From an uncultured Aquimarina sp. (GTDB lineage: Bacteria; Bacteroidota; Bacteroidia; Flavobacteriales; Flavobacteriaceae), in assembly GCA_937958985.1 (NCBI GenBank), contig CALGLV010000029.1:1-64000 (forward strand): a stretch of DNA of 64,000 nt. Reading direction: 5' to 3'. The notes below the pieces were generated by a model. The model ran no database searches, had not been told where the DNA came from, and saw nothing but the letters and a program-made list of their open reading frames with translations. This document shows, one piece after another, positions 1 through 64,000 of the stretch. The position numbers were made by a program, and so were the translations under genes. The stretch's first letter is position 1, and each line of letters starts with the position of its first letter.

Positions 1-29
1 GTGTGGGAGTTCGAGTCTCCCCGCCCGCA
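1..29 (+). tRNA. tRNA, 3' end only (possibly tRNA-Leu)
   Basis: The window opens inside a tRNA. A T-arm is clear: stem GGGAG (5-9), loop TTCGAGT (10-16), stem CTCCC (17-21). The 3' acceptor strand CGCCCGC (22-28) and discriminator A (29) follow. CCA is not encoded (next bases CGA), as is common in Bacteroidota. The bases before the T-arm (GTGT) look like the end of a long variable arm, which together with discriminator A hints at leucine, but the anticodon lies outside the window. Confidence 0.75.
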
Positions 30-40
30 CGAAATAAAAA

Positions 41-70
41 CCTCAACTTTTAAAAGTTGAGGTTTTTTGT
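41..70 (+). terminator. Rho-independent terminator of the tRNA
   Basis: A perfect hairpin with stem CCTCAACTTTT / AAAAGTTGAGG is followed directly by a T-run, 11 bases after the tRNA acceptor stem. Confidence 0.85.
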
Positions 71-188
71 TTTTAAGTCCTCATCAATATTTAGTAAACA
101 ACCCCTGAGAACTTATAAAATAGCAGAACCTTTTTCAAATTGTGAATATCTATATTTAATAGCGGGATATAAGGCCTTAATAAACGAG

Positions 189-196
189 TATATTTG
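189..196 (+). promoter_or_regulatory. Bacteroidota -7 box (TATATTTG) of the DUF4494 gene
   Basis: TATATTTG matches TAnnTTTG exactly and lies 22 bases before the start codon at 219. No clear -33 TTG element is seen at the usual spacing. Confidence 0.5.
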
Positions 197-218
197 AAGT
201 CCTAAAAAAAACCTATTT

Positions 219-752
219 ATGAGTATATCGTGGTATGAGTGCAAAGTAAAGTACAGAAAAACGCAAGAATCTGGAGAACAAAAAGTAGTTACAGAAACCT
301 ATTTGTTAGATGCTATTTCGTATACCGAAGCAGAAACCCGTATTAATGAGGAAATGCAAACGTATACAAGCGAAGAATTTAAAATCACTAATATTAAAGT
401 AGCTAACTATTCTGAAATTCATCCCGTCGAAAATTCGGATCGTTGGTACAAATCAAAAGTATCGTTAATAGCTTTTGACGAGGAAAGCGGTAAAGAGCGT
501 AAGTCAAATATTTATTTGTTAGTTCAAGGAAACGATCTTAAGGAAGCATTCGATAACACCAATGCTGCTATGAAGGGAACTTTGGGCGATTATACGATAC
601 CAGCGATTGCGGAATCGCCTGTAATGGATGTATTTCCCTACTTTTCAGGAGATGAGGATCAACTTACAGAAATTAATGATTTCAATTCAATAAAAGACTC
701 CGTTAAATCTAAAGAAGTTTCTAATGAAGAAACCGCTTTAGAAGAAGTTTAA
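219..752 (+). CDS. DUF4494 domain-containing protein
   Basis: A 177-residue soluble protein recognised as DUF4494, a family of unknown function found mainly in Bacteroidota. It starts with the family-like MSISWYECKVKY and includes the conserved stretch around AISYTEAETRINEEM. There is no signal peptide or membrane segment, so it is probably cytoplasmic. The C-terminal 30 residues are acidic and look disordered. It stands alone between a tRNA terminator and the following regulator gene, with its own -7 box at 189. The ATG at 219 is the only sensible start. The role is unknown; the family name is fairly sure. Confidence 0.85.
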   Translation: MSISWYECKVKYRKTQESGEQKVVTETYLLDAISYTEAETRINEEMQTYTSEEFKITNIKVANYSEIHPVENSDRWYKSKVSLIAFDEESGKERKSNIYLLVQGNDLKEAFDNTNAAMKGTLGDYTIPAIAESPVMDVFPYFSGDEDQLTEINDFNSIKDSVKSKEVSNEETALEEV

Positions 753-935
753 AATAGTATTAGCTTGTTTGGAGTTAGTGAAATTATAAATCAATACAAA
801 CGGTATATAGTTTCTCTACTCCATTTGGTTAACTGAGTTTACCTTGTGAAGAATTCAGTATTAATGTATAGGCCTTAAATTAACATAATATTTAATGGTT
901 TAGTTAATTATTTTTCTGAGATTACATTGAAATAA

Positions 936-943
936 TAGCTTTG
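936..943 (+). promoter_or_regulatory. Candidate -7 box overlapping the upstream start of the LuxR-type regulator
   Basis: TAGCTTTG matches TAnnTTTG and overlaps the TTG codon at 941. If it is used, transcription would begin near 950 and translation would have to start at the in-frame GTG at 959. The box could also be a chance match. Confidence 0.35.
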
Positions 944-3745
944 TTTAACAAGTTCAATGTGAAATACCTATTACATCTTTTTATTGTTTGTAGTTATTGT
1001 CTTTTTTCTCAGGAAGCTCCTCCCATAACTAATTTTGATGCCGAAACATATAATGCGAGCAATCAAAATTGGGCAATATCTCAATCGTTACAAAAAAAAA
1101 TATTTGTAGCTAACAACGCTAGTTTGTTAGTGTACAACGGTGCAAGTTGGAAATCGTATGCTTCACCTAACGAATCTATATTGCGCTCTGTAAAAGTTAT
1201 AGACAACTTAATTTATACAGGTTGTTTTATGGAATTTGGCTACTGGAAAGAGGATAATTTAGGACTGTTAGAATATACCTCACTTTCAAAAAAAATTAAA
1301 TCGAAACTTAAACAGGACGAACAATTTTGGAACATTTTTAATGTTGATGAATGGGTTGTTTTCCAATCGCTAAACTGTATTTACATTTACGATACGATAA
1401 AGGACAAATTTGAAACACTTTGTTTTGAAGAAGGTATCGTTAAATCGTTTAAAGTCGGCAATTCTATTTACTTTCAAAAAAATAAAGGGGGGCTTTTTAA
1501 AATAGAATCAGGCAAAGAAAAAACTGTTAGTACCGATGAAATTCTAAAAAATAATCGAATAGTTGCGATTTTTTCAGAGCGTAATAGGTTATTGCTACTT
1601 ACTGAAAATAAAGGTTTTTATTACTTAGAAGATGAAAAGCTAATACCATCTAATTTACTAGCTCAATCCGAGGTTTCTAGATTAAGTATTTATAGTAGTA
1701 TTCAACTCAAAAACAACGATTTTGTACTAGGAACCATTTCAAATGGTTTGCTATGCCTTAGCCCTGATGGAGAAATAAAATTTCAAATTAATCAGGATAA
1801 AGGCTTGCAAAACAATACCGTTTTATCTCTGTATGAAGATGAAGATCTTAATATTTGGATGGGATTAGATAATGGGGTAAGTTTTATAAGCCCTACTTCT
1901 GCTTACAGCATATATAAAGATGCTGAAGGGGTTATAGGTAGTGTGTATGCTGCTAAAACATATAGAGATTATCTGTACTTGGGCACCAATCAAGGTTTGT
2001 TTTATAAAAAATTAAACAGTTCAACTTCTTTTACTTTGCTTAAAGGAACAAAGGGACAAGTATGGTCTTTAGATATTATAAATAACACCCTTTTTTGTGG
2101 ACATAACTCGGGTACTTTTACCGTAAATTCGGATAGTGTTAAACGTATAGTCGACATTCCAGGGGCATGGGCAGTTAAAAGGCTAGCTCCTTCATCGGAT
2201 TTATTAATTCAAGGTAATTATAGTGGTCTTTATGTTTTAGAGCCCTTTAATAATTCTTGGAGGATTAAAAATAAAATAGAAGGATTTAATTATTCTTCTC
2301 GCTATTTTGAGTTAATGGGCACCGAAATATTTGTTAACCATGAATATAAAGGAGTTTTTAAACTAGTTGTAGACAGCTCTTTTTATAAGGTCAAAAAACT
2401 GAGTATCGATACAGTTATTAAAGGGGCAAATTCAAGTATTGTTAAGTATAATAATCAATTACTATATGCCTACAAAAAAGGAGTATTAGTTTACGATAAA
2501 AAGCAAGAAACCTTTATTAAAGATTCGCTTTTAAGTTCGGTGTATACCCCTAAAAATTATGATTCAGGAAAACTTATAGTCCATAAATCAGACAATTCAC
2601 TTTGGTTTTTTTCGCAAAATAAAATCAGTAAAATTCAACCATCAATAACAGGTAATTTAAAGGTAACCGATATTGCTATAGATAAACGAAAAAGAAATAG
2701 TGTTTTAGGTTACGAAAATATAGTGAAGCTAAACAAAACAGGCGATTATTTAATGGGAACTCTTTCGGGGTATATAATATTAAATGAACATCAGTTAAGT
2801 AAAACTAATTTCGAAATTTTTATAGATGAAGTTGAAAAAAGCAACCTTAAATTATCGGCTTTTGTGGCGAAGGATAAAAAAGGAGATTTTGAAGCAAAGG
2901 AAAACAATATTAGAATATCTTTTTTTGTGCCCAGGTATACGAGTTACCTCGATACTTATTATCAATATCAATTAAAGGGTATTTATAATCAGTGGAGCAA
3001 TTGGTCGAAAACCGCAAATGTTAAGTTCGAAAATTTACCACACGGAGATTATACCTTTAATGTTCGTTCAAAAATAGGAGAATCTCAATCAAATAATGTG
3101 GCTTCTTATCAATTCACAATTCAAAAGCCATGGTATATTTCAACCCCTATGTTATTTGTTTATATGCTTGCATTGGCACTTTTTTCATTAGTAATGCACA
3201 ATGTGTATAAAAAATATTACAAGCAACAACAACGTAGGCTATTATTAAAAACAAAAAAAGAATTAGAGTTGGCCAAGGTTCAAAATGAAAAGGCTATCAT
3301 AAAAATTAAAAATGAACAACTTGAGCTAGAAAACAAAAGTAAAACCAAAGAACTAGCTGCCTCTACAATGGGTATGATTCGTAAAAACGAAGTGCTCACT
3401 AATATAAAGAAAGAGTTAAGTAAAGTAGCGGATAAAAAATCAGTAAAAGGAGTAGTTCAAATAATCGAAGATAACCTAAAACAAAACGACGATTGGGTGC
3501 TTTTTCAAGAAGCTTTTAATAACTCGGATAGCGATTTTTTGAAAAATGTTAAAAAATCCCATCCCAATCTTACTCCTAATGATTTAAAATTATGTGCCTA
3601 TCTACGGTTAAATTTATCGTCTAAGGAAATTGCTCAATTGTTTAATATTTCTCCCCGAAGTGTAGAAATAAAACGCTACAGACTTCGAAAAAAACTCAAC
3701 CTACAGCACGAGGATAACCTAGTAAGCTATATTTTAGATTTATAA
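941..3745 (+). CDS. Transmembrane sensor-regulator: beta-propeller, Y_Y_Y domain, TM helix, LuxR-type HTH
   Basis: A 934-residue regulator of the flavobacterial 'triple tyrosine motif plus HTH' type. It has a signal peptide (LLHLFIVCSYCLFSQ), a long periplasmic region of degenerate propeller repeats (about 30-640, with blades such as GTISNGLLCLS and LYLGTNQGLFY), and a Y_Y_Y domain (about 656-733). A TM helix (about 735-756) and a basic coiled coil (about 760-820) follow, then a C-terminal LuxR-like HTH (about 876-921, LSSKEIAQLFNISPRSVEIKRYRLRKKL). The layout resembles hybrid two-component sensors of polysaccharide loci, but the HTH replaces the kinase and receiver, so the sensor would bind DNA from the membrane. 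Being next to glycosidase genes suggests that it controls them. The start is uncertain: TTG at 941 or GTG at 959; an in-frame stop at 917 excludes anything further upstream. Confidence 0.85.
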   Translation: MFNKFNVKYLLHLFIVCSYCLFSQEAPPITNFDAETYNASNQNWAISQSLQKKIFVANNASLLVYNGASWKSYASPNESILRSVKVIDNLIYTGCFMEFGYWKEDNLGLLEYTSLSKKIKSKLKQDEQFWNIFNVDEWVVFQSLNCIYIYDTIKDKFETLCFEEGIVKSFKVGNSIYFQKNKGGLFKIESGKEKTVSTDEILKNNRIVAIFSERNRLLLLTENKGFYYLEDEKLIPSNLLAQSEVSRLSIYSSIQLKNNDFVLGTISNGLLCLSPDGEIKFQINQDKGLQNNTVLSLYEDEDLNIWMGLDNGVSFISPTSAYSIYKDAEGVIGSVYAAKTYRDYLYLGTNQGLFYKKLNSSTSFTLLKGTKGQVWSLDIINNTLFCGHNSGTFTVNSDSVKRIVDIPGAWAVKRLAPSSDLLIQGNYSGLYVLEPFNNSWRIKNKIEGFNYSSRYFELMGTEIFVNHEYKGVFKLVVDSSFYKVKKLSIDTVIKGANSSIVKYNNQLLYAYKKGVLVYDKKQETFIKDSLLSSVYTPKNYDSGKLIVHKSDNSLWFFSQNKISKIQPSITGNLKVTDIAIDKRKRNSVLGYENIVKLNKTGDYLMGTLSGYIILNEHQLSKTNFEIFIDEVEKSNLKLSAFVAKDKKGDFEAKENNIRISFFVPRYTSYLDTYYQYQLKGIYNQWSNWSKTANVKFENLPHGDYTFNVRSKIGESQSNNVASYQFTIQKPWYISTPMLFVYMLALALFSLVMHNVYKKYYKQQQRRLLLKTKKELELAKVQNEKAIIKIKNEQLELENKSKTKELAASTMGMIRKNEVLTNIKKELSKVADKKSVKGVVQIIEDNLKQNDDWVLFQEAFNNSDSDFLKNVKKSHPNLTPNDLKLCAYLRLNLSSKEIAQLFNISPRSVEIKRYRLRKKLNLQHEDNLVSYILDL

Positions 3746-3992
3746 CAGACACTACATCGTTATAGACAACCTCAACATTACCTATACAACTACGTTATTT
3801 TTTAGTTTAACTTACAAAAGTTTATACTTTTTTCACTTTCATTAAACAACTTGAAAGCCTTATTAACAATACGATTACATCGATAATATGGCAAATAAAT
3901 ACGATTATTTGTAAGATGTATATAATTTGTAGCTCAATTTTTTAACAAATCCTCAATTTTTGAATTAAATTAGAGTAGCTAAAAAATTCTAT

Positions 3993-6900
3993 ATGAGCAC
4001 AATAAAAATTTTTTTCATTAAAACGCTGTTTTTATTGTTTGCTAGTAACCTAATTGCACAAAGCCAAAAAGTTACTATAGTAAACAACGAAAAAGGAATG
4101 AAGTTAGTAGCCAATGGTGAAGACTTTATTATTAATGGTATGAATTGGGATTACTTTCCAATTGGTACAAATTATTCATACAGCTTATGGAAACAACCCG
4201 ATGATATTATTAAAGCAGCGCTTGACGCAGAAATGGGGTTGTTAAAAAATATGGGGGTTAACGCTATTAGACAATATACAGGTGTTCAACCTAAATGGAT
4301 TCAATATATCTATGAAAATTATGGAATTTATACCATGTTGAATCATTCTTTTGGAAGGTATGGATTAACGGTAAATGGAATATGGATAGTGAATACCGAA
4401 TATTCTGATGCAGACACACAAAAGCTATTATTGTCGGAAGTAACAGAAATGGTGCAAACCTATAAAGGAACTCCAGGCTTGCTTATGTATTTATTGGGTA
4501 ATGAAAATAATTACGGGCTTTTTTGGGATGGAGCCGAAACAAAAGATATTCCTTTAGAAGATAGAAAATCTACTACCCGAGCAAAAGCTATGTACAAAAT
4601 GTTTAACATAGCAACGGTGGCGATGAAAAAGGTGGATACTTCGGTGCCAATAGCCATGTGTAATGGAGATGTTTTATTTATTGACATTATAGCCAAAGAG
4701 TGCAAAGATGTAGATGTTTATGGGACGAATATGTATCGTGGTATTTCGTTTGGAGACGCTTTTAAAGTGGTAAAAGAAAAACTCAATAAACCAATAATGT
4801 TTACTGAATTTGGTGCGGATGCTTTTAATGCTATCGAAAATCAAGAAGATCAAAAGTCTCAAGCTTATTATATGGTTGGGAATTGGAAAGAAATTTATCA
4901 GAATGCAGCAGGTTTAGGGAAATCTCAAAACTCAATAGGAGGCTTCACCTTTCAGTTTAGCGATGGTTGGTGGAAGTTTGGTCAAACTAAAAACTTAGAC
5001 AGGCATGATACTAATGCTTCGTGGTCTAATGGTGGGTATCAAAAAGATTTTCGCGTTGGTGAAAATAACATGAATGAGGAGTGGTTTGGTATTTGTGCAA
5101 AGGGAAAAACCAATGCAAGAGGGCTATACGATTTGTATCCTCGGGCGGCTTATTATGCACTTAAAGAAGTGCATAACCTAAGTCCCTACGATACAGGCGT
5201 AAATCAAGAATTTATTAATACTTATTTTGATAATATTCAATTAACCGATGCGGTATTGAGAGCAAGAGGAGACAAGGCAGCCTTGAGTAGCGTGAGTAAT
5301 CAGAAACTTAGTATAAGTAATTTAAGAGCCGAATTCACCACCTACAACACAGGAGGAAGTTTATTAACGACTCCCGATGATGCAGATCCTAATTCTAATC
5401 AGTTTCCGAATCAACTGGGTTTTGATCATACACAATCTTACTTTTTTGGCGTAGAAGGAAAACCAGCTTCTAATGTAAGAGCCAATGTAAATTTTAATGT
5501 ATTAGGAAATGTTGCGGCCAACCCGATAGATGAAATTTTTTACGAAAATAGAGGAAGACCAATTACTGTAGCCACCGATAATGGAGATGCAGTTTTAAAT
5601 GATACCAACAGAGTACAGGTATATAATGCAGAATTTGAGTGGAATGCCGACGATTTTGATTTAAGAGGTTTTTACAGAACAGGGCATTATCATTGGGGGT
5701 ATGAAGGAGATTTCTTTGGCTTGTATCCAGAGGCTAATTACGGTCCTAATTTAGATATTTATAATGGTGAAATACTTGGGGTTGAAGTTGATGGTAAAAA
5801 ATCTTTTAAAGGCTTAAAAGCCGCTTTCGGACCACAATTATGGTGGGGTGCTAATCCAGCATTACTTTTAAAATACAATCGTAAAGTTTCAAACGTAGAT
5901 TTAGCCGCTATTTTTCATGAAGATATTGATAACAGAAGTGAAGCATTAAGTTCTATTGCTATTCCCGTACCTAAAACAAGAAGAGCTACACTTTATGCAA
6001 AAACTAAAGTTAAAGATTTTGGACTTGAACTGGGAGCTATGTGGGGTGGACAGCCGTTAAATGGTAGAAAATTTCAAATTGTAGAAGGAGGTCCGGGTAA
6101 TTATGTGGTTTTGAATGATGAGGTAACATCTAGTGACAATTGGGGAGGTAAGGCAAAAATCACCTATCAAAAAGGACGAATTAATTGGTATGCACAAGGA
6201 GCAGCAATGGGTTTAGTTGCCGATGGTGGTGCGGATAATACACAAACGTTTACAGGATGGAGTTTAAAAGATAGTGGTAGTGGAAATCAAACGAACTTCT
6301 TAACAGGAATGACAATTGGCTTAAATAAATTTCAAATTGCACCAAACTTTCTATGGCAAAAACCAATAGTTGATGCGATTCCTGGTGACGCACCAGCACC
6401 AGCAAGACTTAGAAATATTCAAGACGACCCCTTTAGAGTAAGGGCAAATAGAGAAACCATTGCAGGGGAGCTACTATTGACTTACGATCCAACTCCGGGA
6501 ACATGGATGTATGAATGGGATAACGATAGGGCAGAAGATGCAAAATTTGCAATGAGTACAGGTTTTGTGTACAGGCATTTACCAACAGCTCAAGATGCAG
6601 CTATTGGGTTTTTAGCCAATAGACAGTCTTTCGCTTTTCCGGGCTCGGCACCAGCAAGAGATTTGTGGGAAAGTAAAACAAGAATTGTTTCAAAACTAAG
6701 TCCCGATTTTGGACTTATTGCGAATCTGTATTTTGGAAATGTACAGGCAAGAGGTAGTGATGAAAGGCTTATTGAAAGAGTAGGAGGAAATGTTAGAATG
6801 ATTTACAAAAAATTAAAATTAGAGCATTCATTTAAATTTAATGATTGGGGTCCTTTTGATTACCATCGAGATTTTAACCTTACCTATCCAGTTCAATTAA

Positions 6901-7124
6901 TGCTCGATTTATCTACAACTGTTGGGAAACAAAAATGGTTTGTATTACCAAATACTAAAGTAGGAATAAGAGGAACTTGGAGGTCGTTAAATGAGTTTTC
7001 ACCAAGATTTGCACCAGCACAAACGGCTGAATTTTCTACAGAACCCATATTTAGTACTGTAGGTTTTGACGATGGATCGGAGTGGGAAATTAGAACGTAT
7101 GTTCACTTAAATATTGGGAAATAA
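3993..7124 (+). CDS. Clan GH-A glycoside hydrolase fused to a putative outer-membrane beta-barrel
   Basis: A 1043-residue exported protein. After a signal peptide (1-22, ending LIAQ), residues about 28-410 form a TIM-barrel glycosidase of clan GH-A. The likely acid/base is Glu171 in YLLGNEN and the likely nucleophile is Glu272 in IMFTEFGAD, the spacing expected of retaining enzymes related to GH2. Residues about 440-1043 hold no known sugar-binding module. They consist of alternating amphipathic strands rich in Gly, Trp, Tyr and Phe, with polar turns, ending in a strand that closes with VHLNIGK; this is typical of an outer-membrane beta-barrel. The enzyme would therefore be held in the outer membrane by its own barrel. 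A CBM lipoprotein and a GH16 enzyme follow, so the likely substrate is a beta-glucan. The exact GH family is not recognised. The barrel is inferred from the strand pattern. Confidence 0.75.
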   Translation: MSTIKIFFIKTLFLLFASNLIAQSQKVTIVNNEKGMKLVANGEDFIINGMNWDYFPIGTNYSYSLWKQPDDIIKAALDAEMGLLKNMGVNAIRQYTGVQPKWIQYIYENYGIYTMLNHSFGRYGLTVNGIWIVNTEYSDADTQKLLLSEVTEMVQTYKGTPGLLMYLLGNENNYGLFWDGAETKDIPLEDRKSTTRAKAMYKMFNIATVAMKKVDTSVPIAMCNGDVLFIDIIAKECKDVDVYGTNMYRGISFGDAFKVVKEKLNKPIMFTEFGADAFNAIENQEDQKSQAYYMVGNWKEIYQNAAGLGKSQNSIGGFTFQFSDGWWKFGQTKNLDRHDTNASWSNGGYQKDFRVGENNMNEEWFGICAKGKTNARGLYDLYPRAAYYALKEVHNLSPYDTGVNQEFINTYFDNIQLTDAVLRARGDKAALSSVSNQKLSISNLRAEFTTYNTGGSLLTTPDDADPNSNQFPNQLGFDHTQSYFFGVEGKPASNVRANVNFNVLGNVAANPIDEIFYENRGRPITVATDNGDAVLNDTNRVQVYNAEFEWNADDFDLRGFYRTGHYHWGYEGDFFGLYPEANYGPNLDIYNGEILGVEVDGKKSFKGLKAAFGPQLWWGANPALLLKYNRKVSNVDLAAIFHEDIDNRSEALSSIAIPVPKTRRATLYAKTKVKDFGLELGAMWGGQPLNGRKFQIVEGGPGNYVVLNDEVTSSDNWGGKAKITYQKGRINWYAQGAAMGLVADGGADNTQTFTGWSLKDSGSGNQTNFLTGMTIGLNKFQIAPNFLWQKPIVDAIPGDAPAPARLRNIQDDPFRVRANRETIAGELLLTYDPTPGTWMYEWDNDRAEDAKFAMSTGFVYRHLPTAQDAAIGFLANRQSFAFPGSAPARDLWESKTRIVSKLSPDFGLIANLYFGNVQARGSDERLIERVGGNVRMIYKKLKLEHSFKFNDWGPFDYHRDFNLTYPVQLMLDLSTTVGKQKWFVLPNTKVGIRGTWRSLNEFSPRFAPAQTAEFSTEPIFSTVGFDDGSEWEIRTYVHLNIGK

Positions 7125-7134
7125 AGAAAAGAAT

Positions 7135-8019
7135 ATGATGAAATCAAGAAGACATATAAATACTAAAGTAACACTGGTTTTAGGAATTATACTTAGCCTT
7201 ACCTTAGGTTGCGAACGAGAAACTTCGGAAAATGTAACGTTTGCTACATTCTCTAACGATGGAAGAATTTTTATTGATAGTTTTAGTCCGGGCTTAGAAT
7301 ATTTGCCGTTTGCAGGCTCAAAATTTGAAGCATTTACAGTAGATACGGATGAAGTTTTTCAAGGGGCAGCATCAATGCGTTTTGATGTGCCTAACTTTGG
7401 TGATCCTGACGGATCATTTGCGGGGGCCATATTTCCAAACGACGGCAGGGATTTAACGGATTTTGATGCGCTTACGTTTTATGCAAAAGCTTCTGTTGCC
7501 GCTACTATTAATGAAATAGGTTATGGCGATAGTTTTGGTGAAAATAGATTCTTAGTTGGAACTTCAAATCTTAGATTAACTACTAATTGGAGGAAATACA
7601 TTATTCCTATTCCTGACCCCTCTAAACTTACATTCGAAAGAGGAATGTTTTGGTATGCCGAAGGTCCTGAAGAAGGTAATGGATACACTTTTTGGATTGA
7701 TGAATTACAGTTTGAAAAACTAGGAACTATCGCGCAACCTAATCCAGCAATTTTATCGGGAGAAGATAGAGTAAGAGATTTATCTGCGGGATCAGTAATT
7801 ACTATCGATGGATTATCACAAACCTTAAATTTAGCGGATGGGAGTAATGTCACTTTAGCTACACCTCCTTCTTACTTTAACTTTAGTTCTTCTAATGCTA
7901 CCGTAGCTCATGTTAATGATTTAGGTGTAGTTACTGTTATTGGTAGCGGAACTGCGGAAATCACAGCAACTATTGCAGGGGTAGCGGCAAGAGGTTCCCT
8001 TACTATAAATTCTAATTAA
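7135..8019 (+). CDS. CBM-like / Big_2 domain surface lipoprotein
   Basis: A lipoprotein of about 294 residues (lipobox LSLTLGC). Residues about 35-195 look like a beta-sandwich carbohydrate-binding module of the CBM11/galactose-binding type (QGAASMRFDVPNF, DFDALTFYAKAS, near-terminal YTFWIDELQFE). Residues about 215-294 form a Big_2 Ig-like domain (VITIDGLSQTLNLADGS, GVVTVIGSGTAEITATI). There is no catalytic motif. It follows the glycosidase-barrel gene by 10 bases and precedes GH16, so it is probably a surface glycan-binding partner. A longer reading from TTG at 7114 overlaps the upstream gene and is unlikely; ATG 7135 (or 7138) gives a proper lipoprotein signal. Confidence 0.8.
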   Translation: MMKSRRHINTKVTLVLGIILSLTLGCERETSENVTFATFSNDGRIFIDSFSPGLEYLPFAGSKFEAFTVDTDEVFQGAASMRFDVPNFGDPDGSFAGAIFPNDGRDLTDFDALTFYAKASVAATINEIGYGDSFGENRFLVGTSNLRLTTNWRKYIIPIPDPSKLTFERGMFWYAEGPEEGNGYTFWIDELQFEKLGTIAQPNPAILSGEDRVRDLSAGSVITIDGLSQTLNLADGSNVTLATPPSYFNFSSSNATVAHVNDLGVVTVIGSGTAEITATIAGVAARGSLTINSN

Positions 8020-8092
8020 GATTAACTATCAAGCTACATTTCAAAATGAATACTAGAATCAAAAAATCTAATATCAATAATAAAAAAATAAC

Positions 8093-8935
8093 ATGAGAAA
8101 GACTTATATAAAAAAATGGTTCACCACTTCGGTTGGATTACTATTTGGGTCACTTTCATTGTACTTAATTACGATTAGCTGTGCCAATGATGATACTCAA
8201 ACAGTAGCCAATTTTAATGAAATTACAATGCAAGATGAGTTCAATATCGATGGAGCTCCAAATAGTTCAATTTGGGGATTTGATATTGGTACAGGGAATA
8301 ATGGATGGGGCAATCAAGAATTACAGTTTTATACCGATCGTTCCGAAAACGTTAAAGTTGAAAACGGTGTATTATCAATAACAGCAAGAGCCGAAAATTT
8401 TAATGGATCCTCTTTTACATCTTCAAGGTTGTTGACAAGAAATAAGTTTGAACAGTCTTACGGCAGGTTTGAAGCCCGAATTAAGTTGCCTTTTGGTCAA
8501 GGTATTTGGCCTGCCTTTTGGCTGTTAGGAGCTCGAGAAGATGCTCCATGGCCTGAAATAGGAGAAATAGATATAATGGAATATAGAGGGCAAAACCCTA
8601 CGGTAATTTTAGGGAGTGTACACGGTCCAGGATACTCCGCAGGCGAAGCAATTTCGAAAAGCTTCACGCTAGAAAATGACCGCTTCGATACCGATTTCCA
8701 CGTTTTTGGAATAGAGTGGGGGCCAAACTATATAAACTACTATGTTGATGATGTGCTTTACAATCAAATTACTTCTGAAGACGTAACGGGTGATTGGGTG
8801 TTTAATGCTCCTTTTTATATACTTATAAATGTTGCTGTGGGAGGCAATTTTGTAGGATCACCTAATGCAGAAACTCGTTTCCCACAAACGATGGAAGTTG
8901 ATTACATACGAGTTTATAAAAATGATAACCTTTAA
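8093..8935 (+). CDS. GH16 family endo-beta-glucanase (laminarinase-like) lipoprotein
   Basis: A 280-residue GH16 hydrolase. The signal peptide ends in a lipobox with Cys30 (ITISC-ANDD), so the enzyme should be lipid-anchored, and the acidic residues after the cysteine favour surface display. The catalytic signature GEIDIMEY places the nucleophile at Glu158, the helper Asp at 160 and the acid/base at Glu163. The beta-bulge form of this motif (ExDxxE) is that of the laminarinase/lichenase groups. Other GH16 landmarks are WGNQELQFYTDR, SYGRFEARIKLP, GIWPAFWLLG and the C-terminal MEVDYIRVYKN. It would cleave beta-1,3 (or mixed) glucans. It lies in the same-strand cluster with binding lipoproteins on both sides. 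Confidence 0.93.
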   Translation: MRKTYIKKWFTTSVGLLFGSLSLYLITISCANDDTQTVANFNEITMQDEFNIDGAPNSSIWGFDIGTGNNGWGNQELQFYTDRSENVKVENGVLSITARAENFNGSSFTSSRLLTRNKFEQSYGRFEARIKLPFGQGIWPAFWLLGAREDAPWPEIGEIDIMEYRGQNPTVILGSVHGPGYSAGEAISKSFTLENDRFDTDFHVFGIEWGPNYINYYVDDVLYNQITSEDVTGDWVFNAPFYILINVAVGGNFVGSPNAETRFPQTMEVDYIRVYKNDNL

Positions 8936-8945
8936 AAATAGAATT

Positions 8946-10769
8946 ATGAAAAAAATCAAAACTAAAGCTTTAGGGATCATAGTATCCTTACTAGCTATTT
9001 CGCTGGGATTTGTTGGTTGTAGTGACGACGACTTGGATTTACCTCCTGTAACTGCAGGGTTTACATTTAATGTAAATCAAGAGAACGGAACAGTAGCTTT
9101 TACTAACACTTCGCAAAATGCAGACAACTTTATATGGGATTTTGGAGATGACAATACTTCAACTCTTTCAAACCCAACGAATACTTTTGCTAATGGAGAA
9201 TTTACGGTAACCTTAACAGCGTCTAATGTTGCAGGGTCAACGGATACGGCACAGGAAGCGATTGTTATTAATGTTGCTGCTGATCCCGATAATCCAAACG
9301 ATAATGGCGAGGGGTTTGATAGTGGATTGTTAACCAGTGGTGATTTTGAAGGGGACAATAGTGCTTGGTTCGGTGGCGGACTTAATATTGTAACAGAAAA
9401 TGGAAATAATTTTCAGCAAGTAAATGTAGAAGCAGCAGGTAACCCTTTTGATGTAAATATTAGTCAGTTGGTAGATTTGGTTGAAGGTACTACTTATGAG
9501 TTATCTTTTGACGCCTCTTCATCAACCAGCCAAACAATTTTAGCAGGTATTGGTTTAAATGTAGATCCTTTTACAAATAACAGTCAGCCAGTTGCTTTAA
9601 CTACCGATTTACAGCGTTATACTTTAACATTAACTGCTGCAGGTTTTGGAGGAATAGGAAATAGAGTATTATTTGATATGGGGGCTGCAATAGGTGTCGT
9701 AACTATTGATAATGCATCCTTAGTAATAAATGAAGAAGAAGTTGTACAACCACCTTCAGATTTTGATAGTGGATTATTAGTTAATGGTGATTTTGAAACT
9801 GGTATTTCACCATGGATTATAGGCGTAGATGATAACGCCCCAGCTCCTTCAGCAACGGACTCAGGAAATACTTTTTATTCAGTTAATGTAGAAGCAGTAG
9901 GAAATCCTTTTGATGTGAATTTAAGTCAGAAACTTGAAATAGTTGATGGCTCTACTTATACGATCACTTTTGATGCGTGGTCGGATAGAAATAGGTCCAT
10001 ACTCGCAGGTATTGGTTTGAGTGGTGGAGATTTTTCTGCAAATTCAGAAAGTGTAGCAATTAATACAACAAGAAACACCTATAGTGTAACCTTAACAGCT
10101 AATGGTTTTGGAGCCTCAGATGCACGAGTATTGTTTGATTCAGGTGCTGAATTAGGTATAGTTAACATAGATAACGTGTCTTTAACCGTAGATTCTTCAG
10201 GAGTAGATATGGGAGGTAATGACATGGTATTTACTGGAGGATGCGATGGAGAATTAGTGGCAGCAACCAGTTTGCCTTTGGATTTCGAAGGTTGTGAAAC
10301 CTTTCCTTCAAATATTAATTTTGGTAGTGGATTAACATCTACTTTGGTTGACGTTACTACCATACCTAATGTTACGTCAACAGCAGCTAACCCAAGTGGG
10401 TTTGCACTACAAGTTGATAAGCCTACGGGGTCAGACTTTTTTGCAGGAATTCAAAATATTTTCGCAAGCAATTTCGATTTAACTACAACAAATACTTTTA
10501 GGATGAACGTTTTATCTACAAAGGCTAATGTAGTTTTTAGGTTAGAGTTGTTAGTATCACCTAACGACGGAAGTATAGGTAATCCTACACCTGTATTTGT
10601 AACAATTCCAACGGCAAACACATGGACTGAAATTGAATTTACATTTGAGAATTTACCAGCATCTCCAACAACGTACAATCAATTAGTAATTAAGCCTGAT
10701 AATGATATGGCGGATAGCGGAATTACTAATGGAGGAACTTATTATATTGATGATTTAAGGTTGGAATAG
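8946..10769 (+). CDS. PKD-domain lipoprotein with tandem CBM4-like modules
   Basis: A 607-residue lipoprotein (lipobox ISLGFVGC, then SDDD, a surface-export-like signature). Order: PKD domain (about 38-110, with WDFGDDNTS), two similar beta-sandwich modules (about 125-270 and 275-425) that both open with FDSGLL and carry VNVEAxGNPFDVNxSQ, and a divergent third sandwich (about 440-607) ending in YYIDDLRLE. The repeats resemble CBM4/CBM_4_9 modules, which bind beta-glucans or xylans. No catalytic residues are seen. It is 10 bases behind GH16 and is the last gene before a terminator, so it is probably the glycan-capture protein of the cluster. Start: ATG 8946 matches a lipoprotein signal; the longer reading overlaps GH16. 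Confidence 0.85.
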   Translation: MKKIKTKALGIIVSLLAISLGFVGCSDDDLDLPPVTAGFTFNVNQENGTVAFTNTSQNADNFIWDFGDDNTSTLSNPTNTFANGEFTVTLTASNVAGSTDTAQEAIVINVAADPDNPNDNGEGFDSGLLTSGDFEGDNSAWFGGGLNIVTENGNNFQQVNVEAAGNPFDVNISQLVDLVEGTTYELSFDASSSTSQTILAGIGLNVDPFTNNSQPVALTTDLQRYTLTLTAAGFGGIGNRVLFDMGAAIGVVTIDNASLVINEEEVVQPPSDFDSGLLVNGDFETGISPWIIGVDDNAPAPSATDSGNTFYSVNVEAVGNPFDVNLSQKLEIVDGSTYTITFDAWSDRNRSILAGIGLSGGDFSANSESVAINTTRNTYSVTLTANGFGASDARVLFDSGAELGIVNIDNVSLTVDSSGVDMGGNDMVFTGGCDGELVAATSLPLDFEGCETFPSNINFGSGLTSTLVDVTTIPNVTSTAANPSGFALQVDKPTGSDFFAGIQNIFASNFDLTTTNTFRMNVLSTKANVVFRLELLVSPNDGSIGNPTPVFVTIPTANTWTEIEFTFENLPASPTTYNQLVIKPDNDMADSGITNGGTYYIDDLRLE

Positions 10770-10793
10770 AATATCGTTTATTTTGTTTATTTG

Positions 10794-10827
10794 AAAAACA
10801 CTGCTAAATATTTTAGCAGTGTTTTTT
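10794..10827 (+). terminator. Rho-independent terminator of the glucan cluster
   Basis: Stem ACACTGCTAAA / TTTAGCAGTGT with a short AT-rich loop, followed by a T-run, 24 bases after the stop codon at 10769. Confidence 0.85.
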
Positions 10828-11204
10828 GTATTATTTAGCTGAGTAAAGTAGTGGTTTTTTATGTTTTAAAGGCATATTTAGAAATAGTTAAACTAAAGAG
10901 AGGAATTCATATACTATTCTAATAGAGCGCATTTACAATTCGTGATAATTATACAAATTATAAAGCTACCTCAATTACGAAGTAGCTGTTGCTTTATCCT
11001 TACTGTGAGCATGGAAAATATTTCCAAGACAGCCCGTATAAAAGGGTGTTTATTTAAAAAAGCATCGCTAAATTTAGCGATGCTTTTTTGTTTTATTGAT
11101 TTTTCCAAGGAGTTCTCGGAAGCAATATCTTTAGCGGAGTAAAAATTTCCTGAGCTTTAGGGGTGACGTTGAGGTGTAATTTAGGTTTTGAAATAACCAC
11201 CACC
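10828..11204. other. Gene-free stretch between the glucan cluster and the esterase-like gene
   Basis: No gene is convincing. An imperfect hairpin (AGCTAC 10964-10969 with GTAGCT 10982-10987) and a perfect palindromic terminator (11056-11089) are visible. A 66-codon reading frame covers part of the stretch but runs through the terminator and has no protein-like composition. Confidence 0.6.
11056..11089. terminator. Perfectly palindromic bidirectional terminator
   Basis: A 34-base perfect palindrome: six A, then GCATCGCTAAA and its exact complement, then six T. The A and T tracts on both sides let it work in both directions. It lies about 115 bases beyond the end of the minus-strand operon that finishes at 11205. 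Confidence 0.75.
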
Positions 11205-12356
11205 CTATCTATATCCAAAATCCTCCTTAATACGATCTGCTTTTTGAAGCATGATGTCTTTGGTTAAAAAAGAAATTTCTTGAAGTAAGAAGCCGTTTTG
11301 GTAGGTTCTCATTGCCTGCTTGGGTTTTCCTTGTTGTTCATATACGGTTCCTAAAAAATAGTTCCCTAGCATGTGCTCAGGATATAATTTTCGAGCTAGA
11401 TTCCCTAGTTTTTCCAATTCATCCCAATTTTCTGTTTCTTCTAACGTAGATGATATAGCTACAAAATCGTTGACACGTACTTTTTTGTAAACCCCTAAAT
11501 AGTCTTCAATAACTTTATACTTTTCAGTTAAATATTCATAAGGAGAACCTTCCAATTTAGAAATAACTTCTTTGTATTCTTTTTTGCTTATTGGGCGGTA
11601 AATAGAGAAAATATTTTCTAATGCTTTTGGAATCCCTGTAGCTACTAATGAGTAATGTGAAGCGTCTTCAAAATCATTAAAAAAGTATTTTACGTTAGGT
11701 TTTTCTACTGCCGAAATTTCATCGTTTACAGCTAAGATATCTTCTCTTAACCCTTTAACATCGTTAGAAGCAGTTGCTAAATAATACCAAATTTTATTTT
11801 CAGAAGATGCCAGCGTTTTCTTAATGCGCTCGCTCATGCTAGGTGCATATTCAGGGCTTAAATTAATATAAGCTTGAAACAAAGGATTTTGCTTAAGCAT
11901 AAAATAATTAATAAAATTTGAGGTATAATCGTGCCCCATTATAATTTTGAATTTCGCTATTCTATAGTTTTGTTCTAGATGAGGTATCAATTCTGTTTCT
12001 ATAAAATCGTAAAACTTCTTACCTTCATATTCAGGCATTTGACTATTGGTATCGTAACGGCAATCTTCTCTTCTGGTCTGTAGCTGTTTAATGCCCACAA
12101 CAATACTTTCAGGCATATCATCCCAATATGAAAAGTATTTTACATTCCCTACTAAGGGGTCAAATAAGTAATCTCCATCTAAGGTTAATATAAGCGGGTA
12201 TCTTTTGTCTTCCTTTTTTTTATAACTTTTAGGAAGCCTAATTTTTATTTCTCGAGTACTATTTAATTGGAAAGACTCAATGCCTTTAGTGATAGTTTGT
12301 GAAAAACAAGGAGCGATAAACAGTAAACTAAGATATACTAAGAAAGTTTTTTTCAT
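11205..12356 (-). CDS. Putative esterase-fold (PF00756-like) exported protein lacking the nucleophile serine
   Basis: A 383-residue protein with a signal peptide (ending PCFSQ) and an alpha/beta-hydrolase region of the putative esterase (D-type) family: RYPLILTLDGDYLF, then a strand leading into MGHDYTSNF, and a later SHYSLV. Family members have Ser at the nucleophile elbow (GHSxGG); here that position is Asp143 (G141-H142-D143). The later His234 is retained. The C-terminal 100 residues are helical and TPR-like (LGNYFLGTVYEQQGKPKQAMRTY). It is the last gene of a minus-strand run behind an LPG_synthase_TM protein, panD and panC. Activity cannot be assumed; it may be a pseudoenzyme or use another chemistry. 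Confidence 0.75.
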   Translation of the reverse strand: MKKTFLVYLSLLFIAPCFSQTITKGIESFQLNSTREIKIRLPKSYKKKEDKRYPLILTLDGDYLFDPLVGNVKYFSYWDDMPESIVVGIKQLQTRREDCRYDTNSQMPEYEGKKFYDFIETELIPHLEQNYRIAKFKIIMGHDYTSNFINYFMLKQNPLFQAYINLSPEYAPSMSERIKKTLASSENKIWYYLATASNDVKGLREDILAVNDEISAVEKPNVKYFFNDFEDASHYSLVATGIPKALENIFSIYRPISKKEYKEVISKLEGSPYEYLTEKYKVIEDYLGVYKKVRVNDFVAISSTLEETENWDELEKLGNLARKLYPEHMLGNYFLGTVYEQQGKPKQAMRTYQNGFLLQEISFLTKDIMLQKADRIKEDFGYR

Positions 12357-12400
12357 AATGTAGGTGCATCTATTTGGTAATGAAAGGTTAATTTATGAAA

Positions 12401-13366
12401 TTATTTCTTCTTTAAGAAGAAAGGAAGTAAAATGAATGAAAAACCTCCAATGATAATATTGGTAATAGTTTGAGTGCCCCACAGTACCCATCCATAAGCT
12501 TCGCCAATAGATTGCTCAACATTGAAGAAAATTAAGATTGCTCCAATGGCTATTGGGAAAACACCAAGGCCGCCGTTAGATACCGTCATGGCGAATGAGC
12601 CTACAATAAAAGCTGCTAAAGCCGCTGAAAACGATAGGTGGTTAAGCTCTGGTATAGCAAATTTCATAATGTAAAACATAAAGATATAAGCACTCCAGAT
12701 AAAAAAAGTATGAAATATAAATGAAACCCTATTTTTCATCTTTAAAACACTTAAAATCCCTTCGTAAATTTCTAAAATAAATTTGCGAACTTTCTTGAGC
12801 ATTTTAATGTCACTTTTTTTTACAACTAAATAGCAAAAATAAAGGAGTATTATAAATAATATGATCCCTAAAAAAATAAATAAAGGATTGATGTTTTCAT
12901 TTTCAAAATAATTTAAAAAAAGTGTAGTATTGGTTGCTACACCAATTAGAACGACTAAGAGAAGCATTATTAAGTCAACAATTCGTTCACTAATAACGGT
13001 GCCAATAGTTTTTTGAAAGGGTACATCTTCGTAATTGGATAATGTAGAAGCTCTTAAGATTTCACCAGATCTGGGTATGCCCAAGTTAGCAAGATACCCC
13101 ATCATCAAAGCCATATAACTTGTCGATAATCTTGGTTTATAACCTAGGGTGTTAGCTAAAAACAACCAACGATATGATCTTGAGATGTGCGATAGAATTC
13201 CTAAAAATGCAGATAAAATTATCCACAAAGGCTTAGCTGTTTTTATGCTTTTCCAGAGTATCTCTCTTTCTTCTTCTGAAGTTTTATGGAATGAATACCA
13301 TATAAAAAACACACCAATACCAATAGGAATAACTACTTGTAAAACTTTTTTTACAGCTATTTTCAA
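12401..13366 (-). CDS. Lysylphosphatidylglycerol synthase TM-region (flippase-like) membrane protein
   Basis: A 321-residue inner-membrane protein with about eight hydrophobic helices, of the LPG_synthase_TM / UPF0104 family (SHISRSYRWLFLANTLGY, ALMMGYLANLGIPRSGEILRA, GSFAMTVSNGGLGVFPIAIGA). The catalytic GNAT-like domain of true MprF proteins is absent, so a transport or flippase role is more likely than aminoacylation. The start is TTG at 13366, five bases after the panD stop codon; no in-frame ATG precedes it. It is probably co-transcribed with panC-panD. Confidence 0.88.
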   Translation of the reverse strand: MKIAVKKVLQVVIPIGIGVFFIWYSFHKTSEEEREILWKSIKTAKPLWIILSAFLGILSHISRSYRWLFLANTLGYKPRLSTSYMALMMGYLANLGIPRSGEILRASTLSNYEDVPFQKTIGTVISERIVDLIMLLLVVLIGVATNTTLFLNYFENENINPLFIFLGIILFIILLYFCYLVVKKSDIKMLKKVRKFILEIYEGILSVLKMKNRVSFIFHTFFIWSAYIFMFYIMKFAIPELNHLSFSAALAAFIVGSFAMTVSNGGLGVFPIAIGAILIFFNVEQSIGEAYGWVLWGTQTITNIIIGGFSFILLPFFLKKK

Positions 13367-13371
13367 TAGTG

Positions 13372-13722
13372 TTATTTCAAAAGGTTGTTTTCTTCATTAG
13401 GAAAAACCAGAGAAGGAGTAAATTGTTTTGCTTCTTCTAAAGTAAGCATACAATAGGTAATTAAAATAAGTACATCTCCTTTAGAAACTTTTCGTGCAGC
13501 AGCTCCATTAAGTGTTATTTCTCCGCTATTTCTAGGCCCTGGAATAGCGTAAGTTTCCAGGCGCTCCCCGTTATTGTTATTTACAATTTGCACTTTTTCT
13601 CCTGAAATAACGCCAGCAGCATCCATCAAATCTTCATCAATAGTAATACTACCAATGTAATTTAGCTCAGCACCAGTAACTTTTACGCGGTGTATTTTAG
13701 ATTTAACAACATGTACAAACAT
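13372..13722 (-). CDS. panD: Aspartate 1-decarboxylase (pyruvoyl-dependent)
   Basis: A 116-residue proenzyme that makes beta-alanine from L-aspartate for pantothenate synthesis. The self-cleavage site is Gly24-Ser25 in [13 protein letters not shown], and [10 protein letters not shown] at the N-terminus and [20 protein letters not shown] are family signatures. Cleavage makes the pyruvoyl group on Ser25. It lies 13 bases downstream of panC on the same strand, so both ends of the pantothenate condensation are encoded together. Confidence 0.97.
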
Positions 13723-13735
13723 TCGGCAAAAATAA

Positions 13736-14587
13736 TTAATTTAAAGCAATATTATCTATAAGTCTCACATTCTGTTCGGCAAAAACAGCAATAAAGGCCC
13801 TGTATTTTTTAGAATGGTCCACGGACTTAATAGATTCTAAGGTTTCTACGTCAGCAATTTCGAAATACTCGAGGTCAAAATTAGTTTCATTCTTAAAAAC
13901 TGAAGTTACAAACTTCTTAATTTGTTCAGCATTATTTGTGCCAAACATTTCTTTCGTTTTAATTAAGGTTTTGTGAATTATACTGGCCTGTTGTTTTGCG
14001 TTCTCCGAAAGTCGTTGATTTCTACTGCTATATGCTAATCCATTATTCTCTCTGTAAATAGCGCATCCAATAATTTCAATATCAATACATTTTATCGCTA
14101 CGAGCTTGCGAACAATTTGTAACTGTTGAAAATCTTTTTCTCCGAAATAAGCTCGGATAGGGTTAACGGCATTAAATAAATGAGTTAAAACTGTGCCAAC
14201 GCCATCGAAATGCCCGGGTCTAAATTTACCTTCCATTAAGGATTCAATTTTTCCGAAATCAAATTTTAAAGAAGTTACAGTACCGTTGTATAAATTTTGA
14301 GGAGTTGGAGCAAAAATTATAATATCTTCTGAGGTTTGCTGAAGCAATGCTTCGTCCTGCTTTAAGGTTCGAGGGTAATTTTCTAAGTCACTTGAGTTGT
14401 TAAACTGTGTAGGATTAACGAAAATACTGACAATCGTGACGGAATTTTCAGATAAACTCTTCTTAACCAATGTGATATGGCCAATATGTAAAGCCCCCAT
14501 AGTGGGTATAAAACCAATGCTTTTATTTTTTTTGTAAATAGGGTTTAAATGATTTTTGAGCGCTTCTTTGGTAGTGAAAATTAACAT
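13736..14587 (-). CDS. panC: Pantoate--beta-alanine ligase (pantothenate synthetase)
   Basis: A 283-residue cytoplasmic enzyme that joins pantoate and beta-alanine with ATP. The nucleotide-binding [10 protein letters not shown] (28-37), [30 protein letters not shown] and the KMSKS-like YSSRNQRLS are all present and the length is normal. It is the first gene of a minus-strand run panC-panD-LPG_synthase_TM-esterase-like. The first gene of the opposite strand (GT5) starts 103 bases away, so the intervening stretch holds divergent promoters. Confidence 0.97.
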
Positions 14588-14646
14588 TGAAATTATTTAA
14601 TAATCGCTAAAATTAGTGTATAAATGCGAGTTTGCCTAAATTTTCG

Positions 14647-14654
14647 TAATTTCG
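14647..14654 (+). promoter_or_regulatory. -7 box variant (TAATTTCG) of the GT5-DUF4270 unit
   Basis: TAATTTCG is the common TAnnTTCG variant of the Bacteroidota -7 element, 36 bases before the start codon at 14691. A clear -33 element is not seen. Confidence 0.45.
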
Positions 14655-14690
14655 CACAAATTTATTGATTACCAAAGAAAAAGCAGATTT

Positions 14691-15515
14691 ATGAAAGATA
14701 AGAGGATATTGTACGTAGCGTCAGAGTTAATGCCTTACTTGCCAGAAACAGAAGTTTCTTCGATGGCTTTTGAGTCACCCAAAATGGTAAACGGTAAAGG
14801 AGGTCAAACACGCATTTTTATGCCTCGCTTTGGAAATATTAATGAACGTCGTCATCAATTGCACGAAGTTATTCGTCTTTCGGGAATGAATTTGGTAATT
14901 AACGATTTTGATATGCCCTTGATTATCAAGGTAGCTTCGATACCAAAAGAGCGTATGCAAGTATACTTTATTGATAATGAAGAGTACTTTAAAAGAAAAG
15001 CAACAGTGCTTGATAAAGATGGTAGCTTGTTTAAAGATAATGACGAGCGCGCCATATTTTTTGCTAAAGGAGTTATCGAAACTGTAAAGAAATTAAATTG
15101 GGCACCCGATATTATTCATGTACATGGATGGATGGCCTCATTGTTACCGTTATATTTAAAAACATATTATAATAATGAGCCTTTATTTAAGGATTCTAAA
15201 ATCGTTACTTCGGTTTATGGAAATGGTTTTGAAGGTGAAGTAGGTGAAAATTTGAAGAAAAAAGTTCAGTTTGATGAAATAGCAGACGATAAACTAAGTC
15301 TTATAGATGAGGCTACTTTTGATAATTTGATGAAAGTTTCGGTAGCATATTCAGATGCGGTTATTATGGGAACACAAGATGTTTCAGCTGAATTGGAGGA
15401 TTTTATAGAAAAAGCAGACCTTCCGACTTTAGAATATAAGTACCCTGAAGAATTCTCATCTGCTTATGAAGAGTTTTACTTAAGCGAAATACTTTCTGAA
15501 TCTGAAGAGGTGTAA
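14691..15515 (+). CDS. Glycogen/starch synthase-type protein, GT5 N-terminal domain only
   Basis: A 274-residue protein matching the starch-synthase catalytic N-terminal domain: RILYVASELMPYLPETEVSS at the start and APDIIHVHGWMASLLPLYLK in the middle. It stops where full glycogen synthases (about 470 residues) continue into the second Rossmann domain. In place of the usual KTGGLADV segment it has MVNGKGGQTRIFMPRFG. Single-domain versions next to panC are common in Flavobacteria, so this is a family form and not a broken gene. Glycosyl transfer by itself is doubtful because the C-terminal nucleotide-sugar site is missing. The DUF4270 gene follows 4 bases later. Confidence 0.82.
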   Translation: MKDKRILYVASELMPYLPETEVSSMAFESPKMVNGKGGQTRIFMPRFGNINERRHQLHEVIRLSGMNLVINDFDMPLIIKVASIPKERMQVYFIDNEEYFKRKATVLDKDGSLFKDNDERAIFFAKGVIETVKKLNWAPDIIHVHGWMASLLPLYLKTYYNNEPLFKDSKIVTSVYGNGFEGEVGENLKKKVQFDEIADDKLSLIDEATFDNLMKVSVAYSDAVIMGTQDVSAELEDFIEKADLPTLEYKYPEEFSSAYEEFYLSEILSESEEV

Positions 15516-15519
15516 ATTT

Positions 15520-17160
15520 ATGATCAAAATTAATTATATATCGCGCATTGTAGTGATGTGCGGTTTTTTTACAACGTTATTTTCTTGTGATAAAGATGTT
15601 AGCGATGTAGGGGGCGACGTGTTGACAAGTACTGATATTATTAGAGCGCAGTTGAATGATGTTACCAGTGAAACTGAAAATATTAGTTTAGAGCGTATTC
15701 AATCTAATAATTTTACGGGAGCACGATTATTTGGAACATCCAATAATGAGGTTTCAGGAACAGTTAATTATGGTTTATTGTATAGGGTAGAGCCTACGGA
15801 GTCAAATAGTTTAGTGGCTGTCGCTGGTCAAACTATAAAGTCTATTAAAATAAAATCTGCAAACCTAATAATTCCTTATACTTATGAGCGTTTGGAAGAT
15901 GTAAACGACTCAATAGCGAGCTATCAAATCACTAATGTTACAAACGAGGATGAGGCTTTAAGTTTTGATGTTTTTAAAAGTAATTTTAATTTGGTTATTA
16001 ATAGAAGTACATCAAATGATGAGCAGTTGTATTATGCCAATGCGTCTGATGGAGAAAATTCATTTGGGGAATCAATTGAAGAAGGGGGTAGTATAGTGAT
16101 AAATGATATTCTAGATGTTAAGCCTACTTTAGAAGCTTTTGAAATAAAAACAAGAGAAGGGGATAATGAAGGGGTGCTACAATTGTTAAACGCAAGTACA
16201 ATATCAAATTCATTTGAAGAAGCTGGAAAAACATTAAGAATTAGTCTGGATAAAAACTTTTTAGGAACTGCTTTTGCTGATTCAGAAGGTAATGTGTCCG
16301 ATACATCATTATTTACTACAGATTCTTTTTTAGAAAATTTTAGAGGGGTATATCTTAAGCCTAGAGGCGATAATGCTAATTTAGTAAGCTTATTTGATAA
16401 TTCGGTTACTCAAATAATTCCAAAAATAGAAATTACATTTGAGATTATTTCTGATTTTAATAGGGTAGTCGATTCTGAAGATAATGAAATATCTCCTGCT
16501 CGTACAGATAGTCAAAGTGAAGTAACTCTTGATTTTAATATGAATCAACAAGTAGTTACTATTGTTAATAGTGACAATTCTGTGGACTTCAATGGAGCTT
16601 TTGAGGCTAACGAAACAATGGTGATTAAAGGAGGTGTGTCAGCCTCACGAATAAGAATATTTGAAAACGACTCTCAGTTGGAAGCGCTTTTTCAAAATAA
16701 TCCAATTATAAATTCAGCGACACTTAGGCTTTCTGTAAATACAGAATCCCCATTATATAACCCAGAGAATGTTCCAGAAAACTTATGGATTAATGACTTG
16801 GAAAACGGTACGCTTATCTCGGGCGCTGCATTAACACCAGGAGACCAGCCTTTTTATGAGTTTAACTTAACTCAGTATTTGAGAAGGGTTTTAAATGTTG
16901 ATAGTGTAGCAGATCTGCCAGGTCTAGGTTTAGATTTTTTTGTGGGTATTTCGGTAGCGCAAATTGATGCGGAAATAACTTCACAAAATCAAATACCTGC
17001 CTCAAGTGCTCAAAGTTTGTTGATTCTTAATAGTCAACGACAGCAGCAAATAAATATTGGGAGCTTAATTTCTACCAATGAAGTACCTTTATATGGTAGT
17101 GGAGCAACCGACCAAAGCAAACAACCTCAATTTGTGGTTGACTTTGCAAGAGTAAACTAG
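15520..17160 (+). CDS. DUF4270 domain-containing lipoprotein
   Basis: A 546-residue lipoprotein (lipobox TTLFSC followed by DKD) of the DUF4270 family, which is restricted to Bacteroidota and has no established function. The protein is beta-rich. It contains the family's LLNASTISNSFEEAGKTLRI region, a GVYLKP motif, and a late segment running LRLSVNTE ... YEFNLTQYLRRVL. It sits between the single-domain GT5 gene and glmS, an order seen widely in the family, suggesting a role at the cell envelope. A lipid anchor in the outer membrane is likely. Confidence 0.87.
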   Translation: MIKINYISRIVVMCGFFTTLFSCDKDVSDVGGDVLTSTDIIRAQLNDVTSETENISLERIQSNNFTGARLFGTSNNEVSGTVNYGLLYRVEPTESNSLVAVAGQTIKSIKIKSANLIIPYTYERLEDVNDSIASYQITNVTNEDEALSFDVFKSNFNLVINRSTSNDEQLYYANASDGENSFGESIEEGGSIVINDILDVKPTLEAFEIKTREGDNEGVLQLLNASTISNSFEEAGKTLRISLDKNFLGTAFADSEGNVSDTSLFTTDSFLENFRGVYLKPRGDNANLVSLFDNSVTQIIPKIEITFEIISDFNRVVDSEDNEISPARTDSQSEVTLDFNMNQQVVTIVNSDNSVDFNGAFEANETMVIKGGVSASRIRIFENDSQLEALFQNNPIINSATLRLSVNTESPLYNPENVPENLWINDLENGTLISGAALTPGDQPFYEFNLTQYLRRVLNVDSVADLPGLGLDFFVGISVAQIDAEITSQNQIPASSAQSLLILNSQRQQQINIGSLISTNEVPLYGSGATDQSKQPQFVVDFARVN

Positions 17161-17192
17161 TTATAATAAATAATATTTAAAAGTATTCAATA

Positions 17193-19040
17193 ATGTGCGG
17201 AATAGTAGGGTATATAGGTCTTAAGGATGCTTATCCAATAGTAATAAAAGGCCTTAAAAGGCTTGAGTATAGAGGGTATGATTCGGCAGGAATAGCCTTG
17301 TTCGATGGGAATAATTTAGAAGTAACTAAAACCAAAGGTAAAGTAGCAGACTTAGAGCGTGTTGCTTTAGAAAAAAATTCAAAAAAAGGTTCTATAGGTA
17401 TTGGTCATACACGTTGGGCTACCCATGGCGTGCCAAATGATGTGAATTCCCATCCTCATTATTCTAATTCTGAAGACCTAGTAATTATTCATAATGGAAT
17501 TATTGAAAATTATGAGCCTCTTAAAAAAGAGTTAGTTGCTCGTGGTTATGAGTTTAAATCGGATACCGATACTGAGGTGCTTATTAATTTAATCGAAGAT
17601 GTTCAGATTAATGAAAAAGTTTCTTTGGAAAAGGCGGTTCAAATAGCTTTAAATCAGGCAATTGGAGCTTATGCTATTGCGGTTTTTGATAAAAGACAAG
17701 AAAATGAATTAATAGTTGCTCGTTTAGGAAGTCCATTAGCTATTGGTGTGGGTGAAAATGAATTTTTTATAGCTTCTGACGCTTCTCCTTTTATTGAGTA
17801 TACCTCAGATGCGATCTACTTAGAGGACGGTGAGATGGCTAAAATTAGCCTAAAAGAAGGGGTTGTTGTGTCAAAAATTAAAGATGGTGTAGCGGTAGAT
17901 CCTTATATTCAAAAGCTTAAAATAAACCTAGAACAAATTGAAAAAGGTGGTTTTGATCACTTTATGTTAAAAGAAATTTATGAGCAACCACATGCTATAA
18001 CCGATACCTATAGAGGAAGGTTATTAGCAAATGAGGGTGTGATTAAAATGGCAGGTATTGATGATAATATTGATAAGTTCGTAAATGCTAAAAGAATAAT
18101 TATTGTTGCCTGTGGTACCTCATGGCATGCAGGTTTAGTGGCAGAATATATTTTTGAAGAATTTTCGCGAATTCCAGTTGAAGTTGAATATGCCTCAGAA
18201 TTTCGATATAGAAATCCAATAATTAATAAAGATGATATCCTTATTGCTATTTCTCAAAGTGGAGAAACAGCAGATACCATGGCGGCAATTAAGCTGGCGA
18301 AACAACGTGGAGCTTTTGTTTTTGGAGTTTGTAACGTTGTAGGTTCTTCTATATCAAGAGAATCTCATGCAGGTGCATATACTCATGCAGGTCCTGAAAT
18401 AGGAGTTGCTTCTACCAAGGCATTCACAACTCAAATTACAGTATTGGCTTTAATGGCTTTACGTATTGCAAAGCAGAAAGGTTCTATTGCAAATTCTCAA
18501 TATCACTATTTGTTGCACGAAATGGAGCAAATTCCATCTAAAGTGGAAAAAGTGTTAGAGCAAAATGACGCTATAGAAAAAGTAGCAGAAGCTTATAAGG
18601 ATTCAGATAATTGCTTGTATTTGGGAAGAGGATTTAATTTCCCAGTGGCATTAGAAGGGGCTTTAAAGTTAAAAGAAATCTCATACATTCATGCTGAAGG
18701 GTATCCAGCAGCAGAAATGAAACACGGGCCTATTGCTTTAATAGATGAGCAAATGCCGGTTGTGGTTATCGCTACTAAAAAAGGGCATTACGAAAAAGTG
18801 GTTAGTAATATACAAGAAATTAAATCTAGAAAAGGAAAAGTAATAGGGATCGTTACCGAAGGTGATGTTACCGTAAAAGGATTAGCAGATCATGTAATTG
18901 AAGTGCCTGAAACTTTGGAGCCGTTTACGCCTTTACTAACAACAATACCTTTGCAGTTATTATCATACCATATTGCTGTTAAATTGGGTAAAAATGTCGA
19001 TCAGCCTCGTAACTTAGCAAAATCGGTTACGGTAGAATAA
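17193..19040 (+). CDS. glmS: Glutamine--fructose-6-phosphate aminotransferase (isomerizing)
   Basis: A 615-residue cytoplasmic enzyme making glucosamine-6-phosphate, the first step towards UDP-GlcNAc for peptidoglycan and LPS. It begins MCGIVGYIG, so Cys2 becomes the N-terminal glutaminase nucleophile. The class II amidotransferase domain (1-230; HTRWATHG, HNGIIENY) is followed by two SIS domains (ACGTSWHAGL, ISQSGETADTMAA, STKAFTTQ) and the C-terminal QPRNLAKSVTVE. The length is normal. It lies 32 bases behind the DUF4270 gene and may be co-transcribed. No glmS ribozyme-like sequence is apparent in the short upstream gap. Confidence 0.98.
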   Translation: MCGIVGYIGLKDAYPIVIKGLKRLEYRGYDSAGIALFDGNNLEVTKTKGKVADLERVALEKNSKKGSIGIGHTRWATHGVPNDVNSHPHYSNSEDLVIIHNGIIENYEPLKKELVARGYEFKSDTDTEVLINLIEDVQINEKVSLEKAVQIALNQAIGAYAIAVFDKRQENELIVARLGSPLAIGVGENEFFIASDASPFIEYTSDAIYLEDGEMAKISLKEGVVVSKIKDGVAVDPYIQKLKINLEQIEKGGFDHFMLKEIYEQPHAITDTYRGRLLANEGVIKMAGIDDNIDKFVNAKRIIIVACGTSWHAGLVAEYIFEEFSRIPVEVEYASEFRYRNPIINKDDILIAISQSGETADTMAAIKLAKQRGAFVFGVCNVVGSSISRESHAGAYTHAGPEIGVASTKAFTTQITVLALMALRIAKQKGSIANSQYHYLLHEMEQIPSKVEKVLEQNDAIEKVAEAYKDSDNCLYLGRGFNFPVALEGALKLKEISYIHAEGYPAAEMKHGPIALIDEQMPVVVIATKKGHYEKVVSNIQEIKSRKGKVIGIVTEGDVTVKGLADHVIEVPETLEPFTPLLTTIPLQLLSYHIAVKLGKNVDQPRNLAKSVTVE

Positions 19041-19140
19041 TAAGATTAAAGTTGAATTTTTATAAACCTATATAGGTAGGATTGTAAAATTGATAATCAT
19101 TAAAAAAAAGAATTGATTCTTTTTTTCGAATTTAATAAAC

Positions 19141-19148
19141 TATATTTG
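19141..19148 (+). promoter_or_regulatory. -7 box (TATATTTG) of the atpD-atpC operon
   Basis: TATATTTG matches TAnnTTTG exactly, 81 bases before the atpD start. A T-rich tract at about 19119-19127 may stand in for the -33 element. Confidence 0.6.
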
Positions 19149-19226
19149 CGCCTTGAAAATTGACGTTATTTCAATGATTGAATAGGCCGATATTTTTCAG
19201 TGAATGTTAAAAAATAAAATACTTAA

Positions 19227-20738
<1,512 letters not shown>

Positions 20739-20761
20739 AAACAGTAAAAACTAAGAAAATT

Positions 20762-21040
20762 ATGTTTTTAGAAATTGTAACACCAGAGCAAATAGTTTTT
20801 AATGCAGAAGTTACTTCAGTAGCAGTTCCTGGAATTGACGGGGAGTTTCAAATGCTTAAAGATCACGCGCCCGTAATATCTTTGTTGATAGCAGGTGACG
20901 TTAAAATAGATGCTTCAAATTTAGATGAAAAAAGCGCTAAAGTATTAAGCAAAAATACCGTAGATAACCGCTGGATTTATAAAATTAAAGGTGGTGTAAT
21001 TGAGGTAAACAATAATAAAATTATTGTTTTAGCAGATTAG
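20762..21040 (+). CDS. atpC: F-type ATP synthase subunit epsilon (short form)
   Basis: A 92-residue epsilon subunit, 23 bases after atpD. The N-terminal beta-sandwich is clear (LEIVTPEQIVFNAEVTSVAVPGIDGEFQML, DHAPVISLLIAGDVKI). The protein ends after the sandwich (GGVIEVNNNKIIVLAD) and lacks the C-terminal helical hairpin of long epsilons, which is usual for Bacteroidota. ATP-dependent inhibition by that hairpin is therefore not expected. Confidence 0.97.
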   Translation: MFLEIVTPEQIVFNAEVTSVAVPGIDGEFQMLKDHAPVISLLIAGDVKIDASNLDEKSAKVLSKNTVDNRWIYKIKGGVIEVNNNKIIVLAD

Positions 21041-21062
21041 ATTATTTCAAATAAATTTAAAA

Positions 21063-21096
21063 AAGGATCGTTAGTTAATTAACGATCCTTTTTTTT
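21063..21096 (+). terminator. Rho-independent terminator of atpDC
   Basis: Stem AAGGATCGTTA / TAACGATCCTT followed by a T-run, just after the atpC stop codon. Confidence 0.88.
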
Positions 21097-21099
21097 GTA

Positions 21100-21146
21100 A
21101 AATATAGCACTTAAATGCAACGAAGTTGCATTTAAGTGCTATATTT
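21100..21146. promoter_or_regulatory. 47-bp perfect inverted repeat, candidate operator of the TonB/Fur operon
   Basis: Two 22-base arms (21100-21121 and 21125-21146) match perfectly around a 3-base spacer GAA; the core reads TGCAAC-GAA-GTTGCA. The right arm contains the -7 box TATATTTG (21140-21147) of the operon that starts at 21172, so a protein bound here would block RNA polymerase. The third gene of the operon is a Fur-family repressor, whose relatives bind dyads of this general kind. There is no T-run after the dyad, so it is not a plain terminator. Confidence 0.7.
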
Positions 21147-21147
21147 G
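21140..21147 (+). promoter_or_regulatory. -7 box (TATATTTG) of the TonB/Fur operon
   Basis: An exact TAnnTTTG match, 24 bases before the start at 21172 and lying within the right arm of the inverted repeat. Confidence 0.6.
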
Positions 21148-21171
21148 TAGAATAAAACAAATTTAATAAAT

Positions 21172-21735
21172 ATGAAATTTTCTAAATCATTAACAATATT
21201 TGTGTCATTGGCTTTAAGTTTAATTGCCTGTAAAGATGATGATAGTGATATAGCCATTCCAAACGAGGAAGAGACAATAACAACAGTTATTTATACGCTT
21301 ACGGATTCCCAAAATAATATTTCTACTTTTAGATTTGAAGATCTAGATGGACCTGGAGGGAATAGTCCTACAATAACACCTGCGAATCTTTTGGCAAATA
21401 CAACTTACACTGGTGTGTTAACGTTTTTAAACGAATCTGGTGAAGAAGTTGAAGATATATCGGAAGAGGTTAAAGAAGAGGATGAGGACCATCAGGTGTT
21501 TTTTATAAATAGATCATCAAATATAGCAGAAATAGCATATTTAGATGCTGATGAAGATGGTAATCCATTAGGATTGCAAACAGAGTTTATCACAACTACA
21601 TCGGGTTCTGGTTTTGTAACAATTATACTTCGTCATTTACCTAGCAAAAACGCTGTAGGAGTAAGCGATGGAGGTATTACAAATGCTGGTGGTGAAACTG
21701 ATATTGAGGTTACTTTCTCTTTTAATGTACAGTAG
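21172..21735 (+). CDS. Acidic surface lipoprotein of a TonB receptor operon (putative metal-capture protein)
   Basis: A 187-residue lipoprotein (lipobox LSLIAC, then KDDDSD, a pattern of surface-exported Bacteroidota lipoproteins). The mature part is beta-rich and acidic (VIYTLTDSQNNISTFRFEDLDG ... NTTYTGVLTFLNESGE), with a run EEVKEEDEDHQVFF that could bind divalent metal. Similar flavobacterial proteins are often labelled 'type 1 periplasmic binding fold superfamily protein', a name without functional support. The stop codon overlaps the start of the TonB receptor by 11 bases, indicating translational coupling and a paired receptor/lipoprotein. A role in zinc or iron capture is inferred from the Fur-type regulator in the operon. 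Confidence 0.75.
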   Translation: MKFSKSLTIFVSLALSLIACKDDDSDIAIPNEEETITTVIYTLTDSQNNISTFRFEDLDGPGGNSPTITPANLLANTTYTGVLTFLNESGEEVEDISEEVKEEDEDHQVFFINRSSNIAEIAYLDADEDGNPLGLQTEFITTTSGSGFVTIILRHLPSKNAVGVSDGGITNAGGETDIEVTFSFNVQ

Positions 21736-24073
21736 TAAAATTCATTTAATAGGTATATTGTTTTGCACACTTCAGGCTTTCAGCCAGGAGTGTGCTTTTC
21801 ATATTGCAGGTGTTATTAAAGATGAAGGAACTAATATTCCTTTAGACAATGCCTCTTTGTATTTAGAAGAAACGAAACAAGGAGCTATATCTGATGATAA
21901 AGGGGCTTTTGTTTTTCATAATATATGTGAGGGTAAATATCATTTAGTAATCACACATATTAGTTGTGCAACCAAAGAAATATTTATTGAGGTTTCACAA
22001 GACACTACTGTCGATTTAACAATTAAACATACTAATCACGATCTAGAAGACGTAGTGATCTTTGGGAATTCATCTAATACGACTAACCAAAACACTGAAA
22101 CAATTTCTAATCAATATATTAGTGACAATGCCTCTCAAAATTTAGGGAGCCTGGTTGAATCTATTGTAGGAGTCAGTACCATTAAAAATGGGAATACCAT
22201 TGCCAAACCTGTGGTGCAAGGCAATTTCGGAAATCGATTGACTATTTTAAATAATGGGGTAGCACAAAGCGGACAGCAATGGGGAAATGATCACAGTCCG
22301 GAAATAGATCCTTTGGTAGCCAATAAAATTAGTGTTGTTAAAGGGGTAAGTGCTTTAAAATACCTAGGTTCTAACTTGGGTAGTGTGGTGCTAGTGGAGC
22401 CTAATGTTATAAACCAAGAACCTCATTTACATGGAAAAGCAAGCTATTTTTTTAATTCTAATGGCTTTGGGCATGGTGCAAACTTAGAATTACAACAGTA
22501 TAAAAAAATTGGCTGGAAAATAAATGCTACTATTAAAAAAGCAGGCGATCGAAGTTCGAATGAATTTGTTTTAAAAAATACAGGTAATCAAGAGTTTAAT
22601 ATTGCTTTCCAGCTAGAGAAAGAATATTCTAGCGGATTAAAGGCAGAGTTATATGCCAGTTCATTCAATACTACTATTGGTATTTTTCAAGGTTCACAAG
22701 CCTCAAATTTAACGGATTTGGAGAATATTCTTCGTTCAGAGCAACGATTTTCCAATGAAGATTTTTCATACGATATTGGAGCTCCAAGACAGGAAGTAAG
22801 TCACCAACTGTTAAAATTGCACGTGAAAAAGGAATTAAACGAATTGGCTTATTTGGATTTTACTCTAGCGGGACAACTTAACAATCGAGAAGAGTTTGAT
22901 AATCGACGAAGTGCGTTACGGGATACCCCTGTTTTAGGTTTATTAAATTACAATTTATTTAGTGAAGGTAAGTACCACAAACGCCTTTCAAATAATTACG
23001 TTTTTAATACAGGTCTTCAGCTTAGTTATACCAATAATACTAATGATTCGGAAACGGGGGTGCTGCCTTTAATTCCTGATTATGATCTGTTTCAAATAGG
23101 TGCATTTACAACCTTGAAAAAGAAATTGAATAAAAATACAATAGAGTTGGGATTAAGGTATGATTTTACAACACAAAACGTTTTAAGAATTACCAGAAAT
23201 GAAATACCCCGACGTGTTGTTGCAGAGGAAGACGTGTTTAACAATTTGAATGCTTCAATAAGTGTAAAAAGATATTTTTCAGAACATATTACAGGAACGT
23301 ATAGTTTAGGATACGCGTCTAGAAATCCAGCGATTAACGAATTATATAGTTTTGGATTGCACCAAGGAGTTGCTAGTTTTGAAAGAGGGGATCCAGATTT
23401 GGATACTGAAAATGGCTTAAAAACCAATTTGGAATTGGAAGGCGATATTAACGAGAGATTTACGTTTAAGTTACTGGGTTATTTTCAACGTATTCAAAAC
23501 TATATTTTTTTAGAGCCTACAGGTTTTGAATTAACCAATAGAGGTGCCTTACCTAGTTTTGAATACAATCAAGTAAATGCTCAAATATTTGGTTTTGATA
23601 TAGCTACAAAATGGGAAATAACAAAATCAATTTTTAGTACTGCTAAATATGCTTTTATACAAGGTGTTAATACATCTCAAGGTAATATTGGAATTATCAA
23701 TTTACCATCAAATAACCTTCGTTTTGGATTGGGGTATCAATTTACAAATGCTTTTAAGCTATTTGGGAGGTCTTTTGAGAATACAGAATTGGGTGTAAAT
23801 AGTTTACATGTATTTAAACAAAATAACATTAGTTTTGATCAAGAATTGCCTTTAAATATTGAGCGTACCGAATTTGTTCCAATACCAGATGGGTATACGC
23901 TCCTTGGATTATCATTTGCTTCTGAGATTCAATTAGGTAAAAATAGATTGCGGTTAACAGGAAAGGTAGATAATTTACTGAATATAGCTTACCGAGATTA
24001 TTTAAATCGACAACGTTACTTTGCTAACGATTTAGGTATAGATATTTCTTTCGGAGCGAGTTTAAAGTTTTAA
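21725..24073 (+). CDS. TonB-dependent outer-membrane receptor, metal-uptake type
   Basis: A 782-residue receptor. The signal peptide ends QAFSQ, followed by a carboxypeptidase-regulatory-like domain (about 28-105, GVIKDEGTNIPLDNASLYLEE), a TonB-box-like LEDVVIFGN, a plug (about 120-230, including NGVAQSGQQWGNDHSPEIDP and ISVVKGVSALKYLG) and a 22-strand barrel ending GIDISFGASLKF. It is shorter than SusC proteins (about 1000) and has the size of siderophore or metal receptors such as ZnuD. It is coupled to the upstream lipoprotein and lies 2 bases before a Fur-family gene. Start: ATG 21725 gives a good signal peptide; a longer TTG reading inside the lipoprotein gene is unlikely. Zinc is my best guess for the ligand. 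Confidence 0.88.
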   Translation: MYSSKIHLIGILFCTLQAFSQECAFHIAGVIKDEGTNIPLDNASLYLEETKQGAISDDKGAFVFHNICEGKYHLVITHISCATKEIFIEVSQDTTVDLTIKHTNHDLEDVVIFGNSSNTTNQNTETISNQYISDNASQNLGSLVESIVGVSTIKNGNTIAKPVVQGNFGNRLTILNNGVAQSGQQWGNDHSPEIDPLVANKISVVKGVSALKYLGSNLGSVVLVEPNVINQEPHLHGKASYFFNSNGFGHGANLELQQYKKIGWKINATIKKAGDRSSNEFVLKNTGNQEFNIAFQLEKEYSSGLKAELYASSFNTTIGIFQGSQASNLTDLENILRSEQRFSNEDFSYDIGAPRQEVSHQLLKLHVKKELNELAYLDFTLAGQLNNREEFDNRRSALRDTPVLGLLNYNLFSEGKYHKRLSNNYVFNTGLQLSYTNNTNDSETGVLPLIPDYDLFQIGAFTTLKKKLNKNTIELGLRYDFTTQNVLRITRNEIPRRVVAEEDVFNNLNASISVKRYFSEHITGTYSLGYASRNPAINELYSFGLHQGVASFERGDPDLDTENGLKTNLELEGDINERFTFKLLGYFQRIQNYIFLEPTGFELTNRGALPSFEYNQVNAQIFGFDIATKWEITKSIFSTAKYAFIQGVNTSQGNIGIINLPSNNLRFGLGYQFTNAFKLFGRSFENTELGVNSLHVFKQNNISFDQELPLNIERTEFVPIPDGYTLLGLSFASEIQLGKNRLRLTGKVDNLLNIAYRDYLNRQRYFANDLGIDISFGASLKF

Positions 24074-24075
24074 AT

Positions 24076-24495
24076 ATGAATATTACCATTGAATCGACAA
24101 AGGATCTGTTGAGAAGTAGAAAATTAAAGGCAACTCCAACACGTTTAGAAATTTTATCAGCCCTACAAAAACGTAATTCGGCAGTTACATTTTCGGAAAT
24201 TCAAAACATTTGTAACGATACAGATAGGGTAACTTTGTACCGTACAATACAAAGCTTCGTAGACAAAGGGCTTATTCATAAAGCATATCAGTCAGAAGAT
24301 GAAGTGCATTACGCATTATGTAGTCACAATTGTTCTTCGGAAGCGCACTTTCATAACCATTTACATTTTAAGTGTACTAGGTGTAAAAAAGTTACTTGTG
24401 AATATTTGGAAGAAGAAGTGAAAATTATTCTTCCTAAATTTCAAATTGAAAAAGTGGATATCACTATTTCGGGTATTTGTAAAAACTGCAATTAG
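24076..24495 (+). CDS. Fur-family transcriptional repressor (Zur-like)
   Basis: A 139-residue regulator. The winged helix (RKLKATPTRLEILSAL, DRVTLYRTIQSFVDKGLIHKA) is followed by a metal-binding half with the His cluster HFHNHLHFKC (91-100), CTRC (100-103) and CKNC (135-138), forming the structural Cys4 zinc site plus a His-rich sensing site. Its position at the end of an operon with a TonB receptor and an acidic lipoprotein, behind a perfect dyad over the promoter, suggests feedback control of metal uptake. Zur is preferred over Fur because the operon has no siderophore or haem gene, but the sequence alone does not decide. Confidence 0.88.
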   Translation: MNITIESTKDLLRSRKLKATPTRLEILSALQKRNSAVTFSEIQNICNDTDRVTLYRTIQSFVDKGLIHKAYQSEDEVHYALCSHNCSSEAHFHNHLHFKCTRCKKVTCEYLEEEVKIILPKFQIEKVDITISGICKNCN

Positions 24496-24536
24496 CGGCT
24501 TTACGAAGATTAGAATTTTAATTTAGACATTATATC

Positions 24537-24582
24537 AAACCCCCTCTAAAAGATTTATATTTCTTTTAGAGGGGGTTTGTTT
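24537..24582 (+). terminator. Rho-independent terminator of the TonB/Fur operon
   Basis: Long stem AAACCCCCTCTAAAAGA / TCTTTTAGAGGGGGTTT (17 pairs, 24537-24553 and 24562-24578) followed by a T-rich tail. Confidence 0.88.
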
Positions 24583-24927
24583 TGTTAGTCATTTAAAAAT
24601 GAAGATTACAATAAATCGAATACTCTAAATTTGCTTGTGTCTAAAGTATGTAGTTTGTAATTCAGTTTGTTTTGTTCCTTTTTTTGTTCGTCAATTACTA
24701 TTAAAATAATAGGTTTTTGTAGATGTTATGTATTGAAAATAAGTTAGTTGTACTATTAAGGTAGTTATCCGTATTTTTTTCATAGGTGCTCTTTGTAGTT
24801 TTGGGGCGAATCAAATAACTATTTGGAAATCAAATTATGAATCTGTTAATTAAAGTTGATTAATAATAGGTCTATAAATTAAAAATGATTCAAAACTAAC
24901 CAACTATATTATTTAAACTTTCATCTA
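24583..24927. other. Leader region of the GH9 gene
   Basis: About 345 AT-rich bases without a gene. A -7 box TAGTTTTG lies at 24796-24803, leaving an untranslated leader of roughly 120 bases before 24928. No riboswitch or dyad operator is recognised. Confidence 0.5.
24796..24803 (+). promoter_or_regulatory. -7 box (TAGTTTTG) of the GH9 gene
   Basis: An exact TAnnTTTG match, preceded by a T-tract at about 24774-24780 at a spacing acceptable for the -33 region. Confidence 0.5.
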
Positions 24928-27900
24928 ATGAAACGTACAAAAATTTGTCTATCCATACTTGCAGGTATGTTTAGCTTAGCAAGTTTTGCTCAATTTAACT
25001 ATGGCGAAGCACTTCAAAAATCATTGTTATTTTATGAAACACAACAGTCGGGTGTATTGCCAGATTGGAACAGAATTAACTGGAGGTCAAACTCTGGAGT
25101 TAATGACGGGGCCGATGTAGGTCTTGATCTTACAGGAGGATGGAATGATGCCGGTGACCACGTGAAATTTGGTTTTCCTATGGCATTTTCTATTACCGCA
25201 TTAAACTGGGGTTTCTTAGAATATAAGGACGGCTATGATGCTGTAAACCAAACAGAAATTTATAAAAGAAATATTAAGTGGGTTACCGACTATTTTATAA
25301 AATGTCACCCATCTCCAAATGTTTTTTATGCGCAGGTTGCCGACAGTAAATCACAAGATCATAACTTTTGGATGCCTGCCGAAATGGTCGATGTACATCC
25401 TCAATATGGCGAACGAAAGTCATATGCGATTACTTCAAATAATCCAGGGACAGAAGTGGCCTGTGAAACTGCAGCAGCATTAGCTTCGGCAAGTATAGTA
25501 TTTAAAGATAGTGATCCTGAGTATAGTGCCCTTTTATTGCAACATGCTAAGGAGTTATATGAATTTGGAGACACTTACAGAGGGTTATATACGGATGAAA
25601 ATGCAGGAGGAATACCTGCTGATGGAACCTATACTTCAAGTAGTTTTAAAGACGAATTAACTTGGGGAGCCCTGTGGTTATATAAAGCAACTGGTGAGCA
25701 GCAGTATTTAGATAAAGCGGAGGCTGAATATTCTGAGCCCGATTATTTATGGAGTTTGGTTTGGGAAGACAAAACTTACGGAAATATGGTGTTATTATCT
25801 ATAATTACAGATAAAGAGAATTATAAGCAAAATGCTGAGCGTCATTTAGATTGGTGGCAAAAAGAAAACGGTGGAGTGAGTTATTCGCCAGGAGGACAAG
25901 CAAATTTAACTCCTTGGGGTTCTTCAAGGCACGCTATGAATGCTTCGTTAACAGCATTGATATATAGTGATAATGTAAACACATCAAAAGAAGCGCAATA
26001 TCACGATTTTGCAGTAGATCAATTAAACTACATTTTGGGCGATAATCCTATGGAAAGAAGTTTAGTTACGGGGTTTGGAGTAAATCCACCAACGATGCCA
26101 CACCATAGGGGGCAACATTCTAGTTGGACGCGAAAAGAAGAAAATCCTATTGAATCAAGACACACTATGTGGGGAGCTTTAATGGGGGGTCCTTTGGGGC
26201 CAAATGATACTTTTGTAGAAGATCGAGGAGATTTTCAAGCAAATGAAGTGGCTACAGATTATAATGCATGTTATACGGGTGTTTTAGCAAGAATGATTAT
26301 GGAATTTGGAGGGTCTGAATTACCTGATTTTCCTCAGCCAGAACCTGCTGGTTTAGAATATGCTAACGAAGTAAAAATAAATAATGATCAGTCACGCTTT
26401 ACCGAAGTGGCTATATGGTTAAATAACCGTTCGGGTTGGCCTGCACGAGTGCCAAATTCTTTAAAGGCACGTTATTTTATCGATATTACAGAAGGTATTG
26501 CAGCAGGGTTTAATGTTGATGATTATGTAATTACAGCAAGAGGAGCAGGTAGTGCAACGACATCAAACCTTCAAGAATGGGATGTCGATAGTAATATTTA
26601 TTATGTAGAAATTGAGGTTGACCAAGAAAGCATGCCTTTTCCAGGTGGCCAAGGAGAATATAGAAGTGAAATTCAAATGCGAATTGCTTTACCAAACGAC
26701 GCGCCAGAAGCGGCGTGGGATGCCTCAAATGACTTTTCATATCAAGGACTTGACGATTCGTTGAAAATTTCTAATAATGTGCCTATTTATGAAAATGGCG
26801 TATTAGCAGGAGGTAATGAGCCTAATGGAGGGGAAACACCTACAGCTTTGTTTACGACTAATATAGTATCTGGAATAGCTCCTTTAGAAGTAGCTTTTAA
26901 TGGTGCTACTTCTTCAGACCCAAATGGAGATTCAATAACATACAGTTGGGACTTTGGTAATGGACAAACAGCAACCGAAGTTGCTCCGTCAATTATTTAT
27001 ACTGAAATAGGTTCTTTCTTAGTAAGTCTTACGGTTAGTGATGGTGAAAATACATCAACAGCCTTTACAACTACGATTACTGTAGAAGATGGAAATGTAG
27101 CGCCTATTGCTTCGTTCACAGCAACTCCAACTACAGGAATTGCTCCAGTTACAGTAAGTTTTGACGGCTCAGCATCATCGGATGAAAATGAAGATGAATT
27201 AACCTACACTTGGGATTTTGGAGATGGTGAATTTGGTACAGGAGTTACAATATCTCACCAATATGTTGAAGTAGGGGAATATAGCGCGGTACTTACCGTT
27301 AGTGACGGAAGTAAAGACGGAACAATATCAGAAACGGTAATTGTAACCGATGGTAGTCCCGTAGCGGCTTTTACAGTAAGTTCAGATGCTGGAATAGCGC
27401 CATTTGAAGTAACTTTTGATGCCACTACTTCTATAGATCCTACAGGAGAAGACCTTACGTATAACTGGAATTTTGGCAATGGAGAAACGGCAACTACAGC
27501 AAGTGCTTCTACTACGTATACAGAGCTAGGTCAGGCAACGGTTACGCTTACAGTAACGAATACAGATGGAGATACAGATACGGAAACTAGAATTATTAAT
27601 GTAACTGATGGAAGCGTAAGTTGTGGTTTTGAAACGCCAATCGCATCAGGATTACCTAGTGTTGATGAAGTGTTTACAAATGTTTATGTTTTAGGAAATG
27701 GTGGGCCAAATTTAGAGAATATAGCTAGATTCACAATCAACTGGAATTTAGAAAATAATGGATTATACCAATTATCTATAAACACTAACAATGGGAGTCC
27801 TAATTGGTGGAATGATTTAGCAGCTGTTGTAACCCAAAGCTTTAATGCGCCACAACCTGAAATTACGGTTACAGGTTCCGGGTTTGTAGGTTTTGACGGT

Positions 27901-29013
27901 TCTTATTACGTAACTATCGATCAAGGTAATTTTGTGATGGTTTCAAAGTCTGGTGGATTTACTATTTATTTTAGTAATACTGCTACGGCACCTAATTGTG
28001 GAGGTGTAGCTACTAACACTCCTATTATGCCTAATGGCGGAACAATTACAGGAGGTCCATTCGAATTTATTGTAGGTGATGGTATCGCAGATAATGTTTC
28101 GGGAGTAAGCTTAACAGGAACTGAGGGTTCAAATTCTCAGTGGATAGTTACTGATAATGAGAACAAAATTTTAGGATTGCCAAACGCTATAGAAGGAGTA
28201 GATTTTGATGGTGCAGGAGCAGGAACTTGTTTGATATGGCATTTGAGCTATGCCGATGGTTTGGAAGGCTTGATGGCAGAAAATAATTTATCTGATTTTG
28301 TAGGAGATTTTGATCTTTCAAATTCTATAACTGTAGTTAGAAACTTGGAGGAAACCAATGACGGTAGCTGTACTTTTAATACTCCAATAACTTCGGCATT
28401 AGCATCTATAGATGATAGGTATGAAAATATATTTGTCTTAGGATCTGAAGGTCCAGATGTATCAAACATCCGTCAATTTTCTATTAATTGGAATTTAGAA
28501 GCTAATGGATTGTATCAGTTTGCATTAAATACCAAAAACGGTATGCCAGGATGGTATGTAGATCTTACGGATAGCTTAATCTATAGCTTTAATAGTGCGC
28601 AGCCTGAAGCTACATTGTCGGGAACTCAAATTACAGGTTTAGACGGTGCTTATTGGGTGACAGTAGATGGTGGTAGTTTTGTGATGGTTTCTAAAACAGG
28701 AAATTATACTATTTATTTTACTAACGATAGTGCACCTAATTGTTCTGAATTTAGTGCCAAAAACTTAGCATATTCAGTGCAAACAGGATTGAATATTTTC
28801 CCTAATCCAGCTAGTGATTTTGTAACTATTCAGTCAGAGATAACCAACTCAAAATATGTGTTACTAACTATGGAAGGAAAAATAGTAGCTAGTAAGATGT
28901 CTGAAGGTGAAAAAGTAATTTTCAATGTGAGTAGTTTAGCTTCTGGTATTTACATTTTACAAGAATTTAAAGGCAATAGATTATTGCGTGTAGAAAAAAT
29001 AGTGAAGAATTAG
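24928..29013 (+). CDS. Modular GH9 cellulase with CBM3, PKD repeats and a T9SS sorting domain
   Basis: A 1361-residue secreted endoglucanase. Order: signal peptide (ending SFAQ), GH9 catalytic domain (about 22-460), CBM3 (about 465-600, EYRSEIQMRIALPN), three PKD domains (about 637-715, 725-800, 810-890), a beta module (about 897-1025), a spacer domain (about 1030-1140), a second copy of the beta module (about 1147-1270) and a C-terminal type IX secretion signal (about 1285-1361, NIFPNPASDF, LASGIYIL). GH9 residues are intact: Asp74 and Asp77 in GGWNDAGDHVKF, His393 in PHHRGQHSSW, Asp432 and Glu440 in NEVATDYN. A CBM3 straight after the catalytic domain is the layout of processive endocellulases. 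It has its own promoter and terminator, and no cellulosome or SusCD gene is adjacent. Confidence 0.95.
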   Translation: MKRTKICLSILAGMFSLASFAQFNYGEALQKSLLFYETQQSGVLPDWNRINWRSNSGVNDGADVGLDLTGGWNDAGDHVKFGFPMAFSITALNWGFLEYKDGYDAVNQTEIYKRNIKWVTDYFIKCHPSPNVFYAQVADSKSQDHNFWMPAEMVDVHPQYGERKSYAITSNNPGTEVACETAAALASASIVFKDSDPEYSALLLQHAKELYEFGDTYRGLYTDENAGGIPADGTYTSSSFKDELTWGALWLYKATGEQQYLDKAEAEYSEPDYLWSLVWEDKTYGNMVLLSIITDKENYKQNAERHLDWWQKENGGVSYSPGGQANLTPWGSSRHAMNASLTALIYSDNVNTSKEAQYHDFAVDQLNYILGDNPMERSLVTGFGVNPPTMPHHRGQHSSWTRKEENPIESRHTMWGALMGGPLGPNDTFVEDRGDFQANEVATDYNACYTGVLARMIMEFGGSELPDFPQPEPAGLEYANEVKINNDQSRFTEVAIWLNNRSGWPARVPNSLKARYFIDITEGIAAGFNVDDYVITARGAGSATTSNLQEWDVDSNIYYVEIEVDQESMPFPGGQGEYRSEIQMRIALPNDAPEAAWDASNDFSYQGLDDSLKISNNVPIYENGVLAGGNEPNGGETPTALFTTNIVSGIAPLEVAFNGATSSDPNGDSITYSWDFGNGQTATEVAPSIIYTEIGSFLVSLTVSDGENTSTAFTTTITVEDGNVAPIASFTATPTTGIAPVTVSFDGSASSDENEDELTYTWDFGDGEFGTGVTISHQYVEVGEYSAVLTVSDGSKDGTISETVIVTDGSPVAAFTVSSDAGIAPFEVTFDATTSIDPTGEDLTYNWNFGNGETATTASASTTYTELGQATVTLTVTNTDGDTDTETRIINVTDGSVSCGFETPIASGLPSVDEVFTNVYVLGNGGPNLENIARFTINWNLENNGLYQLSINTNNGSPNWWNDLAAVVTQSFNAPQPEITVTGSGFVGFDGSYYVTIDQGNFVMVSKSGGFTIYFSNTATAPNCGGVATNTPIMPNGGTITGGPFEFIVGDGIADNVSGVSLTGTEGSNSQWIVTDNENKILGLPNAIEGVDFDGAGAGTCLIWHLSYADGLEGLMAENNLSDFVGDFDLSNSITVVRNLEETNDGSCTFNTPITSALASIDDRYENIFVLGSEGPDVSNIRQFSINWNLEANGLYQFALNTKNGMPGWYVDLTDSLIYSFNSAQPEATLSGTQITGLDGAYWVTVDGGSFVMVSKTGNYTIYFTNDSAPNCSEFSAKNLAYSVQTGLNIFPNPASDFVTIQSEITNSKYVLLTMEGKIVASKMSEGEKVIFNVSSLASGIYILQEFKGNRLLRVEKIVKN

Positions 29014-29036
29014 TTTTAATTTTTTTTTATGTTGTT

Positions 29037-29070
29037 AAGCGGGTAAATATTGTGTTTACCCGCTTTGTTG
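29037..29070 (+). terminator. Rho-independent terminator of the GH9 gene
   Basis: Stem AAGCGGGTAAA / TTTACCCGCTT with a 7-base loop and a T-rich tail, 23 bases after the stop codon. Confidence 0.85.
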
Positions 29071-29116
29071 TTTTTAATTTTTTTAGAGTGGGAAATGGAG
29101 TAATTAAAAATTAAGA

Positions 29117-29146
29117 TTTGTACTACCAAACAATAAACTATCTTTG
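29117..29146 (+). promoter_or_regulatory. Strong flavobacterial promoter upstream of the structured RNA and lepA
   Basis: TTTG (29117-29120), an 18-base spacer and TATCTTTG (29139-29146) match the Bacteroidota -33/-7 consensus in both sequence and spacing. Transcription should start near 29152. Confidence 0.75.
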
Positions 29147-29151
29147 CATGA

Positions 29152-29250
29152 TAAGTTTCGGGCAGGGATAGTAGAGTAAATCCCACAGCCTGAGTGGAAC
29201 GAAGCGCGAGGAATTGAAACGGATAGCCCGGTTTAGCCCGCCAAATAAAA
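29152..29250 (+). ncRNA. Candidate structured RNA or lepA leader of a recurrent flavobacterial type
   Basis: About 95 bases immediately after a consensus promoter are GC-rich against the local background. They carry paired segments: CGGGC (29159-29163) can pair with one of two later GCCCG segments, GGGAT (near 29165-29169) with ATCCC, and CCTGAG with a later GAGG. The pieces GGGATAGTAG near the 5' end and GGATAGCCCG near the 3' end are ones I recall from intergenic elements in many Flavobacteriaceae, possibly the Rfam Flavo-1 motif; that identity is not checked. No U-tract terminator separates it from lepA (start 29268), so it may be a 5' leader. Confidence 0.55.
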
Positions 29251-29267
29251 AGTTTTGAATAGCATAT

Positions 29268-31064
29268 ATGAAGCACATACGTAACTTTTGCATCATTGCA
29301 CATATAGATCACGGAAAAAGTACTTTAGCAGATCGTTTATTAGATGAAACTGCTACGGTTACTAAGCGTGAGGCCCAAGCACAGTTATTAGATAGTATGG
29401 ATCTGGAACGTGAGCGTGGTATCACGATTAAGAGTCATGCCATACAAATGGAATATACTTATGAAGGTCAGGAGTATATTTTAAATTTAATTGACACTCC
29501 AGGACACGTAGATTTTTCGTACGAAGTATCTCGCTCAATTGCTGCATGTGAGGGAGCTTTGTTAGTGGTTGATGCGGCTCAAAGTATACAAGCACAAACT
29601 ATTTCGAACTTATACTTGGCTCTAGAAAATGACTTGGAAATTATTCCGGTATTAAATAAAGTCGACTTACCGAGTGCTAACCCTGAAGAGGTAACCGATG
29701 ATATTGTAGACTTACTAGGTTGTGATGCCGATGAGGTTATCCCGGCAAGTGCTAAAACAGGAATTGGGATTACAGAAATTTTAGAAGCGGTAATTCAGCG
29801 AATTCCTGCTCCAAAAGGAAAAGAAGATGCGCCTTTAAGAGCGCTTATTTTTGATTCGGTTTACAATCCGTTTAGAGGGGTGGAAACCTACTTTAGAGTA
29901 ATGGATGGAGTAATTAAAAAAGGACAGAAAATACAGTTTGTTGCCACTAAAGGAAAGTATTCTGCGGATGAAGTGGGTACGTTGAAATTAGAACAAGTTG
30001 TAAAAAAAGAAATTAAAACCGGTGATGTAGGTTACTTAATTACGGGTATTAAAGATGCCCGAGAAGTTAAAGTAGGAGATACGATTACTGATGCTAATAA
30101 CCCAACTCAAGAAATTATAGGAGGGTTTGAAGATGTAAAACCAATGGTATTTGCGGGAATTTATCCTGTAGATACTGAAGATTATGAGGATTTGCGTTCT
30201 TCGATGGAGAAATTACAATTAAACGATGCCTCATTGGTGTTTGAGCCAGAAAGTTCAGCCGCTTTAGGTTTTGGTTTTCGTTGTGGATTCTTAGGAATGT
30301 TGCACTTAGAGATTATTCAAGAGCGTTTGGAGCGCGAATTTGATATGACGGTAATTACTACGGTACCCAACGTATCGTACCACGCGTTTACCAATAAAAA
30401 TCCGGACGAAATTATTTTAGTAAATAACCCTACCGATTTGCCAGATCCTTCTAGTATGAATCGTGTAGAGGAACCGTTTATTAAGGCTACGATAATCACA
30501 AAATCAGATTTTGTAGGAAATATAATGTCGCTTTGTATTGAAAAAAGAGGAGAGATTTTAAATCAAACTTATTTAACAACAGAACGTGTAGAATTAACGT
30601 TTGACATGCCTTTGGCAGAAATTGTATTCGATTTTTACGATCGTTTAAAAACCGTTTCCAAAGGATATGCATCCTTTGATTATTCGCCAATTGGTTTACG
30701 TGCCTCTAAATTGGTAAAAGTAGATGTATTATTAAACGGAAGTGAAGTAGATGCGCTTTCTGCTTTATTACACCAGGATAATGCTTTTAGTATTGGTAAA
30801 AAGATGTGTGAAAAGCTAAAGGAGCTTATCCCGCGTCAACAATTTGATATTCCGATACAAGCGGCCATTGGAGCAAAAATTATAGCTCGTGAAACCGTAA
30901 AAGCCTTACGTAAAGATGTTACGGCAAAATGTTACGGAGGTGATATTTCTCGTAAACGTAAATTGTTAGAAAAGCAGAAAAAAGGTAAAAAACGCATGCG
31001 CCAAGTAGGTAATGTTGAAATACCGCAAGAAGCATTTATGGCAGTATTGAAGTTGAATGATTAA
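29268..31064 (+). CDS. lepA: Elongation factor 4 (ribosomal back-translocase)
   Basis: A 598-residue translational GTPase. G-motifs [14 protein letters not shown] (G1), ERGITIK (G2), DTPGHVDF (G3) and NKVDLP (G4) are intact. The EF4-specific C-terminal domain ends [34 protein letters not shown]. It binds the ribosome and back-translocates stalled complexes under stress. It sits 18 bases after a candidate structured RNA and carries its own terminator, so it appears monocistronic. Confidence 0.98.
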
Positions 31065-31108
31065 GTAAATTGATCTTTATTAAGTGTTTTTTAAAACTTA
31101 TTATAACT

Positions 31109-31137
31109 AAGCCTTTCGTTTGAAAGGCTTTTTTTTG
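31109..31137 (+). terminator. Rho-independent terminator of lepA
   Basis: Stem AAGCCTTTC / GAAAGGCTT with a short loop, then an eight-T run, about 45 bases after the stop codon. Confidence 0.85.
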
Positions 31138-31256
31138 TTTTACTATATTGTTATTATAGTATTATAATAATTTTAAGATTAATTTATAGGGAGTGACCAA
31201 TTGTTTGGGTTGTATATTTTTACGAAAAACAATATAACTACTACTAAGAAATTACT

Positions 31257-31793
31257 ATGAGAAAATTATTACTAATTTATTTTGTTCCACTTTGCATGTT
31301 TTCCCAAACCTATATCGATATGACAGAAGACTTGTCTGATATTAGTGAAACACTTTTAATTGATGGGAATTTATTAAGAAAAAAAAATGATACCCAGGGA
31401 GAAATAATTATTTTAGGAAAAAATATGGTAATTAAAAATAATGCTAGGATTATATTAAATAACGTAATTGTACAACTTTCGGGAGATATAATTTTAGAAG
31501 ATGAGGCCGAAATTTACCCCAAATTTATAGATAGTTATATTTTTTGCAAAAATTCAGATCAGTGGAATTCAAAATATATTATAGTTAAATCGGGATATAA
31601 GGATGTTAGTTTATCAAAAATAAAATATATAAGAAAGATAAAAGGAAATCCTAAAATACATATTTATGACCCCTCTGGTAAAAAAGTGTATTCGGGTCGT
31701 AAAGACGAAATTAAAGAGGTTAAATTAACTATTGGAAGGTATGATCTTCGTGTAGAAGGAAAGTCTTTTGAGAGTGATTTACTTTTTTACTAA
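31257..31793 (+). CDS. Small exported protein of unknown function
   Basis: A 178-residue protein that I do not recognise. It has a short signal peptide (KLLLIYFVPLCMFSQ) and a central part rich in short beta strands (EIIILGKNMVIKNNARIILNNVIVQLSGDIILEDEAEIYP) that looks like a small parallel beta-helix or solenoid. The C-terminal 40 residues (KIHIYDPSGKKVYSGRK ... GRYDLRVEGKSFESDLLFY) resemble, but do not clearly match, a T9SS sorting domain. It lies alone between the lepA terminator and dusB. Secretion is likely; nothing more can be said. Confidence 0.65.
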   Translation: MRKLLLIYFVPLCMFSQTYIDMTEDLSDISETLLIDGNLLRKKNDTQGEIIILGKNMVIKNNARIILNNVIVQLSGDIILEDEAEIYPKFIDSYIFCKNSDQWNSKYIIVKSGYKDVSLSKIKYIRKIKGNPKIHIYDPSGKKVYSGRKDEIKEVKLTIGRYDLRVEGKSFESDLLFY

Positions 31794-31889
31794 TATAAAA
31801 CAACGTTAAGTCGCTAAAGTAGCATATAAAATTTAGAGAAAGGTTTAAGGTGTGTATGTAGCGATGTTATTTATCTTACATAAAAGTAA

Positions 31890-31897
31890 TACCTTTG
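31890..31897 (+). promoter_or_regulatory. -7 box (TACCTTTG) of dusB
   Basis: An exact TAnnTTTG match, 25 bases before the GTG start at 31923. Confidence 0.55.
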
Positions 31898-31922
31898 TAA
31901 TTGTAAATTTTATATATTTTAA

Positions 31923-32912
31923 GTGGCTAAAATAGGAGACATAGATGTAGGAGATTTTCCGTTGTTGCTAGCACCAATGGAAGATGTAAGTGATCCACCG
32001 TTTAGAGCTTTGTGTAAGGAGCAAGGCGCTGATGTAGTATATACAGAGTTTATTTCTTCTGAAGGACTGATTCGTGATGCGGCTAAAAGCGTTATGAAAT
32101 TAGATATTTACGAAAAAGAACGCCCCGTGGGAATTCAAATTTTTGGTGCCAATTTAGACTCCATGCTACGTTCTGTAGAAATTGTAGAAGCATCAAAACC
32201 CGATATTATAGATATTAATTTTGGTTGCCCCGTAAAAAAAGTAGTGAGCAAAGGAGCTGGAGCTGGAATTCTAAAAGATATCGATTTAATGGTAAAGCTT
32301 ACCGAAGCGATGGTAAAGCACACTCATTTACCAGTTACCGTAAAAACCCGATTGGGATGGGATCACGATTCTATTCGAATTGTAGAGGTTGCCGAGCGCT
32401 TACAAGACGTAGGCTGTGCATCTATAGCAATACATGGTCGTACTCGTGCACAATTATATAAAGGGGAAGCCGATTGGAAGCCGATTGCCGAAGTAAAAAA
32501 TAACCCGCGAATGCATATTCCAGTATTTGGAAATGGCGATGTAGATAGCCCAGAGCGTGCTGTGGAAATGCGCGATAAATATGGTTTAGATGGAGCCATG
32601 ATTGGTAGGGCAAGTATTGGTTATCCTTGGTTTTTTAATGAAGTGAAACACTTTTTTGAAACAGGAACGCATAAAGCACCACCTACTATTGCAGAGCGCG
32701 TTGCTGTAGCCAAAAGACATTTAGAAATGTCGATAGATTGGAAAGGTGAAAAATTGGGTGTTGTGGAAACACGCAGGCACTATACCAATTATTTTAAAGG
32801 GATACGTGATATTAAACCTTACCGACAACGATTAGTAACTACCGATGCTCCTGAAGACTTATATGGTATTCTTGAGGAAATCGCAGAGAAATTCGCAACT
32901 TACACGTTTTAA
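31923..32912 (+). CDS. dusB: tRNA-dihydrouridine synthase
   Basis: A 329-residue FMN enzyme reducing uridines in the tRNA D-loop. LLLAPMEDVSDPPFR, YTEFISSEGL, NFGCPVKKV (with the catalytic Cys) and the FMN-binding GNGDVDSPE and GRASIGYPW are present. It is of the bacterial DusB type. The start is GTG at 31923; the residues after it align with the usual N-terminus (KIGDI..FPLLLAPM), and no in-frame ATG lies nearby. It stands alone behind a -7 box. Confidence 0.93.
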   Translation: MAKIGDIDVGDFPLLLAPMEDVSDPPFRALCKEQGADVVYTEFISSEGLIRDAAKSVMKLDIYEKERPVGIQIFGANLDSMLRSVEIVEASKPDIIDINFGCPVKKVVSKGAGAGILKDIDLMVKLTEAMVKHTHLPVTVKTRLGWDHDSIRIVEVAERLQDVGCASIAIHGRTRAQLYKGEADWKPIAEVKNNPRMHIPVFGNGDVDSPERAVEMRDKYGLDGAMIGRASIGYPWFFNEVKHFFETGTHKAPPTIAERVAVAKRHLEMSIDWKGEKLGVVETRRHYTNYFKGIRDIKPYRQRLVTTDAPEDLYGILEEIAEKFATYTF

Positions 32913-32935
32913 ATTACACAAAATAAACCTATTTA

Positions 32936-33008
32936 GCACTGAATTTGTTTCAGTGTATTATACTATACAATGAATTGACAGGATCTTGAAAATAAATTCA
33001 GGATGACG
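32936..33008. repeat. REP-like interspersed repeat unit of the flavobacterial type
   Basis: The stretch opens with a small hairpin (CACTGAA 32937-32943, TTCAGTG 32949-32955) and ends with AAATAAATTCAGGATGACG. The ends are roughly inverted copies: CTGAATTTGTTTCAG against CTTGAAAATAAATTCAG. I recall this TTTGTTTCAG ... AAATAAATTCAGGATGACG pattern from dispersed intergenic repeats of Flavobacteriaceae. It lies between dusB and rlmF and its last bases contain an ATG that falsely extends rlmF. Confidence 0.6.
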
Positions 33009-33020
33009 AATTTTAGAATT

Positions 33021-33935
33021 ATGACTGATAAATCAAGACCGAATACGAAATCCAAATTACACTCTCGAAACAAACATAACGAACGTTACGACTTCGAAGT
33101 GCTAACTAGCATATTACCCGAATTAAAAGAATTTGTACGACCAAATCAATACGGAGATTTGTCTATTGATTTTTCGAATCAAGAAGGTGTAAAAGCATTA
33201 AACAAAGCGTTGTTAAAACAACATTATGGAATAAACTCTTGGGATATTCCAGAAGGTTATTTGTGTTCTCCTATTCCTGGGCGTGCAGACTACATACATT
33301 ATGTTGCGGATTTATTGGCAGAAAGTAATGAAGGTGAAATTCCAAAAGGAAACGATATAAAAGTTTTAGATGTTGGCGTAGGAGCCAATTGTGTGTATCC
33401 AATTATTGGGGTAAGCGAATATGGATGGTCTTTTATAGGTTCGGAAATATCAGCAGTTTCTTTAGCTTCAGCGCAAGCTATTGTAGATAGTAATGAAGGC
33501 TTAAAAGGCAATGTTGACATCAGACTACAGTCGAATTTAAAATCAACCTTTAGAGGTGTTTTAAATGAAGATGAAAAAATAGCACTTACTATTTGTAATC
33601 CTCCATTTCATGCTTCTGAAGAAGCGGCACAAAGTAGTAACTTCAGAAAAGTGAAAAACTTAGCAGCACAACAAAACGAAAACCCTGAGTTAAACTTCGG
33701 AGGACAACATAATGAACTTTGGTGCGAAGGTGGAGAATTAACATTTATTAAAAACATGATTTTTCATAGCCGAGAATTTAAAAACAACTGTCAATGGTTT
33801 ACATCGTTAGTTTCTAAAAAAGACAACTTACGTTCATTAAAAAAATCATTGAAAGAGGCGGAAGCTAAAGAATATAAAGTAATTCCTATGGGACAAGGAA
33901 ACAAAGTAAGTCGCATTATTGCGTGGAGATTTTAA
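33021..33935 (+). CDS. rlmF: 23S rRNA (adenine(1618)-N(6))-methyltransferase
   Basis: A 304-residue SAM-dependent enzyme that methylates A1618 of 23S rRNA. Family landmarks are LHSRNKHNERYDFEVL near the start, LDVGVGANCVYPIIG (SAM site), the N6-methyltransferase NPPFHASEEA, and a C-terminal VSRIIAWRF. The ATG at 33021 is chosen: the in-frame ATG at 33003 belongs to the tail of an interspersed repeat and would add six residues (MTNFRI) that have no counterpart in the family. A bidirectional terminator follows. Confidence 0.93.
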   Translation: MTDKSRPNTKSKLHSRNKHNERYDFEVLTSILPELKEFVRPNQYGDLSIDFSNQEGVKALNKALLKQHYGINSWDIPEGYLCSPIPGRADYIHYVADLLAESNEGEIPKGNDIKVLDVGVGANCVYPIIGVSEYGWSFIGSEISAVSLASAQAIVDSNEGLKGNVDIRLQSNLKSTFRGVLNEDEKIALTICNPPFHASEEAAQSSNFRKVKNLAAQQNENPELNFGGQHNELWCEGGELTFIKNMIFHSREFKNNCQWFTSLVSKKDNLRSLKKSLKEAEAKEYKVIPMGQGNKVSRIIAWRF

Positions 33936-33960
33936 CGATTTCCATTACAATTAACTTCAT

Positions 33961-33992
33961 AAAAAAGCCAACTTTCAAAGTTGGCTTTTTTG
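33961..33992. terminator. Bidirectional terminator between rlmF and bioB
   Basis: AAAAAAGCCAACTTT / AAAGTTGGCTTTTTT is nearly a perfect palindrome with A and T tracts on both flanks, placed between two convergent genes. Confidence 0.88.
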
Positions 33993-34011
33993 TTATATAA
34001 ATAAGAAGTAA

Positions 34012-35082
34012 TTATTTTTTTTGTGCTTCCAAGTTGCGCTCAATAGTATGTTCGGGTCTGGTCCATTTTGGTTTTTCGCCTAAAGATTCAAAATTAGAAT
34101 TTCCTGCTTCCACAGTTTCTGGTTGCGATTTTTTTGTAAAAGGCTTTTGCGGGTTTAAACCAAGCATTTTAAACATTTCCATATCTTCATTCACATCAGG
34201 ATTTGGAGTGGTAAGTAGCTTATCGCCTGCAAAAATGGAATTAGCACCTGCAAAAAAGCACATGGCTTGTCCTTCGCGCGACATTTGGGTTCTCCCTGCC
34301 GATAATCGCACTTGTGTTTCGGGCATTACAATACGTGTAGTTGCGACCATTCGTATCATTTCCCAAATAGAAATAGGTTGTATTTCTTCCATTGGTGTAC
34401 CTTCTACAGGTACCAATGCATTAATAGGAACAGATTCGGGTTGTGGGCTTAAACTAGCTAAGGCGACTAGCATACCAGCTCTATCTTCAATAGCTTCTCC
34501 CATTCCGATAATACCTCCGCTACAAACAGTTACATTTGTTTTTCGAACATTACCAATAGTGTCTAATCTATCTTGAAAAGCCCTAGTAGAAATTACATCT
34601 TTGTAATAATCTTCACTAGTGTCTAGGTTGTGGTTGTAAGCATATAAACCAGCTTCGGCTAAACGTTGCGCTTGGTTTTCGGTAATCATACCTAAAGTAC
34701 AACACACTTCCATGTCTAGTTTGTTAATGGTACGTACCATTTCTAGCACATTATCAAACTCAGGTCCATCTTTTACATTTCTCCAAGCAGCACCCATGCA
34801 TACGCGAGAGCTTCCCGACGATTTAGCGCGTAACGCTTGTGCTTTTACTTGCTGTACACTCATTAAATCGTTTCCTTCAACGTCGGTGTGGTAACGTGCC
34901 GCTTGCGGGCAGTAACCACAATCTTCTGGGCAACCACCTGTTTTAATGGATAGCAATGTAGAAACTTGTACGGTATTAGGATCGTGAGATTTTCTATGAA
35001 TTGTAGAAGCTTCATATAACAAATCCATTAATGGCTTATTGTAAATTTCAAGAATTTCTTCTTTCGTCCAATCGTGTCTCAT
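34012..35082 (-). CDS. bioB: Biotin synthase
   Basis: A 356-residue radical-SAM enzyme inserting sulfur into dethiobiotin. The radical cluster motif is Cys51-x3-Cys55-x2-Cys58 (GCPEDCGYCPQ); further landmarks are YNHNLDTSEDYY, CSGGIIGMGE, and LSAGRTQMSREGQAMCFFAGANSIF. The length is slightly above usual because of a C-terminal tail after KMLGLNPQ. None of bioA, bioD or bioF is in the window. A ketoacyl synthase gene lies 139 bases upstream on the same strand. A -7 box precedes bioB, so it may be transcribed alone. Confidence 0.97.
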   Translation of the reverse strand: MRHDWTKEEILEIYNKPLMDLLYEASTIHRKSHDPNTVQVSTLLSIKTGGCPEDCGYCPQAARYHTDVEGNDLMSVQQVKAQALRAKSSGSSRVCMGAAWRNVKDGPEFDNVLEMVRTINKLDMEVCCTLGMITENQAQRLAEAGLYAYNHNLDTSEDYYKDVISTRAFQDRLDTIGNVRKTNVTVCSGGIIGMGEAIEDRAGMLVALASLSPQPESVPINALVPVEGTPMEEIQPISIWEMIRMVATTRIVMPETQVRLSAGRTQMSREGQAMCFFAGANSIFAGDKLLTTPNPDVNEDMEMFKMLGLNPQKPFTKKSQPETVEAGNSNFESLGEKPKWTRPEHTIERNLEAQKK

Positions 35083-35107
35083 CTTTCTTTCAAATTGAAT
35101 ATAAAAT

Positions 35108-35115
35108 CAAAAATA
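35108..35115 (-). promoter_or_regulatory. -7 box (TATTTTTG, minus strand) of bioB
   Basis: TATTTTTG on the minus strand matches TAnnTTTG, 25 bases before the bioB start codon. No BirA-like dyad is obvious nearby. Confidence 0.5.
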
Positions 35116-35221
35116 GTGAAAATTTATACTTTATAATCTAATATAGATAATACATTGAGTAATTCGGTTTTTACTGTTTTTAATCTGTGGTATTTTTGAC
35201 TTTTAAATAAGTATTAATTAG

Positions 35222-36391
35222 CTATAAATAAGCATTTTGTATTTTTATGGTAACCGCATTTCCACCAAAACCTACAGCGTTTACTAAAATGGTTTTTAAA
35301 GGTTTGTTTTGAATGCTGTTTTTTAGAAAAGGAACAGGGATAAATTTTTGATGTAGTAGCATTAAAATGGCAAGTTCCATACTTAGTGCTCCACTGGCAC
35401 CAAAACTATGTCCAATTTTCCATTTGTTGGAAGTTAATAGTGGAAGCTCCGCACCAAAAATCTTTGAAATGGCATTGTGTTCAGAGGTATCTCCTTTAAT
35501 GGTTCCGGGTGCATGCATTACAATAGCATCAATTGCTGCAAGAGGAGTTTCGGCTATAGCCATTTTCATAGAAGTTTGGAAGCAATCGGCATTTGCAGAT
35601 ATTGAAATATTATGTTTTAAAACTTCTGTGCCGTAACCAATACCTGTAATTAATGCTTTTGCGTTTTCAGAAATACCTTCTTCCAAGCAAAATATAGCGG
35701 CACCTTCACCTAAAAACATTTGATTTCTTTGTTTTTCAAAATCTAAAGTTCGGCAAGGGTAAGACGCTTCTGTTTGAGTGGAATAAATTTTTAAAGCCCT
35801 CATTTGGGCAACGGTAAAAGGGGTTAAAGGGGCTTCGGCACCGCCAACAATAAATTTATTGGTCAAGCCAGAATTAATCCAAGCTACCCCATTTAAAAAA
35901 GAATGTAGGGCAGTAGAACAAGTAATAGAATGACTAATTTCAGGGCCTTTACTCTGTAATTCGTGGGCTATCCACGAAGAAATATTTCCTAAAGTAGTGG
36001 TAGGTGAGCTTAGCGTACTTGTTTTTCCCGTGCTAATAAATTCCTGATGATACTTTTCAAACAGTTCTGTAGCTCCGCGAGAGCTTCCCATATTAATGCC
36101 AAAATGATCGTTTGAAGTCCACCCTGATGCATCAAATGCTTGTTTGGCAACTAAAATTCCCATTAAAACAGAACGATCTAGGTTTTTATAATGTGTTGAG
36201 CTATTTCTTAGATCGAGTAAGTTTTTATCTCCTTGTATTTGTAGTTTTGAAACAGGAGTAGCTATTCCCGAAAAGTCCTCTAAAGTTATAGAATGTTTAT
36301 TTATATTTAAATAAGAATTCCAAACCTCTTTAGCACTATTGCCTAAAGCAGAGATGGAAGCAAAACTTGTTATGGATATTGGTGTTTTCAT
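35222..36391 (-). CDS. Beta-ketoacyl-ACP synthase (FabF-like)
   Basis: A 389-residue condensing enzyme of the KAS I/II fold. The triad is intact: Cys158 (SITCSTALHS), His293 (VMHAPGTIKGD) and His328 (KWKIGHSFGASG). The usual GGAEAPLTPF and C-terminal NAVGFGGNAVTIKI are present. It is shorter than FabF (about 415) and divergent in the N-terminal half, so it is a specialised paralogue, not the housekeeping FabF. It lies upstream of bioB and divergent (21-base gap) from a plsC-type acyltransferase. A role in making a specialised acyl chain, possibly the pimelate part of biotin, is only an inference. Confidence 0.85.
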   Translation of the reverse strand: MKTPISITSFASISALGNSAKEVWNSYLNINKHSITLEDFSGIATPVSKLQIQGDKNLLDLRNSSTHYKNLDRSVLMGILVAKQAFDASGWTSNDHFGINMGSSRGATELFEKYHQEFISTGKTSTLSSPTTTLGNISSWIAHELQSKGPEISHSITCSTALHSFLNGVAWINSGLTNKFIVGGAEAPLTPFTVAQMRALKIYSTQTEASYPCRTLDFEKQRNQMFLGEGAAIFCLEEGISENAKALITGIGYGTEVLKHNISISANADCFQTSMKMAIAETPLAAIDAIVMHAPGTIKGDTSEHNAISKIFGAELPLLTSNKWKIGHSFGASGALSMELAILMLLHQKFIPVPFLKNSIQNKPLKTILVNAVGFGGNAVTIKIQNAYL

Positions 36392-36412
36392 TGATAAGTT
36401 AAATCAATTTTT

Positions 36413-37156
36413 ATGAAATTTATAAAAAATATTGGTCACTTAGGGTTACGAATTTGGTTTTACATCCTTATGGCATTACCCTTATTTATCTGTTTTCCAC
36501 TATTACTTATTTTAATATCTAAAGAAACCTGGTATCGTTATTTTTTTAAATGGGCTCGTTTATGGGCGGCCTTTGTTATGTACGGTGCGGGTTTTATACC
36601 GATTCGCAAAAATGGCACTTTTAATGTTCCCAAACAATCTTTTATGTTTGTAGCCAATCATACCTCGATGTTAGATATTATGTTAATGTTGTATACCGTT
36701 AAAAATCCTTTTGTTTTTGTGGGAAAAAAAGAACTCACCAAAATACCGGTTTTTGGTTTTTTTTACAGAAAAACATGTATAGTAGTAGATAGGAGTAGCC
36801 CTAAAAGTAGAAAAGAAGTTTTTGTCGAGGCTAGTCGAAAAATTAATTTAGGCTACAGTATTTGTATTTTTCCTGAAGGTGGAGTGCCTAATGAATCTAT
36901 AATTTTGGATGAATTTAAAGAGGGCGCTTTTAGGTTAGCGATTAATCATAAACTCCCTATTGTACCTCTAGTTTTTCCCGATCATAAAAAACGTTTTTCA
37001 TATACTTTTTTTAGCGGAAGTATGGGTAAGGTAAGGAGTTATATTTTGGATGTAATGCCAACATCTTCTCTAAGTTTAGAAACTAGAAATGAGTTAAAAG
37101 CTAATGTTAGAAATAAAATATTAGAGAAACTTATTAGAAATAGTAAAGCCGATTAA
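36413..37156 (+). CDS. plsC: 1-acyl-sn-glycerol-3-phosphate acyltransferase
   Basis: A 247-residue membrane-associated acyltransferase. One or two N-terminal hydrophobic helices (IWFYILMALPLFICFPLLLILI) precede the catalytic NHTSMLD (His83, Asp88) and the glycerol-phosphate site FPEGGVPNES. It acylates lysophosphatidic acid or a similar acceptor in the inner membrane. It is divergent from the ketoacyl synthase, with 21 bases between the starts. Another lipid acyltransferase role cannot be excluded. Confidence 0.85.
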   Translation: MKFIKNIGHLGLRIWFYILMALPLFICFPLLLILISKETWYRYFFKWARLWAAFVMYGAGFIPIRKNGTFNVPKQSFMFVANHTSMLDIMLMLYTVKNPFVFVGKKELTKIPVFGFFYRKTCIVVDRSSPKSRKEVFVEASRKINLGYSICIFPEGGVPNESIILDEFKEGAFRLAINHKLPIVPLVFPDHKKRFSYTFFSGSMGKVRSYILDVMPTSSLSLETRNELKANVRNKILEKLIRNSKAD

Positions 37157-37169
37157 AAAAATCGGCTTT
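37145..37169. terminator. Hairpin across the plsC stop codon, weak terminator
   Basis: AAAGCCGAT (37145-37153) pairs with ATCGGCTTT (37161-37169); the stop codon is in the loop. No T-run follows, so termination is uncertain. Confidence 0.4.
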
Positions 37170-37527
37170 ACTGCGAAAAGTTAGTTGTTATTTTCGACTC
37201 AATATAATTATATTCTCAGTTGTTGTTGTTCGTTTTAAAATATGTTTGAGCAATAATTATTAAAACGATGTAGTATTAGTTTCCCTGAAAGGTTATAAAA
37301 ATATCATAACAAATATATAAAAAATATTAATTATGTAATTAATTGAGGGGATTGGTTGCAATAAAATTAATGATTAAGCGTTGTTGAGAGCTAGTCTTGT
37401 TTTGATTAATAAAATCAAAAAAATAGTTTTTTTTGATTTTATTTTTTGTAGCATTCTATTAACGTGACTGTTAAATATATATTTTTCTTTAAAGTTGAAT
37501 TAATTATTTCAGAAAAATTAACAATTC
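37170..37527. other. Gene-free AT-rich gap between convergent plsC and GT9 genes
   Basis: About 358 bases with long A and T tracts (for example 37430-37450) and no convincing gene, dyad operator or strong terminator. I see nothing definite in it. Confidence 0.5.
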
Positions 37528-38571
37528 CTAGTGAGTAATTTCGCTAATTTTTTTTGTAATAGTCTGAATAGAAATACTATTTATTGCTTGTTCGTAGCCT
37601 TCAGGGTATTTATTTCCATAAATAGATGTTGGTATTTGTGGGAAAAGTTCTAAATCTGGAATGAGGCTGTTTGAAAAAGGCTGATTGTAAGGTGCAAACC
37701 CAGCATAAGGATGAGTAACCCCCCAAATTGTAATTACAGGAATGCCATACATAGCCGCTAAATGTCCGTTACCACTATCCATAGAAACCATTACGTCTAA
37801 ATTAGAGATAAGCTCCAATTCTTCTTTAAAAGACAGTTTTCCTGCAACCGATAATACATTGTTGAACTTATTTTCTATTCCCGAGAGTAATTCTATTTCG
37901 TTTTTTCCGCCACCAAATAAAACAATTTTATAACTATCGCTCTGATTTAACTCTTCAATTACTGAGGTTAGTTTTTCAAGAGAATAGATTTTCCCTTTAT
38001 GTTGGGCAAAGGGAGCAATTCCTATCCACTTTTTAGTGTCAAGACCAATTAAATCTTGAGTTTTAGGTGTTATTTTTTCTTTTTTTAATACAAAAGAAGA
38101 CACTTCACGGCTTAGTTTGAAACCTATTTTTTCAAAAACATCAACATACCGTTGATGAGAAGTTTTCAAGGGTTTGAAAATCTTATTTTCCCAACTGGTG
38201 AGGGCCTTTTTTTCAGCTCTTCCTTTGTTAATCTGAACAAAAGGGATGTTGTTAAAAAGGAGTAGGTTTTTTAATAGGTGTGTTCTTAAAACTCCATGCA
38301 GGTCTGCAACGGCATCTACATTCATCAATTTTAACTCTTGAGCTAATTTTCGAATTCCTAAAATGCCTTTGTGCTTCCCTTTAGTTTCAAAAGATTTAAC
38401 CGTTAAATTTGAAATCTGTTCAAATATAGGAGTAAAAAAAGTATTGGTAAGCAGTGTTATTTTTACAGTTGGATAAGCCTTTCTAAATGCGAGTAAAATA
38501 GGGGCAGCAATGGCAACATCGCCCATGGCAGATGTTCTAATTACTAATAGGTGCTTTATTTTGTTGGGCAT
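37528..38571 (-). CDS. Glycosyltransferase family 9 (ADP-heptose/LPS-type)
   Basis: A GT9 protein of about 347 residues, GT-B fold. It starts MPNKIKHLLVIRTSAMGDVAIAAPIL, the usual N-terminus of ADP-heptose:LPS heptosyltransferases. The donor-site region contains IGIAPFAQHKGKIYSLEKL, VLFGGGKNEIELL and VSMDSGNGHLAAMYGIPVITIWG. It probably adds a sugar to the lipid A core on the inner face of the inner membrane. A longer reading begins with TTG at 38634, but the added 21 residues are unlike the family, so ATG 38571 is preferred. It follows the DUF4254 gene on the same strand. Confidence 0.9.
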   Translation of the reverse strand: MPNKIKHLLVIRTSAMGDVAIAAPILLAFRKAYPTVKITLLTNTFFTPIFEQISNLTVKSFETKGKHKGILGIRKLAQELKLMNVDAVADLHGVLRTHLLKNLLLFNNIPFVQINKGRAEKKALTSWENKIFKPLKTSHQRYVDVFEKIGFKLSREVSSFVLKKEKITPKTQDLIGLDTKKWIGIAPFAQHKGKIYSLEKLTSVIEELNQSDSYKIVLFGGGKNEIELLSGIENKFNNVLSVAGKLSFKEELELISNLDVMVSMDSGNGHLAAMYGIPVITIWGVTHPYAGFAPYNQPFSNSLIPDLELFPQIPTSIYGNKYPEGYEQAINSISIQTITKKISEITH

Positions 38572-38657
38572 CACAGCTGGTTGTAAACTAATAAAAGTTT
38601 TTTGGATTGTTGAAATTGCATTCACAACCATCAATCCAAAAAACGGAATACTTTAAT

Positions 38658-39266
38658 TTATTTTTGTGCTCTTAACACAGGGTTAAGTTCATCGTCATTA
38701 TACATCTTCATTTGCTTGTACACCTTCATGTACTTATCACCAGTTTTTATATCTTCTAATAATTGATCGATAGCAGTAGATAGATCTACGCGTTGTTCTA
38801 AAAGAATATCTAGTTTTTTCTGGCAAGCTTCTCTGTGATTATCATCGGCATCAGCACGAGTAGCTTCTTCGTTCATGTGATAAATTTTTAGAGCCAAAAT
38901 AGAAAGTCTATCAAATGCCCAAGCAGGGCTTTCCGAATTAATTCTAGCTCCAGGCTTAGCATCTACGTTTTTATATAATTCTAAAAAGTAGCCATCTAAA
39001 TATTCCACCATATCGGTACGCTCTTGGTTTGAGGCATCAATTTTACGTTTTAATGTCAACGCAGCTACAGGGTCAATTTGAGGATCACGAATAATATCTT
39101 CATAATGCCACTGTACGGTATCAATCCAGCATTTTTTATAGAGTAAATGCGACAATAAGTCGTTTTCGCTTTGGTAGGGGTTCGAAAAATCTTGAGCCAC
39201 ATCGTCTTTAATATGGTAGTGACTTATAACTTCTTGAAATGTCTTATTAGCGTTTTCAGTAATCAT
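38658..39266 (-). CDS. DUF4254 domain-containing protein
   Basis: A 202-residue helical cytoplasmic protein matching DUF4254, a Bacteroidota-centred family of unknown function. Conserved features include HYEDIIRDPQIDP, LKRKIDASNQERTDMVEYLDGYF, SESPAWAFDRLSILALKIYHM and DKYMKVYKQMKMYNDDELNP. It lies upstream of the GT9 gene, an order common in the group, which suggests a role in cell-envelope glycan synthesis. A -7 box stands just before it on the minus strand. Confidence 0.87.
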   Translation of the reverse strand: MITENANKTFQEVISHYHIKDDVAQDFSNPYQSENDLLSHLLYKKCWIDTVQWHYEDIIRDPQIDPVAALTLKRKIDASNQERTDMVEYLDGYFLELYKNVDAKPGARINSESPAWAFDRLSILALKIYHMNEEATRADADDNHREACQKKLDILLEQRVDLSTAIDQLLEDIKTGDKYMKVYKQMKMYNDDELNPVLRAQK

Positions 39267-39283
39267 TTTTCATGTATTTATGG

Positions 39284-39291
39284 CAAATATA
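39284..39291 (-). promoter_or_regulatory. -7 box (TATATTTG, minus strand) of the DUF4254-GT9 unit
   Basis: TATATTTG on the minus strand, 17 bases before the start codon at 39266, matches TAnnTTTG and implies a very short leader. Confidence 0.55.
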
Positions 39292-39312
39292 AAGTTTTTA
39301 GACATTTCGAAG

Positions 39313-39343
39313 TTGTGAAAGCGTTTTGTGTTTCTTATTTTTG
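39313..39343 (+). promoter_or_regulatory. Promoter of the small membrane protein gene
   Basis: TTG (39313-39315), a 20-base spacer and TATTTTTG (39336-39343) match the Bacteroidota -33/-7 consensus. It is back to back with the DUF4254 promoter. Confidence 0.6.
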
Positions 39344-39369
39344 TTGTAGAATTAAACCTTTTTGGTATT

Positions 39370-39612
39370 ATGAAGAAGTTATTAGACGGAGTTCAATTTT
39401 TATTTGAAGAAGTTGCATTTGCTCCAATGAACATATTAAGAGAATTAGAGTTAGAAAATTGGTGGGCAGCAAGTGTTTTTAACTGGTTGTTTATGTTTAT
39501 AGGAATGGCTGCATTTGTATATTGGATGTTGCAATTAAAAAAACATAATGATAATAATGAAGAAAAAAGATATGTAGTCTCTCACTCATTTTTAGCTGAA
39601 GACAAGCAATAG
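39370..39612 (+). CDS. Small single-pass membrane protein (DUF6341-like)
   Basis: An 80-residue protein with an amphipathic N-terminal part (KKLLDGVQFLFEEVAFAPMNILRELELENWW), one TM helix (AASVFNWLFMFIGMAAFVYWMLQL) and a polar tail. It resembles the short flavobacterial DUF6341 family, which I recall as often mislabelled uracil phosphoribosyltransferase although no PRTase motif is present. Start: ATG 39370 lies 26 bases after the -7 box; a longer frame from 39328 would begin inside the promoter. It is divergent from DUF4254-GT9. Confidence 0.72.
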   Translation: MKKLLDGVQFLFEEVAFAPMNILRELELENWWAASVFNWLFMFIGMAAFVYWMLQLKKHNDNNEEKRYVVSHSFLAEDKQ

Positions 39613-39632
39613 TCTTAATTAAATACTATAAC

Positions 39633-39667
39633 AAAAGCCCCAACTATTTTAGTTGGGGCTTTTTTTG
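39633..39667 (+). terminator. Rho-independent terminator of the small membrane protein gene
   Basis: Stem AGCCCCAACTA / TAGTTGGGGCT with a 3-base loop and a T-run. Confidence 0.87.
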
Positions 39668-39766
39668 GGTGAAAATTATTTGGTGCTAATTGAAAATGCT
39701 CCTATTTCTAAAAGAAATAAGAGCATTTAACAACAAACTTAAATAGAATCACTAAACACTATTTTA

Positions 39767-41128
39767 TTAATTCGTTGGCTGACCAATAATTCTTCCAATG
39801 GCAGAGCCTAATGGTTGAGAAATTACCGGGCAGTTGATGATTGCTCCAGTTGGAGTTAAATCATCAGATAATGTATTTGTTTGAGCTGCTAACTCAGCAT
39901 TGTTTCCTCTAAAAGGAACTAAAGTACCATTGGCTAAAAGTTCGTTTACTTGAGCAAAACTTTTCAAAATCACACGATCTTCAGCAGGTACTGTAAACTC
40001 AGTAATATGAGCATCCCACATAGGAGCGTATGATACATTACTTGGATCTATAGGGAATGTATTTGTAGGATCATTTATCTGACGCGGACTTGATGAAGGA
40101 GTATTTAAACCTTGAAATCCATCAGGGTTGTTAGCTTCTGGTAAAATTCCATTTGCCGTTGGGCTAAAAGGTAGCATTGAACCTCCTGGGAATGCACCAA
40201 AAGTAGGTAAATTTGCTAATCTTGGAGCATATACACCTAATTCAATTGTTGCAGGTCCTGGATCAGAAGTATCTGTTACAATATGGAAATAGTATGCTCT
40301 ACCATCATGCCATCCATCTAAAAGTTGTAATACTACTGCAGCACCCTCTCTATCAATATTAGGGTTGTCTTGGTTGTCTTGTTGCTCTAATGCGGGATTA
40401 CCATTTCCATGAGGAATTCTATCGTGTAATCCTGTTTCGTTAGCCATAATTTGAGCATTAATAACTACACCACTAGGAAGTGTTACATAAGAAGACCAAT
40501 TGGCATCTGCTTCTGCTCCAGGCGTTACAGAAGCGGGTGGGAAGCTAACTAATTCTAATAATTCATTGCTTTCATCAGCAGGTGCACCTCCAGGAGTTAA
40601 AGAGCGTAGAGGAGAAAAATCAACTGATCCTTCAAAAACAAGTCTACCATCTTCGGTCCAAGTTGCATTTTGTGCACCAGGTGTATTTGCCGCTTGTGCC
40701 ATACGTGGCGCCCAAATAATTCCTAATTCTCTTGCTTGTGCTTCATTTGAAGATTCAGTAATAATATAATGTGTTTCTCTAGGTCCTCCAGGAGTAGTTT
40801 CCCACCCTTGAAATAAAGGAAGCCTAACTGTAGGTCCTTCAGGAGCTAAAGTTCTATCAATACGGTAGTCAAGCCCTAGTACACTAGGTATAAATACGTT
40901 TTCATCGGGTTGGAAAGTAAGTACTGGGTTGTCAGCATCGTATGGAGTACCTCCGTCTGTCGCAATACTTGTTAATAACAAATTAGCCTCTGCTAAGGCT
41001 GTTGCCGTTTGCGCATCTGCTGGATTAGGAAGGTCGTTTAATTGCTGTGTAGCATCGTCATCACTACAATTTACAAACAACATACTTGCTGCTAGTGAAC
41101 CTATTAGTAATAAATTTTTGTTTTTCAT
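39767..41128 (-). CDS. Unrecognised lipoprotein, Pro/Asn-rich
   Basis: A 453-residue lipoprotein (lipobox LFVNC, then SDDD, suggesting surface display). I do not recognise the family with confidence. The segments GWHDGRAYYFHIVTDTSDPG, ELGVYAPRLANLP and VSYAPMWDAHITEFTVP remind me weakly of DUF7482, a family of secreted proteins known from haloarchaea and some bacteria; this needs a profile search. The sequence is rich in Pro, Asn and Gly, without repeats or catalytic motifs. It is monocistronic, on the minus strand after purD and its terminator. Confidence 0.65.
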   Translation of the reverse strand: MKNKNLLLIGSLAASMLFVNCSDDDATQQLNDLPNPADAQTATALAEANLLLTSIATDGGTPYDADNPVLTFQPDENVFIPSVLGLDYRIDRTLAPEGPTVRLPLFQGWETTPGGPRETHYIITESSNEAQARELGIIWAPRMAQAANTPGAQNATWTEDGRLVFEGSVDFSPLRSLTPGGAPADESNELLELVSFPPASVTPGAEADANWSSYVTLPSGVVINAQIMANETGLHDRIPHGNGNPALEQQDNQDNPNIDREGAAVVLQLLDGWHDGRAYYFHIVTDTSDPGPATIELGVYAPRLANLPTFGAFPGGSMLPFSPTANGILPEANNPDGFQGLNTPSSSPRQINDPTNTFPIDPSNVSYAPMWDAHITEFTVPAEDRVILKSFAQVNELLANGTLVPFRGNNAELAAQTNTLSDDLTPTGAIINCPVISQPLGSAIGRIIGQPTN

Positions 41129-41463
41129 CTTGTTTTAAATTTAATGTTTTTATGTTATGAATAATTACTAGCAGGCCTGCTCAAATAATCATTGTTTTTT
41201 CATGAATTGATAGTGCACAAGGCTTCAAACTACTTACAAATATTTTTTTAAAAAGTGTTTTTTAAAGGCGGTAGTTGCTATTATGAACCCTAATTATATC
41301 AATCAACTAATTGATAATCAGTATTTTATGGTTATTATTTTATTTTTTGTAAAATGACTATTTTTTAGTTTTCTTGTGAAATAAATGAAGAGAGGATTTT
41401 TGAAACATCCGTTTTTGTGTTAGATACATTACATAAAAAGAGATCAATAAGAATTGTAAAAAC
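41129..41463. other. Upstream region of the lipoprotein gene
   Basis: About 335 AT-rich bases, gene-free. It should hold the promoter of the minus-strand lipoprotein gene, but no exact TAnnTTTG box or dyad was found. Confidence 0.4.
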
Positions 41464-41505
41464 AAAAAAAGAGCCGATTTCAATTAAGAAATCGGCTCTT
41501 TTTGA
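41464..41505 (-). terminator. Terminator of purD
   Basis: AAAGAGCCGATTTC pairs with GAAATCGGCTCTTT around a 6-base loop; A-rich flanking on the plus strand gives the T-run on the minus strand. Confidence 0.85.
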
Positions 41506-41523
41506 GGTTGTTAATTTTAAATA

Positions 41524-42795
41524 TTACAAATCAAATCCTAAATCGGTACGATAGTTTATACCTTTAAAGTTGATTTTCTTTACGTTTTTATACGAAACAG
41601 CTAAAGCTTCTTTAAAGTTATCTCCAAAAGAAGTTACTGTAAGTACACGTCCGCCATTAGTAACAATTTTACCATTTTTATGAGTAGTCCCTGCTTGAAA
41701 AACAATAGAGCCTTCAACATTATCTATACCTGTGATTTCATCACCTTTTTCGTAAGCCTCAGGATAACCACCTGCAACAGTCATAACAGTAACTGCAGTT
41801 CTAGGATCTAGATCGAGAACTACTTTGTCCAAAGTTTGGTTAGCAACATGCTTAAACATATCAAGCAAGTCATTGTTAACTCGTGGTAATACCGCCTCAG
41901 TTTCAGGATCACCCATACGTACGTTATATTCTATAACTTTAGGTTCTCCGTCTACTTTTATAAGGCCTATAAATATAAATCCTTTGTAATCTAAATTATC
42001 TTTGATGATACCTTCTACCGTTGGTTTTACAACTTGAGTCTCTATTTTATTCATAAAAGCGTCGTCGGCAAATGGCACAGGAGATATAGCTCCCATTCCA
42101 CCTGTGTTTAATCCTGTGTCTCCTTCGCCAATACGTTTGTAATCTTTTGCAGTAGGTAGTGTAATGTAGTTTTTCCCATCGGTAAGAACGAATACACTAA
42201 GTTCAATACCATCTAAAAATTCTTCAATAACTACTTTGTTACTTGCTTCGCCAAACTTACTATTAGTAAGCATTTCGGCTAACTCTTTTTTAGCTTCTTC
42301 TAAATTGTCGATTATCAATACTCCTTTTCCAGCAGCAAGGCCATCGGCTTTTAGTACATAAGGAGCTTTTAGAGTTTCTAAAAAAGTTTGCCCTTCGCTT
42401 ACTGTTTCTGGTGTAAAACTTTGGTAGGCAGCAGTAGGTATATTATGTCTTACTAAAAATTCTTTAGCATATTCTTTACTGCCTTCTAGTTGTGCAGCTT
42501 CCGCAGAAGGTCCGATAACAGCAACTTCTTTTAATTCAGAATCGTTTTTGAAATAATCATAAATCCCCTCAACCAAAGGCACTTCAGGGCCAACAACCAC
42601 CATTTTTATGGCTTCTGATAAAACAAGTTCCTTAATTTTATCAAAATCTGTAACACCAATATTTACATTGGTTGCTATGTTAGCTGTACCAGCATTACCA
42701 GGGGCTACAAATAGTTTTTCACATTCTTTACTTTGTGCTAATTTGTATGCAAAAGTGTGCTCTCTTCCTCCGGCACCTACAATTAAAATATTCAT
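41524..42795 (-). CDS. purD: Phosphoribosylamine--glycine ligase (GAR synthetase)
   Basis: A 423-residue ATP-grasp enzyme, second step of de novo purine synthesis. The N-terminal MNILIVGAGGREHTFAYKL, GPEVPLVEGI, the ATP-grasp PYVLKADGLAAGKGVLI and the metal-binding VIEYNVRMGDPETEAVLPR are intact, and the length is normal. It stands alone between the dksA-like terminator and its own terminator, with a -7 box upstream. Confidence 0.98.
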   Translation of the reverse strand: MNILIVGAGGREHTFAYKLAQSKECEKLFVAPGNAGTANIATNVNIGVTDFDKIKELVLSEAIKMVVVGPEVPLVEGIYDYFKNDSELKEVAVIGPSAEAAQLEGSKEYAKEFLVRHNIPTAAYQSFTPETVSEGQTFLETLKAPYVLKADGLAAGKGVLIIDNLEEAKKELAEMLTNSKFGEASNKVVIEEFLDGIELSVFVLTDGKNYITLPTAKDYKRIGEGDTGLNTGGMGAISPVPFADDAFMNKIETQVVKPTVEGIIKDNLDYKGFIFIGLIKVDGEPKVIEYNVRMGDPETEAVLPRVNNDLLDMFKHVANQTLDKVVLDLDPRTAVTVMTVAGGYPEAYEKGDEITGIDNVEGSIVFQAGTTHKNGKIVTNGGRVLTVTSFGDNFKEALAVSYKNVKKINFKGINYRTDLGFDL

Positions 42796-42818
42796 ACGAT
42801 ACTTTTTCTAATGAAGTG

Positions 42819-42826
42819 CAAAAATA
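42819..42826 (-). promoter_or_regulatory. -7 box (TATTTTTG, minus strand) of purD
   Basis: An exact TAnnTTTG match on the minus strand, 23 bases before the purD start codon. No PurR-like dyad is seen. Confidence 0.55.
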
Positions 42827-42902
42827 CAGATTTAGTAGGGATTTAAGGAATTGAAATTCTTAATAAAATTTTTAGTTGAAAAAGAAGGGAAATGTAACAA
42901 CA

Positions 42903-42932
42903 AAAAAGGCTTTCAATTACGAAAGCCTTTTG
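42903..42932 (-). terminator. Terminator of the ileS-dksA-like pair
   Basis: AAAAGGCTTTC / GAAAGCCTTTT hairpin just after the minus-strand stop codon at 42941, followed by a T-run on that strand. Confidence 0.85.
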
Positions 42933-42940
42933 AGGAAATA

Positions 42941-43324
42941 TTATTTTTTTTGCATGTTCTTAGCTTCAATACTAAGGGTTGCATGTGGTACTAATTTTAA
43001 GCGCTCAGGATTAATAAGCTTACCCGTTACACGGCAAATGCCATAGGTTTTGTTTTCAATGCGATTGAGTGCATTTTTTAAATCACGAAGAAATTTTTCT
43101 TGACGAATAGCTAATTGTGCATTCGCTTCTTTTGACATGGTTTCACTTCCTTCTTCAAAAGATTTAAAAGTAGGAGAAGTGTCTTCAGTGCCATTGTTTT
43201 TATCATTTGTATAGCTGCTTTTAAGCATTTCTAAATCCTTTTGGGATTGCGCCATTTTTTCTAAAATGATTACTTTAAATTCTGCTAAATGTTCGTCTGA
43301 ATATCTTTCTGTGGTTTCTTGCAT
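42941..43324 (-). CDS. TraR/DksA-family protein with a degenerate zinc finger
   Basis: A 127-residue protein with the DksA layout: helical coiled-coil part (13-90) and a C-terminal finger region NKTYGICRVTGKLINPERLKLVPHATLSIEAK. Only one of the four finger cysteines is kept (Cys97); the second position is Thr100 and the other two lie in the cysteine-free ATLSIE segment. This degenerate form is usual among Bacteroidota homologues, so the protein is probably functional without zinc. It may bind the RNA polymerase secondary channel. Its start codon lies 5 bases after the ileS stop codon, so the two are co-transcribed. Confidence 0.88.
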   Translation of the reverse strand: MQETTERYSDEHLAEFKVIILEKMAQSQKDLEMLKSSYTNDKNNGTEDTSPTFKSFEEGSETMSKEANAQLAIRQEKFLRDLKNALNRIENKTYGICRVTGKLINPERLKLVPHATLSIEAKNMQKK

Positions 43325-43329
43325 TTTAA

Positions 43330-46300
43330 TTACACTTTTTGAATTTGAATCTTTGTTTTTATGTCATCAAATTCAATTAATACTCCATTTTGTAAATCAG
43401 CTTCAAAGGCAATGCTATTTGCTAAAGTTTCTGCTTTAATGTATTCACCATTATGAGCAATAGCTTCTGCTACAATATCATTATTTTCAAAACTAATATT
43501 AATAGTGTCTGTTACTTCAAAATCACTGTCTTTACGTAAATTTTGAATGCGATTCACTAATTCTCGAGCAATTCCTTCTTTCTTTAGCTCGTTACTAATC
43601 GTAACGTCTAGCGCTACTGTTAGCCCGTTGGCATTTGCAACTAACCAGCCTTCAATGTCTTGCGAAGAAATTTCTACGTCGCTGAGTTGCAATGTAATAT
43701 TTTTCCCGTTAATTTCTAAATGATATTCTCCATTTTGCTCCAATAAGCTAATAATTGTTTGATCAAAGGATTGAATCTCATTAGCGATTAGTTTCATGTC
43801 TTTACCAAAACGTGGACCAAGAGCTTTAAAATTAGGTTTTATTTTTTTTACTAAAATTCCCGAAGCATCATCCAAAAGTTCTATTTCCTTAACATTAACC
43901 TCATTTTTTATCAAATCAGAAACAGCTTCGATAGCATTTTTTTCTTCTGCGTTAAGCACAGGAATCATAATTCGCTGTAGCGGTTGGCGCACTTTAATTT
44001 TTTCTTTTTGACGTAATGAAAGTACCAAAGAAGAAATAGTTTGAGCTTTACCCATCTTTTCTTCTAATGTTTTGTTTACAAAAGAAGCGTCGTAAGTAGG
44101 GAAGTCAGCTAAATGAACACTCTCCGAAGTTTCTTTACCAGTACAAGCTACTAAATCTTTATACAAACGATCCATAAAGAATGGAGCTACCGGCGCTCCT
44201 AATTTAGAAACTGTTACTAAACAAGTGTATAGTGTTTGGTAAGCCGAAATTTTATCTTGTGCATACTCCCCTTTCCAAAATCTTCTTCTGCATAAGCGCA
44301 CATACCAGTTACTTAAATTTTCTTGTACAAAGTCCGAAATGGCACGCGTAGCACGCGTAGGTTCGTAGTCGTTATAATAGGCATCTACCTTTTGGACTAG
44401 TGTATGTAATTCACTTAAAATCCATTGGTCAATTTCGGGTCTTTCATTTAAAGGAATTTCTGCTTCACTGTAATTAAAGTTGTCAAGATTGGCATACAGT
44501 GCAAAAAAGGAGTAGGTGTTGTATAGTGTTCCGAAAAATTTTCGACGTACTTCAGCAATACCTTCTAAATCAAATTTTAAATTATCCCAAGGGTTGGCGT
44601 TGCTTATCATGTACCAACGTGTAGCATCGGGGCCATAAGTGTTTAAAGTTTCAAAAGGGTCGGCAGCGTTTCCTAAACGCTTTGACATTTTTTGACCTTT
44701 TTTATCCAATACCAATCCGTTTGAAACTACGTTTTTGTAAGCTACATCATCAAAAATCATAGTAGAAATTGCGTGCAGGGTATAAAACCAACCACGTGTT
44801 TGGTCGACACCTTCGGCAATAAAATCAGCTTTGCGTTCGCCAGCTTCCACTTTTTCTTTATTTTCAAAAGGGTAGTGCCATTGTGCCACAGGCATAGAAC
44901 CCGAGTCAAACCAAACATCTATTAAATCACTTTCACGTTTCATAGGTTTCCCAGAAGGAGAAATAAGTGTAATTTGATCGACAATATTTTTGTGTAAATC
45001 TATTTTAGCATAGTTTTCTTCCGACATGTTTCCTGCCTCAAAGTCAGCAAAAATATCTTCTTCCAAAACGCCAGCATCTAACGCCTTTTTCATTTCTGCT
45101 TTAAGCTCGGCAACCGAACCTACACAAATTTCTTCGGTTTTATCTTCGGTACGCCAAATAGGTAATGGAATACCCCAATAACGAGAACGCGATAAATTCC
45201 AATCGTTAGCGTTGGCTAACCAGTTACCAAAACGGCCTTCGCCAGTGGCTTTGGGTTTCCAGTTAATGCCTAGGTTTAGCTCGTGCATACGGTCTTTAAT
45301 ATCCGTAACTTTAATAAACCAAGAATCTAAAGGGTAATATAAAATAGGTTTGTCGGTACGCCAGCAATTAGGGTAACTATGCACGTATTTTTCTACCTTA
45401 AAGGCTTTGTTTTCTTCTTTAAGTTTAATGGCTATTTCTACATCTGCAGAGCGTTCAGGAGCTTCACCGTCGTTATAATATTCGTTTTTAACATACTTTC
45501 CTGCAAACTCTCCCATATTGGAAGTGAACTTTCCCTGAAGATCGACAAGTGGTACTAAGTTGTCATTTGCATCTTTAATAAGCATTGGCGGCACTTCGGG
45601 AGTTGCTTGTTTTGCAACCAAAGCATCATCGGCTCCAAAAGTTGGTGCGGTATGTACTATACCGGTACCATCTTCGGTAGTTACAAAATCTCCTAAAATT
45701 ACACGGAAAGCGTTTTCGGGGTTATTATTAGGCTGTGCATAGTCTAATAATTGCTCGTAACGAATGTCAAGTAAGTCTTTTCCTTTAAATTCAGTTAAAA
45801 TTTTAAATGGAATTACTTTATCTCCAGCATTGTATGCTGTTATTTCTGAATCTTCGCTAACCTGATTGAATTTTTTTCCAGCAAATTGTTTGCCTACAAG
45901 GTTTTTAGCTAAAATTACTTTGGTAGCTTCAAAAGTGTATTGATTGAATGTTTCAACTAATACATAATCTATTTTTGGGCCTACTGTTAACGCGGTATTA
46001 CTTGGCAACGTCCAAGGAGTTGTTGTCCAGGCTAAAAAGTAAACGTTTCCAAAGCCCTGTAAAAAACTAGGTAAACTGTTTTCAATAGCTTTAAATTGAG
46101 CGACTACTGTAGTGTCGGTAACATCTTGGTAAGTACCTGGCTGATTTAGCTCGTGAGAACTTAAACCAGTACCTGCTTTTGGAGAGTAAGGTTGTATGGT
46201 ATATCCTTTATAGATCAACCCTTTTTTATACATTTCGGAAAGCAACCACCAAACCGATTCCATGTATTTGGGTTTGTAAGTAATATATGGATCTTCCATA

Positions 46301-46734
46301 TCTACCCAATATCCAATTTTTTCAGTAAGGTCGTTCCAAACATCGGTATAACGCATTACGGTTTTACGGCAAGCGGCATTATATTCTTCAACCGATATTT
46401 TAGTACCGATATCTTCCTTGGTAATTCCCAATTCTTTTTCGACTCCTAATTCTACAGGAAGTCCGTGCGTATCCCAACCTGCTTTTCGTTTTACTTGAAA
46501 ACCTTTTTGAGTTTTATAGCGACAAAAAATATCTTTAATAGCACGTGCCATTACGTGGTGAATACCAGGAAGTCCGTTTGCAGAAGGAGGTCCTTCAAAA
46601 AAAACGAAAGGTTTGCTGCCTTCGCGAGAAGAAATACTCTTTTCAAAAACGCTCTCTTTTTTCCAAAAATCTAAAATCTCTTCGGCCACTTTTGGAAGGT
46701 CTAATCCCTTATAATCTGCGAACTTAGTGCTCAT
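43330..46734 (-). CDS. ileS: Isoleucine--tRNA ligase
   Basis: An 1134-residue class I synthetase. The HIGH-like motif is PSANGLPGIHH and the KMSKS motif is KMSKRLGN; RYWGIPLPIWR and LIDVWFDSGSMPVAQWHYPF are typical of IleRS. The large editing domain (TTTPWTLPSNTAL) is complete. The C-terminal region lacks the zinc-binding cysteines of some bacterial forms and resembles the long eukaryote-like clade. A -7 variant TATTTTCG occurs on the minus strand at 46760-46767. It is co-transcribed with the DksA-like gene; the lspA gene often found next in Bacteroidota is absent. Confidence 0.98.
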   Translation of the reverse strand: MSTKFADYKGLDLPKVAEEILDFWKKESVFEKSISSREGSKPFVFFEGPPSANGLPGIHHVMARAIKDIFCRYKTQKGFQVKRKAGWDTHGLPVELGVEKELGITKEDIGTKISVEEYNAACRKTVMRYTDVWNDLTEKIGYWVDMEDPYITYKPKYMESVWWLLSEMYKKGLIYKGYTIQPYSPKAGTGLSSHELNQPGTYQDVTDTTVVAQFKAIENSLPSFLQGFGNVYFLAWTTTPWTLPSNTALTVGPKIDYVLVETFNQYTFEATKVILAKNLVGKQFAGKKFNQVSEDSEITAYNAGDKVIPFKILTEFKGKDLLDIRYEQLLDYAQPNNNPENAFRVILGDFVTTEDGTGIVHTAPTFGADDALVAKQATPEVPPMLIKDANDNLVPLVDLQGKFTSNMGEFAGKYVKNEYYNDGEAPERSADVEIAIKLKEENKAFKVEKYVHSYPNCWRTDKPILYYPLDSWFIKVTDIKDRMHELNLGINWKPKATGEGRFGNWLANANDWNLSRSRYWGIPLPIWRTEDKTEEICVGSVAELKAEMKKALDAGVLEEDIFADFEAGNMSEENYAKIDLHKNIVDQITLISPSGKPMKRESDLIDVWFDSGSMPVAQWHYPFENKEKVEAGERKADFIAEGVDQTRGWFYTLHAISTMIFDDVAYKNVVSNGLVLDKKGQKMSKRLGNAADPFETLNTYGPDATRWYMISNANPWDNLKFDLEGIAEVRRKFFGTLYNTYSFFALYANLDNFNYSEAEIPLNERPEIDQWILSELHTLVQKVDAYYNDYEPTRATRAISDFVQENLSNWYVRLCRRRFWKGEYAQDKISAYQTLYTCLVTVSKLGAPVAPFFMDRLYKDLVACTGKETSESVHLADFPTYDASFVNKTLEEKMGKAQTISSLVLSLRQKEKIKVRQPLQRIMIPVLNAEEKNAIEAVSDLIKNEVNVKEIELLDDASGILVKKIKPNFKALGPRFGKDMKLIANEIQSFDQTIISLLEQNGEYHLEINGKNITLQLSDVEISSQDIEGWLVANANGLTVALDVTISNELKKEGIARELVNRIQNLRKDSDFEVTDTINISFENNDIVAEAIAHNGEYIKAETLANSIAFEADLQNGVLIEFDDIKTKIQIQKV

Positions 46735-47012
46735 GGGTATTCACTTATAATTTAGGTTGCGAAAATAGGGAATTTTTAAGAGTTTTTAGGCGCTTAAATA
46801 AGGATGTATAATTTGTTGAAAATAAGAATTAGATTGAGCTCAGTTGAAATAAGCTTATTTAGTATTGTATTTTAAAATACATAGATTCAAAAAAGAGGTT
46901 CTCTAGACTAGTTTTTTTAATGAATAATTCGGATTGGTATTTTCGAAAGATCATAAAGCTAAGAATAGAAATGAATTATTTATCTTTAGAATAGGCTGAA
47001 ATTATATTTAAA

Positions 47013-47783
47013 ATGAATGAAAATTTAGTAGTTACCACCCTTCAAATCCCGCTAGTGTGGAATGCCCCTATTGTTAATAAAACAGCAATAGAAACGCATC
47101 TGCCCCAAATTTCATATACTGATATTGTAGTTTTACCAGAAACCTTTACAACGGGGTTTGCGGTAACTAGTTTTGAGGCAGAAACTATGCAAGGAGCAAC
47201 GGTACAATGGATGCTTCAAATGGCAAAAAAGCATGGTTTTGCTATAGTAGGGAGTGTATTTATTAAAGAAGATGAAGCCGTGTACAACCGAATGATTTTC
47301 GCTAGTCCCGATGGGCAGCTTCAACAATATGATAAATGGCATTTGTTTGGTATGGGAGAAGAAAGCAAGTTGCTAACAAAAGGAAACTCGCTTCCTGTTT
47401 TTGAATATAAAGGATGGAAAATAAAACCGCTAATTTGTTATGATTTGCGTTTTCCTGTTACGAGTAGAAACACCAGTAACTATGACGTAATTATATGCAT
47501 TGCAAATTGGCCTAAAGCTCGTATTGAAGCTTGGGATGCCCTTTTAAAAGCACGAGCCATTGAAAATTTATGTTATGTTGTTGGTGTAAATAGGGTTGGG
47601 AGTGATGCTAATAATTTGGAGTATTCAGGACACTCCTGTGTTTACAACCCGCTAGGAAAAGCATTAATGGAGGTTTTAGAAATAGCGGATATACAAACCA
47701 CAACAATCCAAAAGCAAAAACTAAAAGCGGTACGAGCTAGCTTTCCTTTTTTAAATGATCGCGATTTGTTTACGATTCCTTAA
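47013..47783 (+). CDS. Nitrilase-family omega-amidase (YafV-like)
   Basis: A 256-residue carbon-nitrogen hydrolase. The Glu-Lys-Cys triad is complete: Glu43 (LPETFTTGF), Lys108 (YDKWHLF) and Cys142 (PLICYDLRFPV). The HLFGMGEESKLLTKGN and RAIENLCYVVGVNRVG segments fit the YafV/NIT2 omega-amidase subgroup, which deaminates alpha-keto acid amides such as 2-oxosuccinamate. It is cytoplasmic. It converges with the Ig-like lipoprotein gene, with two bases between the stop codons. Confidence 0.9.
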   Translation: MNENLVVTTLQIPLVWNAPIVNKTAIETHLPQISYTDIVVLPETFTTGFAVTSFEAETMQGATVQWMLQMAKKHGFAIVGSVFIKEDEAVYNRMIFASPDGQLQQYDKWHLFGMGEESKLLTKGNSLPVFEYKGWKIKPLICYDLRFPVTSRNTSNYDVIICIANWPKARIEAWDALLKARAIENLCYVVGVNRVGSDANNLEYSGHSCVYNPLGKALMEVLEIADIQTTTIQKQKLKAVRASFPFLNDRDLFTIP

Positions 47784-47785
47784 AA

Positions 47786-49399
47786 TTAATCCAATACAAT
47801 ATCTTGATTAACATCCCAATTCGCTCTAACGGTAACAGGTTTTTCATAAAAGAAAATAGGTTCTGGCTGAAGCTTTTTTAGATAATTACCGGTATCCCAT
47901 TTTCCGTTATTATTTAAGTCATAAATTACTTTTACAATATAATCTCCTGGTGATAATTCAGAAAAACTTAAGCTGTTAGATTCTTTTAAGGTGACTTCTT
48001 TTTCAATGTTACCACCTTTTTGTAATTGAACTATCAATGTGTTTTCTTTGTTTTCAACACTGAAATTTAATTTTAAATTACCATAAGCAGCGTTTTCAAG
48101 GGTAGTTAACGTATAAGTTATTGTGTCTTGATTGGTATTGCCTAAAAAATCACTAAAGGCATTGGGTAAAACCTTCATGGCGTAGCGGCTATTTTCTTTT
48201 TTTGGAAAATTGATGCTAATTTGGTTTTTAAAGCTTTCCCATTTTTGAGTAAAATTCACAGCTAAGGTGTCGGCGTCTATAATAGAAACTAATGTTTCAT
48301 CTAGTTTATTTAATGGGGTATTTGCTGAAATTTCAAAAGCCTCTTTTAGCTTAAGATTGGTTCCGTTATTAGTAAGTTTTAAAGAGTCTTTGTTTTGGTC
48401 TTTATAGCGGGCAATAATAGTATCTGTAATTTTTCCAGAAGTAGCTTTAAAAATTAAAGAATCTTGCTCAAAAAATGGCTTTACCCAAAAGTTAAGAGTA
48501 TCCTTGTTTTTTTCTTTCAGTATAAGGGTTTCAAATTTTAAAGTGTCGGGGAAAGAACCTAAGATTTCTATTTTAGGCTCGGAAACTTCTCCAAAATAAC
48601 CGATTTGAAACTGGTTTTTAGAAACTTGTTTTGACCTTGTATAGCGAAATTCTTGGATTTCATTAAATAACTTTAATGACGCTGTAGTATCCTGCGGAAT
48701 AGAAATTGATTTGTCAAGAAAAGCGATTTGGTCTTTTATAGGGTCGAACTTGTAATTGTTGTTGTTATCGTTTATTGCGACGAGCCTATAATTTCCTTCA
48801 CGTAAGTAGTTAAATTTAAAAACAGTAGTACTGTCCTTTGTGGTAGTTACGTATCGAGGGAGTTCATTATAAACTATAGAGTCATTAATAGTTTCATTTT
48901 CTTCATATAAAAAAACAGAAACTTTGTCTTCTAAACTTTGTTTTAAAACATCGTTTACTGTTCCTCCAAAACTTAGGGAGTCTAATTCGTTTCCTGTAGA
49001 AAACACGTATTGAAAAAAATCAAAAGGATTTTTTTCGTTATAATCCACAATACTATTTCCAAAATTAATAGCATAGGTTGTGTTTGTAAGTAGGGTGTCT
49101 ACTATTTTTATTTTAATGGTTTTAGTAGCATAGCCCAATGGTTTAATTTCAGGTTTGTTTTTCATTGGCGGCGAAATTAAAATTTGTTGATCGGGTTTGT
49201 CTAGTGTCACCAATTCATCAAAAGTTAATCTAATTTCCCGTGCCGTAAAGTTTGTGGATTTATTAGGCGGTGTGGCTCTCACTAATTCGGGTGCTTTTTC
49301 ATCTTTAGGTCCTCCAGTAATTGACTGCCTTTTTGCGCAACTAGAAAGAAATAATAAGCAAATAAAAATAAGGTAAGGATGTGACGCGCTGAAAGACAT
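47786..49399 (-). CDS. Ig-like (Big_5/SbsA-type) domain lipoprotein
   Basis: A lipoprotein of about 537 residues (lipobox LFLSSC, then AKRQSITGGPKDEKAPELV). The region after it (about 30-130, TNFTAREIRLTFDELV ... FSTGNELDSLSFGGTV) is an SbsA Ig-like domain, followed by a long beta-rich region and a final NNNGKWDTGNYLKKLQPEPIFFY sandwich. It belongs to a conserved Bacteroidota envelope lipoprotein family with no known function. ATG 49399 is preferred over a longer reading from 49423, as it gives a cleaner lipoprotein signal. The comF gene lies 37 bases upstream on the same strand. Confidence 0.82.
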   Translation of the reverse strand: MSFSASHPYLIFICLLFLSSCAKRQSITGGPKDEKAPELVRATPPNKSTNFTAREIRLTFDELVTLDKPDQQILISPPMKNKPEIKPLGYATKTIKIKIVDTLLTNTTYAINFGNSIVDYNEKNPFDFFQYVFSTGNELDSLSFGGTVNDVLKQSLEDKVSVFLYEENETINDSIVYNELPRYVTTTKDSTTVFKFNYLREGNYRLVAINDNNNNYKFDPIKDQIAFLDKSISIPQDTTASLKLFNEIQEFRYTRSKQVSKNQFQIGYFGEVSEPKIEILGSFPDTLKFETLILKEKNKDTLNFWVKPFFEQDSLIFKATSGKITDTIIARYKDQNKDSLKLTNNGTNLKLKEAFEISANTPLNKLDETLVSIIDADTLAVNFTQKWESFKNQISINFPKKENSRYAMKVLPNAFSDFLGNTNQDTITYTLTTLENAAYGNLKLNFSVENKENTLIVQLQKGGNIEKEVTLKESNSLSFSELSPGDYIVKVIYDLNNNGKWDTGNYLKKLQPEPIFFYEKPVTVRANWDVNQDIVLD

Positions 49400-49436
49400 A
49401 TACTTTTTTGAACAAAGAAACAAAAACTAAATAAAT

Positions 49437-50126
49437 TTAAAGACTTTCATTAGGCACTAAAGCAATCGAAGCGATACTAATTTTACCAGCCTTGTTTTTT
49501 AAACAACTTACACAGGCGCGCATTGTGGCACCAGTAGTTATAATATCGTCTAAAATAAGGATGTGTTTTTCTTTAAGATCGTCCGGTTTATTTAGGGTTA
49601 AGCTATTTAAAATATTATTAAAACGCTCTTTTCTGTTTAAAGAAACTTGCGATTTTTTATGTGTTGTTTTTGTTAATATATCGTCTCGGTAATCAGCATT
49701 TAGCTTTTGGGCAATAGTTTGTGCGTATAGTGCTACTTGGTTGTATCCTCTTTGGCGTAATCTTTTTTTGTGAATAGGTATTGGGATAACTAAATCAATA
49801 GTTTGAAAGTCCTCGGTTTTAAGTAAAACAGCAGCGTGCCAATTCCCAATAAGTTCGCCAATGTGTAAATGGTTTCGGTATTTTAAATTATGAAGTAATT
49901 CTTGTACTTCGGAATGCTTTTCAAAATAAAAAAGACTAGAAAAATTAGTTATTACGATGCCTTCTTTAAAAAGGACATTTAATTTTAGATTGGTAAGAGA
50001 CTTAATACTAATTACAGGTAATTCATTTCTGCAATTCGTGCAAATTTCATTTTCGTTAGGGATCAAAAGCTCATAACAAGCGTTACAGCTTTTAGGGAAT
50101 AGTAAAAGTATTAGATCTTTAAGCAT
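49437..50126 (-). CDS. ComF family phosphoribosyltransferase-like protein
   Basis: A 229-residue ComF protein. The N-terminal zinc-ribbon CNACYELL...CTNC is followed by a type I PRTase fold with IPIPIHKKRLRQRGYNQV and the PRPP loop ILILDDIITTGATM. ComF helps DNA uptake during transformation in other bacteria. The complete zinc ribbon and loop suggest a working protein. It precedes the Ig-like lipoprotein gene on the same strand. Confidence 0.93.
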   Translation of the reverse strand: MLKDLILLLFPKSCNACYELLIPNENEICTNCRNELPVISIKSLTNLKLNVLFKEGIVITNFSSLFYFEKHSEVQELLHNLKYRNHLHIGELIGNWHAAVLLKTEDFQTIDLVIPIPIHKKRLRQRGYNQVALYAQTIAQKLNADYRDDILTKTTHKKSQVSLNRKERFNNILNSLTLNKPDDLKEKHILILDDIITTGATMRACVSCLKNKAGKISIASIALVPNESL

Positions 50127-50181
50127 AGATTTTATTTGTAAATAATTAAATTAGTAGGGCGTTAGCGCAGAATAACCAACT

Positions 50182-51063
50182 ATGATTTCAAAAAGAATTC
50201 TTCCAGTATTAATTGCTTTAGCTCTTATTTTGTCTTTAATTATCTGTGCTATAGGAATTTACCTAAATAAATTGGAAAAAATAAATTTTAATCATAATAA
50301 AGAAATCCTGCAGGAAAAGGAGGCAATTAAAAGTGAATTAGAAGAATTATTAAATAATTACGATGCTGTAACATTTACGAATAAAGATTTACAAGAAGAA
50401 TTAAACCTAAAAAAGAAAGAAACAGATAGTCTTTATAGAGCTTTAACCAAAACAGCTCCTAAATTAAGTTTGCTAAGAATTTACCGTTCTCAAATAAGAA
50501 AATTAAGAGAAGAAAAAATTAAACTTTTAAAAACAAATGATAGTTTAATTACGGTAAATGTTTTAATGAAGGATAGTTTACATTTAAAAGATTCTCAAAT
50601 TAAAAAATATTTTAAGGCTAAAAGAGATTTATATGACGAAAATGTAGCGCTTACTGCAGCAATAAAGAAACGGAAAAAATTATCGTTTTATTCCACTAGT
50701 GGTACGGGAGTTAAAGTTAAAAACAGTGGTAAAGTAATTGTTACAGATAAAATTAAACGTTTATCTAAAATAAAAATTTGCACAATTGTTAAGTCTAATA
50801 GTGAACTAATAAGCGAATCTAAAAAAGTGTATTTTAAAGTATTTGGTCCTAAAAAAGCACTTTTAGGAAAAATTATTAAAGTGAAGCACGAAACCAAGCC
50901 TCTGTTTTATAGTTCGATACATCAGTTTTTTTATAGAAATCAGCGTTTAGATATTTGTAAGTTTATAGACGTTGACCCCGCGGAACTAATAGCAGGGGAG
51001 TATACTGTTGAGGTTTACTTTGATCACGAAATACACGACATTTCTCAATTCATATTGCGGTAG
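50182..51063 (+). CDS. Membrane-anchored coiled-coil protein of unknown function
   Basis: A 293-residue protein with one N-terminal TM helix (ILPVLIALALILSLIICAIGIYL), a coiled coil (about 35-165, Lys/Glu-rich heptads) and a beta-rich C-terminal domain (about 170-293, VKVKNSGKVIVTDKIKRLSKIKICTIV ... GEYTVEVYFDHEIHDI). I recall similar proteins as a flavobacterial family near glyS, without a function. The C-terminal domain probably lies in the periplasm. It is divergent from comF and followed by glyQS after 38 bases. Confidence 0.75.
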   Translation: MISKRILPVLIALALILSLIICAIGIYLNKLEKINFNHNKEILQEKEAIKSELEELLNNYDAVTFTNKDLQEELNLKKKETDSLYRALTKTAPKLSLLRIYRSQIRKLREEKIKLLKTNDSLITVNVLMKDSLHLKDSQIKKYFKAKRDLYDENVALTAAIKKRKKLSFYSTSGTGVKVKNSGKVIVTDKIKRLSKIKICTIVKSNSELISESKKVYFKVFGPKKALLGKIIKVKHETKPLFYSSIHQFFYRNQRLDICKFIDVDPAELIAGEYTVEVYFDHEIHDISQFILR

Positions 51064-51086
51064 TTTTTTAAACTGATAATTTCTGC

Positions 51087-51094
51087 TATTTTTG
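51087..51094 (+). promoter_or_regulatory. -7 box (TATTTTTG) of glyQS, implying an almost leaderless mRNA
   Basis: An exact TAnnTTTG match that ends 7 bases before the ATG at 51102. Transcription would begin at or within a few bases of the start codon. The -33 region is only a T-tract (51063-51069). Confidence 0.55.
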
Positions 51095-51101
51095 CGCTAT
51101 T

Positions 51102-52643
51102 ATGGCAAAACAAGAAGATACTTTCAAAAAAGTAATATCACACGCTAAAGAATATGGTTATATTTTTGGTTCAAGTGAAATATACGATGGTTTAAGTGCG
51201 GTTTATGATTACGGTCAAAACGGTGCTGAGCTTAAAAAAAATATCCGCGAGTATTGGTGGAAGAGTATGGTGCAAATGCATCAAAACATCGTAGGATTAG
51301 ATGCTTCTATTTTTATGCACCCTACAACTTGGAAAGCTTCAGGACATGTAGATGCATTCAACGATCCATTAATAGATAATAAAGACTCTAAAAAGCGTTA
51401 CCGTGCGGATGTATTGATTGAAGATCATGCTGAAAAAATTCTGCAAAAAGCGAATAAAGAAATAGCAAAAGCTAAAAAACGTTTTGGAGACACTTTTAAC
51501 GAAGAGGAGTTTGTTACTACAAACCCAAGAGTAATAAAATACTTAGCAGAAAACAAAGCCATACTAGCGCGTATGGGGAGTTCTTTAGAAAAAGAAGATT
51601 TAGCGGATGTTAAGCTTTTAATAGAAGAGCTTGGGATTTCCGACCCAGATACAGGTTCAAAAAACTGGACAGATGTACGTCAGTTCAATTTAATGTTTGG
51701 AACGAAATTAGGAGCATCTGCAGAAACAGCTACCGATTTATATTTACGACCAGAAACAGCTCAGGGTATTTTTGTAAACTTTTTAAATGTACAAAAAACA
51801 GGTCGTATGAAAGTGCCTTTTGGAATTGCCCAAACAGGTAAGGCCTTTCGTAATGAAATAGTAGCACGTCAGTTTATTTTTCGTATGCGAGAATTTGAAC
51901 AAATGGAAATGCAATTTTTTGTGCGTCCAGGCGAAGAAATGAAATCCTACGAATATTGGAAGGAAACACGTTTAAAGTGGCACCTATCTTTAGGATTAGG
52001 AGAAGAAAATTACCGTTTTCACGATCATGATAAATTAGCCCACTATGCTAATGCCGCAGCCGATATTGAATTTAACTTCCCATTTGGATTTAAAGAACTA
52101 GAAGGAATTCACTCCCGTACCGATTTTGATTTAAAAGCTCATGAAGAGTTTTCAGGAAAAAAATTAAAGTACTACGATAACGAAATTAGTGAAAGCTATA
52201 CGCCATATGTAGTAGAAACGTCTGTTGGTTTAGATAGAATGTTTTTAGCGGTATTTTCTAAATCTCTTAAAGAGGAAAAATTAGAAGATGGAAGCTCTAG
52301 AACGGTATTGAAACTACCCGCAGTTTTAGCGCCTACAAAAGCAGCTATATTTCCATTAGTTAAAAAAGATGGATTGCCAGAATTAGCAAAAGAAATCGTA
52401 GCTGATTTAAAATTTGATTTTAACGTGCTTTACGACGAAAAAGATGCCGTAGGGAAGCGTTACCGTCGTCAAGATGCTAACGGAACTCCATTTTGTATTA
52501 CCGTAGATCACGAATCGTTAGAAACCAAAACAGTTACTATTCGCGATAGAGATACTATGGAGCAAGAGCGTGTTGCAATTGCTGATTTAGGTAGAATTTT
52601 AGAAGAAAAAACCTCTTTTAAAACATGGTTGGCTAAATTATAA
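51102..52643 (+). CDS. glyQS: Glycine--tRNA ligase (homodimeric type)
   Basis: A 513-residue class II synthetase of the single-chain type. Landmarks are EYGYIFGSSEIYDGLSAVYDYG, the class II motifs around LRPETAQGIFVNFLNV, FRNEIVARQFIFRMREFEQMEMQFF, and ETSVGLDRMFLAVF, and a C-terminal anticodon domain (LAPTKAAIFPLV). It charges tRNA-Gly in the cytoplasm. The gene ends in a clear terminator. Confidence 0.98.
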   Translation: MAKQEDTFKKVISHAKEYGYIFGSSEIYDGLSAVYDYGQNGAELKKNIREYWWKSMVQMHQNIVGLDASIFMHPTTWKASGHVDAFNDPLIDNKDSKKRYRADVLIEDHAEKILQKANKEIAKAKKRFGDTFNEEEFVTTNPRVIKYLAENKAILARMGSSLEKEDLADVKLLIEELGISDPDTGSKNWTDVRQFNLMFGTKLGASAETATDLYLRPETAQGIFVNFLNVQKTGRMKVPFGIAQTGKAFRNEIVARQFIFRMREFEQMEMQFFVRPGEEMKSYEYWKETRLKWHLSLGLGEENYRFHDHDKLAHYANAAADIEFNFPFGFKELEGIHSRTDFDLKAHEEFSGKKLKYYDNEISESYTPYVVETSVGLDRMFLAVFSKSLKEEKLEDGSSRTVLKLPAVLAPTKAAIFPLVKKDGLPELAKEIVADLKFDFNVLYDEKDAVGKRYRRQDANGTPFCITVDHESLETKTVTIRDRDTMEQERVAIADLGRILEEKTSFKTWLAKL

Positions 52644-52668
52644 TAAGCGAACCTCATATTTAATTTCA

Positions 52669-52706
52669 AAAAACAGCAACCCAATATTCGGTTGCTGTTT
52701 TTTTTT
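52669..52706 (+). terminator. Rho-independent terminator of glyQS
   Basis: Stem AAACAGCAACC / GGTTGCTGTTT with an 8-base loop and a T-run, 25 bases after the stop codon. Confidence 0.87.
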
Positions 52707-52745
52707 GGTTAATTTCAAAAATCAAATAAGATAATTCTAAACAGT

Positions 52746-53966
52746 ATGTTTACAGAAAAGCAATTAGAAAATTACGCTAGTATAATGGTAAATTATGCTG
52801 TAGGCAATTCAAAAGGAATACAGCCAGGGGAAACCGTTTTGGTTATAGGAAATGAAACATCTAAACCTTTATACTTAAAAATATTACAGAAAATATGGGA
52901 AGCAGGGGGTAATGTTATACAAGAATATTATCCTACCGAAGCTCCTAGGGGGAATAAATCAGCAACCTTTTTTGATAGTATTTCATCAGAAAACCAGCTG
53001 GATTTTGCACCAAAAAACATGCAATCAGGATTGGTAAAAGATGTAGATCATTTACTTTTAATTATTGCCAATGATGATCCAACTCAATTAAAAGATATCG
53101 AAGCGGGGTTAGTAAAGCGTTTAAGTAATTCCGGAGATTACTTTATGAAACAGCGAAGAGATGCCGAAATGGCTGGTGAGCTTACTTGGACGTTATGTTT
53201 ATATCCTACACAAGCTTACGCTGATGAGGCAGGAATGAGTTTGCAAGATTATTTTGATGAGGTAGCCAATGCTTGTTATTTAAACGATGCAGATCCTGTA
53301 AATTCTTGGATCGCCTTTAAAGAAGAAAATAGTGCTGTAAAAGATTATTTAGATAAGTTGGCTATTGATAAACTTCATATAGAAGGAGAGGATGCTGATT
53401 TGTGGATAAAAATTGGGGAGCATAGAAAATGGTTAGGTGCTAGTGGTCGCAACATTCCTAGTTTTGAAGTTTTTGTTTCTCCAGATTGGCGTGGGACTGA
53501 AGGATGGATAAAATTTAATCAACCGTTATACTATGGGGGTAAAAAAATCTCTGGAATTGAACTGGCTTTTGAAAAAGGTAAGGTAATTACGATTTCTGCC
53601 AAAGAAAATGAAGATACACTAGTGCAAATGATACGAGGAAACGAAAATGCAGACCAGGTAGGAGAATTTTCGTTAACCGATAGTAGGCACTCGAAGATTG
53701 GAAAATTTATGGCAAATACACTTTTTGACGAAAATGCAGGAGGTAGGTTTGGTAACACTCACGTTGCCGTAGGTGCTTCCTATAGAGATTCCTATAGTGG
53801 CGATGCTTCCAAAATGACTGAAGCTGATTGGGAAAACTTAGGTTTTAACAAATGCGCATCGGTACACACCGATATTGTGAGCACTGCCGATAGAAAAGTA
53901 ACTGCTTATCTAAAAAATGGAAATACAGAGGTGATTTATTTAGATGGGAAGTTTACTTTTATATAA
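52746..53966 (+). CDS. M29-family aminopeptidase
   Basis: A 406-residue metallopeptidase of family M29 (thermophilic aminopeptidase type). It begins LENYASIMVNYAVGNSKGIQPGETVLV. The metal-binding C-terminal half has NIPSFEVFVSPDWRGTEG, GNENADQVGEFSLTDSRHSKIG, FGNTHVAVGASY and a late HTDIVS. It would remove N-terminal residues from peptides in the cytoplasm. It is a single gene behind the glyQS terminator and converges with the six-gene operon. Confidence 0.93.
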   Translation: MFTEKQLENYASIMVNYAVGNSKGIQPGETVLVIGNETSKPLYLKILQKIWEAGGNVIQEYYPTEAPRGNKSATFFDSISSENQLDFAPKNMQSGLVKDVDHLLLIIANDDPTQLKDIEAGLVKRLSNSGDYFMKQRRDAEMAGELTWTLCLYPTQAYADEAGMSLQDYFDEVANACYLNDADPVNSWIAFKEENSAVKDYLDKLAIDKLHIEGEDADLWIKIGEHRKWLGASGRNIPSFEVFVSPDWRGTEGWIKFNQPLYYGGKKISGIELAFEKGKVITISAKENEDTLVQMIRGNENADQVGEFSLTDSRHSKIGKFMANTLFDENAGGRFGNTHVAVGASYRDSYSGDASKMTEADWENLGFNKCASVHTDIVSTADRKVTAYLKNGNTEVIYLDGKFTFI

Positions 53967-53994
53967 AGGTTTTTCTCTAAAAAATAATATTTAA

Positions 53995-54031
53995 AAATCT
54001 GTATTCTCGGTTGAGATACAGATTTTTTTTT
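53995..54031. terminator. Bidirectional terminator between M29 and the six-gene operon
   Basis: AAATCTGTAT (53995-54004) pairs with ATACAGATTT (54016-54025); a T-run follows on the plus strand and A-rich bases precede it. It separates two convergent transcripts. Confidence 0.8.
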
Positions 54032-54035
54032 AATT

Positions 54036-54434
54036 TCAAATAGCTATTCCAATTTTGAGAAATATTAGAGTAAGGTATATCCATAAGCAAGAAAACACAA
54101 TATGTATTATAGTTTCAAAAGTTTTGCCCTTCCATAGTTTTGGGGAATATCCAAAAAACTGAATTAAAAGTCGAATTCCCCAAAAAAAACTAAAACCTAA
54201 AGAAATCTTTTTGCCTAAAGGAGTTTCAATAATTTCATTTGCAGAAGTAATGCATAATAAGCCCATTAAAAAAACAGTTAGCGCGATAAAAAAAGTATGA
54301 ATTGTCATCATTTGTTTGTTGATGAGGTTTAATGAAGCTAATTCATGTTTCCAGTTAAAGTATTTTGGAAAAATAACATGTACTAAGGCTAAAGCAATTA
54401 AAAAGATTCCGATGATATTTATATGAATTTGCAT
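54036..54434 (-). CDS. Four-helix membrane protein of unknown function
   Basis: A 132-residue inner-membrane protein with four hydrophobic helices (about 5-24, 44-63, 78-95, 105-128). I do not recognise the family. The stop codon of the methyltransferase gene lies directly before its ATG (54435/54434), so the two are translationally linked as the last genes of the GbsR-led operon. The small size and lack of charged pore residues suggest an accessory membrane protein. Confidence 0.7.
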   Translation of the reverse strand: MQIHINIIGIFLIALALVHVIFPKYFNWKHELASLNLINKQMMTIHTFFIALTVFLMGLLCITSANEIIETPLGKKISLGFSFFWGIRLLIQFFGYSPKLWKGKTFETIIHIVFSCLWIYLTLIFLKIGIAI

Positions 54435-55187
54435 TTAAGGGCGGATATTAAAGATTGACATAAAAGGGGTGAATTTTTGTTCTGATAATTTTTTGAAACT
54501 AGCTTTTTTAAAAGCATGCCTCCAGGTTTTCTTTGAAAAAAAATGAGTGAATCCGACGGAGAATGCAATAAAATTAGGAAAGTCTCTCAAATGTTCAACC
54601 ATTATGATGTTAGCATTAGGTTTGCAGATTCGATGACATTCTTTTAAAAACTGAATTTTTTCATTGTGAGATCGAATTTCATGAGCCGTTGATAATAAAA
54701 AAATTAAATCAACTGAATTATCTTCTAATGGAATAGTCCCCGAATTAATTTGTTTTGTGCATGGGTATGCTAGGCTTACTTTCCTAGCTCTTATGATTGC
54801 GGGTTCAGTATGCTTTTTAGAATCATAAAAATCAAATACTTTCAAATCGGATTTAGGAAAATGATTTTTGATTATAAAACTTGTTTCATCAAACCCAGCG
54901 TTAATATTTAAAATTTGTATCTCCTTAGAGTCTGTGAATTTAAACTCCTTCAGCCAATTAAAATTGTAATATCTTGAAAAGTCATAAACATAAGCTGAAA
55001 TAATTAACGGCATTATTAAACCATATGAAAAAGCTGAAGCAATGATCCAAAGCAGCAGGTTGGACCAATTAAACACCCAAAAACTTATAATTATTATAGC
55101 CAAAGCAGCTAATCCAAATACATAAAAGTGCCTGTTAAAGCTCAAAATATTTAGTACTCCTTGAAATTTCCGTCTCTTTATTTCCAT
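54435..55187 (-). CDS. SAM-dependent methyltransferase with N-terminal membrane segments
   Basis: A 250-residue protein. Two TM helices (about 22-40 and 43-66) precede a class I methyltransferase domain (about 90-215): ILNINAGFDETSFIIKNHFP is a degenerate motif I (GxGxG replaced by NINAG), followed by the acidic DLKVFDF, then EDNSVDLIFLLSTAHEIRSH, and CHRICKPNANIIMVEH. The altered motif I may still bind SAM. The reading overlaps the end of the DUF2071-like gene by 10 bases. The substrate is unknown; a membrane lipid or quinone is possible from the topology. Confidence 0.82.
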   Translation of the reverse strand: MEIKRRKFQGVLNILSFNRHFYVFGLAALAIIIISFWVFNWSNLLLWIIASAFSYGLIMPLIISAYVYDFSRYYNFNWLKEFKFTDSKEIQILNINAGFDETSFIIKNHFPKSDLKVFDFYDSKKHTEPAIIRARKVSLAYPCTKQINSGTIPLEDNSVDLIFLLSTAHEIRSHNEKIQFLKECHRICKPNANIIMVEHLRDFPNFIAFSVGFTHFFSKKTWRHAFKKASFKKLSEQKFTPFMSIFNIRP

Positions 55188-55915
55188 AATTCTTTCCTTC
55201 CTTTTTTCCAGTGATATGGTATGTTTTCAATTATAAAAGCGTTTGCTAAAATGGGATTTTCAAGATTTAGTGTTTTTAAGAATGAAAAATTAAATTCTGA
55301 AATTTTCACAGGTTTGGGTTTCCAATTTTTTCGAACACCTTCAATAATTAAAACTTCATTTGTTTTTTCGTTATAAGTGAATGTAAAAGGCAAAGGACCA
55401 GCATACTTTCGCGCTTCTTTCCAGTCGGAAAAAGGTGATTTTTGGGGTAAAACTATAGTACTATTCGTTTTTTCGAATGCTACTTTAAAATCAGAAATAG
55501 TAGAACTTATTTTTTTGCTTTTTGTGTTTTCTGTTTGAGTAATATCGGTAGTAGTGTAATTGTAATGCGTAAAGGTATTGGCCATAAGTTGCATTTTCTT
55601 TTTATTAGTTTCGGACTTTATTATATATAAACCCCTTAATTGCTTTCCACGACTATCAGTGTATTTTACAAAAACACGATAACCAATTAAAAAAAAGTCA
55701 TTTCCCATAAATTTAGGAAAGCCTTTGGGGCGTAATTCTTTCGTTTGTACCATCGCCACTGCTATGAAAGCCCATTTATTATCAAATACATCTAATTTCA
55801 AGCATTTGGGTATTTTGTTTTGTAGTTCCTCTTTAGGTATAGCAAAAGTTAAAACTAAAGAATTTTCAAAATGTGCTTCTACAGCAAAAGGGTGATCTTT
55901 TAAAAAAGATAGCAT
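55178..55915 (-). CDS. DUF2071-like protein
   Basis: A 245-residue soluble protein resembling DUF2071/acetoacetate decarboxylase-fold proteins (LVLTFAIPKEELQNKIPKCLKLD, WAFIAVAMVQTKELRPKGFP, FFLIGYRVFVKYTDSRGK, RGLYIIKSET). No catalytic lysine is evident. It lies 4 bases after the DoxX-like gene and overlaps the methyltransferase start by 10 bases, so it is part of the GbsR-led operon. The function is unknown. Confidence 0.75.
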   Translation of the reverse strand: MLSFLKDHPFAVEAHFENSLVLTFAIPKEELQNKIPKCLKLDVFDNKWAFIAVAMVQTKELRPKGFPKFMGNDFFLIGYRVFVKYTDSRGKQLRGLYIIKSETNKKKMQLMANTFTHYNYTTTDITQTENTKSKKISSTISDFKVAFEKTNSTIVLPQKSPFSDWKEARKYAGPLPFTFTYNEKTNEVLIIEGVRKNWKPKPVKISEFNFSFLKTLNLENPILANAFIIENIPYHWKKGRKELWK

Positions 55916-55919
55916 GATG

Positions 55920-56282
55920 TCAGTTTTTTAGATGAAATTCGTTATAATAAATTATAAGTGAAAAAAGTAAAGCAAATAGAAAGTTTAATGGCCCCCATAA
56001 TAGCAACTCTGAAACTAAAATAAATTCAAGTAAATTCATGCCTATGATTACGGTAATTTGAGTGACTGCATTGAATTTTGGTTTATAGCCGGATAAAATC
56101 CAAATAGTCATAATTATTTCAGCGACACCAATAGCTAGTGTTAAAATACGCGAATAATTAAAGCCTAAAATTTCGGCAACAATTTGTTCGTGTCTAGGAA
56201 CTAAATTCAAAACTTTGCAGAATAGGCCATTTGCTAACCATACTAAGGCTATAAAATAGTTAAGGTTTTTTTTGAGTTTCAT
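55920..56282 (-). CDS. DoxX-like membrane protein
   Basis: A 120-residue inner-membrane protein with four helices, of the DoxX-like family (YFIALVWLANGLFCKVLNLVPRHEQIVAEILG, ILTLAIGVAEIIMTIWILSGY). Family members are small membrane proteins of mostly unknown role, often in stress or redox operons. ATG 56282 is chosen; a GTG one codon upstream is possible. The 5' end overlaps the preceding gene by 23 bases, consistent with translational coupling. Confidence 0.8.
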   Translation of the reverse strand: MKLKKNLNYFIALVWLANGLFCKVLNLVPRHEQIVAEILGFNYSRILTLAIGVAEIIMTIWILSGYKPKFNAVTQITVIIGMNLLEFILVSELLLWGPLNFLFALLFSLIIYYNEFHLKN

Positions 56283-56604
56283 CACTGTAGTTTTCTTTTT
56301 GAAATTTATAAGTTACATATGTGAAATAAAATATAAGAAAAACACCAACTATAATTCCAATACCATAAATTACAAGAGTTGCTAATGATACGGCTACTCC
56401 TATCCAATACCATTGCAATAATTGAAAAATTTTTTTCTCCGTATAGTCTTTAACAGCCAATAGTATTAATGCAAAGAAAGGTTGTGAAAATCCGGGAATA
56501 AGAATTGCGAATATAGCGTTAGAATTACTTTTGAAAGCAAAAAAGAGAGCTGTTACGACTACTATGATATTTGAATAATAAATTAATTTTTTTAATATTT
56601 TCAT
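56260..56604 (-). CDS. Small membrane protein of the GbsR-led operon
   Basis: A 114-residue protein with three to four hydrophobic helices (about 6-22, 26-48, 65-92) and a Lys/Glu-rich tail. I do not recognise it. The gene starts 46 bases after the regulator gene and directly downstream of a copy of the TTTCAATAATTATTGAAA dyad. Its 3' end overlaps the DoxX-like gene. Confidence 0.7.
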   Translation of the reverse strand: MKILKKLIYYSNIIVVVTALFFAFKSNSNAIFAILIPGFSQPFFALILLAVKDYTEKKIFQLLQWYWIGVAVSLATLVIYGIGIIVGVFLIFYFTYVTYKFQKENYSDETQKKP

Positions 56605-56614
56605 AATTCTGAAT

Positions 56615-56632
56615 TTTCAATAATTACTGAAA
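56615..56632. promoter_or_regulatory. Second copy of the GbsR operator dyad (internal)
   Basis: TTTCAATAATTACTGAAA differs by one base from the core of the 36-bp palindrome at 57176-57211. It lies 10 bases upstream of the minus-strand start at 56604, between the regulator and the structural genes, so it may control the latter separately. Confidence 0.65.
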
Positions 56633-56649
56633 CTTAATTTTAAATTTTT

Positions 56650-57156
56650 TTATGAGATGAATTTCATGAGTACTTTTGTCATCCAATTCTTCTCTTGGTT
56701 CACTACTTTGTCCAACATTTTATCCATCGAATTCGTCAATTCATAAAGCGCTTTCGTTTGTTTAATTAGTTCTTTTGTTTTTTCAGATTCCTCATCTTCT
56801 TTAATCGAAGAGACCTCTTTTAATATTCTAATAACAGGTTTAATTTCTCGTTTACTACGCTCTTTGGCTACTTGCCTTGCAAGTTCTTGCACATTTTTTT
56901 CAGAAGCAAAATATTCTTTACGATCTCCAGCTTTGGTTTCTTTATATACAATTCCCCAATCGATAAGCTGTCGTACATTCATGCTTGTATTTCCACGCGA
57001 AATTTGAAGTTCTTCCATAATGTCTTCCATACTTAAAGCTTCTGGAGAAATCCATAATAGCGCATGAATTTGAGCCATGGCTTTGTTGATTCCCCAACTA
57101 GAACCTAAAACTCCCCAAGTAGATATAAACTTATCTTTTGCTTCTTCGTATTTCAT
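56650..57156 (-). CDS. GbsR/MarR-family transcriptional regulator
   Basis: A 168-residue winged-helix protein of the GbsR type: FISTWGVLGSSWGINKAMAQIHALLWIS, SMEDIMEELQISRGNTSMNVRQLIDWGIV (HTH) and DRKEYFASEKNVQELA (wing), then a helical dimerisation tail with a probable coiled coil. GbsR proteins usually repress choline/betaine genes, but no such gene is here, so the ligand is unknown. It is the first gene of the six-gene minus-strand operon. A perfect palindrome lies over its promoter, and the same motif recurs after the gene, so it probably represses itself and the operon. Confidence 0.88.
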   Translation of the reverse strand: MKYEEAKDKFISTWGVLGSSWGINKAMAQIHALLWISPEALSMEDIMEELQISRGNTSMNVRQLIDWGIVYKETKAGDRKEYFASEKNVQELARQVAKERSKREIKPVIRILKEVSSIKEDEESEKTKELIKQTKALYELTNSMDKMLDKVVNQEKNWMTKVLMKFIS

Positions 57157-57160
57157 ACTT

Positions 57161-57190
57161 CAAAAATAGGGAATATTTTTAAACTTTCAA
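57161..57190 (-). promoter_or_regulatory. Promoter of the GbsR-led operon
   Basis: On the minus strand, TTG (57190-57188), a 19-base spacer and TATTTTTG (57168-57161) match the Bacteroidota -33/-7 consensus. The -7 box ends 4 bases before the ATG at 57156, so the mRNA should be almost leaderless. The -33 element lies within the palindromic operator. Confidence 0.7.
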
Positions 57191-57211
57191 TAATTATTGA
57201 AAGTTTAAAAA
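57176..57211. promoter_or_regulatory. Perfect 36-bp palindrome, candidate GbsR operator
   Basis: Each half is 18 bases and the halves are exact reverse complements (left TTTTTAAACTTTCAATAA). The core TTTCAATAATTATTGAAA recurs with one change at 56615-56632. It covers the -33 element of the minus-strand operon and lies upstream of the plus-strand MuiA-like gene, so it may serve both. There is no hairpin-plus-T-tract arrangement expected of a terminator at this divergent position. Confidence 0.72.
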
Positions 57212-57256
57212 TGGATAAACTAGATCTTTAAAATAATATTTATTTCTATATTGAAA

Positions 57257-59191
57257 ATGAATTCACAAATCACTCCAATGAAAATTAGTTTAGCGCTATT
57301 AGTATTACTAATTCCTATCAGTAGCTTATTTGCTCAAGAAAAAGAAACAAAAGTAAATTCCAAAATTAAAGAAGTTACTGTTTACTTGAGTGGCGCCCGC
57401 ATTAAGCGAACTGCCATCATTAATTTAAAGGCAGGTAAAAACGAATTGGTTTTAAATAAACTATCTACGGTGATCGACGAAAGTAGCATACAAGTAGCAG
57501 GCCTTAAAAATGCAAACGTACTTTCTGTGAATTACGAAATAGATTACCTAGAAAAAAAGTTGGTTTCAGAACAAGTAAGCCTATTAAAAACAAAGAAAGC
57601 GTCGTTTGAACTGCAAAAAAATAAAATTAAAAATAAGCTTACCGCTTACAGTAAAGAGCTAAAAGTACTTGATTATAATTTGAGGGTAAATAGCGATCAA
57701 ACCGATTTGTCGTTAGAAAAATTAAAACAAATAGGAGCTTTTCATAGGGAGCAGACTAACTTTATTTTGGATAAACAGTACGAGTTGCAAACCCAACAAA
57801 ATAAGGTAACAGTAAAAATTAATAATTTAATTAAGGAAATAAAAAAGCAACAAGGCAATAGTAAAGAGGAACAAGGCGAAATTAAAATTAAATTAGATGC
57901 ACCAGCGGCTACATCCATAACATTGGTAGTAAGTTACAATGTTACTAAATCGGGTTGGTATCCCGAATACGATTTAAAATCCAAGAGTATCCAGTCCGAT
58001 TTAAATATTGTTTATAAAGCCAACGTGTATCAAGAAACAGGAGTGCGTTGGGATAATATAGGCATTACACTTTCTACAGGAGACCCGACATTGGATAACA
58101 ACAAGCCCAATTTAGAATCTAAATACTTGAGTTTTGTTTATGGTAATTACAGAAAAAAGCAAGTGTCGACATTAAAAAGTAATTATAAATACAATCCAAC
58201 GGTAAGAACCGTATCCGGTGTAGTTACGGGTGATGGACTGCCTCTGCCAGGGGTTAATATCTCTATCCCAGGAACACCTGTAGGCGCGGTTTCTGATTTC
58301 GATGGGAACTATACAATTAAACTACCTAATGGATCACGTAATTTAGTTTTTTCAAGTATTGGCTTTGAATCAGAAAATATTCCTGTATATGCGTCAAGAA
58401 TTAATACCGATTTAAAAGAAGATGTTGAAGCCTTAGAAGAGGTTGTAGTTATTGGTTATTCCAGTAAAAGAGGATCAGGTAAATTATTAGCAAATAAAAA
58501 TAAATTTAAAACAAAAGCTGAAACAAAAGTTTTAGATAGTGAAGATCAATCCTATAACCAAACAGTAGACACAAAACAAGAAGGCATTACGAACACCTCT
58601 TTCAAAATAAAAAAGAAATTCACAATAAATTCAAATTCTGAAAGCACAGCTATTGAAATCGATAAATTCTCGTTACCAACTAAATACTCATATTATGTAG
58701 CTCCCGAGCTTAATAACAATGTGTTTTTAACAGCGACACTTTCCAATTGGGAGCAGTTCGATTTGTTAACCGGTGAAGCCAATATTTATTTTGAAGGAAA
58801 CTATGTAGGTAAAGCCTTAATTGAGCCTAACAGTACCAAAGAAAAGTTGGTGCTTTCGCTAGGGATCGACCCTAATATTGTGGTAGATCGCAAGGAACCT
58901 AAAAACTTTAAAAGTAAATCGCTAACAGGAAGTACCCGCATTGTAAAAAAAGCTTTTGAGATTTCAATTAAAAACAACAAATCACAACCTATCGATTTGG
59001 TAATCGAAGAGCGTATTCCTGTTTCTAATAATAAAGAAATTAAAGTAGATGCTATTGTAACTGAAGGAGCGGAGTACAATGCTAAAACAGGTATTGTAAA
59101 ATGGAATACAAAGATACCGAGTAAGCAATCTGTGAAAAAGGAATTTTCTTACACCGTAAAATATCCGAAAGGAAAAAGAGTGAATCTTTAA
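57257..59191 (+). CDS. MuiA/DUF4139-family exported protein with a SusC-like N-terminal insertion
   Basis: A protein of about 644 residues with a signal peptide (ending SLFAQ). An N-terminal DUF4140-like part (KVNSKIKEVTVYLSGARI, NELVLNKLSTVID), a coiled coil (about 110-215) and a DUF4139 domain (GWYPEYDLKS, YQETGVRWDNIGITLSTGDP, final PVSNNKEIKV ... KQSVKKEFSYTVKYP) mark the mucoidy inhibitor MuiA family. Inserted at about 320-415 is a carboxypeptidase-regulatory-like domain followed by LEEVVVIGYSSKRGSG, which is the SusC-type start-of-plug TonB box. No plug or barrel follows. Start: ATG 57257 is preferred over the TTG at 57251. It is divergent from the GbsR operon. Confidence 0.85.
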   Translation: MNSQITPMKISLALLVLLIPISSLFAQEKETKVNSKIKEVTVYLSGARIKRTAIINLKAGKNELVLNKLSTVIDESSIQVAGLKNANVLSVNYEIDYLEKKLVSEQVSLLKTKKASFELQKNKIKNKLTAYSKELKVLDYNLRVNSDQTDLSLEKLKQIGAFHREQTNFILDKQYELQTQQNKVTVKINNLIKEIKKQQGNSKEEQGEIKIKLDAPAATSITLVVSYNVTKSGWYPEYDLKSKSIQSDLNIVYKANVYQETGVRWDNIGITLSTGDPTLDNNKPNLESKYLSFVYGNYRKKQVSTLKSNYKYNPTVRTVSGVVTGDGLPLPGVNISIPGTPVGAVSDFDGNYTIKLPNGSRNLVFSSIGFESENIPVYASRINTDLKEDVEALEEVVVIGYSSKRGSGKLLANKNKFKTKAETKVLDSEDQSYNQTVDTKQEGITNTSFKIKKKFTINSNSESTAIEIDKFSLPTKYSYYVAPELNNNVFLTATLSNWEQFDLLTGEANIYFEGNYVGKALIEPNSTKEKLVLSLGIDPNIVVDRKEPKNFKSKSLTGSTRIVKKAFEISIKNNKSQPIDLVIEERIPVSNNKEIKVDAIVTEGAEYNAKTGIVKWNTKIPSKQSVKKEFSYTVKYPKGKRVNL

Positions 59192-59201
59192 TAAATACAT
59201 T

Positions 59202-59280
59202 AGGGCGTTACCCTTTGGGTCAGGCTTTCACTACTCGCTCTCTACGAGGAGCTCAAACAAACCGTTCAATCCTTAACGCA
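59202..59280. repeat. Interspersed flavobacterial repeat unit
   Basis: The segment begins AGGGCGTTACCCTTTGGGT and ends CCGTTCAATCCTTAACGC, with short inverted ends (GCGTTA 59205-59210, TAACGC 59274-59279) and an inner inverted pair GAGCTC / CTCGC-type around CTCTCTACGAGGAG. I recall the same pattern (GGCGTTACCCTTTGGGTC...GAGCTCAAAC...CCTAACGC) as a dispersed intergenic element in Flavobacteriaceae. It has no coding potential. It lies just after the MuiA-like gene and before a terminator. Confidence 0.65.
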
Positions 59281-59309
59281 AAACCCTGTGATGATAGTCA
59301 CAGGGTTTT
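59281..59309. terminator. Bidirectional terminator between the MuiA-like gene and ribE
   Basis: AAACCCTGTGA pairs with TCACAGGGTTT around a 6-base loop, with A and T flanks, between convergent genes. Confidence 0.83.
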
Positions 59310-59343
59310 GTGTATAATTATAAAAGTAGCTCCGATAGAAATA

Positions 59344-59937
59344 TTATTTCAACCCCAATGCAGCTAAGCGACTCACGTATTTTCCAATAACATCAAACTC
59401 TAAGTTAACAATAGTACCAACTTTAAAGTCTTTAAAATTAGTATGCTCGTAAGTATATGGGATAATGCAAACACTAAATTCGTTGCGTTTTGAGTTTACT
59501 ACAGTTAAGCTTACACCATTCACAGTAATCGATCCTTTTTCAATAGTAATATTGTTAAGGTTGGCATCATATTCAAAAGTGAATTCCCAACTACCTTCAG
59601 TTTCTGTAATTGATTTACAAACGGCTGTTTGGTCTACATGTCCTTGTACAATATGTCCGTCAAGTCGATCACCAACTTTCATACCGCGTTCTAAATTCAC
59701 AATAGTACCAACAGCTAAAGTGTTTAAGTTTGTTTTTTCTAAAGTTTCTTTAATTGCCGTAACGGTATAGGTGTTATCAGTAATCGAAACCACCGTTAAG
59801 CACACTCCATTATGGGCTACACTTTGATCAATTTTTAATTCATCAGTAAAATTACTTTCAATAGTAAGGTGTAAATTCTCTTTTTCAGTGTCCAAGGTAA
59901 TCACCTTTCCAAAAGTTTCTACAATTCCCGTAAACAT
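59344..59937 (-). CDS. ribE: Riboflavin synthase alpha subunit
   Basis: A 197-residue enzyme dismutating 6,7-dimethyl-8-ribityllumazine into riboflavin. It begins MFTGIVETFG and consists of two lumazine-binding repeats (about 1-97 and 98-190): VAHNGVCLTVV and RLDGHIVQGHVD in the first, KGSITVNGVSLTVV and LEFDVIGKYVSRL in the second. The length is normal. It stands alone. No FMN riboswitch is evident upstream; a -7 box on the minus strand is at 59983-59990. Confidence 0.96.
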   Translation of the reverse strand: MFTGIVETFGKVITLDTEKENLHLTIESNFTDELKIDQSVAHNGVCLTVVSITDNTYTVTAIKETLEKTNLNTLAVGTIVNLERGMKVGDRLDGHIVQGHVDQTAVCKSITETEGSWEFTFEYDANLNNITIEKGSITVNGVSLTVVNSKRNEFSVCIIPYTYEHTNFKDFKVGTIVNLEFDVIGKYVSRLAALGLK

Positions 59938-59982
59938 AAGCGTTTTTAATTAGTTAAATTTGTAACTCAATAGATCAGCCAG

Positions 59983-59990
59983 CAAAGTTA
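59983..59990 (-). promoter_or_regulatory. -7 box (TAACTTTG, minus strand) of ribE
   Basis: An exact TAnnTTTG match on the minus strand, 45 bases before the ribE start codon, in the divergent gap with pdxA. Confidence 0.5.
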
Positions 59991-60031
59991 GCTTTTTGGT
60001 GGCATAAGGATATCTAGATTAACAAATAATA

Positions 60032-61078
60032 ATGAATAAAGAATCTAAAATACGCGTTGGAATATCTGTTGGAGACCTTAATGGTATAGGTCCAGAAGTA
60101 ATCCTAAAAACATTCGCCGACAGTCGCATGTTCGATTTTTGTACTCCCGTTGTTTTTGCGAATTCTCGTTTAATGAATTTCTTTAAAAAGAATTTAAAAC
60201 TAAAAACGTTAATTCAGCCTATAAAGGAAATAGAAAAAATTGTAGAGGGTAAATTAAATGTAGTTGAGGTTTGGGAAGAAACCGTTCAAATAAACTACGG
60301 CAAAGAAGATACTACAATAGGTAGTTATGCTATTAAATCCCTAGAAGCGGCGACTAAAGCGTTAAAAGAAGATCATATTGATGTTTTGGTAACGGCTCCT
60401 ATTCATAAAACAGCTATTCAGTCCGATACGTTTAAATTCCCAGGGCATACCGATTATTTAAATCAAGAGCTAGAAGGTGATAGTTTAATGTTTATGGTAA
60501 GCGACGAGTTAAAAGTAGGTTTGTTAACAGACCATGTTGCGCTAACAGATGTTGCCAAAAAACTTACGCCAGGTGTAATAAGTCAAAAAATAAGCACCAT
60601 TCACCAATCTTTAATTAAAGATTTTGGGATTTCTAAACCAAAAATCGCTGTTTTGGGTATTAACCCACACACTGGCGATAATGGTGTTATTGGTAAAGAA
60701 GATGATGAGGTATTGCGACCAACACTTCAAAAAATAAAAGAAGCTGGTAAATTAGTTTATGGTCCTTATGCTGCCGATAGTTTTTTTGGAAGTAATAATT
60801 ACAGGCAGTTTGATGCTATTGTAGCTTCTTATCACGATCAAGGTTTAATACCTTTTAAAACCATTGCTTTTGGTAAAGGAGTAAATTATACTGCAGGCCT
60901 TAATAAAGTACGCACCTCGCCAGACCATGGTACTGCTTTTGAAATTGCAGGAAAGGGTATTGCAGACGCCAGTTCATTTTCGGAAGCTGTTTTTAGAGGG
61001 ATAGCAATTTATAAGCATCGTTGTATGTACGCTGAAATATCAGAAAACCCATTGAAAAAGCAGCTTAAAAAGCGCTAA
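60032..61078 (+). CDS. pdxA: 4-hydroxythreonine-4-phosphate dehydrogenase
   Basis: A 348-residue NAD(P)-dependent enzyme of pyridoxal 5'-phosphate synthesis (DXP-dependent route). VGISVGDLNGIGPEVILKTF at the start, LVTAPIHKTAI, FPGHTDYL, LLTDHVALTDV, LGINPHTGDNG, and the metal-binding YHDQGLIPFK and SPDHGTAFEIAG are intact. It is divergent from ribE. A pdxJ gene is not in the window. Confidence 0.97.
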   Translation: MNKESKIRVGISVGDLNGIGPEVILKTFADSRMFDFCTPVVFANSRLMNFFKKNLKLKTLIQPIKEIEKIVEGKLNVVEVWEETVQINYGKEDTTIGSYAIKSLEAATKALKEDHIDVLVTAPIHKTAIQSDTFKFPGHTDYLNQELEGDSLMFMVSDELKVGLLTDHVALTDVAKKLTPGVISQKISTIHQSLIKDFGISKPKIAVLGINPHTGDNGVIGKEDDEVLRPTLQKIKEAGKLVYGPYAADSFFGSNNYRQFDAIVASYHDQGLIPFKTIAFGKGVNYTAGLNKVRTSPDHGTAFEIAGKGIADASSFSEAVFRGIAIYKHRCMYAEISENPLKKQLKKR

Positions 61079-61146
61079 TATACAGGGATGACAATTTTAT
61101 TAACAAAAAAATGTTAGTAATAAAATATATACTTAAAAAAAATAAG

Positions 61147-61154
61147 TATCTTTG
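61147..61154 (+). promoter_or_regulatory. -7 box (TATCTTTG) of the DUF177-rpmF unit
   Basis: An exact TAnnTTTG match 34 bases before the start at 61189. The upstream region is A-rich and the -33 element is not clear. Confidence 0.6.
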
Positions 61155-61188
61155 CACCCGCCTTTGTTGGCTTCAAATTGATTGATCT

Positions 61189-61728
61189 ATGAAAGCGAAA
61201 AAAGAATATGTGATTCCTTTTGTTGGTTTAAAGCAAGGGATTCATCAATTTGAGTATGAAATCAACAATGATTTCTTAGCGTTATTTGATTTTGAAGAAT
61301 ACAATAGTTCTGATTTACATGCAGCACTAGAATTCAATAAAAAAGGAACTCATTTTGAGTTGAATTTTAAAGTTGAAGGAAGCGTAAATGTAGATTGTGA
61401 TGTAACTACCGAAGCATTTGATTTGCCATTGAGCAACGATTTGTACTTAGTAGTTAAATTTGGAGATGATTACAACGACGAAAACGAAGAATTGTTAACG
61501 TTGCCTCACGGCGAGTATGAAATTAATGTAGCACAATACATTTATGAATGTATTGTACTGGGAGTACCCTCAAAAAGAGTGCATCCAGGTATTGAAGATG
61601 GGACGTTACAGTCAGAAATTTTAGAGCGTTTAGAATCACTAGCGCCTAAAGAAATTAAAGAGAGTATTGAAGCAGAGGACGAAATTGATCCTCGTTGGAA
61701 TAAATTAAAGAATCTACTTAAAGATTAA
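61189..61728 (+). CDS. DUF177 (YceD-type) protein
   Basis: A 179-residue soluble protein of the DUF177/YceD family, whose members are linked to 23S rRNA accumulation and regularly precede rpmF. Seen here: [41 protein letters not shown], and the acidic [21 protein letters not shown]. Only one cysteine of the usual CxxC pair is kept in this part (VDCDVT). It lies 11 bases before rpmF, so it is co-transcribed with it. Confidence 0.92.
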
Positions 61729-61739
61729 TAAAGTTAGTT

Positions 61740-61937
61740 ATGGCACATCCTAAGAGAAAAATCTCGAAAACAAGAAGAGATAAGAGAAGAACACATTACA
61801 AAGCAGTAGCTCCTCAAATTGGAACAGATGCGGTTACAGGAGAATCTCACCTTTATCACAGAGCACATTGGAGCGAAGGAAAATTATATTACAGAGGTAA
61901 TGTATTAATTGATAACTCAGTAGAAGCGGAAGCTTAA
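61740..61937 (+). CDS. rpmF: 50S ribosomal protein L32
   Basis: A 65-residue basic ribosomal protein. [21 protein letters not shown] is the family signature. The zinc-binding cysteines of many L32 proteins are absent (it has none), so this is a Cys-minus paralogue, as is usual in Bacteroidota. It lies 11 bases behind DUF177 and in front of a terminator. Confidence 0.97.
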
Positions 61938-62036
61938 TAACTGTGATTACAGTGTACTCAATAAATAACATTACTAGTTATTTTAGAGTGAAATATATTG
62001 TGCCTACATTATTTGCTAGGCATGCATAGTATTACT

Positions 62037-62070
62037 AAAAAAAACGTTCAGTCTTGAACGTTTTTTTTGT
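62037..62070 (+). terminator. Rho-independent terminator of rpmF
   Basis: Stem AAAACGTTCA / TGAACGTTTT with a 4-base loop and a long T-run, 100 bases after the rpmF stop codon. It separates rpmF from fabH. Confidence 0.85.
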
Positions 62071-62189
62071 TTTTTGTTGAATATGTGTCAAAATCAACTT
62101 AATTTGCACGAAATTTACTTGAAATAGATCATTTTGCTTCATTTTTGAAGCTTTTTTGTTCTAAAGTAAATAGTTTAACCTAATGAGGT

Positions 62190-63197
62190 ATGAGTAAAAT
62201 TACAGCGGCAATTACAGCTGTTGGAGCATATTTGCCCGACTATAAGCTTACTAATAAAGAATTAGAAGGTTTAGTAGATACAAACGATGAGTGGATCACT
62301 TCTCGAACCGGTATTAAGGAACGTCGTATTTTAAAGGACGCAACTAAAGGTACCTCCTATATGGCGATTAAAGCTGCAGAGCAAATTATTGCAAAGCGCC
62401 AATTAGACCCTAAAGAAATTGACATGATAATTGTAGCAACAGCTACACCCGACATGTCTGTGGCAGCTACCGCAGCTTACGTAGCTTCCGAAATTGGGGC
62501 TACAAATGCTTTTGGTTATGACCTTGCGGCAGCTTGTTCAAGTTTCTTGTATGGAATGTCTACTGCTGCCAGTTATATTGAAGCTGGTAGGTATAAAAAA
62601 ATAATTGTTATCGGGGCAGATAAAATGTCTTCAATAGTAGATTATACCGATCGTACTACCTGTATTATATTTGGTGATGGTGCCGCAGGTGCATTGTTTG
62701 AGCCAAACGAAGAAGGCCTTGGACTACACGATGAGTATTTACGAAGTGATGGCGTAGGACGTAATTTTTTACGTATTGAAGCGGGTGGATCTTTAAACCC
62801 AGCAACTCACGAAACTATAGATAAAAAACAGCATTTTATTAAGCAAGACGGTAAAACGGTATTTAAATATGCAGTTTCAAGTATGGCCGATGCTTGCGAA
62901 AATATTATGGAACGAAATGACTTGTCGCATAATGATGTAGATTGGTTGGTAGCGCATCAAGCTAATAAGCGTATTATTGATGCTACAGCAAGAAGAATGG
63001 GGTTGAAGGATGAAAGCAAAGTGTTAATTAACATTGAAAAATATGGTAATACTACATCTGCAACAATACCTTTAGTACTTTTCGATTTTGAGAAAAAATT
63101 TAAAAAAGGCGACACTCTAGTTTTTGCTTCTTTTGGAGGCGGATTCACTTGGGGATCAATATATTTAAAATGGGCTTACAACACCCCTGATAACTAA
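62190..63197 (+). CDS. fabH: Beta-ketoacyl-ACP synthase III
   Basis: A 335-residue enzyme starting fatty-acid synthesis by condensing acyl-CoA with malonyl-ACP. The triad is complete: Cys116 (AAACSSFLYG), His256 (AHQANKRI) and Asn287 (YGNTTSATIP). TNDEWITSRTGIKERRI and the C-terminal FASFGGGFTWGSIYLKW are typical. It is followed 20 bases later by accB and then accC, so initiation and carboxylase genes form one unit. Confidence 0.97.
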   Translation: MSKITAAITAVGAYLPDYKLTNKELEGLVDTNDEWITSRTGIKERRILKDATKGTSYMAIKAAEQIIAKRQLDPKEIDMIIVATATPDMSVAATAAYVASEIGATNAFGYDLAAACSSFLYGMSTAASYIEAGRYKKIIVIGADKMSSIVDYTDRTTCIIFGDGAAGALFEPNEEGLGLHDEYLRSDGVGRNFLRIEAGGSLNPATHETIDKKQHFIKQDGKTVFKYAVSSMADACENIMERNDLSHNDVDWLVAHQANKRIIDATARRMGLKDESKVLINIEKYGNTTSATIPLVLFDFEKKFKKGDTLVFASFGGGFTWGSIYLKWAYNTPDN

Positions 63198-63217
63198 TAA
63201 ACAATAAACCTATAATC

Positions 63218-63706
63218 ATGGATTTAAAAGAAATTCAAAATTTAATCAAATTTGTAGCTAAATCAGGAGCAAGTGAAGTTAAATTAGAAATGGAGGATGT
63301 TAAAATCACCATTAGAACAGGTTCTGAGGATAAAGAAACTACTATTATTCAGCAATTATCATCAGCAGCTCCGGTAGCTCAAGCTCCTATTGCTGCCATG
63401 CCAGTTGCACCTATTGCTACAGAGTCAGAAGTAGCTAGTCCTGTAGCTTCAGCAGAAGATTCGAATCACATAACAATTAAGTCACCAATTATTGGTACTT
63501 TTTATAGAAGACCATCACCAGATAAATCGAACTTTATAGAAGTTGGAGATACGATAAGTGAAGGAACTGTACTTTGTGTGGTCGAGGCTATGAAACTTTT
63601 TAACGAAATAGAAAGTGAAGTTTCAGGAACAATTGTTAAGATATTAGTAGACGATTCTTCTCCTGTTGAATTTGATCAACCGTTATTTATAGTAGACCCA
63701 TCTTAA
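63218..63706 (+). CDS. accB: Biotin carboxyl carrier protein of acetyl-CoA carboxylase
   Basis: A 162-residue carrier. The N-terminal domain (1-45) is followed by an Ala/Pro-rich linker (about 48-80) and the biotinyl domain, where Lys126 in VVEAMKLFNEIE is the biotinylation site. It works with AccC in the cytoplasm, carrying the carboxybiotin for malonyl-CoA formation. accC follows. Confidence 0.97.
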   Translation: MDLKEIQNLIKFVAKSGASEVKLEMEDVKITIRTGSEDKETTIIQQLSSAAPVAQAPIAAMPVAPIATESEVASPVASAEDSNHITIKSPIIGTFYRRPSPDKSNFIEVGDTISEGTVLCVVEAMKLFNEIESEVSGTIVKILVDDSSPVEFDQPLFIVDPS

Positions 63707-63774
63707 AAGTTATTACGCTTTAACTTAGTTTTATTTTAATTGTAGATTAAATGAAATTACGAAACGAAAAAATT

Positions 63775-64000
63775 ATGTTTAAGAAAATATTAATTGCCAA
63801 TCGTGGAGAAATAGCTTTACGTATTATTCGTACGTGTAAAGAAATGGGTATCAAAACAGTGGCAGTTTACTCCACGGCAGATGCTGATAGTCTTCATGTA
63901 CGTTTTGCCGACGAAGCTGTTTGTATTGGTCCTGCGCCAAGTAGTGAATCGTATTTGAAAATGTCAAATATTATCGCTGCTGCAGAAATTACCAATGCAG
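63775..64000 (+). CDS. accC: Biotin carboxylase of acetyl-CoA carboxylase, 5' part
   Basis: The first 75 codons of accC, cut by the window end. [53 protein letters not shown] is the N-terminal ATP-grasp/pre-ATP-grasp region of biotin carboxylase. ATG 63775 fits the family start; an in-frame ATG eight codons upstream (63751) is possible. It is in the same unit as fabH and accB. Confidence 0.95.

Follow-up and report, generated by a model that had tools for sequence, protein, structure and literature searches.

Laminarin is a major algal carbon store, and its passage across the outer membrane is ascribed to SusCD. The nearest described machine is the SusCD utilisome, in which, according to the accessible part of its description, a barrel and a surface lipoprotein, encoded in a PUL, are united with surface glycoside hydrolases (GHs) and SGBPs (PMC7618045). 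The nearest published idea is FbGH17b from the laminarin PUL of Formosa, likewise a transporter-CAZyme fusion of the Flavobacteriia, in which an inner-membrane type MFS carries a C-terminal GH17; the accessible text of the same paper says that the Formosa GH16, GH17, GH30 and GH149 genes have TonB receptors and SusD nearby (PMC6246565). A laminarin PUL is also described from Muricauda lutaonensis, where its positions are said, in the part available, to correspond largely to the laminarin-induced Formosa cluster (PMC13188888, 2026), and the available part of a study of bins lists 11 multi-CAZyme Bacteroidia loci without susCD, for which substrates are not given there (PMC10811738). The locus described here has, like SusC/SusD, a predicted barrel and a lipoprotein partner, but the barrel lacks a recognised plug, the partner is CBM30-like instead of a SusD, and GH and barrel share one covalent chain. 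It differs from FbGH17b in that an outer-membrane barrel is predicted and the enzyme, a predicted GH-A domain, is N-terminal.

The window analysed is a stretch of 64,000 nucleotides from an uncultured Aquimarina sp., and the features discussed are collected in Table 1. The fusion open reading frame is a real gene, and the antisense frame translated across it is full of stops. A first-pass annotation had read its product as a glycosidase and an outer-membrane barrel in one polypeptide, and the open reading frame, the Pfam match, AlphaFold2 and the Foldseek/VIA comparisons agree on this architecture. An AlphaFold2 model of residues 24-1043, generated from an alignment of the window with 79 of 80 related loci, comprises a TIM domain and long strands from about residue 444 (mean pLDDT 75, pTM 0.52), a pTM at which the arrangement of the two domains is not fixed by the model. 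A search of PDB sequences with the whole fusion protein as query returned chance-level matches only.

Table 1. Features of the fusion locus, in positions of the window.
Feature	Position	Strand	Basis
Probable PUL regulator: propeller, Y_Y_Y, LuxR-type HTH	941..3745	+	Pfam Y_Y_Y, GerE and Reg_prop over cut-off
GH-barrel fusion gene	3993..7124	+	1043 aa, without internal stop
Sec signal peptide, residues ~1-23	3993..4061	+	Cleavage site by eye, sequence inspection
GH-A TIM-barrel catalytic domain, residues 24-429	4062..5279	+	PF02836; fold; ends of stand-alone homologues
Glu171 (GNE171NN), predicted acid/base	4503..4505	+	Invariant 80/80 in alignment A1
Glu272 (TE272FGAD), predicted nucleophile	4806..4808	+	Invariant 80/80 in alignment A1
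Predicted outer-membrane beta-barrel, residues 444-1043, ~22 strands	5322..7121	+	AlphaFold2, Foldseek/VIA, strand alternation
Partner lipoprotein CBMlp: lipobox, CBM30-like domain, Big_2 Ig domain	7135..8019	+	Pfam/profile searches
GH16 lipoprotein, predicted surface endo-beta-glucanase	8093..8935	+	PF00722, 97 bits
PKD + CBM_4_9 lipoprotein, predicted glucan binder	8946..10769	+	Pfam; start codon picked by inspection

The Pfam model Glyco_hydro_2_C (PF02836, a TIM barrel) covers residues 77-283 with 36.5 bits, against a cut-off of 21. Both of the catalytic glutamates claimed earlier, Glu171 and Glu272, are invariant in every one of the 80 sequences of alignment A1, which comprises the window and 79 of the 80 fetched related loci, and from what is known of GH-A motifs we take the former to be the acid/base and the latter the nucleophile. 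The domain therefore combines a predicted TIM-barrel fold with two glutamates conserved in the alignment, as in clan GH-A. Its fold resembles GH158, GH2 and GH157 (Foldseek, VIA), the top Foldseek match being the GH158 structure 6pal at 13% identity, and it has the TIM-barrel fold and the two catalytic glutamates in common with the GH158 and GH157 beta-1,3-glucanases and the GH2 glycosidases, but differs from them by its low identity of about 11-21% in structural alignments. The enzyme profile matched GH158(Pro) with an E value of 0.0011, weaker than its matches to two GH2 chains. PF02836 was the sole Pfam match at E ≤ 0.1, no GH2 N-terminal sugar-binding or immunoglobulin-like domain being found, and the catalytic domain begins at about residue 24. 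Stand-alone homologues of the enzyme domain stop near residue 430.

As VIA on the whole model covered only the TIM part, residues 430-1043 were modelled alone (mean pLDDT 74.6, pTM 0.72), and the Foldseek and VIA rows listed for this barrel-only model are outer-membrane barrels. Our own reading of the DSSP output, which also underlies the assignment of the short turns to one side, gives about 22 long strands, and counting two short ones as well would raise the number to 24. With 22 strands chosen, the ten turns on one side are 2-3 residues long except for two, of 20 and 12, and on the opposite side 10 of the 11 loops span 13-59 residues and one spans 7; short turns on one side and long loops on the other are usual in an outer-membrane barrel with both ends periplasmic. 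Hydrophobic alternation between inside and outside reached 2.71 over these strands versus 1.42 ± 0.23 in shuffles, with none of the 2000 reaching that value, and 1.46 by the same measure in the strands of the TIM domain. The model, the Foldseek/VIA matches and the alternation thus support the original proposal that the roughly 600 residues after about residue 440 form an outer-membrane barrel, and the two alternatives that had been named for this region did not survive. A set of soluble beta-sandwiches was rejected on the barrel-only model and its Foldseek/VIA matches, the predicted fold being that of a membrane barrel instead. Export as T9SS cargo was rejected since no C-terminal sorting domain was found with the T9SS models of NCBIfam at E ≤ 0.1 and the C-terminus is a predicted barrel strand.

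Neither a Plug (PF07715) nor a CarboxypepD_reg-like domain was found in the fusion by Pfam at E ≤ 0.1, the same library detecting both in a relative's SusC. The barrel profile gave a single match at E ≤ 10 against PDB sequences, an antibody chain (E 1.4). A viral fold library gave seven matches at E ≤ 0.001, including generic porin, SusC-like and autotransporter rows. AlgE, MOMP, OprD/Occ, LamB, ScrY and the TonB-dependent barrels have the barrel fold in common with the fusion, but its barrel is without sequence similarity to them. Loops are usually the most variable part of a barrel; here the long loops and the strands have the same mean conservation (0.78 each), three long loops being nearly fixed (0.90, 0.90 and 0.98) and several others poorly conserved (0.63-0.72). 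Among 45 pairs from 10 SusC-containing loci, the median identity was 71.5% for the barrel versus 55.5% for SusC and 73.3% for the enzyme, and the barrel was more alike than SusC in 42 of these pairs, which are not independent. We take this higher identity and the loop conservation to argue against the barrel as a mere anchor.

The fusion is a conserved and widespread Bacteroidota family. At least 587 stretches encode a relative, a number in which one gene may count more than once, and the best 80 loci were kept, in each of which the match either spans almost all of the protein or breaks off at the end of a contig. Of 247 genomes drawn evenly from the class, 14 match, the window's own among them; in 13 the match is full-length, and in G063 it is confined to the enzyme part. 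Across 395 Bacteroidota genomes, a strong enzyme match (E ≤ 4e-169) is present in 43, among them all 35 that match the barrel, of which 33 hold it intact and two (G343 and G451) hold remnants; the enzyme is thus present without an intact barrel in 10. In a tree of the GH domain, whose bootstrap is not settled and in which the enzyme-only proteins L155, L160 and L163 sit on long branches and are flagged as unsure, the enzyme-only label needs seven changes. Six of the groups are nested among fused proteins, and the seventh, the pair L161/L162 at the tree's unresolved base, could be ancestral rather than a loss. On this tree the seven changes are best read as repeated loss of the barrel, a reading supported by G451, a decaying gene in which the enzyme itself is broken, and by the 64-residue barrel remnant retained in G343. 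The enzyme-only proteins keep the GNE motif in 10 of 10 cases and, under a strict pattern, TEFG in 9 of 10 (L158 unmatched), which suggests that the enzyme remains under selection once the barrel is gone. As enzyme-only versions persist, some of them beside SusCD (3 of 13 loci), the barrel is not required by the enzyme.

What the barrel does not part from is the lipoprotein encoded next to it: across the 395 genomes the barrel is inseparable from the CBM30-like CBMlp, an association that is new here. In the window, the CBMlp ATG lies 10 bp past the fusion stop codon. The first domain of CBMlp shows a weak similarity (E about 0.002) to the CBM30 structures 1wmx and 2c24, and the other, a Big_2-like Ig domain, mostly falls slightly short of the Pfam cut-off. 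A profile made from at most 40 of the 80 best loci found CBMlp in 33 of 33 intact-barrel genomes (E ≤ 9e-71) and at comparable strength in one of the 362 others (G349, 1.7e-55); among the latter, the first domain is weakly matched in G605 and G362, all other weak matches being to the Ig part. None of the 10 genomes with the enzyme but no intact barrel gave CBMlp, save for one weak Ig-part match in G511, in a search that scored at most six candidates per genome and could miss weak copies. The position of the gene was assessed in 117 fused loci: the best 80, plus 37 that came from the genome samples and include one broken gene. CBMlp is encoded immediately downstream of the fusion in all 80 best loci and in 34 of the 37, the three exceptions being the broken gene, a contig end, and a locus (L199, genome G366) whose contig carries it some 10 kb upstream instead. 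Comparison of fused (34/3) with enzyme-only (0/10) cases gave a Fisher value of 5.5e-8, which ignores relatedness and is not proof. A SusD-family lipoprotein is not a constant partner, as SusD occurs in only 12 of the 117 loci (8/80 and 4/37).

The neighbours on which a glucan substrate had been proposed are as claimed, Pfam finding a lipoprotein with a weak Big_2 match, a GH16 and a PKD/CBM_4_9 lipoprotein; the PUL genes of the window are the regulator, the fusion, CBMlp, the GH16 and the PKD/CBM lipoprotein only. Loci of relatives hold more. As many of them stop at contig edges, the flank counts for the best 80 and the 37 genome-sample loci are lower bounds: CBMlp 80 and 34, GH16 73 and 33, GH149 59 and 30, GH17 51 and 22, GH30 40 and 20, and GH3 6 and 3, with the regulator family in 61 of the 80 but only 6 of the 37. 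The GH149 of the relatives matches 6hq6 at 1596.5 bits and their GH17 matches 6fcg at 845.8 bits, and an MFS permease is found beside the GH30 and GH3. Relatives thus have a laminarin-PUL gene set (GH16, GH17, GH30, GH3 or GH149 co-located), and their loci both support the glucan substrate and narrow its prediction to laminarin-type beta-1,3-glucan. In the window's own genome, which is 80% complete, no GH149 or GH17 was found, and there are nine Plug matches, i.e. SusC-type receptors elsewhere. The cluster type of the Muricauda PUL matches the fusion loci, with the same layout, and in the accessible text the gene that corresponds to the fusion by gene order is named a 'GH2 beta-glycosidase' (PMC13188888). 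Outright replacement of SusCD by the barrel was considered and rejected: there is no strict exchange, SusC lying near 13 of 117 fused genes (9/80 and 4/37) as well as near the three enzyme-only genes mentioned above.

Acid-rich lipoprotein tails mark surface export in Bacteroidota. Among the six residues after the lipobox cysteine, the mean number of acidic residues is 2.6 in CBMlp (104 of 130 rows with a lipobox) and 2.0 in GH16 (107 of 122), beside 2.46 in SusD (13 of 15), and it is 0.76 in GH17 (63 of 87), 0.33 in GH3 (6 of 14) and 1.14 in GH30 (42 of 63); enzyme-only lipoproteins, with a lipobox in 7 of 14 rows, average 1.0, a value that favours neither surface nor periplasm. Given SusD-like acid tails on CBMlp and GH16 and none on GH17 and GH3, the former two are probably at the cell surface and the latter two periplasmic. 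In the model a dozen or so residues of low confidence link the GH domain to strand 1, and in a barrel with an even number of strands the first would start in the periplasm, so that the GH domain of the fusion is most simply placed on the periplasmic side.

Taken together, the locus probably encodes a unit that takes up laminarin-type beta-1,3-glucan across the outer membrane and has its enzyme built into the channel protein, with transport, sidedness, lid role and activity inferred from sequence, predicted folds, co-occurrence, losses and gene order. It would best be read as a SusCD-like pair, composed of a plugless barrel and a glucan-binding lid, with a glycosidase fixed on the periplasmic side. 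Surface GH16 and CBM lipoproteins would bind and cut laminarin, and the CBM30-like lipoprotein would bind glucan at the barrel mouth and, lid-like, hand chains over. Oligosaccharides would then cross the barrel of about 22 strands, which has no recognisable TonB plug domain, and the GH-A domain at the periplasmic mouth would cut each chain as it emerges and would probably also restrict the otherwise open pore in the manner of a plug. In relatives, periplasmic GH17, GH30 and GH3, the MFS permease and the GH149 phosphorylase would complete the breakdown.

The fusion could instead be an accessory to a SusCD, often encoded elsewhere, serving as a docking or processing part of a utilisome and not itself an importer. 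The loci that do hold SusC (13/117) or SusD (12/117) are consistent with this, as are the union of SusCD, GH and SGBP in the described part of the utilisomes (PMC7618045) and the TonB receptors and SusD said to lie near the Formosa laminarin genes (PMC6246565). However, 104 of the 117 loci are without SusC in the fetched flanks, contig ends included, and the constant partner is a CBM30-like lipoprotein, so we think this role unlikely. Surface display, in which an autotransporter-like barrel is a mere anchor and the glycosidase lies outside the cell, would accord with the order of N-terminal enzyme and C-terminal barrel in type V secretion and with a helix (model residues 394-409) before strand 1. 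The beta-domains of type V autotransporters have 12-16 strands, and about 22 are predicted here; moreover, no autotransporter beta-domain was found by Pfam at E ≤ 0.1, the helix region is retained in several barrel-less enzymes, and neither the three nearly fixed loops nor the strict co-occurrence with a CBM-type lipoprotein suits a mere anchor, making display improbable as well. We give very little credence to export, i.e. secretion of a glucan that the cell makes itself and the GH domain trims, as in AlgE or BcsC systems, as the neighbours are degradative (GH16, GH17, GH30, GH149 and a sugar permease) and no glycan synthase was found among the 13 neighbour proteins scanned. Least credible of all is an ordinary GH2 enzyme without a membrane barrel, as annotated in print for Muricauda and as the PF02836 match might suggest, since the GH2 N-terminal and immunoglobulin-like domains were not found and the fold predictions contradict it, 600 conserved residues being a predicted outer-membrane barrel.

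For the preferred reading of an uptake unit, the idea raised by the first-pass annotation, that hydrolysis may be coupled to entry of the product through the same molecule, is strengthened by the strict pairing of barrel and CBMlp and by the presence of SusC near only 13 of the 117 loci. A further step, which we regard as possible but doubtful, would make this a TonB-independent importer in which the glycosidase is a catalytic gate replacing the plug, the CBM30-like protein is the lid and hydrolysis drives uptake by trapping the product. The siting of the Formosa laminarinase genes near TonB receptors and SusD argues against a purely SusCD-free system, and, together with the SusC-type receptors elsewhere in the window's genome and the 13 loci with SusC, it suggests that laminarin may have other ways in besides the barrel.

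In the accessible text of the Muricauda report, the words 'outer membrane' do not occur and 'barrel' refers to enzyme folds (PMC13188888). Among the open-access papers searched, none was found whose title or abstract describes a PUL glycosidase joined to an outer-membrane barrel, and an enzyme-channel uptake gate that digests glucan as it enters is probably of an undescribed kind. The co-loss of barrel and CBMlp makes the two a directly testable pair. If the proposal is true, the fusion would join the published MFS-GH17 as the second enzyme-transporter fusion in this kind of pathway; and if it is a route for glucan, the known outer-membrane importers would gain one whose enzyme and channel form a single chain and whose partner is not SusD.

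The partner lipoprotein of the fusion, which combines a CBM30-like with a Big_2 domain, is shorter in the window than in related genomes, where its cluster has a median length of 483 aa (versus ~295 aa) and the sequence extends past the Big_2 domain. Among the 395 Bacteroidota genomes sampled, G349 alone has a strong match to this lipoprotein yet lacks a match to the barrel. In a further genome, G366, the gene next after the fusion (locus L199) encodes a different protein, which by eye appears GH18 chitinase-like, and the CBM lipoprotein lies on the same contig, ~10 kb upstream of the fusion.

Positions 1-4000 of the window are the left end of contig C29, and the window start coincides with the contig end. 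The GH149-GH17-GH30-MFS half of the locus is absent from the window, and searches of the window's own genome, which is 80% complete, found neither GH149 nor GH17. No SusC or SusD is labelled adjoining the glucan cluster of the window; a TonB-dependent receptor plug is present in a separate ORF of the window, far from this cluster.

Coordinates of the features discussed
Feature	Location	Length	Remark
CBM lipoprotein	window 7135-8019	~295 aa	stops after Big_2 domain
TonB-dependent receptor plug (PF07715)	window 22079-22384		
Strong CBM-lipoprotein match	G349:C1:379421-380209		
Protein following the fusion	L199 (G366) 11653-14103	816 aa	

Barrels in decay or reduced to remnants were observed beside the enzyme at two loci. 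At L188 (G451), the fusion gene is split into frames, and at L164 (G343) an intact enzyme is followed by a barrel remnant of 64 residues.
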